Source: an uncultured Pleurocapsa sp. (GTDB taxonomy: Bacteria; Cyanobacteriota; Cyanobacteriia; Cyanobacteriales; Xenococcaceae). From it: a stretch of 41,368 nt of DNA. Below, in pieces: positions 1 through 41,368 of this stretch. The position numbers and the translations under genes are program-made. Positions within the stretch are counted from its first letter, which is position 1. The number at the start of each line of letters is the position of its first letter. The stretch spans positions 1 through 41,368 of the forward strand of contig CALLPS010000006.1 of NCBI GenBank assembly GCA_938015355.1, given 5' to 3'. The notes beneath the pieces are model-generated. The model was not told the origin of the DNA. It was given only the letters and a program-made list of their open reading frames with translations, and did no database searches.

Positions 1-132
1 AATTTACCTAGTCATCTAGAGTTTGATAAAGGTGCTTTGACTGGTAAAGTTAACGGCAAAATCGAACGAGAATGGGTCGCCCTTCAGGTAAATGAACTAC
101 TCGTGGTTGAGTACTATTCACGGATGGCTTAA
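1..132 (+). CDS. rpsD: 30S ribosomal protein S4, C-terminal fragment (5' end outside window)
   Basis: Frame 1 from base 1 reads [43 protein letters not shown], which matches the conserved S4 C-terminus ([12 protein letters not shown]). Confidence 0.9.
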
Positions 133-730
133 TAGATATCGCAGTAGGTTAGCTGGTTAGGACAGGTTTAGTTAATTGCTCGTAAGTAACAAGTGTCCTA
201 ATGTAATTGCTTATTGGTATATCTGGGTTTAGTTTCATTAATTAACTTTGAGCTAATAGCTTTTGGATTATTGCTATTAGCTTCTTGTTGCATTCGCTCT
301 TTGCTGGAAACCAACAAGACCGCCCTAAAGGATTCCCTAAAGGGTACACCTTCGGATAAGCTTCGCGTCCGATGCACCGCTTTTGGTTTTTAGCCTTTAG
401 CTTTTAAATATTTCCCCTCAATAGCAGAATATTTTATTCTTTCAGAGAACATTATTACAGCCATGTTTAGAGCAAACAGCTACAGAAAAGCTTAAGCATG
501 AAGTAAGAATTAACAAGTGTAAAAACGTAATAATTTTGAATTCAAGCCGCTGAATCATTTCCCAGCTAAATTTTAGCCAGTGTGGGTATTTTAGTGAAAT
601 GCGATCGCTTGTCAGTTAATAATATATATGTAATGGTTGAGTTGCCCGATACTGCAACATTACCCATTGTTAGTCAGGAAGTCTTACCTGCGATCGCAAA
701 TTCTTTGATCCAGCCGTAACAAAGCAGTAA

Positions 731-1537
731 TTAATTACTAGTTGGTTGACGATAAGAATTCAGAATTGTGAGCAATTGATCAAAATCAAAGCTTCTGGGA
801 TCTTGTTTGTGTCGCGAAAGATCCACGTTTTTATGAGTAGTAATTCTCTCTTCGGGGATATCGCTTAAAGCTATTAGCCAAGCTAAGGATTGATATTGCT
901 CTTTGGTATAGCCAGTATGATAGTTGCGATTACTTTTGCCTCGCCCGTCTACAGGAGTTTCTAACGAGATATGGTAAGCAAAGTTATTAACCGATGCTGG
1001 CAGATTCGGATTAGTTTGTACTGCTTCGGTACCGTTGCGGCTTTTAAATGCAGAATTTCCTGCTCCAAATGCCCGTTTGTCTGAAGGAACAAGATAAATA
1101 ATTATTCCATCCAAAGTAATGAGAGCATGATAACTAACTTGATGATTGTCGTTGGGATGATTAGTGCGGAAAGTATTTATCGCACTACGTGCTGAATCAG
1201 TTGTTTCGTGTAGCACCACTAGGGGTTGATTATTTACAGCCTTTCCATGGGCATCGATGCTGTAGCGATCGCCGTAATTACTAGGATGAATCTCAACTGA
1301 ACTGTATTTGGGTTTATATTCCGCAAAAGCGGTAGTTCTCTTGTAAGAAGTTACAGTTTTCGCTACGTTATTAGCTACTAGGGATGAAGTAATTTGATCT
1401 AGGTTCGTGGAAGTGTTAGGAAGTTGTCTAGAATGAGCTAAATAGTTATTTAGTCCCAAAACTATCCAGACGATCACAGCAAGGAAAAGCGATTTAATGG
1501 TACGTGAAACTTTCGGCATAACAATAATGACGGGCAA
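731..1537 (-). CDS. N-acetylmuramoyl-L-alanine amidase / PGRP-type protein with N-terminal membrane anchor
   Basis: ORF with hydrophobic N-terminus; VVLHETTDSARSAINTF, SYHALI and HKNVDLSRHKQDP motifs typical of amidase_2 domains. Confidence 0.8.
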   Translation of the reverse strand: MPVIIVMPKVSRTIKSLFLAVIVWIVLGLNNYLAHSRQLPNTSTNLDQITSSLVANNVAKTVTSYKRTTAFAEYKPKYSSVEIHPSNYGDRYSIDAHGKAVNNQPLVVLHETTDSARSAINTFRTNHPNDNHQVSYHALITLDGIIIYLVPSDKRAFGAGNSAFKSRNGTEAVQTNPNLPASVNNFAYHISLETPVDGRGKSNRNYHTGYTKEQYQSLAWLIALSDIPEERITTHKNVDLSRHKQDPRSFDFDQLLTILNSYRQPTSN

Positions 1538-1733
1538 TAGAAACCGCAGTAACTAAGAACAATAGATCGAAGTTGTAAAAACGCAGTTTAAACAACAGGA
1601 TTAGTTGAATTGCTCTTTAATTGTTCCCAAAATTTTGAATTATTAACTATATTGACCATCCCAAGCGTCTACTACCCATTTAGACTCTCTCGCCTTCCTT
1701 CAATTATCACCTGTAATGCGACAAACCTGCTGT

Positions 1734-2072
1734 TCAACTCAATAATACCGATGCCTTAGCTAAAGCTTCTTCAATCACTTCAGTAGCAGCTTTCTCCACA
1801 AATTTTGCTTGGCGCGATCGCCAATCTAAGACTCTAATCTGATCGGCAAGCACTACGCCTGAAGTCTGCATTGACTGTGAAAGAATGACTTCAAATTTCC
1901 AACCTTTAATCGTATTGGTGATCGGACAAGCTAAAACAAAATGCGATATTCGATTATAAGCCAATGGTGATAAAACTAATGCGGGACGATATCCTGCTTG
2001 TTCTCTACCAACTTGAGGACTAAAAGATAGCTTGATAATATCTCCTCGATCTGGAATGTAAGACTTCACCAC
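1734..2072 (-). CDS. mazF: MazF/PemK-family endoribonuclease toxin
   Basis: PDRGDIIKLSFSPQVGREQAGYRPALVLSP..., characteristic MazF N-terminus; encoded directly after a MazE-like ORF. Confidence 0.88.
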   Translation of the reverse strand: MVKSYIPDRGDIIKLSFSPQVGREQAGYRPALVLSPLAYNRISHFVLACPITNTIKGWKFEVILSQSMQTSGVVLADQIRVLDWRSRQAKFVEKAATEVIEEALAKASVLLS

Positions 2073-2305
2073 TGTTCTTGACCGACAGATTTACCCCAGT
2101 CTGCTTCTGAATGGAGATGTTCTTCATTCATGCCATCGAGAAGTTGCTCCAAGGTATATTGCTTCTTTTGTGGAGCAAGAATTAACCTGTTGTCCTCTTG
2201 ATAAATCTCAATTTCATCCCCCTCTTTTAAATGAGTGGCTTCCGCTAACTGCTTAGGAATTCGTACCCCCAAACTATTACCCCACCGACTAACCTTACCA
2301 TTCAT
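2066..2305 (-). CDS. mazE: MazE/AbrB-family antitoxin
   Basis: MNGKVSRWGNSLGVRIPKQLAEATHLKEGDEIEI is typical MazE. The ORF track starts at 2338, but the family start is the internal ATG at 2305. Overlaps mazF by 7 bp. Confidence 0.85.
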   Translation of the reverse strand: MNGKVSRWGNSLGVRIPKQLAEATHLKEGDEIEIYQEDNRLILAPQKKQYTLEQLLDGMNEEHLHSEADWGKSVGQEQW

Positions 2306-2318
2306 GATTTTGATTATT

Positions 2319-2355
2319 GTATAATTATGAATATACAATAATTATACTTTGTATA
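2319..2355. promoter_or_regulatory. Candidate mazEF operator (repeated TGTATA/TATACA half-sites)
   Basis: TGTATA (2319-2324), TATACA (2333-2338), TGTATA (2350-2355), immediately upstream of the family-consistent mazE start at 2305. Confidence 0.4.
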
Positions 2356-2364
2356 TCCAGTTAA

Positions 2365-3351
2365 TTAGCCACCAATTTGAGACATAGTACGGGAATAGGT
2401 ACCATCAGTACCCGAATCTCTCTCTTTAAAATTAATTTCAGGTTTAAGTAACAATAGATCGTTAATTTGTGCCTGTAACTTCGCTAGATCTTGACCATTA
2501 CGAAGAGCAGTTTTGAGATCGATTTGACCAGTTTCGTTAAGTAAACAGGGGCGTAACCAACCATCTGCGGATAGTCGCACTCGGTTACAGCGATCGCAAA
2601 AGCATTCGGACATTTGGGAAATAAATCCTAGAGTCCCCTGGGCACCAGGGATTTGGAAGACATCGGCAGGGCCATTTCCTTTGATATTGGATTCTACTAA
2701 GCCCCATTTTTGGCGAATCTGTTCCCGTAAATATGCTGAATCGATCCAGGCTTTATCACCGAATAGTTCAGGATTACCAATGGGCATAAACTCAATAAAA
2801 CGAATATGCCACTGACGTTTAATACTTAATTCTGCTAAGTCTAATACTTCCGTATCATTTAAACCAGGAATTATCACAACGTTAAGCTTTAGGGGATTAA
2901 ATCCTACCTGATGGGCTTGCTGTATACCCTCCCAGGTTTGTTGCCAGCGACTCCCCCCGCGATTGCCGATAATTTGATCGAAAGTCTTGGCATTTAAGGA
3001 ATCTAGACTAATATTAATTCGTTTTAGCCCTGCATCATAGAGGGGTTGGGCTAACTTTTTCAAGAGAAAAGCATTAGTAGTTAAAGCAAGATCCTCTGTC
3101 TCTGGTAGTTGGGCAATCTCATGGACTAAATCCACCAAACCTGGACGCAATAAAGGCTCTCCTCCCGTGAGACGAAACTTAGTAAACCCCAGAGGAATAA
3201 ACACACCCTGTAGCAAAGAAATAATTTCTTGATTTGTCAATAATTCTTGATTGAGGACATAATTCAACTCCGCCCCCTCTGGCATACAATATTGGCAACG
3301 AAAGTTACATTTATCAATTAAACTGATGCGTAAATAATCTATTTTAGGCAT
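2365..3351 (-). CDS. moaA: GTP 3',8-cyclase MoaA (radical SAM, molybdenum cofactor biosynthesis)
   Basis: [12 protein letters not shown] radical-SAM motif, [10 protein letters not shown], and C-terminal [21 protein letters not shown] cluster. Confidence 0.95.
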
Positions 3352-3379
3352 TAAGGCATTAAACAGATAATGTTGATTG

Positions 3380-3421
3380 GCTAAGGGCTAAAGGCTAATA
3401 GCTAAAAGCTAATAGCTCAAA
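3380..3421. repeat. Degenerate heptanucleotide array (GCTAAxx)6
   Basis: GCTAAGG-GCTAAAG-GCTAATA-GCTAAAA-GCTAATA-GCTCAAA between moaA and ycf46. Confidence 0.7.
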
Positions 3422-3513
3422 AGTAACAAACTTGAACGTAGCTTATCCACATCAAGCATATTATTAAGAGTAAGATAATTTTTCTTAAACAAGCAATAAT
3501 ATAATTTTCGATA

Positions 3514-5031
3514 ATGAACTTTAACGAAGAGTTTTCCCTCCTATTACGTGCCTGTTACCCTTTAATATATTTGCCCACCAAAGAAGAAGAAAGGGCAGAA
3601 AAAGCGATCGCCACCGCTATAGAAAAGTTAGGCAAGCGTAATATTTATACCTGGGATTTTGTCAATGGTTACCAAGAAAATCCCAATAATGCGGGATTTG
3701 GTAAGCGCAATCCACTACAAGCATTAGAATTTATTTCTAATATGCCGAAAAATGCAGGAGGAGTATATATTCTTCGAGATTTTCACCGCTTTCTAGAAGA
3801 TATTGCTGTCTCTCGTGAATTACGTAATCTGGCACAGAGTTTAAAATCTCAGCCGAAAAACATTATTATTATTGCGCCCCAAGTTCAAATTCCCGAAGAA
3901 TTAACTGAAGTTATTACCGTAGTTGAATTTGCCTTACCCACTGCCCCAGAAATTAAAATTGAGATTGATCGTTTAATCTCGGCAACAGGACAGAAATTAT
4001 CCGAACAAATGCTAAACGAACTAGTGCGGGCAGCCCAGGGACTATCTTTAGAAAGAATTAGGCGGGTTTTGACTAGAGCGATCGCCACTAATAATGGTAG
4101 ACTGGAATCAGAAGATGTGGAATTAATTCTCGAAGAGAAACGTCAATCGATTCGTCAGACGCAAATTTTAGACTATTATCCCGCCACCGAACAAATTTCC
4201 GATATTGGTGGTTTAGATAACCTTAAAAGCTGGTTATTGCGCCGTGGAGGAGCATTTAGCGAGCAGGCAAGAGCCTACGGGTTGCCTAATCCTAGAGGAT
4301 TGTTGCTATTAGGCATACAGGGGACAGGCAAATCATTGACCGCGAAAGCGATCGCTCATCACTGGCATTTACCCCTATTAAGGTTGGATGTCGGGCGTTT
4401 ATTTGCGGGTTTGGTAGGAGAATCGGAATCTCGCACTCGCCAAACTATCGAACTGGCAGAAGCTTTATCCCCTTGCATTCTCTGGATTGATGAGATCGAT
4501 AAAGGATTTGCGGGGCTGGATGGCAAAGGCGACTCAGGTACTACCAGTCGCGTCTTTGGAACCTTTATTACCTGGTTAGCCGAAAAGAAAACCCCTGTGT
4601 TTGTCGTCGCTACCGCCAATAATATTCGGGCTTTACCTCCTGAAATGCTGCGGAAGGGGCGGTTTGATGAGATATTTTTTGTTGGTTTACCCAATGAAAC
4701 CGAACGCCAAGCAATTTTTAAAGTACATTTAGCCAAATTACGCCCTCACAATCTAGGCAATTACGATGTCAAGCGGTTAGCATATGAAACACCAGACTTT
4801 TCTGGAGCGGAGATTGAGCAGACTATTATCGAGGCAATGCACATTGGCTTTAGCCAAAACCGTGACTTTACCACTGATGATATCCTAGAAGCCGCTAGCC
4901 AAATAGTACCTTTGGCAAAAACTGCTCAAGAGCAAATTGAATTTCTCCAGCAGTGGGTAGCAGCAGGAAAAGCTCGTCTTGCTTCCAAAAACAACGGCTT
5001 AAGCGATCGCATTCAAAGTCAAATGAACTAG
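3514..5031 (+). CDS. ycf46: AAA-family ATPase, Ycf46-like
   Basis: GIQGTGKSLTAKAIA Walker A, LWIDEIDKGF Walker B, RKGRFDEIFFVGLP; overall architecture like cyanobacterial/plastid Ycf46. Confidence 0.85.
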   Translation: MNFNEEFSLLLRACYPLIYLPTKEEERAEKAIATAIEKLGKRNIYTWDFVNGYQENPNNAGFGKRNPLQALEFISNMPKNAGGVYILRDFHRFLEDIAVSRELRNLAQSLKSQPKNIIIIAPQVQIPEELTEVITVVEFALPTAPEIKIEIDRLISATGQKLSEQMLNELVRAAQGLSLERIRRVLTRAIATNNGRLESEDVELILEEKRQSIRQTQILDYYPATEQISDIGGLDNLKSWLLRRGGAFSEQARAYGLPNPRGLLLLGIQGTGKSLTAKAIAHHWHLPLLRLDVGRLFAGLVGESESRTRQTIELAEALSPCILWIDEIDKGFAGLDGKGDSGTTSRVFGTFITWLAEKKTPVFVVATANNIRALPPEMLRKGRFDEIFFVGLPNETERQAIFKVHLAKLRPHNLGNYDVKRLAYETPDFSGAEIEQTIIEAMHIGFSQNRDFTTDDILEAASQIVPLAKTAQEQIEFLQQWVAAGKARLASKNNGLSDRIQSQMN

Positions 5032-5034
5032 GGG

Positions 5035-5559
5035 ATGACTAAATCAATACTTCTCAAGCGTTTATCACTTACCGTCCAGTTTATCCTGGGCTTTGCTTTA
5101 GGCATTAGTATTATTGCAGGAATTTCGGGGGCATTACTCTTTGCTTACTACAAAAAAATGTCTATTTTGCCGAAAAAACCCGTATTTCCCGAGCCAACCG
5201 TAGTTCAAGAAACTACTCCCGAAGCCATAAAATCAGCAACAGATATTGAGCCTTTAGAATCAAATATAACGACCGCTGAAATAGAAGAAAAAGAAGTTCC
5301 AGAGAAGCCCCAGGAGACTACTAAACCCGAAGAAGAACTTCCTCCTAATGCTTACCGTGCGATCGTTACTTGGCCCCAAGGATTACATTTAAGGGCTGAA
5401 CCCGATATTAACGCTGGTCGAGTTGGGGGAATTGAAACTAAGGCAAATATTATCATCTTAGAAGATTCCTCTGATGGAAAATGGCAACGAGTAAGACTCC
5501 CCTGGAGTGGTCAAGAGGGTTGGGTTAAGGCAGGAAATACAAAGCGGACTTCTTATTAA
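5035..5559 (+). CDS. SH3 domain-containing membrane-anchored protein
   Basis: Single N-terminal TM segment, Pro/Glu-rich linker, then GLHLRAEPDINAGRVGGIETKANIIILEDSSDGKWQRVRL (bacterial SH3). Starts 3 nt after the ycf46 stop. Confidence 0.75.
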   Translation: MTKSILLKRLSLTVQFILGFALGISIIAGISGALLFAYYKKMSILPKKPVFPEPTVVQETTPEAIKSATDIEPLESNITTAEIEEKEVPEKPQETTKPEEELPPNAYRAIVTWPQGLHLRAEPDINAGRVGGIETKANIIILEDSSDGKWQRVRLPWSGQEGWVKAGNTKRTSY

Positions 5560-5583
5560 CTGTTCTGTAAAACTAATACGAAA

Positions 5584-5617
5584 CAAATTAATCTGTTGCT
5601 TAGGAGTAATTAATTTG
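5584..5617. terminator. Hairpin between convergent genes (possible terminator)
   Basis: 9 bp perfect stem CAAATTAAT/ATTAATTTG with 16 nt loop, between the convergent SH3 and lhgO genes. Confidence 0.4.
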
Positions 5618-5623
5618 ACCCAC

Positions 5624-6811
5624 CTACTTATTAGGTGCTTGAGCAACAATATACTTACCAATTTCAATCGAAGCAGTAGCAGCAGGAGACGGCGCATTGC
5701 AGACGTGAAGGGCATTATTTCCCTTGATAATTAAAAAATCATCAACCATTGAGCCATCAATTTTTAAGGCTTGCGCTCGCACTCCCGCAGGTGTGGGAAA
5801 GATATCTTTCGCCTGTACTTCAGGTATCAGCCTTTGTAAACTACGAACAAAAATTGACTTGTTATAAGAACGAATCATCTCCTGTAAACCATCCTTGGGG
5901 TACTTAGTTGCTAGTTTCCAAAAGCCAGGGTAGGTCATAGTGTCCAGAAAATCTTTGAGAGCGAAATCGAACTTGTTATAAGCTTCTCGTTTAAAACCCA
6001 GTACGGCATTGGGTCCTGCATGAACACTTCCGTCTACCCCAGGGTGGAAATGCACTCCTAAAAAAGGAAAGTTGGGATTAGGTACAGGATAGATAGCACC
6101 GTTAACTAAATAGCGTTTTTCAGGCGTTAATTCGTAATATTCTCCCCTAAAAGGCACAATTTTAGCAGGGGGTTTAACTTGGGCTAACTCTGTCAAGCGA
6201 TCGCTAAAAAGCCCTCCACAATTGATCAGAAATTCTGTCTGATACTCTTCTTGATTCGTCTTAATTACATAACCGTCGTTGCTAGATTCAATTCCCTCAA
6301 CACGTTGATTATTATACAGTTCTACGCCTTGCGATCGCGCTATCTCGACATACTTTAGGCAAACCTGCTGATAATCAACAATTCCTGTTGATTTAACTTG
6401 AATACCCCCCAGACAGCTAACATGAGGCTCAATTTCTTTAACCTGCTCTTGATTAAGCTTAGTAATTTCCAGTTGATTGGCTAAACCACGCTGGTAAAGA
6501 TTATCCAGCAAAGGTAACTCATGAGGCTCAGTTGCCACAATAACCTTGCCACAAATCTTATAAGGAATATGATGCTGTTCACAAAAGGCTACCATCGACT
6601 GATTACCCTGATGGCATAGCTTGGCTTTATAACTTCCTGGTTTATAGTAAATCCCAGAATGAATTATTCCGCTATTATGTCCCGTTTGATGTACCGCCCA
6701 AGATGCCTCTTTTTCCAATAGAGCAATTTTAGCCGAGGGAAACCTTTGACTAAGAGCCATCGCCGTAGATAAGCCAACAATCCCTCCCCCAACAATAATA
6801 TAATCGTACAT
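5624..6811 (-). CDS. lhgO: L-2-hydroxyglutarate oxidase (FAD-dependent)
   Basis: YDYIIVGGGIVGLSTAMAL dinucleotide fold, HQTGHNSGIIHSGIYYKPGSYKAKLC, FPTPAGVRAQAL; LhgO/YgaF family pattern. Confidence 0.88.
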   Translation of the reverse strand: MYDYIIVGGGIVGLSTAMALSQRFPSAKIALLEKEASWAVHQTGHNSGIIHSGIYYKPGSYKAKLCHQGNQSMVAFCEQHHIPYKICGKVIVATEPHELPLLDNLYQRGLANQLEITKLNQEQVKEIEPHVSCLGGIQVKSTGIVDYQQVCLKYVEIARSQGVELYNNQRVEGIESSNDGYVIKTNQEEYQTEFLINCGGLFSDRLTELAQVKPPAKIVPFRGEYYELTPEKRYLVNGAIYPVPNPNFPFLGVHFHPGVDGSVHAGPNAVLGFKREAYNKFDFALKDFLDTMTYPGFWKLATKYPKDGLQEMIRSYNKSIFVRSLQRLIPEVQAKDIFPTPAGVRAQALKIDGSMVDDFLIIKGNNALHVCNAPSPAATASIEIGKYIVAQAPNK

Positions 6812-6872
6812 GATAGATATACTTTAGTTTTGAGAGCTGTAAGCTTTAGATTCTAAGCTTTGAATTTTAATT

Positions 6873-6907
6873 GGCTTACAGCTTATAGCTTATAGCTTAT
6901 AGCTTGT
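6873..6907. repeat. Heptanucleotide tandem array (AGCTTAT)n
   Basis: GGCTTAC-AGCTTAT-AGCTTAT-AGCTTAT-AGCTTGT, period 7. Confidence 0.8.
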
Positions 6908-6921
6908 TTGAGCGAAGCGAG

Positions 6922-8151
6922 TTAAAGCGCTACCACTTCAGCTTTAACACCCATTTCTGCCAGCATTTCACTAATTTCTTCCGTATAGATAGCATTCATG
7001 ATGATTACCTTATCTGGCTGATAGGTTTTAAGAAATTCGGGGGACATGATTTCTTTGCCCACACCAGGAATAAACTTACCGTGACGATGGGGGTTAATAT
7101 CTACCGCATATTCAATCTTGTCAATGGTTTTGAGGGTAGTTAAAAACGCCACACACTTAGATCCTGAACCCCAAACTATTACTTTTTCCTGGTTAGCTTG
7201 AGCATCATCTAAATACTGTTTCCAATATTCCAACTTCCCTGTAATTTTTTCCGTAAATAACTCCACGTCTGCTGCTACATCATCGACATTTTCCTCAAAA
7301 GGATGAATCTCTTCTGAGGGGATAGAAATAGGTTTCGCTTCAATCAATAAATATTGATCACCATATTCACAATAAAGATCCGTCACTTCAAACCCACTAT
7401 CGCGGAATAACCGAGCTAATGTCCCAGGACTAAAGTAGGAACAGTGTTCATAATAAATATCTTCAAAAGCTTGCTCTTTTAAAACTCTAGTATTGTCAGG
7501 AATTTCAAACACCACTACGGTATTGCGATCGCCGATCGACTTGCGCACAGTTTTGATAAACTCAGAGGTAGGCTGGATATGTTCTAGGGTATGACGACAG
7601 CAAATAAAGTCACCAACATGTTCGGCATGTTTCTCAGAATAATAGTCTTGAATAAAGGTCACGCGGTCTGCCGCTTCACTTGACACCCTACCAGGAACAA
7701 CACTAGGGTCAATACCTACCCCGCGATTATTGCCCAACTCACAGAGTAAAAGTAAGAAATCCCCCTTACTACAGCCAATTTCGATAATATCTTTATTGTG
7801 GAGATCGTATTTATCGATCAGGTGATTAGCTAACTTGAGAGAAAACTTATTAAAGGTTGGAGAATAACTTTGTTGATCCTCGTAATTAGGAGCATAGGCA
7901 GACCACTTAGCATCAAATTCAGTATTGGTAATAAAGCCACAGCGATCGCAAAATCCTAAAACCACGTCCCCACTAGGGAAATCAATCGCCTCGGATTTAC
8001 TGGACATCATCAGGCAACTATGAACAGGAACATCTCGTACTTCATAGAAAATAGAAAGCTCTTCATGACCACAATTAGGACAAGAATGTGCAATTTTACG
8101 TTGGTTATTTGCTTTTAGCTTATTCACACTGGGAATTAAATCTTGTAACAT
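6922..8151 (-). CDS. SAM-dependent methyltransferase with zinc-binding N-terminus and C-methyltransferase-like C-terminus
   Basis: CPNCGHEEL...CDRCGF zinc motifs, DIIEIGCSKGDFLLLL SAM motif, C-terminal VIVWGSGSKCVAFLTTL. Confidence 0.82.
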   Translation of the reverse strand: MLQDLIPSVNKLKANNQRKIAHSCPNCGHEELSIFYEVRDVPVHSCLMMSSKSEAIDFPSGDVVLGFCDRCGFITNTEFDAKWSAYAPNYEDQQSYSPTFNKFSLKLANHLIDKYDLHNKDIIEIGCSKGDFLLLLCELGNNRGVGIDPSVVPGRVSSEAADRVTFIQDYYSEKHAEHVGDFICCRHTLEHIQPTSEFIKTVRKSIGDRNTVVVFEIPDNTRVLKEQAFEDIYYEHCSYFSPGTLARLFRDSGFEVTDLYCEYGDQYLLIEAKPISIPSEEIHPFEENVDDVAADVELFTEKITGKLEYWKQYLDDAQANQEKVIVWGSGSKCVAFLTTLKTIDKIEYAVDINPHRHGKFIPGVGKEIMSPEFLKTYQPDKVIIMNAIYTEEISEMLAEMGVKAEVVAL

Positions 8152-8264
8152 GTTCCGTCACTCCTCGATAAAATTTCGGCTGAAAAAACTTATTATACTG
8201 AGACTCAGCTTCAGAGTCTGTCGCTTATGAACAAACACTACAGACAAGTATGTCTACTAGTTGA

Positions 8265-9494
8265 CTAAGCAATTTTAGGTTCAGGTATAGGAACAATAAA
8301 TTTTCCTCCTGATGCTTGGTATTCCTGCTGTTGCTGCATAATCTCTTCGGCAAAATTCCATGCCAGAATCAATACATAGTCGGGTTGATCTTCTAGTAAT
8401 TTAGCAGGGGGAAAGATCGGTAAATGATTCACTCCCATATAGCGACCATGTTTAAAAGGATTTAAGTCCACAATATAGTCAAGTAAAGTTTTGTCGATTC
8501 CTAAATAGCTCAACATGGTAGTAGCTTTCGCCGCAGCACCATAACCAACAACCGTCTTACCTTGCTGCTTTAAGTCCCACAAAATATCCATTAGGGAATG
8601 TTTGAAGTTTGTTACCTGGTCAGCAAAATCATGATAGTAAGTAATCTGATCTACCTGAGCCTGTTGTTCAGCCTTTAACAAAGATGTGACCGAATCCTGG
8701 ACAGCTTCTACTGGTTCGACATATAAACGCAAGGAGCCACCATGTATTTTAGTGCGATCGATCCTATTGAGATATAAAGAGTGTCTTCTAAAGAGTTTAT
8801 CCAAAGCTGTTACCGAATAATAGCAAAGATGTTGATGATAAATAGTATCGAATTCGCAATGTTCGACTAAATCCACTAAATAAGGAGCTTCAATTACTGC
8901 CACCCCTGTATCTTTCAATAAGATAGAGATACCTGCCACAAAACCATTTAAGTCTGGTACATGAGCGAGAACATTGTTTGCCAGAAAGACATCCCCTTGC
9001 TTACCTTCATCCCGCAGTTTTTGCGCGAGCTCTTTGCCAAAGAAAGTACAGATCGAATTAACCCCTTTCTTAATGGCAGCATCCACTGGACCCGATGCTG
9101 GATCTATCCCTAGAACAGGAATACCTTGTTCGACAAAGTTTTGGAGCATATAGCCATCATTACTAGCCGCTTCAATCACCAAGCTACTACTATCTAGATT
9201 TCTGGTCTTAATTAGATTTTTAGCACTATCACCAAAATGTTTGAGTAACGATGCTGATACAGATGAAAAATAAGGATAGTCTTGGCAAAATAAAATCTCA
9301 GGGGGAACTATTTCCGTAATTTGCACCAGGCTACATTCAGGACAAAAAACCAAGTCAAGAGGGGCAGTATACTCAGGTAAGTCCAACTGTTCTTTCGTCA
9401 AAAGATTATCAGCCAGAGGAGTATAGCCGAAAGATATAATTTCATTTAGGTCTGAGTTACCGCAGGAGAGGCAACTTGACTTATGGTCATTCAT
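8265..9494 (-). CDS. C-methyltransferase-like SAM-dependent enzyme (deoxysugar type)
   Basis: [25 protein letters not shown]...CPECSLVQ N-terminus, [18 protein letters not shown] motif, [21 protein letters not shown]-terminal domain. Confidence 0.88.
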
Positions 9495-9540
9495 AGTTGG
9501 GACTTATTTATTATAGGACTTAATGATTATTCTTAATGAT

Positions 9541-9566
9541 TAGGGCAACCACAACTGATTGCCCTA
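9541..9566. other. Intergenic hairpin
   Basis: 8 bp perfect stem TAGGGCAA/TTGCCCTA with 10 nt loop between two same-strand cluster genes. Confidence 0.5.
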
Positions 9567-9650
9567 GTATCCCGAAACATTCAGTAATAGACTTATTTCA
9601 ACTAAGTAAACTAAGTACAAGAGCAAGCTATTCACTGCCAAAGATGTAAG

Positions 9651-10697
9651 CTATTCAATAGTTACCAACTGCTCTTTTTGCCATCGCAGTTCATTATTCA
9701 GTAGCTCATTACTAATCAAATACTTAATATGAGCAATTCTTTGATATTTATCACCTTCAAATTCATCTAAAGTCAAACCGACCTGTTGATAAACCTCATA
9801 TAATTCTGCTGCACCTTTGCGAGCATTCCATTGAGGTTGAAAGTTAGGCAAAACTTTGGCAATTTTGCTACAGTCAACTCGATAACAGCGTTTATCAGGC
9901 CCCGCGTTAGGAGCATATTCTATGCGACAGTTTGGCACCGTCTCTTTAACGATATCTGCCAAGTCCCTAATTTGATAATTATCCTCGTTACGTCCTACGT
10001 TAAAAGCTTCATTGTGAATTAGTTCTGTTGGAGCTTCTAAAACCGCAATAAAGGCACGAGAAATATCTTCAATATGAACAATGGGTCGCCAAGGAGTACC
10101 ATCACTTTTGATATAGACCAAGCCTTTGGTAAAAGCCCAAGCAACCAAATTATTGAGTACTAAATCAAAGCGCAATCTTGGTGACACCCCATAAGCCGTA
10201 GCATTCCGTAAAAAAGTCGGGCTAAAATTATCATCAGCTAACTGACTAACATCTTGCTCCACTTTTACTTTAGAAAATCCGTAGGGAGTAACGGGATTAA
10301 AATCAGACTGTTCATCCAGCCAATCTTCACCCCCCGCACCATAATTACTACAGGAAGAAGAGAAAATAAACCGCCTCACCCCTGCTTGTTTGGACAATTC
10401 AGCCAGTTTAACCGAAGCTCGATAGTTAATCTCTTCCGTCAATTGAGGGTTAAGATTACCTAAGGGGTCATTAGAAAGACCCGCTAAATGTAAAACGGCT
10501 TCAAATCCTTCAACATCCTGAAGTTCAATATCTCGAACATCTTTCTTGATCTCGGGAATTTCTACCATGCCGCTGCCGAAAGTACTTCTAGCATACAGAT
10601 CTGTATCTAAACCGACAACATCGTACCCTTTGTCGATCAGCATTGGAATCATCAGTGTTCCGATGTACCCCTTGTGACCAGTCACCAATACTCTCAT
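9651..10697 (-). CDS. NAD-dependent epimerase/dehydratase (extended SDR, sugar nucleotide)
   Basis: VLVTGHKGYIGTLMIPML Rossmann motif, FSSSCSNYG, TPYGFSKVKVE catalytic YxxxK. Confidence 0.9.
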   Translation of the reverse strand: MRVLVTGHKGYIGTLMIPMLIDKGYDVVGLDTDLYARSTFGSGMVEIPEIKKDVRDIELQDVEGFEAVLHLAGLSNDPLGNLNPQLTEEINYRASVKLAELSKQAGVRRFIFSSSCSNYGAGGEDWLDEQSDFNPVTPYGFSKVKVEQDVSQLADDNFSPTFLRNATAYGVSPRLRFDLVLNNLVAWAFTKGLVYIKSDGTPWRPIVHIEDISRAFIAVLEAPTELIHNEAFNVGRNEDNYQIRDLADIVKETVPNCRIEYAPNAGPDKRCYRVDCSKIAKVLPNFQPQWNARKGAAELYEVYQQVGLTLDEFEGDKYQRIAHIKYLISNELLNNELRWQKEQLVTIE

Positions 10698-11477
10698 TTA
10701 TTTTTTCTCCCAAGTTTTCCAAGGTGCATTGCCGTCAGCCCATAATCCTTCTAAACGACGTTTGTCTCTCAATGTATCCATACATTGCCAGAAACCATCG
10801 TGTTTATAAGCCATTAGTTGACCATCTTTAGCCAATCTTTCTAGAGGTGCTTTTTCCCATTGAGTGTCATCACCGTCTATGTAATCAAAAACTCCTGGTT
10901 CTAAAACAAAGAAAGCGCCATTAATCCAACCTTCTTTAGTCTGAGGCTTTTCGGAAAACTCAGATATTTGGTCACCATCTAAATCTAAATGTCCAAAACG
11001 CGCAGGAGGTCGAACCGCAGTCAAGGTGGCGAGTTTACCATGAGAACGGTGGAAAGCCAGTAGATCATGTAGATTGACATCCGAAACACCATCACCCCAG
11101 GTCAACATGAACGTTTCTCCACCAACGTAAGGCGCAAGACGTTTAATTCTACCTCCAGTGTTAGTCATCAATCCTGTATCAATTAGATCCACATTCCAGT
11201 CCAGCTGATAACCACCATGAGTTTTGACCTTGCCATTACTCAAATCTACGGTTAGATTACTATTAAGAGCACAATAATCAACCATAAATTTCTTGATTAC
11301 TGCACCTTTGTAACCCAAAGCTACCGTAAAGTCTTTGAAGCCATACTGGTGAAAGTGCATCATTATGTGCCACAAAATTGGTTGTCCCCCAATTTCTACC
11401 ATCGGCTTGGGCTTGTTTTCCGTTTCTTCGGAGATTCGGGTTCCTAAACCACCTGCAAGAAAGGCTACTTTCATCAT
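10698..11477 (-). CDS. rfbF: Glucose-1-phosphate cytidylyltransferase
   Basis: KVAFLAGGLGTRISEETENKPKPMVEIGGQPILWHIM nucleotidyltransferase signature; RfbF-like length and pattern. Its stop abuts the next gene's start. Confidence 0.92.
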   Translation of the reverse strand: MMKVAFLAGGLGTRISEETENKPKPMVEIGGQPILWHIMMHFHQYGFKDFTVALGYKGAVIKKFMVDYCALNSNLTVDLSNGKVKTHGGYQLDWNVDLIDTGLMTNTGGRIKRLAPYVGGETFMLTWGDGVSDVNLHDLLAFHRSHGKLATLTAVRPPARFGHLDLDGDQISEFSEKPQTKEGWINGAFFVLEPGVFDYIDGDDTQWEKAPLERLAKDGQLMAYKHDGFWQCMDTLRDKRRLEGLWADGNAPWKTWEKK

Positions 11478-11725
11478 TTCTCCTGGTTTTAAGCGAATTA
11501 GGCTTAGATCTTGTTAGGCAATCCTAATTAAGGAAGTTAAGTAATTTTACTAACAAGTCAAGATTAACTTCAATTTAGCTTTATTGTAAATATACTTGGA
11601 TTATTTTTGTTTGAAGTTTTGATAAAGGTGACAACATAAAAATGTAAGATACCTAAACTAAATTTACATCAGAGTATTGTCCAAGATAGAAAACCCTGCT
11701 ACAAGAATCTTTATCTATCAAATAT

Positions 11726-12520
11726 TTAAAATGCTGACATGGGGTTGAGCCAAGTAATTAGTTCCCGTTGCAGATTTTGTAAATCGCGAGACATTCCTTG
11801 ATTAAACCATTGTCCAATCGCATCAATTGGCGTAAATAAATCCCCTGTTTGCCAGCGAATTTTTTGACTCAAAGGAGTTAAATGATTTCCTGTTAGAGTA
11901 CGGAGGGTTACCATTTGGGGAAACCGATGCTCCAAAACATCGTTTAAATTAACTGACTGATCTAAATTGTCTTGGTTAAATTTAAGTAACAAATTACGAC
12001 GCACATTATAATGCTCGACAATTAGCTGTTCTGTTTCTGTGGGAGAAGGGGCAAACTCTATATTTAGCATGGGAGTAGTATTAAACTGTTCCATAAAAGG
12101 AACTGCCCTACTTGCAGGATAATTGTTAAAAGAAATCAAAATATTACCTGCTCTTTCTACGTCATATAAACTGCCAATCAGCAAATGTAATTTACAGCCC
12201 ATACTGTGTCCCACACCATAGATTGGCACATAGCCTTGACTCAAATTGTTGCTTTTTTGTAATCTTTCAATCACGGTTTCTAGACGATTGAGAACTTCCC
12301 GAGCGATCGCAAAATGATCAAAAGTGTTAAGGAAAGGAGTAGCGATAATTCCGTATCCCTCCTGGCTAAGTTGTTCGAGGATAGTACGATAGGATATTTG
12401 AGGTGCCGTCGCCACAAACGCCCCTCCCAGAAAATGGATAATCCCCTTGACTTTTTGACGCGGAAGATAAACCCAGCTACCAGAGATTTCTTGCCATTCC
12501 ATATATCTAGTGTGTAACAT
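11726..12520 (-). CDS. DUF1350-family alpha/beta-hydrolase-like protein
   Basis: GIIHFLGGAFVATAPQISYRTILEQLSQEGYGIIATPF...YGVGHSMGCKLHLLI; cyanobacterial/plant DUF1350 pattern. Confidence 0.8.
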   Translation of the reverse strand: MLHTRYMEWQEISGSWVYLPRQKVKGIIHFLGGAFVATAPQISYRTILEQLSQEGYGIIATPFLNTFDHFAIAREVLNRLETVIERLQKSNNLSQGYVPIYGVGHSMGCKLHLLIGSLYDVERAGNILISFNNYPASRAVPFMEQFNTTPMLNIEFAPSPTETEQLIVEHYNVRRNLLLKFNQDNLDQSVNLNDVLEHRFPQMVTLRTLTGNHLTPLSQKIRWQTGDLFTPIDAIGQWFNQGMSRDLQNLQRELITWLNPMSAF

Positions 12521-12685
12521 CAGCGTCCAACGATCTAAAATTCCTAATATCAGAGAGAAACAATTTCCCCTTCCCCCTTTTACCTTACTTGATCCGTTCC
12601 TATGTCGGATTTTAGATCCGATGGTGCGGTGGGCTTAACCAGCCCTAATAGTTTAATTTATTTCTTAGGAGTAAATAATTAATAA

Positions 12686-13105
12686 TTAGTTGCGCTTGAG
12701 TCCTGACTTTACCCATGCGATGCAGTCCAAAGCACTACTAAATATTTTTGGTGCGGCAATATTGATTAATTTGCCAGGAGCATAGTGATCGTAAAAACAT
12801 TTATTCCCTTCCTGATGAATAATAATCAGATTGTGATTATAAGTGTAACGCTGTTGAAAATAGCCCGACCCCTCCAAAGTTATTTGACTGTCTAAATGCT
12901 GTTTAGCGATCGCTATAATATCTTGAACCTTATTGGAATATAATTGAGCAGGGTTTTTCGCTTGGTGCAAAATACTGGTATAACCTTGTTCTGATAACAA
13001 AGCATAGGAATAGATATCCTGACCATCGACACAGCTAAAAATGAAGGGAATAATTAAACATTCCTGATATACCACAGATTTTTCATAGAGAAACCGATCT
13101 ATCAT
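12686..13105 (-). CDS. Hypothetical protein
   Basis: 139-aa ORF with good coding character (MIDRFLYEKSVVYQECLIIPFIFSCVDGQDIYSY...); family not recognised. Confidence 0.6.
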   Translation of the reverse strand: MIDRFLYEKSVVYQECLIIPFIFSCVDGQDIYSYALLSEQGYTSILHQAKNPAQLYSNKVQDIIAIAKQHLDSQITLEGSGYFQQRYTYNHNLIIIHQEGNKCFYDHYAPGKLINIAAPKIFSSALDCIAWVKSGLKRN

Positions 13106-13153
13106 CTGACTTGAATTGTTGATTCAACTGTCTAGGCTGTTTTTGGTCACTGG

Positions 13154-13174
13154 TTATTAGTTATTAGTTATTAG
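13154..13174. repeat. Heptanucleotide tandem array (TTATTAG)3
   Basis: Three perfect copies, period 7. Confidence 0.7.
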
Positions 13175-13258
13175 CCAACTGTCTTGTGTATTGAAGGGAA
13201 AAGATAAAAGGATGTTCTTTTCCCTAATTCCTATGAAAGAATCACGGTGTAGATTAAA

Positions 13259-13286
13259 AGCTTATAGCTTATAGCTTATAGCTAAG
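13259..13286. repeat. Heptanucleotide tandem array (AGCTTAT)3 plus partial copy
   Basis: AGCTTAT x3 then AGCTAAG, immediately downstream of the E2 gene. Confidence 0.75.
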
Positions 13287-13287
13287 A

Positions 13288-14586
13288 TCAAAGCGTCAAA
13301 GAGTGAGTATCAGTTTCAATCAAAGTAGCTAGATCTTTCAGGAAAGCTGCTGCTTGTGCGCCATAGATAATACGATGATCGGAAGTAATATTCACCTTCA
13401 TCTGGCGTTTAACTCCCATCATGCCCGAATCATCAGCTACCAACTGCGGTTTTGAACCACCTACAGCCAGGATTGAACCTTGTCCTTGAGGCAAGATGGC
13501 ATCAAAGTTATCTACGCCAAACATGCCTAAGTTAGAAAGGGTAAATGTGCCAGTGCTATATTCTTCAGGCTTTAATTGCTTAGATCTAGAACGAGCAACC
13601 AAATCTTTCCAGATACGAGATAGAGAATAAATATCGATCTGATCAGCATTACGCAACACAGGAGTAATTAAACCACCGTCGGGCATCGCTACCGCCACCG
13701 CAACATTAATTTCCGAATTATAGCTAGTAGCATCTTGAACATAGCTTGCATTGACGACAGGATGCTTTTTAAGGGTGAGAGCGATCGCTTTTGCCAACAA
13801 CGCCGTCATGGTCACTCCCTTGGGCTTAATTTGCTTATAAAGCTTGTCTAAAGCATCGGTATTGATGGTGTACGTTACATGGAAAGTTGGCACTTGGAGA
13901 CTTGTCATCATGTTCTGTACCACAGCTTTTTGCAAAGTGTTTAGGGGTACAGTTTCACCAGGGGCAATGTTAGGGGGAGCAACGACAGGAGTCGGAGTGG
14001 ATGCCATAGCAGGAGGAGAAGCAGCCATGGCTACGGGAATAGCGGTCGGAGTGCTGGGGGCTTTCCCAGATGCTTGCTCGACATCTCCTGCGGTAATACG
14101 TCCATAAGGACCACTTCCTTGAAGGGTTTTTAAATCTACCCCGAACTTTTTGGCTAATTTTTTCGCTCTGGGAGAAGCAACAGTCCTACCTGAAGCATTA
14201 TTGTTAGTCCCACCATTACTAGCTATGGCAACGGGAGTCACTGCGGGAGTTGTAACAGTTTCTACGGAAGCTACTGCTACTTCTTTTGGTACGCTTGAGC
14301 CACTTCCATGAGCTGCTGCTTGCTTTTTCGCTTCGTCAAATTCGGCTTCAGTTTCGGCAATAAGAGCGATCGCACTACCTACAGGAGCTTCTTGTCCTGC
14401 TTCCACCATAATAACTGCCAGATAGCCTTCATTAAAGGATTCTACGTCCATGTCGGCTTTGTCTGACTCCACCACCAGAACTGTTTCCCCTTTTTCTACT
14501 TTGTCTCCAGGAGATTTAGTCCACTCAACAATCTTACCTGTTTCCATCGTGGAACTGAGGGCGGGCATAAATATATCGTGAATCAT
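13288..14586 (-). CDS. pdhC: Dihydrolipoamide acetyltransferase, pyruvate dehydrogenase E2
   Basis: Lipoyl domain (VVESDKADMDVESF), E3-binding domain (ASPRAKKLAKKFGVDLKTLQGSGPYGRI), catalytic domain ending TSDHRIIYGAQAAAFL. Confidence 0.92.
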   Translation of the reverse strand: MIHDIFMPALSSTMETGKIVEWTKSPGDKVEKGETVLVVESDKADMDVESFNEGYLAVIMVEAGQEAPVGSAIALIAETEAEFDEAKKQAAAHGSGSSVPKEVAVASVETVTTPAVTPVAIASNGGTNNNASGRTVASPRAKKLAKKFGVDLKTLQGSGPYGRITAGDVEQASGKAPSTPTAIPVAMAASPPAMASTPTPVVAPPNIAPGETVPLNTLQKAVVQNMMTSLQVPTFHVTYTINTDALDKLYKQIKPKGVTMTALLAKAIALTLKKHPVVNASYVQDATSYNSEINVAVAVAMPDGGLITPVLRNADQIDIYSLSRIWKDLVARSRSKQLKPEEYSTGTFTLSNLGMFGVDNFDAILPQGQGSILAVGGSKPQLVADDSGMMGVKRQMKVNITSDHRIIYGAQAAAFLKDLATLIETDTHSLTL

Positions 14587-14750
14587 AGTGTGCGATCTTT
14601 ACGTTTTGTAGATTAGTTACCGATACTTGAAATTGGCTGCAACTTCGCGTTGATTACAACCTCTGATGATAACATTCAGACTGAACCTTACAAACTGAAT
14701 ATTTTAGCTGCCAATTTTCTGTTGTCGATGTTTCATGGTCAATTCTAGAA

Positions 14751-16001
14751 TTATCTTTGAGCCAATTTTGGTGTCCTACCCAATAAGCCTGTCATTAGTC
14801 TGAGGGCAAAGATTCTCAGAGGTTTTAAATAGCTCATCATCCATAACCCCAGACGACGTAAAGCTACTACGGGAAGCCAATTATTAGAAAACATCCGATC
14901 TAACAAATCAGTAAAGCCCAAAATAGCGAGATTTTCTATTTTACGCCAACTTTCATAGCGTTTTAGCACCTTGACAGTACCTAGATCTTGCCCCTTTTTC
15001 TGAGCCGTCTGGATTACCTGAGCTAGGCTAGCCGCATCTCGAATACCCATATTTAAGCCTTGTCCCCCTACAGGATGACAACAGTGCGCTGCATCACCAA
15101 CTAAAGCCAAACGAGACTTAATATAGCGATCGCACTGCATTAATTGTACAGGGAATACGAGACGTTTACTTACTAGTTCTAAATCTCCTAAAACTCCTCC
15201 TGTATAGGTTTGCAGTTTTGCCAAAAAGGCTGACTCTTCTAATTCTGCTAACGCTTTGGCTGCCGCGTGGGGATGTGTCCAAACAATCTGACAACGATTT
15301 CCAGGTAACGGCAATACTCCCATGGGACCTGTCGGCCAAAAACGTTCAAAAGCGGTATTGTTCTGTGGGGCAGTATGCTTGATCGTAAATGCGACACAAG
15401 ATTGCCAATATTTCCAGCCACGAGTTTTAATGCCTGATAAGTTCCGAATTTGCGATCGCGCTCCGTCGGCACCGACTACCAGTCTAGTTGTAATTAGTTG
15501 CTTTTGTCCTTGTACTTTGACTTCCACTGTAGAAATCTTCTTTTCTGGAGTTACATTAATTACTTCTCCAGGACAAATCCAAGTGACATTCTGACAGTTA
15601 GCTAGATACTCATGCAGTGCGGTAATAACTACGTTGTGCTGTGCCACATAACCCAAGTATTCTCCTGGTAAATCTTGGTTAGCAAATTTAACCTGTTGAG
15701 GATAATCAGCATCAGTCAGACTAATATGTTCGTATTTGCCAATATGAGGCAATATTTTATCCCAGATACCAATTCCTTGATAAATACGACTAGATAGAGG
15801 AGAAAAAGCATAGGCTTGGGTCTTGGCTTCTACTATTTCTGGAAGTTGAGCCTCAATCAAGATAATCTTTAGACCAGAATCTTTTAGGGCTGCTGCGAGA
15901 GTTGTTCCCACGATGCCTCCACCAACAATGACTAGATCACAATCTAGACCACAATTGGGTTTGGGTAAATCTATTTGAGTAGCTTCTGATTGTGATAACA
16001 T
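14751..16001 (-). CDS. FAD-dependent hydroxylase, UbiH/UbiF family
   Basis: DLVIVGGGIVGTTLAAALKDSGL, VVGADGARSQIRN, ALVGDAAHCCHPVGGQGLNMGIRDA. Confidence 0.9.
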   Translation of the reverse strand: MLSQSEATQIDLPKPNCGLDCDLVIVGGGIVGTTLAAALKDSGLKIILIEAQLPEIVEAKTQAYAFSPLSSRIYQGIGIWDKILPHIGKYEHISLTDADYPQQVKFANQDLPGEYLGYVAQHNVVITALHEYLANCQNVTWICPGEVINVTPEKKISTVEVKVQGQKQLITTRLVVGADGARSQIRNLSGIKTRGWKYWQSCVAFTIKHTAPQNNTAFERFWPTGPMGVLPLPGNRCQIVWTHPHAAAKALAELEESAFLAKLQTYTGGVLGDLELVSKRLVFPVQLMQCDRYIKSRLALVGDAAHCCHPVGGQGLNMGIRDAASLAQVIQTAQKKGQDLGTVKVLKRYESWRKIENLAILGFTDLLDRMFSNNWLPVVALRRLGLWMMSYLKPLRIFALRLMTGLLGRTPKLAQR

Positions 16002-16706
16002 TCAAGAAATTTTTTAAAAGAAATATTTACAATAAATAGTTGCATAAGTATATATACTTTTCTTTATTGTGACGCGATCAGCTTATTAGAACAAGGGGAA
16101 ATTTTAAAGGAATGAAAAATAGAGTATGGGGAAGGAGGGCTGATATGACTTGATGTTAATAGCGCACTCCGCCATTTGCACAAAAGCTAAGGCTTGAGGG
16201 TGACTGCTGTCTTTTGGCGATCAAGGTTGCTCAAAAGAAGTAAAATAGTATTTTTAATTTTAAAATATCAACCAAGTTAAATATGCTTAAAAGCCGTTTT
16301 TCAGTCAATGAAAAATTCGGTGTTTTTGCGAATAGTCTTATTTTTTTTATTTGTTAATATGGGACAAAATTGAGCGTACAAATTGAGCGTACAAATTGCA
16401 ATTATATTTATGTTTTTGCCTGACCGTGATCCATAATTATTCATTGTGATAGTGCAATCAAGATATATTTTCTAATTCACTAATTACTCCTATTATATCT
16501 ATACAGTAATGCAAGATTTTCTTGCTAGATAATGCTATCTATCTATTTATTTTATAGTAACCAAAAAATGATCAATTACTAGCAATATTTTGGCAATATA
16601 TATTGAATTTTGGTGTTTAATTCAGCACCAAGATTAACTTCAATATAAATATTTTTGCCGTCCGAAAAACTACTATCTAACGTTCTATCATCACTAAAAA
16701 AATACT

Positions 16707-16976
16707 ATGAGACCTAAGAAAGCACAGCATCAAGAAACAAATTCTCCGTTCAAACGCTTAAGGCTAAATGTTAAGCTATCCCAGGAACAACTAGCTCGGG
16801 AAATTGGCGTAGCAGTATCAACCATTCGTCGCTGGGAAAAAGGTCAGGCGGAGCCAACAATGACAGTGTCCCAAATGAAAGAATTTTGCAAAGCAGTTCA
16901 GAAAAGTTTTGATGACTTACCTAACTCTTTACTACCTATAGATGGCTCTAAAAATGGTAGCAATGGTCGTGCGTAA
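16707..16976 (+). CDS. XRE-family helix-turn-helix transcriptional regulator
   Basis: FKRLRLNVKLSQEQLAREIGVAVSTIRRWEKGQAEPTM, canonical XRE HTH. Confidence 0.85.
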   Translation: MRPKKAQHQETNSPFKRLRLNVKLSQEQLAREIGVAVSTIRRWEKGQAEPTMTVSQMKEFCKAVQKSFDDLPNSLLPIDGSKNGSNGRA

Positions 16977-17003
16977 TGTTAAATTAAATGTTATATTTTT
17001 TAG

Positions 17004-17795
17004 CTATGAAATCGCTTGTTTGAGGGCATAACAAAATTCACCGATCGCCTTTAAACCCGATTCTGGAGTACCATCAGCAAGGCGTTTCACAATCGCACTG
17101 CCTACAATTACGGCATCTGCCCCCCATTCTTTAAGCTGTTTTGCCTGTTCGGGGTCTGAAACACCAAACCCGACCCCGATGGGTTTATCGGTGCTACTAT
17201 GCAAGTCAGCCAACAGATCTGGGACTTCCGTTGCCATTTGAGAGCGGACTCCTGTTACCCCAGTGACTGAAACCAAATAAATAAAGCCTTGAGACTTAGC
17301 TGCGATCGCATCTATCCTTTCTTGAGAACTAGTAGGGGCAACTAATAAGGTTACCTCAATACCTATTTCGGCTGCGGCTTGCAGCAGTACTTCTGCTTCT
17401 TCCAGGGGCAAGTCAGGAACAACTAATCCACTGACTCCTACTTCTTTTATTTGCCGCAGAAAAACCTCAACACCACGATAATAAATGGGGTTGTAATAGG
17501 TAAACAAGATTATCGGAACATTTATCTTATCAACTACCTGTCTAACCGTATCTAAAACATCTTCTAGCTGGACTCCTTTCTGCAAGGCTCTAGTTGCTGC
17601 TGCTTGAATTGTGGGACCATCTGCCAGAGGATCGGAATAGGGAACACCCAATTCAATCATGTCTGCGCCGTTTTTGGCTAAAATTTCTAGCGCCTTGGAG
17701 GTGGTTGCTAAATCTGGATCTCCTGCGGTAATAAAAGGAATCAAGGCACATTCAGAATTTTCTTTTAGCTTCTGGAAACGATCCGCAACATTCAT
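17004..17795 (-). CDS. trpA: Tryptophan synthase alpha subunit
   Basis: [54 protein letters not shown]. Confidence 0.97.
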
Positions 17796-17844
17796 GAGGC
17801 AAAATTAACTAAATATTTTAAATAATCAAAATAATCGAAATCTT

Positions 17845-18150
17845 TTAGGATTCTGATTCTGGTTCAACTTCCTGCTGTAACTGGGCTAACTCTTCTGGGG
17901 ACATTTCCTCGAACCGTTTTTGCATTACAGCCTCTTCATAATCCTTAAGCTGTTGATTATAGGTCATTTTCTTGGTGCCTACTCGAACTAAGTAAGTTAA
18001 AGACCATCCAATCAAGCCCACGACTAGCAATGCTTGGGTCCATATTCCCGCATTAATCCCATCCAGCCCAATTAGTTGCAGTGCAACATAAACTAAGCCC
18101 GCTCCCAAAAAAACCCCCAGACCAATACCCAAAGCATCGATTCTACGCAT
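17845..18150 (-). CDS. DUF3007-family membrane protein
   Basis: RRIDALGIGLGVFLGAGLVYVALQLIGLDGINAGIWTQALLV...; lies between ndhL and trpA, a familiar cyanobacterial arrangement. Confidence 0.8.
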   Translation of the reverse strand: MRRIDALGIGLGVFLGAGLVYVALQLIGLDGINAGIWTQALLVVGLIGWSLTYLVRVGTKKMTYNQQLKDYEEAVMQKRFEEMSPEELAQLQQEVEPESES

Positions 18151-18159
18151 ACTAGTATT

Positions 18160-18390
18160 CTAAGCTCTTAGGTCGCGACGTTTAGGACGAAAATTAAGAA
18201 ATGGACTCAACAGTAACATTCCTGGAAAGCTCAAAAACACAAAAAGATACATAATGAGCCGTTCAATTGAACTAGCAACATACCAACGCTTGCTGAGGTA
18301 AAAATAGACAAATGCGGGCAATACCACAAGATATGTGCCACTTAAAACTAGATAGAGAAGGGCGACTAAGTTAGTCTCTGTAAGTAGCAT
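18160..18390 (-). CDS. ndhL: NAD(P)H-quinone oxidoreductase subunit L
   Basis: 76-aa two-TM protein YLVVLPAFVYFYLSKRWYVASSIERLIMYLFVFLSFPGMLLLSPFLNFRPKRR, NdhL pattern. Confidence 0.92.
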   Translation of the reverse strand: MLLTETNLVALLYLVLSGTYLVVLPAFVYFYLSKRWYVASSIERLIMYLFVFLSFPGMLLLSPFLNFRPKRRDLRA

Positions 18391-18475
18391 AACTGCTTTT
18401 AATCGTGAGGAAATTTACGACATTGTTATTCTAACAGGCTAAATGCACAGACTTGAATGAACTACTTACACCAAA

Positions 18476-18967
18476 TCAAAGATTTGGAATAAGTTTCTGT
18501 CGTTTCAACGCCCCAAGTTGCTTCATACTTCCGCACAAAGTAGAGCTTGACGACTCAACGACTGAAGAGGCAAGTTCCTTACCCCTAGCGTAATTAAGCA
18601 TAACCATTGCTGCTGCGACATCTCTGTCTAATGGTTGTTGAACACCACAATCACAAACATGAAATCTCTCACTCAAATCCTTTTTGCGTTTGATTCCACA
18701 ACCAGGGCAGGTTTGAGATGGGGCGAGTTTGCGAGTAGGTACTTCGATATAGATACCACCAGCCTCGGTTATTTTGTACTTAATTAGGCTTTTTAGATTA
18801 CCTATCCCGACATCTAAAAGGCTGCGATTAAGACCTGTTTTTTGTCTCTTCCTTTTACTCCCTTTTTTTGCTTTGCGGGTTAAGTTTTTTAGATTTAGTT
18901 TCTCAGTAGCAACGAGGCTATTACAGCTTACTATCTCTGTTGCTACTTTATGCTGCCAATCTTGATG
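18476..18967 (-). pseudogene. tnpB: 5'-truncated TnpB (IS200/IS605 OrfB-type) remnant
   Basis: Minus-strand reading HQDWQHKVATEIVSCNSLVATEKLNLKNLTRKAKKGSKRKRQKTGLNRSLLDVGIGNLKSLIKYKITEAGGIYIEVPTRKLAPSQTCPGCGIKRKKDLSERFHVCDCGVQQPLDRDVAAAMVMLNYARG... has the zinc finger and terminal RuvC Asp motif. An in-frame TAG precedes it and the N-terminal half is missing. Confidence 0.88.
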
Positions 18968-18977
18968 CTAGTGTGTT

Positions 18978-19106
18978 ATGAAAAACAATGCTAACTCCCA
19001 CCAAGCTATCGCTTGGAAAGAGAATGCACGACGAAAGAAGGTTCAGTTTTCTCCTAGCTATCGATTAGTTAATGATTATTTAAACTCTTTCTCTCTCCAT
19101 AACTGA
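18978..19106 (+). CDS. Possible 42-aa small protein or gene fragment
   Basis: ATG...TGA reading MKNNANSHQAIAWKENARRKKVQFSPSYRLVNDYLNSFSLHN; not in the supplied ORF track (below size cutoff); overlaps the 3' end of the opposite-strand GH gene. Confidence 0.3.
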   Translation: MKNNANSHQAIAWKENARRKKVQFSPSYRLVNDYLNSFSLHN

Positions 19107-21081
19107 GCAAGCGATCAAGACCATCTAAACGACTCTGCCAGACTTGTGCTTGGTAAGCATCTAAATTCTTGGTATGTGCCATCCAAGAGGGAAATTGGCG
19201 GCGAAGAGAGTTAAGGGTCATTTTAGCAGAGAAAAAATTTCTTCCAGAAGGTTCCTCCGCTAAGATTTGTAATTCCCGTCTTAACTGATCAGCTTGTTTT
19301 CCCCATTTCCTTAACATGGCATCGTCTATCTCTGGTGAGTTTTCGCTTAAGAAAAAATTCCATTCCTGTTGCAAACCTTGATATCGAGATAGAGTTGAAC
19401 GAAAAGGTTCTCGGTGGGGTAAAAGCTTCTTGGATTTACTACTCTCCTCCCCTTGAGTACTGTTAAACATAGTTGTTAAGCCAGAGTTTAAATTTTCAGC
19501 CGCAAACAAGGCGTATCCCTGAGTGGACATGCCACGTAACAGTTGCATCTGGTCTAGTGCCGCCACATCAGATATGTTTAACAGTCTAATTCCTGGTAAG
19601 AGTAGGGCTTTGCCATGATCAAATTCACTCAGCAACGGATTAGTTAAGCTGTGCAACTTATCTGTGTTTCTAGCGTAAGTCATAGGAATTAACATATCAA
19701 TCCATTCTTTGCTAACCCACTTTTCCCAAGATTGCTGAATTTTACTCAGACGTTCTCTTTGGGGCATGGGAAACACTGCCGTTGAAAGAGTCAATTCAGG
19801 ACGGAGTTGCCTCAAATTTTGCGACACTAAGCCCACAAAATTATCTACCTGTTCGATCCGAAAATCTATCCACTGCGACCAAAGGGGATGAGCCGGGTTT
19901 AGCTCAATGGGATCATATCCAGTTAGTTTCTGGAACTCTTGTCTGGCAGCAGTGCCATAACCATAGGTTATTTTGCCTGTGGGACTCTGAAAAGGATAGC
20001 GAATATAGTCTAGATGAATCCCGTCAATCTGATAATTGTTAGCAAGTTCTGTTACCAAAGATAAAAGATATTCTTGAACCTCAGGATTGGCAGGATCGAG
20101 AAAAACCTTACCAGAAGTATAGTGAAACCGACTACCCTCATGGTCTGTCATTGCCCAATCTGGGTGCTTTGATAGAACTGGCCCCAGATAGTTGCGAGGA
20201 AGATTAAGAATAGTATTGTGCCGCTGATTGACAGCAGCAAAAGTCCAGACCCAAGCATGTAACTCCATGTCTCGTTCGTGGGCTAGTTTGACCGCAGCCT
20301 TGAGAGGGTCCCATCCTGTTACCAGAGGATTTTGCTGTGGTGCCACCTGGCTAGGATAAATAGTATAGCTAGAGTTTAAAGTTTCAAAAAAAACGGTATT
20401 AATACCCGCTAATGCCATGCGATCAAATATTTCGACCAAATCAGTTTCAGATTTAGCTTTGACAATGGTGCCTCTGTCTAACCACATGCCTCGAACTTCG
20501 GATTCGGCAATGGGTCGGTTACTAGGATAGTTGTCCCATAACATTTGTTTAGCAGTAGTCCACTCTGCTTTAGCTTCGATAAATCGATTTTGGTTGGCGA
20601 AATAGCGAAATTTTTCTAGCTTATGAACTGCCGACCTTAAAGTATGATGGGAATTTTGATAGTTAGATTTTGCTATCTGTTTTCGGTTTTGCTTCTGAAC
20701 AATAGTTCTTTGTTCTTGGATCTGTTGGATAACCTCACTGGTAGAGATGTCAAGGCTAGTGTGATTAGCATCAGCAGTTAACAACGTGGTTTTAAAGCGA
20801 CCAATTAAGCCTACTAATTCTTGATCCATCAAGCGGACTTCCCCAGGAGATAGAGTTAGCTCTGAAGGGGATTCAATGTCTGAATTAATTGAGGGCTTTA
20901 TCTTTGCCGAATCTGAACTTTGAGTAAGGTTATTGGCTGTGGGTATCGCTACCACTGGAAGAGGAAATAAAGAGCCAGTCAATAAGATAGTTATTAGCTG
21001 AGTAAGTTTATTATTAATTGGTCTAAAGCGGACAATTGATAACAAACTATATTGTTGTAAATGCCTAGCATTTCTTCGCAC
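19069..21081 (-). CDS. GHL10/DUF187-family glycoside hydrolase-like lipoprotein or secreted protein
   Basis: EVRGMWLDRGTIVKAKSETDLVEIFDRMALAGINTVFFETLNSSYTIYPS, DGIHLDYIRYPF, WIDMLIPMTYAR; family-10-like glycosyl hydrolase pattern with N-terminal hydrophobic segment. Confidence 0.85.
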   Translation of the reverse strand: MRRNARHLQQYSLLSIVRFRPINNKLTQLITILLTGSLFPLPVVAIPTANNLTQSSDSAKIKPSINSDIESPSELTLSPGEVRLMDQELVGLIGRFKTTLLTADANHTSLDISTSEVIQQIQEQRTIVQKQNRKQIAKSNYQNSHHTLRSAVHKLEKFRYFANQNRFIEAKAEWTTAKQMLWDNYPSNRPIAESEVRGMWLDRGTIVKAKSETDLVEIFDRMALAGINTVFFETLNSSYTIYPSQVAPQQNPLVTGWDPLKAAVKLAHERDMELHAWVWTFAAVNQRHNTILNLPRNYLGPVLSKHPDWAMTDHEGSRFHYTSGKVFLDPANPEVQEYLLSLVTELANNYQIDGIHLDYIRYPFQSPTGKITYGYGTAARQEFQKLTGYDPIELNPAHPLWSQWIDFRIEQVDNFVGLVSQNLRQLRPELTLSTAVFPMPQRERLSKIQQSWEKWVSKEWIDMLIPMTYARNTDKLHSLTNPLLSEFDHGKALLLPGIRLLNISDVAALDQMQLLRGMSTQGYALFAAENLNSGLTTMFNSTQGEESSKSKKLLPHREPFRSTLSRYQGLQQEWNFFLSENSPEIDDAMLRKWGKQADQLRRELQILAEEPSGRNFFSAKMTLNSLRRQFPSWMAHTKNLDAYQAQVWQSRLDGLDRLLSYGERKSLNNH

Positions 21082-21264
21082 AAACTTTTCCCCTAAAACC
21101 TATTATTTCACTCAATCAGCAGCTATTTGCTCTGCTTCATGATTTTAATCTCAAAAATAGGTTGATTGTATCAGTACTAGTGACGATTGATAGAGAATAT
21201 GAACCAAATTATTTACCAGTAATTACGGGGAAAGATAGCAATCTTATTAATAAATAAGTAAATG

Positions 21265-21810
21265 TTATCTAGAGTTCAAACTATACATTTCAACATCTAA
21301 TCCATAATAAACTATCTTTTTTTCTAACTTCATCCCTAGCTTTGTTGCCACCCTAATTGAACGAATATTTTTGGGCTCAATCAAACAAATAAAACGTTTA
21401 AAATTGAATCTTTGTTGACCATATTCTATAACTGCCTTTGCTGCTTCCGTTCCTAATCCTTGCCCCCAATATTTTTTGGCTAAACGATAACCAATTTCTA
21501 CTTCATTTTTATGTTCAATCGACTGAATAAAAAAACCACAATAGCCGATCAACTCTTTATTTTGCTTATGAACTAGGGCGTACAAACCAAAACCATGCTC
21601 TAAATAAGAAAGTAATCTTTGTTCAATAAACTGTTTGATTTGTTTTTGACTATGAACCCCAATAATGGAGAAGTGCATTACTTCAGGATCACCTAAGATA
21701 GGAATCAAAGCCTCTTTATCACGGGTCGTGAGATATCTAAGGGTTAGTCTGGAAGTCTCAAAAATCTGCATGAGTCGTGGCTCAATATTGAGTAACAACA
21801 ATATTACCAA
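21265..21810 (-). CDS. GNAT N-acetyltransferase (RimJ/RimL type)
   Basis: FETSRLTLRYLTTRDKEALIPILGDPEVMHF and EIGYRLAKKYWGQGLGTEAAKAVIEYG. The family-like start may be the internal Met of MQIFETSRL rather than the annotated start. Confidence 0.88.
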   Translation of the reverse strand: MVILLLLNIEPRLMQIFETSRLTLRYLTTRDKEALIPILGDPEVMHFSIIGVHSQKQIKQFIEQRLLSYLEHGFGLYALVHKQNKELIGYCGFFIQSIEHKNEVEIGYRLAKKYWGQGLGTEAAKAVIEYGQQRFNFKRFICLIEPKNIRSIRVATKLGMKLEKKIVYYGLDVEMYSLNSR

Positions 21811-21886
21811 TAAACTGTATCTACTTTGAATTGAGAGAAAATGCTACAACAATGATATTGCTCATCCTAAATTGCCCTAATCTAGA

Positions 21887-23575
21887 ATGGTTTCTGCTTC
21901 ATTGATCAGTTTAATTCCCCAAAATTTAAGTTTAAAATCTGGAAAAGTCTTTTCGAGTATTGCTTTGGGTGCGTTACAGCTAAGTTGCTGTGTCGGTCTG
22001 TGGGGCTGCTGGAGCGAAAAAGCAGAAAGTGCCGAAAGAGTGATCTTAAACTATGGCGTATTAGAATTTTCGGTATCGATAGATTCTCTGGAAACCTATG
22101 CCCAGACAGGAAAAATTGAGAACGAATTACAAGGTTATGCTGATTTCTTAACTCCAGAACAATTAGAGAAATTTAAAGTAGGCTTGACTACTAGTGCAGA
22201 TTTTAGCCATTTAGCGATCGCCCAGTTTCTCTACTCCTTTCAAGGTGAAAAAATATTAGAGAGGGCTGCCCAAGTAATCAAAACCGAAGCTCGTCAACCT
22301 GGATTTTATGCGATCCGTTCCGCACTAATTTTAGCAGCCGCCGACCAAGAAACAGGTTTAACGCCGTTAAACGTCTTAAAAAAGTTTCCCACTGATGTTT
22401 TGCGGGTTGATTCACGGCAAGGATTAGAAATTATTAAAAACTTAAGCAAAGAAGTCCAACGTAACAGTCAAGCGATCGCTGCTGTCGAGCAAGAAGCAAT
22501 CAAAGAATATCAAGAAATGGCAGAAACTTTACCAAAGAACAGGGATTTAAACCTGTTGACTTCAGGTGAATATGCTCATCGCCAGCAGATATTGAAAATG
22601 AAAGATCAGAGCCGAGATCGCACCTTTCCTGTGGCGCTATATTTACCGAAGACTGACGAGCAGCAACTGTTACCTTTAATCATAATTTCTCATGGCTTAG
22701 GTAGTGATTTAACTACATTTGACTATTTTGCCAAACATCTAGCATCCCATGGTTTTGCGGTAGCAGTGCCAGAGCACCCAGGAAGTAATTCCAAACACAT
22801 AGAGGAACTTTTGAATGGTTTAGATAGCGATGTTACCCCACCTGAAGAATTAATTGATCGACCCCTGGATATCAAATTTTTACTGGACAGATTAGCAGAA
22901 AAATTTGGTGACAAAATTGATACCAATCACGTCGGCATAATTGGTCAATCCTTTGGTGGCTATACCGCTCTCGCATTGGCAGGAGCAGAATTAAATTGGA
23001 CAACTTTAGAGCGCGATTGTCCCAACCTCGACCATTCTTGGAATCTGTCTTGGCTACTCCAATGTTTAGCATTGCAAATACCCCCCATACTTACGGTGGA
23101 TGAGCTAAAAGATGAACGGATTCAGGCAGTGATCGCCATTAATCCTCTGGTTAGCTCTGTATTTGGAGAAGAGAGTCTCAGCAAAATTGATATTCCCGTG
23201 ATGTTAGTTTCAGGGAGTGACGATCCCATTACTCCTAGCTTGCCTGAGCAAATTATCCCCTTCACTTGGTTAACAACGGAGGAAAAGTACCTACTGCTGC
23301 TCAAGGGTGGAACACATTTTTCCACCCTCAATGAATCTACTGGTAGTATTCCTGTTCCCAAACAAGCGATCGGACCAGCTCCTAAGATCGCCCAGGCTTA
23401 TGTTAAGCAATTGGGCTTGGCTTTTTTTGGCAAGTATATTGGTGAACAATTTCTTTATACAGACTATCTCAATGCAGGGTACGGGACAGTAATCAGCAAA
23501 GAGCAATTTCCCTTAAGATTAATAAAATCTTTAGACCCCAATTTATTGAAATTAAAGTCCAATGACCAAAAGTAG
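21887..23575 (+). CDS. Alpha/beta hydrolase with N-terminal DUF1400 domain
   Basis: AERVILNYGVLEFSVSIDSLETYAQTGKI (DUF1400), nucleophile elbow GIIGQSFGGYTALALAG. Confidence 0.85.
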   Translation: MVSASLISLIPQNLSLKSGKVFSSIALGALQLSCCVGLWGCWSEKAESAERVILNYGVLEFSVSIDSLETYAQTGKIENELQGYADFLTPEQLEKFKVGLTTSADFSHLAIAQFLYSFQGEKILERAAQVIKTEARQPGFYAIRSALILAAADQETGLTPLNVLKKFPTDVLRVDSRQGLEIIKNLSKEVQRNSQAIAAVEQEAIKEYQEMAETLPKNRDLNLLTSGEYAHRQQILKMKDQSRDRTFPVALYLPKTDEQQLLPLIIISHGLGSDLTTFDYFAKHLASHGFAVAVPEHPGSNSKHIEELLNGLDSDVTPPEELIDRPLDIKFLLDRLAEKFGDKIDTNHVGIIGQSFGGYTALALAGAELNWTTLERDCPNLDHSWNLSWLLQCLALQIPPILTVDELKDERIQAVIAINPLVSSVFGEESLSKIDIPVMLVSGSDDPITPSLPEQIIPFTWLTTEEKYLLLLKGGTHFSTLNESTGSIPVPKQAIGPAPKIAQAYVKQLGLAFFGKYIGEQFLYTDYLNAGYGTVISKEQFPLRLIKSLDPNLLKLKSNDQK

Positions 23576-23626
23576 GAATCTTTTGATCACTGTTTATATT
23601 ATCCCACTTGATGGGACTGTTTACTG

Positions 23627-23899
23627 TTAAAGTACTCCAGCATTGCCCAAACCTAAAATAATCCCTGCCCCCAGAATATGACCTAAACTGGTAGTAGCCA
23701 ACAATTCGGGAAAACCAAACTTATCCCATACTTCTGGCTTAGGGACAGGCAAGTTCGGCCCTTGCCCCGAATTTTGAATTGCATAGCGACCAATAGCTAT
23801 ACAAAATAGGTTAGACATAATCATGATCAATGCCACTGAGGTATTCCAATCAATAGTGGAAGGAGTGTACTGAATTGCTAAAAAAAAGTTAAGTATCAC
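23627..23899 (-). CDS. psaK: Photosystem I reaction centre subunit PsaK
   Basis: 90-aa protein with IMIMSNLFCIAIGRYAIQ and GFPELLATTSLGHILGAGIILGL, PsaK signature. Confidence 0.93.
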   Translation of the reverse strand: MILNFFLAIQYTPSTIDWNTSVALIMIMSNLFCIAIGRYAIQNSGQGPNLPVPKPEVWDKFGFPELLATTSLGHILGAGIILGLGNAGVL

Positions 23900-24060
23900 G
23901 ATAAATTTGCTCTCCTCTTGCTAATTAAATCTTGTTTTCGATTGATTTTGTTTATAGGAATTATAAAATCTCTCTGGGCAAAACAGCATTTCTTCTAAAT
24001 AATTAACAGTATTTCAAACTTTTACCAAAAAATCATCCTTTATTTTTAGATATATGACAG

Positions 24061-24708
24061 ATGCGAGTTAAAATATGCGGAATCACCAACATTGCTCAGG
24101 GTCAAGAGATTGTTGCTCTGGGAGCAGACAGCATTGGTTTTATCTGTGTTGAGCAGTCTCCTCGCTATATTGCCCCCTCTCAAATCAGAGCGATCGCCGA
24201 TAATTTGCCAACTCAAACTGACAAGGTTGGTGTATTTGCCAATCACTCGTTAGCAGAAATTACCACCATAATTAGCAACGCCCATCTCACTGCGGTGCAA
24301 CTTCATGGTCAAGAATCTCCTGAATTTTGTCAGCAATTACGTCAAGCTGTAGCCCCAGAGGTTGAATTAATTAAAGCTTTTCGGATAAAATCTGCCTCAT
24401 CTCTAGAATCAACTTCGGCTTATGTGGATTGTGTGCATACTCTATTATTGGACGCATATCACCCCAAAATGCTCGGTGGGACAGGTGAAACTATCAACTG
24501 GCAGGATTTGGCATTGTTTAAACCAGACCTCCCATGGCTGCTCGCAGGAGGGTTAACTCCAGATAATATTGCTGAGGCTCTAACTTATGTCAAACCCGAT
24601 GGGATTGATCTTTCTAGTGGAGTAGAGCGATCGCCAGGAGACAAAGATTTATCCAAGGTGGCTCAACTATTTCGCATAATTAATAAAGGGGCTTCGCTCC
24701 AGCTATAA
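24061..24708 (+). CDS. trpF: Phosphoribosylanthranilate isomerase
   Basis: MRVKICGITNIAQG, VQLHGQESPEFC, LAGGLTPDNIAEAL, GIDLSSGVERSPGDKD. Confidence 0.96.
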   Translation: MRVKICGITNIAQGQEIVALGADSIGFICVEQSPRYIAPSQIRAIADNLPTQTDKVGVFANHSLAEITTIISNAHLTAVQLHGQESPEFCQQLRQAVAPEVELIKAFRIKSASSLESTSAYVDCVHTLLLDAYHPKMLGGTGETINWQDLALFKPDLPWLLAGGLTPDNIAEALTYVKPDGIDLSSGVERSPGDKDLSKVAQLFRIINKGASLQL

Positions 24709-24802
24709 GCCTTAAGCTTTTAAGAATTAATAATTAATAATTAATTATTCATCAATGAGAGTCGTGGGATAATTACCAACTGGCAAGGTAATCAGCTGAA
24801 TT

Positions 24803-26074
24803 ATGAAAGCATTAGTAGTAGGTAATGGCGGTCGAGAACACGCCTTAGCTTGGGCATTATTACAATCTCCCAACATAGAGCAAGTAATTTGCACTCCTGG
24901 CAATGGTGGTACTGCAACCATGAACAATTGTCATAATTTATCCCTGGGGTTAGATGATTTTGCAGGAATTGTGAAGGCAGTTAAGGAAAATCAGATTGAT
25001 TTGGTCATAGTGGGGCCAGAAATTCCCTTATCCCTGGGTATTGTTGATTATCTTCGAGAACATAATATTGCCGTATTTGGACCCACTAAAGCAGGAGCAA
25101 AAATCGAGTCCAGTAAGTCTTGGGCAAAAGAAATTATGACTCAGGCGGGGGTACCTACTGCCCAGTCCCAAACTTTTACGGATGCCCTTGCTGCCCAGGA
25201 ATATATTGACCAAGTTGGTGCGCCGATTGTCGTTAAAGCCGATGGCTTGGCTGCGGGAAAAGGAGTGATTGTTGCCACTACTAGGTCAGAAGCGATCGCC
25301 GCAGTAGCTGAATTATTAGGGGAAAACTCAGGCAAACTAGTAATTGAAGAATTTCTCACAGGCTCGGAAGTGTCGGTCTTAGCGGTCACTGATGGTAAAA
25401 CGATTCGTCCCCTACTCCCTGCTCAAGATCATAAACGCATTGGCGAGGGAGACACGGGAAAAAACACGGGCGGAATGGGGGCATATTCTCCTGTCCCTCT
25501 AGTGACCCAGGAATTAATGACCAGAATCGAACAAGAAATATTACAGCCCACCTTAGCCGTCTTGAATCAGAAAGGGATTGACTATCGGGGTGTTTTATAT
25601 GCAGGTTTGATGATTACTCCCGCAGGTGACCCCAAGGTGATTGAATTTAATTGTCGCTTTGGCGATCCTGAAACCCAGGTCGTTTTACCCCTGCTCGATA
25701 CCCCCCTAGATGAGATTCTTCTGGCATGTGTTGAACAAAGACTAGAGCAGTTGCCAGCCTTAGAATGGAAGTCAGGTAGTGCAGTCTGTGTCGTAGCCGC
25801 CTCTGGAGGTTATCCCGATGCTTATGAGAAGGAAAAAGCGATCGCTGGTATCGACCAAGCCAATCAATCAGGAGCGATCGTCTTTCATGCAGGAACCAAA
25901 AAAATGCAACTAGAGCAACAAGAGCAGATAGTTACCGCGGGTGGTCGAGTTCTGGGTATAACTGCCGTAGGAGACGATTTCAATCAAGCAATTGCGATCG
26001 CTTATGATGCCGTAAAATTGGTGCAATTTGTAGGAATGTATTATCGTCGTGATATTGGACACAAATACAGATAG
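24803..26074 (+). CDS. purD: Phosphoribosylamine-glycine ligase
   Basis: MKALVVGNGGREHALAWAL, LLPAQDHKRIGEGDTGKNTGGMGAYSP, EFNCRFGDPETQVVLPLL. Confidence 0.97.
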   Translation: MKALVVGNGGREHALAWALLQSPNIEQVICTPGNGGTATMNNCHNLSLGLDDFAGIVKAVKENQIDLVIVGPEIPLSLGIVDYLREHNIAVFGPTKAGAKIESSKSWAKEIMTQAGVPTAQSQTFTDALAAQEYIDQVGAPIVVKADGLAAGKGVIVATTRSEAIAAVAELLGENSGKLVIEEFLTGSEVSVLAVTDGKTIRPLLPAQDHKRIGEGDTGKNTGGMGAYSPVPLVTQELMTRIEQEILQPTLAVLNQKGIDYRGVLYAGLMITPAGDPKVIEFNCRFGDPETQVVLPLLDTPLDEILLACVEQRLEQLPALEWKSGSAVCVVAASGGYPDAYEKEKAIAGIDQANQSGAIVFHAGTKKMQLEQQEQIVTAGGRVLGITAVGDDFNQAIAIAYDAVKLVQFVGMYYRRDIGHKYR

Positions 26075-26195
26075 AATTAACCAATAATTAATAATAAAAA
26101 TAAAAATCGCAGAATTACTCAATATTTCGTTACATAATTGTTAAACTATAATTCAAGCAACTTAACATTTATTTATTATTAACTGTACAAATACA

Positions 26196-28163
26196 TTGCT
26201 GACCTTTATTACCAAAATCAAAGAAATTATTTCCTGGTGGTGGTCGGAGTTTACCCTCCAGACGAAACTCATGGCTGCCGCCACGTTGGTTGTTTCCTTG
26301 ATTATGAGTAGTTTAACCTTCTGGGCAGTTAACACCATTCAATTTGAATCGAATATCAATGACACCCGTTTTGGTAGTGACCTAAGTATTTTAATCGGTT
26401 CCAATGCAGCCCCGTTGGTAGCAGAAGATGATATGCAAGGTCTGGCTGATTTTTCAACCCGTTTCTATCGCAGCACTTCCAGCATTCGCTATCTAATATA
26501 TGCCGATCCCTCGGGAAATATCTTCTTTGGCATTCCCTATTCCCAGGCAGAAATTCAAAACAATCTTACGATCAAACGTCGGATCAAACTGCCAGAAGAT
26601 TATGCTCAAAATAGCGATTTACCATTTGTCCGTCAACACCAGACCCCAAATGGACAGGTTACAGATGTTTTTGTACCCCTGCGCCATGATGGTCAGTATT
26701 TAGGAGTGTTAGCTGTTGGAATTAACCCTAATCCGACGATTGTGGCATCATCTAATCTGACCAGAGATGTAACTATTGCCGTCTTCATTACAATTTGGGC
26801 AATGGTCATTTTGGGGAATGTGTTCAATGCCCTGATGATTACCAGACCAATTAAGGAGCTTTTGGTTGGGGTCAAGAATATTGCGGCTAAAAACTTCAAG
26901 CAAAGAATTAACTTGCCTCTGAGGGGAGAATTAGGGGAATTAATCTCTAGTTTTAATCTGATGGCAGAAAAGCTAGAAAATTACGAAGAACAAAACATTG
27001 AAGAATTAACTTCTGAAAAAGCCAAGCTGGAAACTTTAGTTTCAACCATTGCCGATGGTGCGGTGCTAATTGATCCTGAGATGCAGATTATTCTAGTTAA
27101 TCCTGCTGCTAGGAATATTTTTGGTTGGGGAGAAAATCCCCTAGGAGACAATGTTTTACACCGTCTTCCTTCAGAGTTAACCTCCAAATTAACCAAACCT
27201 CTCTACCAAATGATTGAGAGAAAAACCGAGCCAAAGGCGACAGAAGAAGGAGAGAATCACCTTTCTTTACCTGGAGCGGAGCATCATCATCCTAGCGATC
27301 GTGATGAATTTCGTATTGCTCTACAACAACCCACACCCCGAACTGTCCGTGTCTTATTAAGTCGAGTAATAGATGGTGGTAGCGAAAATATTAAAGGGAT
27401 TGCCATGACAGTTCAAGACATCACCAGAGAAGTAGAACTTAATGAAGCAAAAAGTCAGTTCATTAGCAATGTTTCCCATGAATTAAGAACTCCATTATTT
27501 AATATCAAATCTTTTATTGAAACTTTATCCGAGTATGGGGAAGATTTAACTCAAGTTCAACGACGAGAGTTTTTAGATACAGCTAATCATGAGACGGATC
27601 GCCTGACTCGGTTAGTAAATGATGTTTTAGATTTATCACGTTTAGAATCATCTCGTACTTATAATTTGAGCGGGGTGGATCTAAATCAACCGATCGAACA
27701 GACTTTAAGAACTTGTCAGCTAAACGCTAAAGACAAAGGAATTCAGCTACATCAGGAGTTAGAGCCTGAGTTACCCCCAGTAATAGGTAATTACGATTTA
27801 CTATTACAAGTATTGACTAATCTAGTGGGGAACAGCCTGAAATTCACTAATTCAGGCGGTAAGGTTACCGTTCGTGCCTACCAAACTGAGGCAAAATCCA
27901 ATACCTTAAATCAGTCAGCCGTCAAAATAGAGGTCGCGGATACAGGAATTGGTATTTCAGCAGAAGATAAAGAAGCCATCTTTGAACGCTTTTTTAGAGT
28001 AGAAAATCGAGTTCATACTCTTGAAGGGACGGGATTAGGTCTTTCCATTGTCAGAAATATTATTGAAAAACACAGCAGCAGAGTTTATATCGACAGCGAG
28101 GTAGGTGTTGGTACTACTTTCTGGTTTGAACTGCCCGTTTATGAGGTAGAAAAAGAGCAATGA
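26196..28163 (+). CDS. nblS: NblS/DspA (Hik33)-like membrane sensor histidine kinase
   Basis: Two N-terminal TM segments, HAMP, PAS, FISNVSHELRTPLFNIKSFIETL H-box, GTGLGLSIVRNIIEKH G-box; N-terminus ISWWWSEFTLQTKLMAAATLVVSLIMSSLTFWAVNTIQ matches cyanobacterial NblS. TTG start. Confidence 0.9.
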   Translation: MLTFITKIKEIISWWWSEFTLQTKLMAAATLVVSLIMSSLTFWAVNTIQFESNINDTRFGSDLSILIGSNAAPLVAEDDMQGLADFSTRFYRSTSSIRYLIYADPSGNIFFGIPYSQAEIQNNLTIKRRIKLPEDYAQNSDLPFVRQHQTPNGQVTDVFVPLRHDGQYLGVLAVGINPNPTIVASSNLTRDVTIAVFITIWAMVILGNVFNALMITRPIKELLVGVKNIAAKNFKQRINLPLRGELGELISSFNLMAEKLENYEEQNIEELTSEKAKLETLVSTIADGAVLIDPEMQIILVNPAARNIFGWGENPLGDNVLHRLPSELTSKLTKPLYQMIERKTEPKATEEGENHLSLPGAEHHHPSDRDEFRIALQQPTPRTVRVLLSRVIDGGSENIKGIAMTVQDITREVELNEAKSQFISNVSHELRTPLFNIKSFIETLSEYGEDLTQVQRREFLDTANHETDRLTRLVNDVLDLSRLESSRTYNLSGVDLNQPIEQTLRTCQLNAKDKGIQLHQELEPELPPVIGNYDLLLQVLTNLVGNSLKFTNSGGKVTVRAYQTEAKSNTLNQSAVKIEVADTGIGISAEDKEAIFERFFRVENRVHTLEGTGLGLSIVRNIIEKHSSRVYIDSEVGVGTTFWFELPVYEVEKEQ

Positions 28164-28503
28164 TTAATAACTTCCTATAATAACTTCCTAAAAACAAATT
28201 AATCTGTTAGGACTGGTTAAGGGTATCCTAAACAAAAGCTTTTCCTATGATCCTTTATTGTAGAAGATTCATTTTGAGTGATTACTTAATTATTTCTCAG
28301 AATAGATTGGTAGATAATTACTAACTAACTTAGAATTTTTTCGCGCATTTTGCGATCGCACGTGAAAAATAAATCAAGAGTAAAATTAACTTCACCTAGA
28401 TTTAGCTCCCTTTGCGTCTTATGCAGAGCGGTATCTTTTAGGATTGCGTCTTGGCGAGAGATAATTATCTAATCGTCCTCATCTTTTCTGCGACTGCTAT
28501 AGT

Positions 28504-29505
28504 ATGAAAATCGTTTTCTTTGGTACTCCTCAATTCGCGATTCCGACTTTAATTAAACTTCTAGAACATGATGAAATTGAAGTAGTGGCAGTGGTTACCC
28601 AACCCGATAAGAGAAGAGGTAGGGGTAGCAAAACTCAACCCAGCGCCGTAAAGCAGGTAGCATTAGAGCACAATTTACCTGTATGGCAACCCAAACGAAT
28701 CAAAAAAGATCGAGACACATTGGATCATCTTAAAGCTACCCAAGCGGATGCTTTCGTCGTTGTCGCTTATGGGCAGATTTTATCCTCAGAAATCCTAGAG
28801 ATGCCAAAACTAGGATGTATTAATGTTCATGGTTCCTTATTGCCAAAATATCGTGGTGCAGCTCCAATCCAGTGGAGTATTGTTAATGGCGATCGTACTA
28901 CAGGAATTACCACCATGTTAATGGATGTAGGCATGGATACGGGGGATATGTTGCTCAAAGCGGAAACCGCAATCGGATTATTAGATAACGCCCATGGTGT
29001 AGCGGTGACTCTGGCTGATCAGGGTGCAGAGTTGTTGTTAGAAACCCTATTCAAACTAGAACAACAAACCATTATGCCTACTCCTCAAGATAATAGTCTG
29101 GCTACCCATGCGAGAATGATCGAAAAATCCGATTTTGCCATTAATTGGTCAACAAGTGCGATCGCTATTCACAACCAAGTAAGAGGCTTTTTCCCTAACT
29201 GCTTTGCCACCTTAGAAGATAAAAAACTAAAAATCAGCGCCACAGTTCCAATCACTCAAGATACGATAGATGACTTACCAGAAGAATATCGCAGTATTCA
29301 GCAACAGTATTCAGAATTAGCAACTTTAAAAGGTAAACCAGGAACAATAGTCAAGAATATTAAAAACCAGGGTGCGATCGTACAAACTAGTTCGGGATTA
29401 TTACTCCTAAAACAAGTACAACTTGCAGGAAAACGTGCTCAATCTGGTTGGGATTTTGTTAACGGTATGCGAATCGAAGTTGGAACTGTAATCGATGATG
29501 GTTGA
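28504..29505 (+). CDS. fmt: Methionyl-tRNA formyltransferase
   Basis: [49 protein letters not shown]. Confidence 0.97.
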
Positions 29506-29698
29506 AACGCCCTCTGGCTTTTAGTACAGAGGATGGCTGCAATCATTTCTTCTTGTATATGTCACTACAATTTTGTGATCAGATATGTGATCTTTGTATA
29601 GATTCGAGTAGTTGTAAAGTCACGGTGAAGCCATTGTAAAGCTTTTATAAAGGGTACATAAGTTAAACGAATTCTTAATACCTGATTTAAAAGTTACT

Positions 29699-31279
29699 AT
29701 GGCTACTAACAAAATTGCAAATACAGATATTTATACAAATTCTTACATCTCGCAGGAATGGGGAACTGGATACAAGCTGGAAGTAGATCTCACCTCAGAT
29801 ATCAACGCTCTAGATTGGGAGCTAAACCTCAAATCTGCCGACAGCATCAGAGATGCCTATGGTGTAAATTTAGTCGACAATGGTAATGGCAACTATAGCA
29901 TCAGCGGACAAGGAGACTGGGAAGATCTAGAACCAGGTGAAACCGCCAAAGCAATTTTCATTGTCGACTCTAATAGTCAAGATCCTACTCTACCAAAGTT
30001 CACTGCTTTAGATTCTCAAGCTAGCAGTAAACCTGAAATGTCTGAGATGTCTGAGGTGTCTGAAATGTCTGAGCCTCAAATTGCTGCTTCCCCTGCAATC
30101 ACTCAGGATTGGAAAGGAGGATACAAAATTGAAGTAGATCTCTCCTCAGAATTTGACGCGAAAGACTGGAGTCTCAACTTTGAGCTTAACCACAACATTA
30201 GAGATGCCTATGGCGTAGATTTAGTTGACAATGGTAATGGGAATTACAGCATCAGTGGACAGGGAAACTGGCAAGATCTAGAACCAGGTGAAACCGCCAA
30301 AGCAATTTTTGTTGTTGACGACAACGGACAAGATGCCACTCTTCCTCAATTCGATACATTAATGGGTTCAGTCATTAGTGACCCATTACCAGCGCCTCTA
30401 GATAACTCCGATATCGTTGTCGAAGAACCTAAAGTCGAACCCGCTCCAGCCGATAATACGTTAATGGGTTCGGTCATTAGTGACCCACAACCTGCACCTC
30501 AACTTTCTCAACCTTCTCAACTAAGTTCTGATGCTATCACCGTTGGATTTGAAAACCACGCCAACAACACTAGCTATAACAATGCTGCTCAAAGTAAAGA
30601 TTGGAATGTAGCCTGGTCTTATCAAATGGATAAGTACGGTACGATTTCTAATCAAGATGCCCATTCTGGGAATAACTCCTTGAGAATGACTTATCCCGCC
30701 AATGCTCAAGCAAATTCTGGTGCTAAGTGGCAAATTCCTGGACAACAAGAATATTATCTCTCCTATTGGGTTAAATTTGACGGCAACTTCGATTTTGATG
30801 GTCCTAGACATAGTGGAGGTAAGTTACCAGGTCTAGGTTCAGGAGATCTTGCTTCAGGGGGAAATAAACCCAATGGCAATAATGGATTCACCTCCAGATA
30901 TATGTGGAGAGAAGATGGAAAAGCAGTTTTATATCTATATCATATGGATCAGCCATCAACCTATGGTCAGGATGTTCCCCTAACAGGAGCTGATGGCAAT
31001 GATATGTATTTTGAACGGGGTCAGTGGCACAATATGGTTCAAAGAGTCAAAGCCAATGATGGTAGCCAATCCAATGGAGAAATAGATGTTTGGATGGACG
31101 GAGAACAAGTTCTGGACATGGACGGTCTGAGATTCATGACCAATAATCAAGGGATTGACACTGCCTACTTCAGCACTTTCCACGGTGGAAATGGTAGTGA
31201 TTGGTGGCCTGATAACAACGTTAGTGCTTCCTTCGATGATTTTGTAGTTTCGACTAATGCTACTGATGTAGGATTATAG
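29699..31279 (+). CDS. Modular carbohydrate-active protein: two CBM2-like modules, linker, C-terminal PL14-like polysaccharide lyase domain
   Basis: Repeated W..GYK.EVDL...W.LN...IRDAYGV.LVDNGNGNYSISGQG.W.DLEPGETAKAIF.VD modules; C-terminal YYLSYWVKFDGNFDF...GGKLPGLGSG...GFTSRYMWREDGKAVLYLYH...RGQWHNMVQRVKAN resembles PL14-type lyase domains. Confidence 0.72.
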   Translation: MATNKIANTDIYTNSYISQEWGTGYKLEVDLTSDINALDWELNLKSADSIRDAYGVNLVDNGNGNYSISGQGDWEDLEPGETAKAIFIVDSNSQDPTLPKFTALDSQASSKPEMSEMSEVSEMSEPQIAASPAITQDWKGGYKIEVDLSSEFDAKDWSLNFELNHNIRDAYGVDLVDNGNGNYSISGQGNWQDLEPGETAKAIFVVDDNGQDATLPQFDTLMGSVISDPLPAPLDNSDIVVEEPKVEPAPADNTLMGSVISDPQPAPQLSQPSQLSSDAITVGFENHANNTSYNNAAQSKDWNVAWSYQMDKYGTISNQDAHSGNNSLRMTYPANAQANSGAKWQIPGQQEYYLSYWVKFDGNFDFDGPRHSGGKLPGLGSGDLASGGNKPNGNNGFTSRYMWREDGKAVLYLYHMDQPSTYGQDVPLTGADGNDMYFERGQWHNMVQRVKANDGSQSNGEIDVWMDGEQVLDMDGLRFMTNNQGIDTAYFSTFHGGNGSDWWPDNNVSASFDDFVVSTNATDVGL

Positions 31280-31335
31280 AATCAATATTAGCTTACTCAT
31301 CAATAAAAAATATCACATCGGGATTCTACGTTAGT

Positions 31336-32313
31336 TTACTCTTCCGCTAATGTCAGATTCCCGATATTTTTGTATTCTTGATAAAAGAAACCCAATAGAC
31401 CACCTAAAGTTCCCATTCCACGAGAGATATAGAGTAAGGACGTGACAAAGGCAGCTTTTTCCATTAATAAAGAAGGAATCAAGCGTAAAAGACCTATTCC
31501 AATCAGACCAAAACCTTTGATAATCCTAATTGACTGAACCGAAAAAGAAGGATAGAGTTCTTTCTCAATCGAACTATGATTACTCCATTCCCGATAGCCA
31601 CGGAATAAAATCCATCTCAGATTTGTACGGGAAGAAAGAATCACATCATGTACAATTGCCTCATCTGCCCAAGTGATTTTGTACCCTGCTTTATTGAGAT
31701 TTAAAAATAGACAACAATCTGATCCACCTGAAATTGCAAAGCGATTATCGAAAACTGGATTTAATTTACGTAATATTTCAGCTTTGACTAGGACATTATT
31801 GGTAAAGGCTACGGATCTTCGTTCTCCAGTTTGGTAACGAGGTGGGGCAAAAAAATTGCCCCTGATAACCCACTGAGGAACTTCGTAATCTTGGAAATAA
31901 GGAATTACCGGACCAGTAACAATATCTGAATCATATTCTTGCTGTACTAGAAGTAATTCTTCTAACCAGTTGGGTTCTGGGATTTCATCATCATCCAAAA
32001 TTGCGATAAAATCTGCATCCTCAGAAACCATCGACATCGATTTATTACGGGCATAGGTAATGCCTCTTTGGCTTTCGACACCAGTTTTGATTGTCCAACA
32101 AAATTCTGATTGAATCTCGGCACAAATTTGGTTAGCTAGTCCAGCAGTGTCATTATCCACGACAATAACTTCGATTTTAGGGCAATTTATTCTCTCGAAG
32201 GTTAATTTATGAAGTCCTTCTAGCAGAAGTCGTAACCTTTTTGGTCTTTTGTAAGTTGCGACACAGATTGAGATCAACATAGTTTGACTATTTTCCTTTA
32301 AATTTTTTGTCAA
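31336..32313 (-). CDS. Glycosyltransferase family 2
   Basis: [56 protein letters not shown]-terminal hydrophobic segments. Confidence 0.9.
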
Positions 32314-32673
32314 ATACGCTGCAAGTAATTTTAAAATTTCATTGAAGTTTTAAACTACTCGCCAAGTGCCAAATTTCGACTTATTCATTAACTTATGCGG
32401 ATTCATCGATATTTATTAAACTAATGACTGATAAAAATAATGATATTGGCAGAAATCGGATTGATAAACTTGCTGTATTTTCAGCGAAATAATTAACTCG
32501 AATGGTTGAGACATTTTTCAAGATAGAGCTTGCAAGACTTGATTTATTGTAATAGACGGAAAGAATTGAGGTAGCTTAAGACCTTATCTATATCATTTAT
32601 TATCGACAAAAACCGTCCAAGGTATTGTAGATCACATAATACTATATTTACATCAGTATAAGTCTAGGAAATA

Positions 32674-33975
32674 ATGAATCTAACAGGTATCAAAGCTAAA
32701 ATTGACCAAATTACTAATAAATCTTTATTTAAAGACACTTTCTGGATGTTAATTGCCAGATTAATCAACATATTAGTTCAGGCAGCTTATTTTGTAATTT
32801 TAGCTCGTTCCTTAGGGGCAGGAAACTATGGCTCTTTTGTTGGTATTTCTGCCTTAGCTTCTTTGCTATTTCCTTTTGCTTCTCTGGGTAGTGATGATGT
32901 TTTGGTTAAGGAAGTATCTGTAAATCGAGCACTTTTTTCTAGTTACTGGGGTAATACCTTATTAATTCTACTGATTAATAGTATCGTGATCACTGGGTGC
33001 TTGTTGTTAGTCTCTGGATTTATTTTTCCTGATGAGCTGTCTCTATTAGCCATTGCATTTCTGTTGTTGGCAGATTTGTTGGGACTAGGATTACAAGAAG
33101 CTGCCAATAAAGCTTTAAGAGCAGTGGGGCTAGTACATAAGGCAGCTCAACTAGTCGTTTTCAATACTGTAGGGAAACTTTTAGCTGTGTTATGTTTAAT
33201 CAATTTCGTCCACAATCCTAGCATTGCCACTAATGTAGATATCGGCATCTGGTCTATATTCTATTTGATCAGTTCATTGTCAGTCAGTTTATTTGCCCTG
33301 GTGACTATTCATAAGATGGTGGGGAAACCAACATTAAAGTTCGACAGAATTAAGTCGGATATTGCTCAGGGAATCTATTTTTCTATTGGCATGTCAGCAA
33401 ATAATATTAATAATAATATTGACAAAACGATGTTGGTTAGCATGGCAAGTCTAGATGCCACGGGAATCTATGGTTCAGCATATCGCTTTATTAACATTGG
33501 CGATGTTCCGATGATAGCTTTATTTAATGCTAGCTATCCCCGATTTTTTCAAAAGGGTGCTCTCGGATGGGATAGCTGTCTCAATTTTGCTAAAAAGTTG
33601 TTACCGATGATTTTAGCCTATGGTATTTTGAGCTTTGCTGCCTTCCAAGTTTTTGCTCCTTTAATCCCCAAAATTCTTGGGGCAGAATACCAAAATGCTA
33701 TTTCTACTTTACGTTGGCTAGCTCCCTTGCCTTTGATTACTGCTTTACAGCTATTAATTTCTAATACCTTGACTGGTTTAGGGCATCAAAAGATTCGTAG
33801 CACGATTCAGATAGTAGCGGCAGTGATTAATGTAGCTTTAAATATCTGTTTAATCCCAATTTTCGGCTTATATGGCGCAATTTGGGCAACGTTAACTTCT
33901 GATAGCATTAGGGTAGCTTGTCTTGGGATAGCATTATTTTATTTATATCGACGCTCAAGATTATCATCTAATTAA
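32674..33975 (+). CDS. Oligosaccharide flippase (Wzx/PST-type polysaccharide exporter)
   Basis: Multi-TM protein, LARSLGAGNYGSFVGISALASLLFPFASLGSDDVLVKE; polysaccharide_synt fold pattern. Confidence 0.88.
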   Translation: MNLTGIKAKIDQITNKSLFKDTFWMLIARLINILVQAAYFVILARSLGAGNYGSFVGISALASLLFPFASLGSDDVLVKEVSVNRALFSSYWGNTLLILLINSIVITGCLLLVSGFIFPDELSLLAIAFLLLADLLGLGLQEAANKALRAVGLVHKAAQLVVFNTVGKLLAVLCLINFVHNPSIATNVDIGIWSIFYLISSLSVSLFALVTIHKMVGKPTLKFDRIKSDIAQGIYFSIGMSANNINNNIDKTMLVSMASLDATGIYGSAYRFINIGDVPMIALFNASYPRFFQKGALGWDSCLNFAKKLLPMILAYGILSFAAFQVFAPLIPKILGAEYQNAISTLRWLAPLPLITALQLLISNTLTGLGHQKIRSTIQIVAAVINVALNICLIPIFGLYGAIWATLTSDSIRVACLGIALFYLYRRSRLSSN

Positions 33976-34004
33976 GGTTGTTTATTGTTTGTCGATCTGT
34001 TTTA

Positions 34005-34039
34005 AGCTTTTAGCTTTTAGCTTTTAGCTTTTAGCTAAG
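34005..34039. repeat. Heptanucleotide tandem array (AGCTTTT)4 plus partial AGCTAAG
   Basis: Four perfect copies, period 7, then AGCTAAG. Confidence 0.8.
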
Positions 34040-34095
34040 ATAGTAATTCTGATAGATCCTAGTATCATCAATAAATATCAGCAGATTTGAGCTAG

Positions 34096-34231
34096 TAAGT
34101 AACTGATGTTACGCACTCATGATTTATTAAAATCTGAAATCTGAAATCTGAAATCTGAAATCTGAAATCTGAAATCTGAAATCTGAAATCTGAAATCTGA
34201 AATCCAATAATTGCGTAACATCAGTAAGTAA
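34096..34231. mobile_element. MITE-like element: 13 bp TIRs and 7 bp TSD surrounding a heptamer array
   Basis: TAAGTAA (34096-34102) / CTGATGTTACGCA (34103-34115) ... TGCGTAACATCAG (34212-34224) / TAAGTAA (34225-34231). Internal (AAATCTG)10.7 at 34130-34204. No ORF inside. Confidence 0.7.
34130..34204. repeat. Heptanucleotide tandem array (AAATCTG) about 10.7 copies
   Basis: Uninterrupted perfect period-7 repeat over 75 bp. Confidence 0.95.
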
Positions 34232-34238
34232 TTTAGAA

Positions 34239-35078
34239 TTGGGCTTAAAATTGGGCAAACTTTATTTAGTGGGAACTCCCATTGGCAATTTAGAGGATAT
34301 TACCTTAAGAGCTATTCGCATTCTTAAAGAAGTCGATCTCATTGCCGCAGAAGATACTCGTCGCACGGGTAAACTACTACAGCATTTACAAATTAAGACC
34401 CCTCAAATCAGCTATCACGAACATAATCAAGAGTATCGTACTAATGAACTAATAACTAGATTATGCCAAGGAATAGAAATTGCCCTGGTAACAGATGCGG
34501 GGATGCCCAGTATTTCCGATCCTGGGCTACAGGTAGTTCAAGCAGCGATCGCTCATCAGATCCCTGTCATTCCGATCCCTGGGGGGACAGCGGTAATCAG
34601 TGCCTTAGCGGCATCAGGAATGTCTACGGACAGGTTTATCTTTGAAGGTTTTTTGCCCGCCAAAGAGAGCGATCGCCAAGAAAGATTGGAGTTGTTACGC
34701 AGCGAAACTAAAACAGTGGTTTTATACGAAGCCCCCCACCGCATTCTGAGAACTTTAAAGGATTTGGCTACAGTAGTCGGTATGGAGAGGGAGATTGTCT
34801 TAGCCAGAGAATTAACTAAGGTACACGAAGAATTTTGGCGCGGACATATGGGAGAAGCGATCGCTATGTATACTAATGAGCGTCAACCAAAGGGAGAATA
34901 CACTGTAGTCTTGCAAGGTGCAGTGGAAACTAGCTTAATTACTGACAAAACCGAGTTAAAACGGGAATTACAGCAGCTCTTAAATCAAGGAATAACGCGA
35001 TCGCAAGCCAGTCGTCAGTTGGCAAAATTAACGAATCTATCTCGGAGAGAAATTTATCAATTGGATTTAGACAATTGA
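34239..35078 (+). CDS. rsmI: 16S rRNA (cytidine(1402)-2'-O)-methyltransferase
   Basis: LGKLYLVGTPIGNLEDITLRAIRILKEVDLIAAEDTRRTGKLL, ALVTDAGMPSISDPG. True start may be TTG at 34251 (MGKLYLVGTPIGN) rather than 34239. Confidence 0.95.
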   Translation: MGLKLGKLYLVGTPIGNLEDITLRAIRILKEVDLIAAEDTRRTGKLLQHLQIKTPQISYHEHNQEYRTNELITRLCQGIEIALVTDAGMPSISDPGLQVVQAAIAHQIPVIPIPGGTAVISALAASGMSTDRFIFEGFLPAKESDRQERLELLRSETKTVVLYEAPHRILRTLKDLATVVGMEREIVLARELTKVHEEFWRGHMGEAIAMYTNERQPKGEYTVVLQGAVETSLITDKTELKRELQQLLNQGITRSQASRQLAKLTNLSRREIYQLDLDN

Positions 35079-35185
35079 TTTATGGGACAAGTTAATATTC
35101 TCGATTTATCATTTGTCATCGACAGATCTAAAAAGCTAAAAGCTAGTATATTGGAACGAGGCGAGCTTCACATTAAGCGTAATTA

Positions 35186-36502
35186 ATGATTTTTGATAAT
35201 GAATCCTATTGGTTAATTAATGCCCATATTCCTAGCTGTTTATTACCTCCTGATGATTCCTATCGACAAACAAGAGAAGGTTTGTGTTTAGTCGATCTTA
35301 AAATTAGTCAGGGAAAGATTGAGCAAGTGATTGCTGCCACGAATATCAGAGAAGAAGTTTCTAATTTAAATGTACAGCTAGATTTACAGCAAAAGATTGT
35401 CTTACCTTGCTTTATCGATGTTCATACTCATTTAGATAAAGGACATATTTGGGAGCGATCGCCTAATGTAGACGGCACGTTTGACATGGCTTTGGATCAA
35501 GCGATCGCTGATAGTGAAAAGTATTGGAACTCTGAAGATGTCTATCGTCGCATGGAATTTGGACTCAAGTGTAGCTATGCTCATGGCACTCAGGCAATTC
35601 GTACCCATATCGATGCTTATGGTAAACAGGCAGATATTAGTTTAGATGTTTGGCAAAGTTTGAAATCCGCTTGGCAAGATAAGATCTCTTTACAGGCTGT
35701 TAGTTTAGTTGGCTTAGATTACTATCAAACTCCTGAAGGGGTGGCACTAGCGGATAAAATCGCCCTGGTTGATGGAGTATTAGGGGGGGTTGGTTGGCAA
35801 AATCCCGATTTCGACCATCAGCTAGATACAATTTTCACTCTAGCAAAGGAGAGAAACCTCGATCTAGACTTTCATGCCGATGAGAATGGCGATCCTGATT
35901 CGATCTGTCTGCAAAAAATAGCTCGGGCTGCGATTCGCCATAATTTTACTAACCAAATTACCTGTGGACATTGCTGTAGTCTTGCGGTGCAGTCTGCTGA
36001 TGTGGTGAGCAAAACTATCGAATTAGTTAAACAGGCGAATATTGCCATAGTCAGTTTACCGATGTGCAATCTCTATTTACAAGATCGTCAAGAAAATAAG
36101 ACTCCGATCTGGCGTGGAGTCACCAGAGTCAAAGAATTACAACACCAGGGTATTCCGATTGCGTTTGCCAGTGATAATTGTCGAGATCCCTTCTTTGGCT
36201 TTGGGGATCATGATGTTTTAGAAGTATTCGAGCAAGCAGTCAAAATTGCTCATTTAGATACCCCTTATGCCAACTGGATCGAAAGTGTAACGACAACTCC
36301 TGCTGCTTTGATGGGTTTAGATCTAGGAAAAATTAAGCCAGGTAGGGTAGCAGATCTAATTATTTTCCCTGCTCGTTACTTTAGCGAATTGTTAGCGCGA
36401 TCGCAACATGATCGCATAGTGATCCGAAAAGGTATGAAAATTAATTCAGAGTTGCCTGATTACAGCGAACTAGATGATTTAATAAAACAGTGTAAACAGT
36501 AA
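35186..36502 (+). CDS. Cytosine deaminase-like amidohydrolase
   Basis: VLPCFIDVHTHLDKGHIW, DLDFHADENGDPDS, ITCGHCCSLA, IAFASDNCRDPFFGFGDHDVLEVFEQA; CodA-like. Confidence 0.85.
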   Translation: MIFDNESYWLINAHIPSCLLPPDDSYRQTREGLCLVDLKISQGKIEQVIAATNIREEVSNLNVQLDLQQKIVLPCFIDVHTHLDKGHIWERSPNVDGTFDMALDQAIADSEKYWNSEDVYRRMEFGLKCSYAHGTQAIRTHIDAYGKQADISLDVWQSLKSAWQDKISLQAVSLVGLDYYQTPEGVALADKIALVDGVLGGVGWQNPDFDHQLDTIFTLAKERNLDLDFHADENGDPDSICLQKIARAAIRHNFTNQITCGHCCSLAVQSADVVSKTIELVKQANIAIVSLPMCNLYLQDRQENKTPIWRGVTRVKELQHQGIPIAFASDNCRDPFFGFGDHDVLEVFEQAVKIAHLDTPYANWIESVTTTPAALMGLDLGKIKPGRVADLIIFPARYFSELLARSQHDRIVIRKGMKINSELPDYSELDDLIKQCKQ

Positions 36503-36528
36503 TTTTTAAAATAGCTACACTAAATTAC

Positions 36529-36588
36529 ATTAGAGCATTGAAAAAAATTAGAGCATTGAAAAAAACTTCAACATGGTTTAATGCTCTA
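36529..36588. repeat. 18 bp perfect tandem duplication followed by inverted arm (alternative hairpins)
   Basis: ATTAGAGCATTGAAAAAA x2 (36529-36546, 36547-36564), then AATGCTCTA (36580-36588), complementary to TAGAGCATT in either copy. Confidence 0.75.
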
Positions 36589-36716
36589 GCAAATCTCTCT
36601 ATTAGGAAGTATTAAGCAGTCATTTTGGCAATATTGCGATCGCTAGATTTAATATTGAGACACTCACCTTTGAGTAGGATAATAATATTAATTTTATTAT
36701 TTATGCTTAACTTATT

Positions 36717-37088
36717 ATGACTATCCTGGATTCATCTGCTTTAAAAGCCCGAAATATTTTACTCACTCTGTTTTGCGGATCAATTATCTTAGATAGCGTG
36801 TTGGTAGCAGTATCTAAGGATCTATGGGCAATTGGGCGTATTTTAATAACTATTGTAGTTATGTATTACGTAATGCAGGGCAAAAAATGGGCTAAGTGGG
36901 TTTTAATTGCCATTTTAAGTTTAGTAATTGTTCTATTAACAGCATTGATAATTGCTCTACATTCCAAGTTATCTACTTTCTTGGTTGTTGGTAGTTTAGT
37001 TCTAATTATTCTGAACCTAATTTTGGGGGGTTTTGTGATTTTCAGTCAAGATTTAGCCCATTATTTTTCTTATACAAAAAAGTATTAA
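36717..37088 (+). CDS. Hypothetical membrane protein (about 4 TM)
   Basis: 123-aa hydrophobic ORF ending just before a terminator-like hairpin. Confidence 0.6.
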   Translation: MTILDSSALKARNILLTLFCGSIILDSVLVAVSKDLWAIGRILITIVVMYYVMQGKKWAKWVLIAILSLVIVLLTALIIALHSKLSTFLVVGSLVLIILNLILGGFVIFSQDLAHYFSYTKKY

Positions 37089-37091
37089 AAA

Positions 37092-37121
37092 ACACCCCAC
37101 CTAATTAGATTAGGGAGGTGT
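37092..37121. terminator. Bidirectional terminator-like hairpin between convergent genes
   Basis: ACACCCCACCTAAT...ATTAGGGAGGTGT imperfect stem followed by A/T-rich tracts on both sides. Confidence 0.65.
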
Positions 37122-37161
37122 ATATTTTAAAATTTACTTAATTTAGATATCGAGCTAAAAA

Positions 37162-38175
37162 TTACATTCCTTTAGCAACTAATTCAGCTAAGTCAACAAC
37201 ACGCTGAGAATAGCCCCACTCGTTGTCATACCAGGCAACAACTTTAACCATGTCACCATCCAAAACTAAAGTCAGTTGACTATCAATAGTCGAAGAAACA
37301 TCAGTACCTTTAAAGTCAGAAGATACAAGAGGTAACTCCGTGTAGCCCAAGATTCCTTTTAGTTCACCTTCCGCAGCTTTCTGAAGTACACCATTAACTT
37401 CTTCCGCGATGGTATTTTTCTCGACTTGAGCAACCAAATCAACTACAGAAACGTTAGGAGTAGGTACTCGGAGGGCGATACCGTTGAGCTTGCCTTTAAC
37501 TTCAGGATAGACGAGAGCAACTGCTTTTGCTGCACCAGTAGAAGTAGGTACAATGTTTGCCGCAGCGGCTCTAGCTCTTCTCAAATCACGGTGACTAGCA
37601 TCCAGAATACGTTGGTCACCAGTGTAACTATGAGTAGTTGTCATCGCGCCTTTAATAATGCCAAAGTTTTCGTTAATAACCTTAACAATAGGAGCTAAAC
37701 AGTTAGTCGTACAACTAGCATTACTAACAATATCAAATTCACCAGGGGTATATTTTTCGTGGTTAACACCCATAACGTAAGTCCCAATATCAGGACCACT
37801 TCCAGGTGCGGTAATAACTACTTTTTTCGCCCCCGCTTGAAGATGTTTCCCTGCACCAGGAGCATCACGGAAAACCCCAGTAGATTCAATAACAATATCG
37901 ATATCCCATTCTTTCCAAGGTAAGTTTAAGGGGTTGCGATCAGAGACGCACTTAATTGTTTTGCCGTTGACGATCAAGGAGTTGGTATCGTAACCAATGT
38001 CTGCATCTAGAACACCTAGCATAGTGTCATACTTCAGTAGATGAGAATTAGTCTTAGGATCAGATGTATCATTAAGACCTACCAATTCTAAGTTTGTGTC
38101 CTCACCCCTAGTCAGTAAACATCTGACAAAATTACGCCCAATACGCCCAAAACCGTTAATTGCTACTCTAACCAC
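37162..38175 (-). CDS. gap2: Glyceraldehyde-3-phosphate dehydrogenase, Gap2 (photosynthetic) type
   Basis: [63 protein letters not shown]. Confidence 0.93.
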
Positions 38176-38571
38176 TATTTTCTTGCCCTCTATTTTATTA
38201 GGTTAATAGATTAAAACATTCTTAATAAGACTCATCATATCGTAAAGTAAGCACAATTCAAGACCTGACTTAGAATCAATTTGAACATCAATTAAGCTAG
38301 TAATCTGGAGACAATAGTTTGCCTAATCGCAAAGACATTAAGCAAATATGATGGAGTGGTCTGAAATACAATTAAATCCCTCAATATATTAAGCTTCAAG
38401 ATGAATTTGCTAATTTTATAATACTTTTTTACACCTAAGTCCAAAAAATTCTTGTTATCATAGCCCGTATTGTTTAGAGCAATGGGAATGTATGAGATGC
38501 TTCACTTCAAAACAGGGTAGTATTCTCTAACCCCTAATCAGGATGTTTGTGCTATTGAAGGAGTCAAAGAA

Positions 38572-40047
38572 GTGGCAAAAGTAGATTTGAATGGTAGACC
38601 CTTTCATTTTATTGGTATTGGCGGGATTGGAATGTCCGCGTTAGCTCAGATTGTGGCTCAACGGCAAGTGCCAGTGTCAGGTTCTGATCTACGTTCTAGT
38701 CATATTACAGATCGCTTAGAAGCATTATCAGTAAAGATTTTTTACGCTCAAGAAGCAGAGAATCTAGATTTTTTCGTGACCAATCGGGATCAACAACTTC
38801 AGCCAGTATCTGCAATTCGTAAATCTAACATTTTGCCAGAAATGACGGTAATGAGTAATTTAGGAGATTACTTGCCACAAGTTATTTGTTCTACTGCGAT
38901 CGCCAAAACTAATCCTGAGTATCAAGCGGCAGTTAAACTTGGTTGTCCAATTTTCCATCGCTCAGATCTTCTCGCAGCATTAATTGAACAGTACCAAGGC
39001 ATAGCCATTTCAGGAACTCACGGAAAAACTACTACCAGTAGTCTCATCGGCTATATGTTATTTAAAAGTCAGGTTGATCCGACAATTATCATTGGTGGAG
39101 AAGTAGATGCCTGGGATGGCAATGCCAGAAGTGGCACAGGAGAATATTTAGTCGCTGAAGCAGATGAATCTGATGGTTCTTTAGTGAAACATCATCCGAG
39201 TATTGGAGTAATTACAAACATTGAACTAGATCATCCTGATCGCTATCAAGATATTCAACAAGTAGTTAATATCTTTCAAACCTTTGCCGAACAATGTAAT
39301 GTCTTAATCGGGTGTATTGACGATCCGATTATTCGGGATGAATTGGCGGTAACAATTAGCTATGGTTTAAATTCCGATTCGGGGGCAGACTATACAGCAA
39401 GACAGGTTATCTATCATAGTCAGGGAAGCAATGCTGAGATTTGGGAAAGAGGGGTATGTTTAGGAGAATTACAATTACCCCTGTTAGGAGAACATAACCT
39501 TAGTAATGCCCTAGCTGCGATCGCCGTTGGCAGACAAGTAGGTTTGGATTTCACTACCATTGCTCAATCTTTAGCAACTTTTGCAGGAACAAAAAGACGG
39601 TTTGAACATCGGGGAGAAGTCAACGGGATTACTTTTATTGATGATTATGCTCATCATCCCAGTGAAATTGATGTTACTTTAGCTGCTGCCAGACTGAGGG
39701 TTGAAGGAAACAATTCTTTGAAGCGGGTAGTGGCAATTTTTCAACCCCATCGTTACAGTCGCACTCAGACTTTTTTACAAGAATTTGCCGACGCTTTTCA
39801 AGATGCAGATGCGATCATAATTACAGATATCTACAGTGCAGGAGAGAAAAACACCTTTGGGGTTAAGGGATCAGATCTGGTTCAAAAGATCAATCTCAAT
39901 CATAATCATGTCCACTTCCATGGTGATGTTAATTCAATTGCCGAATTCCTTAAACAAGAAATATTGCAGCCTGGAGACTTGGCAATGTTCTTAGGAGCGG
40001 GTAATCTTAATCAAGCAATTCCTCAAACCATCGCCTTATATCAGTAA
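38572..40047 (+). CDS. murC: UDP-N-acetylmuramate-L-alanine ligase
   Basis: FHFIGIGGIGMSALAQI, AISGTHGKTTTSSLIGYM, FIDDYAHHPSEI; GTG start. Confidence 0.97.
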   Translation: MAKVDLNGRPFHFIGIGGIGMSALAQIVAQRQVPVSGSDLRSSHITDRLEALSVKIFYAQEAENLDFFVTNRDQQLQPVSAIRKSNILPEMTVMSNLGDYLPQVICSTAIAKTNPEYQAAVKLGCPIFHRSDLLAALIEQYQGIAISGTHGKTTTSSLIGYMLFKSQVDPTIIIGGEVDAWDGNARSGTGEYLVAEADESDGSLVKHHPSIGVITNIELDHPDRYQDIQQVVNIFQTFAEQCNVLIGCIDDPIIRDELAVTISYGLNSDSGADYTARQVIYHSQGSNAEIWERGVCLGELQLPLLGEHNLSNALAAIAVGRQVGLDFTTIAQSLATFAGTKRRFEHRGEVNGITFIDDYAHHPSEIDVTLAAARLRVEGNNSLKRVVAIFQPHRYSRTQTFLQEFADAFQDADAIIITDIYSAGEKNTFGVKGSDLVQKINLNHNHVHFHGDVNSIAEFLKQEILQPGDLAMFLGAGNLNQAIPQTIALYQ

Positions 40048-40048
40048 A

Positions 40049-40093
40049 CAGTTAGCAGTTAGCAGTTAGCAGTTAGCAGTTAGCAGTTAGCAG
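40049..40093. repeat. Heptanucleotide tandem array (CAGTTAG)6 plus partial copy
   Basis: Six perfect copies of CAGTTAG plus CAG in the murC-murB intergenic gap. Confidence 0.9.
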
Positions 40094-40113
40094 CCATAAT
40101 CAGTAGTCATCCA

Positions 40114-40998
40114 ATGAACAACGATCATTTAATCCAGTCAGGTGTTTCTCTAGCTAGTCAAACGTCATATAAAGTGGGGGGAGATGCTCAATGGTATGCT
40201 GCGCCAAGAAACTGGGATGAATTGGAAGCAAGTTTTGAATGGTATCAAGCTCGGGATATTCCCTTGACTCTGCTGGGTGCTGGTTCAAATTTACTAATTA
40301 GCGATCGCGGTGTCCCAGGATTTGTACTTTCCACCCGCTACTTTCGTAGTTATGAGTTTGATCTTGAAACTGGTATTTTGGAGGCTGATGCGGGAGAGGC
40401 GATCGCTAAACTAGCATGGAAAGCAGCTAAAAGAGGCTTTAAAGGGCTGGAATGGGCGGTGGGGATTCCAGGTACTGTCGGCGGTGGAGTAGTGATGAAT
40501 GCAGGAGCGCATACCTCTTGTATGGCAGATATTTTGATTAGTGCTACTATTTTGTCCCCAGATGGAACGGTTTCTGAATTAAAGCCCGAAGATCTGGCGT
40601 ACAGCTATCGTACTTCCAATTTACAAGGAGGCAATCAGATGGTTGTTAGAGCCAAGATACAGCTTGAGCCTGGCTATAGTAAAACCGAAATCATGGAACT
40701 TTCTAATCAAAACTGGACACAGCGCAAGACATCCCAACCCTATCATCTTCCTAGTTGTGGTAGTGTTTTCCGCAACCCCCAACCCCACGCCGCAGCCAAC
40801 CTAATTGAGCAACTAGGTTTAAAGGGATACAAGATTGGAGATGCTCAAATAGCTCATCGCCACGCTAATTTTATTCTTAACTGCGGTACGGCTACCGCCA
40901 AAGATATTTTTGAGTTAATTCGTTATGCTCAAGAAAAAGTAGAATATCATTGGTCAGTATCTTTAGAGCCAGAAGTTAAGCTACTCGGAGAATTTTAG
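40114..40998 (+). CDS. murB: UDP-N-acetylenolpyruvoylglucosamine reductase
   Basis: TSYKVGGDAQWYAAP, LLGAGSNLLISDRG, GLEWAVGIPGTVGGGVVMNAGAH, SCGSVFRNP. Confidence 0.97.
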   Translation: MNNDHLIQSGVSLASQTSYKVGGDAQWYAAPRNWDELEASFEWYQARDIPLTLLGAGSNLLISDRGVPGFVLSTRYFRSYEFDLETGILEADAGEAIAKLAWKAAKRGFKGLEWAVGIPGTVGGGVVMNAGAHTSCMADILISATILSPDGTVSELKPEDLAYSYRTSNLQGGNQMVVRAKIQLEPGYSKTEIMELSNQNWTQRKTSQPYHLPSCGSVFRNPQPHAAANLIEQLGLKGYKIGDAQIAHRHANFILNCGTATAKDIFELIRYAQEKVEYHWSVSLEPEVKLLGEF

Positions 40999-41072
40999 AT
41001 AGCTGAATCTCTAAGTTATGCTAATTACTCTAATAAATTTCGTAATCACTAATAACAACTAACTAAATAGAT

Positions 41073-41368
41073 ATGGCAGGAAAAGGATTTGGTCCACTAG
41101 GCAAAATGAAAGAGCTTGCTGATGCTTTCAAAAAAGCTCAGGAGGTACAAGCAGGTGCACAACAACTCCAAAGTGAATTGGAGCAAATGGAGATTGAGGG
41201 CAAAAGTGATGATGGATTAGTCACCGTAGTCATGAGTGGTAATCAAGAGCCCCTTCGGGTCGAAATCTCTCCCGATGCAATGTCCCAAGATGCAGCAGCT
41301 CTTTCCACATCTGTCACAGCAGCGATGCAGTCGGCTTATGCCCAGTCTACAGACTTGATGCGTGGACG
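41073..41368 (+). CDS. YbaB/EbfC-family nucleoid-associated protein (3' end outside window)
   Basis: ATG at 41073 reads [70 protein letters not shown]... Confidence 0.88.

Follow-up and report, generated by a model that had tools for sequence, protein, structure and literature searches.

A 122-bp inverted-repeat element with IS701-type ends and a heptamer array upstream of an rsmI-like gene in Pleurocapsa

The window analysed here is a stretch of 41,368 nucleotides from the draft genome of an uncultured Pleurocapsa sp., and the feature of concern lies between two of its + strand genes. The upstream gene (32674-33975) encodes a multi-pass membrane protein which, judged by eye, resembles a polysaccharide flippase, a function that is putative. 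Orthologs of the downstream gene (34239-35078) occur in 11 further genomes of the genus; from homology across the genus and a product named by eye, the gene is likely rsmI, for a 16S rRNA 2'-O-methyltransferase. In the 5' region of this rsmI-like gene is a 122-bp element (34103-34224) whose interior is largely a tandem heptamer repeat.

The anatomy of the element can be read directly. Its 13-bp inverted ends are perfect: the left terminal inverted repeat (TIR), CTGATGTTACGCA (34103-34115, + strand), matches exactly the ends of a 1,095-bp insertion sequence (IS) considered below and precedes CTC, which likewise adjoins one end of that IS, and the right TIR, TGCGTAACATCAG (34212-34224, - strand, located also by the genome TIR search), is complementary to it at 13/13 positions, with 96 bp between the two. 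From left to right that interior consists of a unique segment, CTCATGATTTATTA (34116-34129), common to a truncated second copy on contig C67, the array (AAATCTG)10.7 (34130-34204, + strand), for which Tandem Repeats Finder gives a 100% match, and a second unique segment, CAATAAT (34205-34211). The whole is bracketed by a 7-bp target site duplication (TSD), TAAGTAA, at 34096-34102 and 34225-34231; no strand is assigned to the duplication or to the unique segments. Rfam gave no match within the window, and the list of open reading frames has none of 60 aa or more over the element. The original prediction, made from the letters of the sequence, had the coordinates, lengths and heptamer copy number all correct, and its claim that the element is non-coding agrees with that list.

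Relatives have the site without the element. When the flanks in the window were joined with one TAAGTAA a continuous alignment to several relatives was obtained, while the unjoined window aligned in two pieces where flank homology persists. In the alignment of the orthologous sites, six species (L206, L207, L211, L213, L215 and L210) lack the 122-bp element and have TAAGTAA just once, and in a seventh (L212) the site is similarly empty, with TAAATAA. None of the empty orthologous sites has a heptamer array. Given these empty single-target sites in relatives, the element inserted in the lineage of the window.

Nor is this insertion a solitary one. With up to one mismatch permitted, the end sequence has 51 matches in the own 4.0-Mb draft genome (81% complete) and 0 for a reversed-pattern control, so the ends are not due to chance. 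Exact TIR matches are present in 10/13 genomes of the genus (control 0) and the end in the form CTGAYGTTACGCA in 21/27 genomes of the family, matches to named records placing the relatives in Pleurocapsa, Waterburya, Hyella and other Xenococcaceae. The genus and family genomes of this cyanobacterial family yielded 53 elements that have both ends. Exact TSDs, all of 7 or 8 bp, flank 31/53 of them, and with both orientations counted the 7-bp consensus is TTANTAA; an exact TSD is absent in 22/53, a few of which may be mispaired. The 122-bp element has the attributes of a MITE: TIRs, a TSD, a short size without a transposase gene, occurrence of its kind at multiple unrelated sites and ends shared with a parent. 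That it is one had been proposed from its perfect TIRs and TSD, and the proposal is upheld by the further copies and the empty sites. There are dozens of TIR matches where the prediction could have been faced with no other copy of the pair in the genome, and instead of relatives with the same inverted repeats and no insertion polymorphism, the suggested search for a lone TAAGTAA upstream of the rsmI-like gene succeeded in at least six species.

Ends of this kind are also found elsewhere. In the window itself a solo end, CTGATGTTACACA, is on the minus strand at 12511-12523 with no partner end within ~1.5 kb. The pair CTGAYGTTACGCA...TGCGTAACRTCAG is present at MITE spacing in many phyla (L217-L296), often with 7-8 bp TSDs and without arrays, the hosts including Methylobacter, Hymenobacter, Psychromonas, Crenothrix, Thiomargarita and Latescibacterota. 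Among the other-phyla elements with the same ends that were listed, 0/80 have an array, a count that covers elements of 93-123 bp only (interior 67-97 bp).

The transposase family, left unnamed in the original prediction, is IS701, as is evident from a parent in relatives: a 1,095-bp IS with identical 13-bp ends, 7-bp TSDs and a 362-aa transposase. The 362-aa protein scores 338.8 bits against NF049921 (IS701 family; cutoff 250), and also matches PF13546 and PF01609. In genome G020 there are 14 TIR pairs with a span of 1,079-1,095 bp, the full copies having TSDs of 7 bp (TTACTAA and TGATTAA among them), and one 1,079-bp copy being frame-broken. Genome G017 has an intact copy, G010 a stop-broken one and G003 many partial matches, many of them ending at contig ends. 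The 1,095-bp IS is economical (L104-L107, L109): the start ATG is inside one end and the stop inside the other, so that the open reading frame fills the element. Searches of the own genome (draft 81% complete) found no parent transposase, and genome G006, with many MITE ends, gave no transposase match. Insertion sequences of the IS701 family duplicate 4 bp of target, whereas the duplications here are 7-8 bp in the MITEs and 7 bp in the full IS copies read. Two other candidates for the parent were discarded. At G001:C36 TIRs are 1,293 bp apart with a dehydrogenase-like open reading frame and no transposase between them, the left TIR being part of a MITE-like element 149 bp long and the right TIR a separate match. 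An IS701-like open reading frame on contig C325 of the own genome scores 54.9 bits, below the cutoff, and has no matching ends nearby.

The array is not confined to a single member of the family. At least three exact heptamers are present in 13/53 elements, with seven distinct motifs; among the own-genome elements sampled, 10/13 have a heptamer array (one, L042, may be mispaired). Shuffled interiors yielded 0/2650 and equal-length random windows of G006 118/40000 (0.3%), an enrichment in elements of ~80-fold, though with the random windows mostly coding, the excess relative to intergenic DNA is smaller. The same test at other periods gave 0/53 at 4-6 or 9-12 and four elements at period 8. As with the cyanobacterial heptamer repeats known as STRRs, the unit is of 7 nt, there are three or more head-to-tail copies and the arrays are dispersed. 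Six own-genome copies of a CCCCAGT subfamily have near-identical flanks and either 3 or 5 exact units in a pure run. The AAATCTG form of the CTGATGTTACGCA MITE is represented by one complete copy and, on contig C67, one rearranged half copy, in which the shared left end is followed by an AAATCTG array inverted relative to that end, which suggests rearrangement at the array. For the AAATCTG array, then, spread by the 122-bp MITE would follow by analogy with its sister subfamilies.

A second mobile family, unrelated to the CTGATGTTACGCA family, provides a further instance of array carriage. Seven own-genome elements (L002, L004, L006, L007, L011, L012 and L015, on contigs C190, C371, C269, C38, C396, C217 and C180) have the ends TACTAAATCC/GGATTTAGTA and, in 7/7, identical 39-bp left and 69-bp right flanks, between which arrays of the AAATCTG/AAGTCTG type comprise 6, 9, 10, 14, 14, 23 and 37 units. 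In this family transposition copies the array, whose length changes afterwards. The element is absent from 26/26 relatives searched, and at L023 a CTGATGTTACGCA element harbours one of the TACTAAATCC type. Flanks read by eye show 3-bp TNA duplications (tca, tga, tta, taa); since this family carries heptamers and yet makes 3-bp duplications, the idea that the 7-nt unit and the 7-bp TSD are connected was dismissed.

How representative element-borne arrays are was gauged in a sample from G006 and G000, not picked by element content and with the window included. Of 50 heptamer arrays, 8 are bracketed by inverted repeats of 11 bp or longer, versus 2.3% in cross-paired flanks, so the arrays borne by elements are a genuine excess but a minority; ~84% of those sampled are outside recognisable elements, and the notion of MITEs as the seat of most heptamer arrays is unsupported. 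Arrays of at least three copies number 28 in 1.08 Mb of G006. The window has four others, TTTTAGC (34001-34036), CAGTTAG (40049-40093), GCTTATA (6874-6905) and AGCTTAT (13259-13283), and around none of them were inverted repeats of at least 9 bp found. Three G006 loci (L116 ~8939, L119 ~18906 and L145 ~7142, the last with shorter matching ends) have differing heptamer arrays between TATAGTCATTC/GAATGACTATA-like ends and are possibly a third element family. Arrays also adjoin TAGACCTCTTGCA/TGCAAGAGGTCTA-like ends at L144 ~2523, where both ends are present, and at L132 ~19679 and the start of L013/L014, where there is one end or a variant.

The reading that we consider very probable is that the 122-bp element is a non-autonomous MITE with the ends of the 1,095-bp IS701-family IS, the heptamer array being passive cargo. 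Acting in trans, the transposase of that IS would cleave at the CTGATGTTACGCA ends, and insertion into TTANTAA-like targets would generate the 7-8 bp duplication, the element having arrived upstream of the rsmI-like gene after the species split from its relatives. The array would be copied passively whenever the element moves, and at each new site could lengthen or shorten by replication slippage or array recombination. The insertion, its TSD, the family, the matching parent IS and the array-bearing copies that differ in unit number between identical or near-identical flanks are all directly shown; we infer mobilisation in trans, slippage as the length-changing process and the way in which an array first entered the element. 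On the simplest reading heptamer arrays arise in the host genome, are tolerated in MITE interiors and are then copied by transposition. Since most arrays are outside elements and the elements listed from other phyla have none, the element appears to be a passive carrier rather than the origin. The original proposal that such an element could spread heptamer arrays is thus supported, multicopy subfamilies having near-identical flanks and varying unit number, with the qualifications that carriage looks passive and that most heptamer arrays are outside recognisable elements.

Other views of the locus merit consideration. Being directly upstream of a gene, and with TIRs that would form a 13-bp terminal RNA stem (z -4.85), the 122 bp might be thought a static cis element, a hairpin terminator or 5' regulatory structure around a slippage-prone repeat, that was never mobile. 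To this we give virtually no credence: it is refuted by the orthologous sites that lack the whole 122 bp and have one target copy, dozens of unrelated sites have the same ends and TSDs that differ, a scan found no terminator-like site and promoter-like matches are at chance level. It is very hard to believe that the array was there first, and either gained inverted ends or received a MITE insertion, since there is no AAATCTG array outside the TIRs at the site, the TSDs enclose the whole element and the empty sites have no heptamers; this is despite arrays being common in these genomes (the 28 in G006) and (TTTTAGC)5 being 60 bp upstream of the element.

A subtler alternative has the array as a working part of the element, a spacer for transposase or host-factor binding or a recombination site, selected within MITEs. 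Its attraction is the ~80-fold enrichment (smaller over intergenic DNA, the random windows being mostly coding) and the presence of AAATCTG inside two unrelated families, those with CTGATGTTACGCA and TACTAAATCC ends, and beside the TGCAAGAGGTCTA end of a third. Seven widely differing motifs among the copies, the lack of an array in 40/53 of them and the 0/80 for the listed 93-123 bp elements of other phyla make it unlikely. The same distribution of AAATCTG invites a bolder reading, that several unrelated MITE families draw on and carry a common pool of heptamer arrays, which would pass between families, probably via recombination between arrays, be spread as the elements transpose and come to differ in length. 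We offer this tentatively and with more doubt than conviction; were it true, many of the heptamer repeats across the genome would be accounted for by carriage in MITEs whose ends later decayed.

Cyanobacteria have for decades been known to contain heptamer repeats. These include the STRRs of Calothrix and GGGGA(C/T)T of Nostoc (PMC4692102), as well as TAACTGA repeats (PMC4679880), and the arrays described here are like them in being 7-nt, head-to-tail, intergenic, dispersed and variable in copy number, the CCCCAGT array being of the Nostoc GGGGACT type. A link to mobile elements was reported to be generally absent for the heptamers of Nostoc and Xanthomonas (PMC4692102) and no transfer mechanism was evident for the TAACTGA repeats (PMC4679880), whereas here a fraction of the arrays is inside mobile elements, a concrete route for their spread through these genomes.

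As to the vehicle, among its closest kin are insertion sequences of the IS701 family (NF049921), to which the transposase of the parent IS belongs; the 122-bp element has 13-bp ends identical to those of the parent and no transposase. MITEAba12, with ISAba12 (PMC6382973), and a 187-nt ISL3-type MITE of Microcystis (PMC11448079) are likewise short and non-coding with IS-shared ends, and have parent-length TSDs, many copies and insertion polymorphism. Those two have conserved interiors and are not known to contain a tandem array; the interiors here are variable, often with heptamer arrays, and the parent is of the IS701 family. A tandem array (minisatellite) inside a MITE with many intergenic copies is already known from BrickBuilt of Porphyromonas gingivalis (PMC4596501), to which (AAATCTG)10.7 within a MITE is an evident counterpart. 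The BrickBuilt unit is of 23 nt, while that here is of 7 nt and varies between copies and families, and so on a comparison by description the present element is not filed there; here a parent IS and empty sites have also been found. What is new is IS701-type MITEs with a changeable heptamer cargo, and with arrays in TSD-flanked elements and unit-number differences between identical flanks, the spread and turnover of such repeats become directly measurable.
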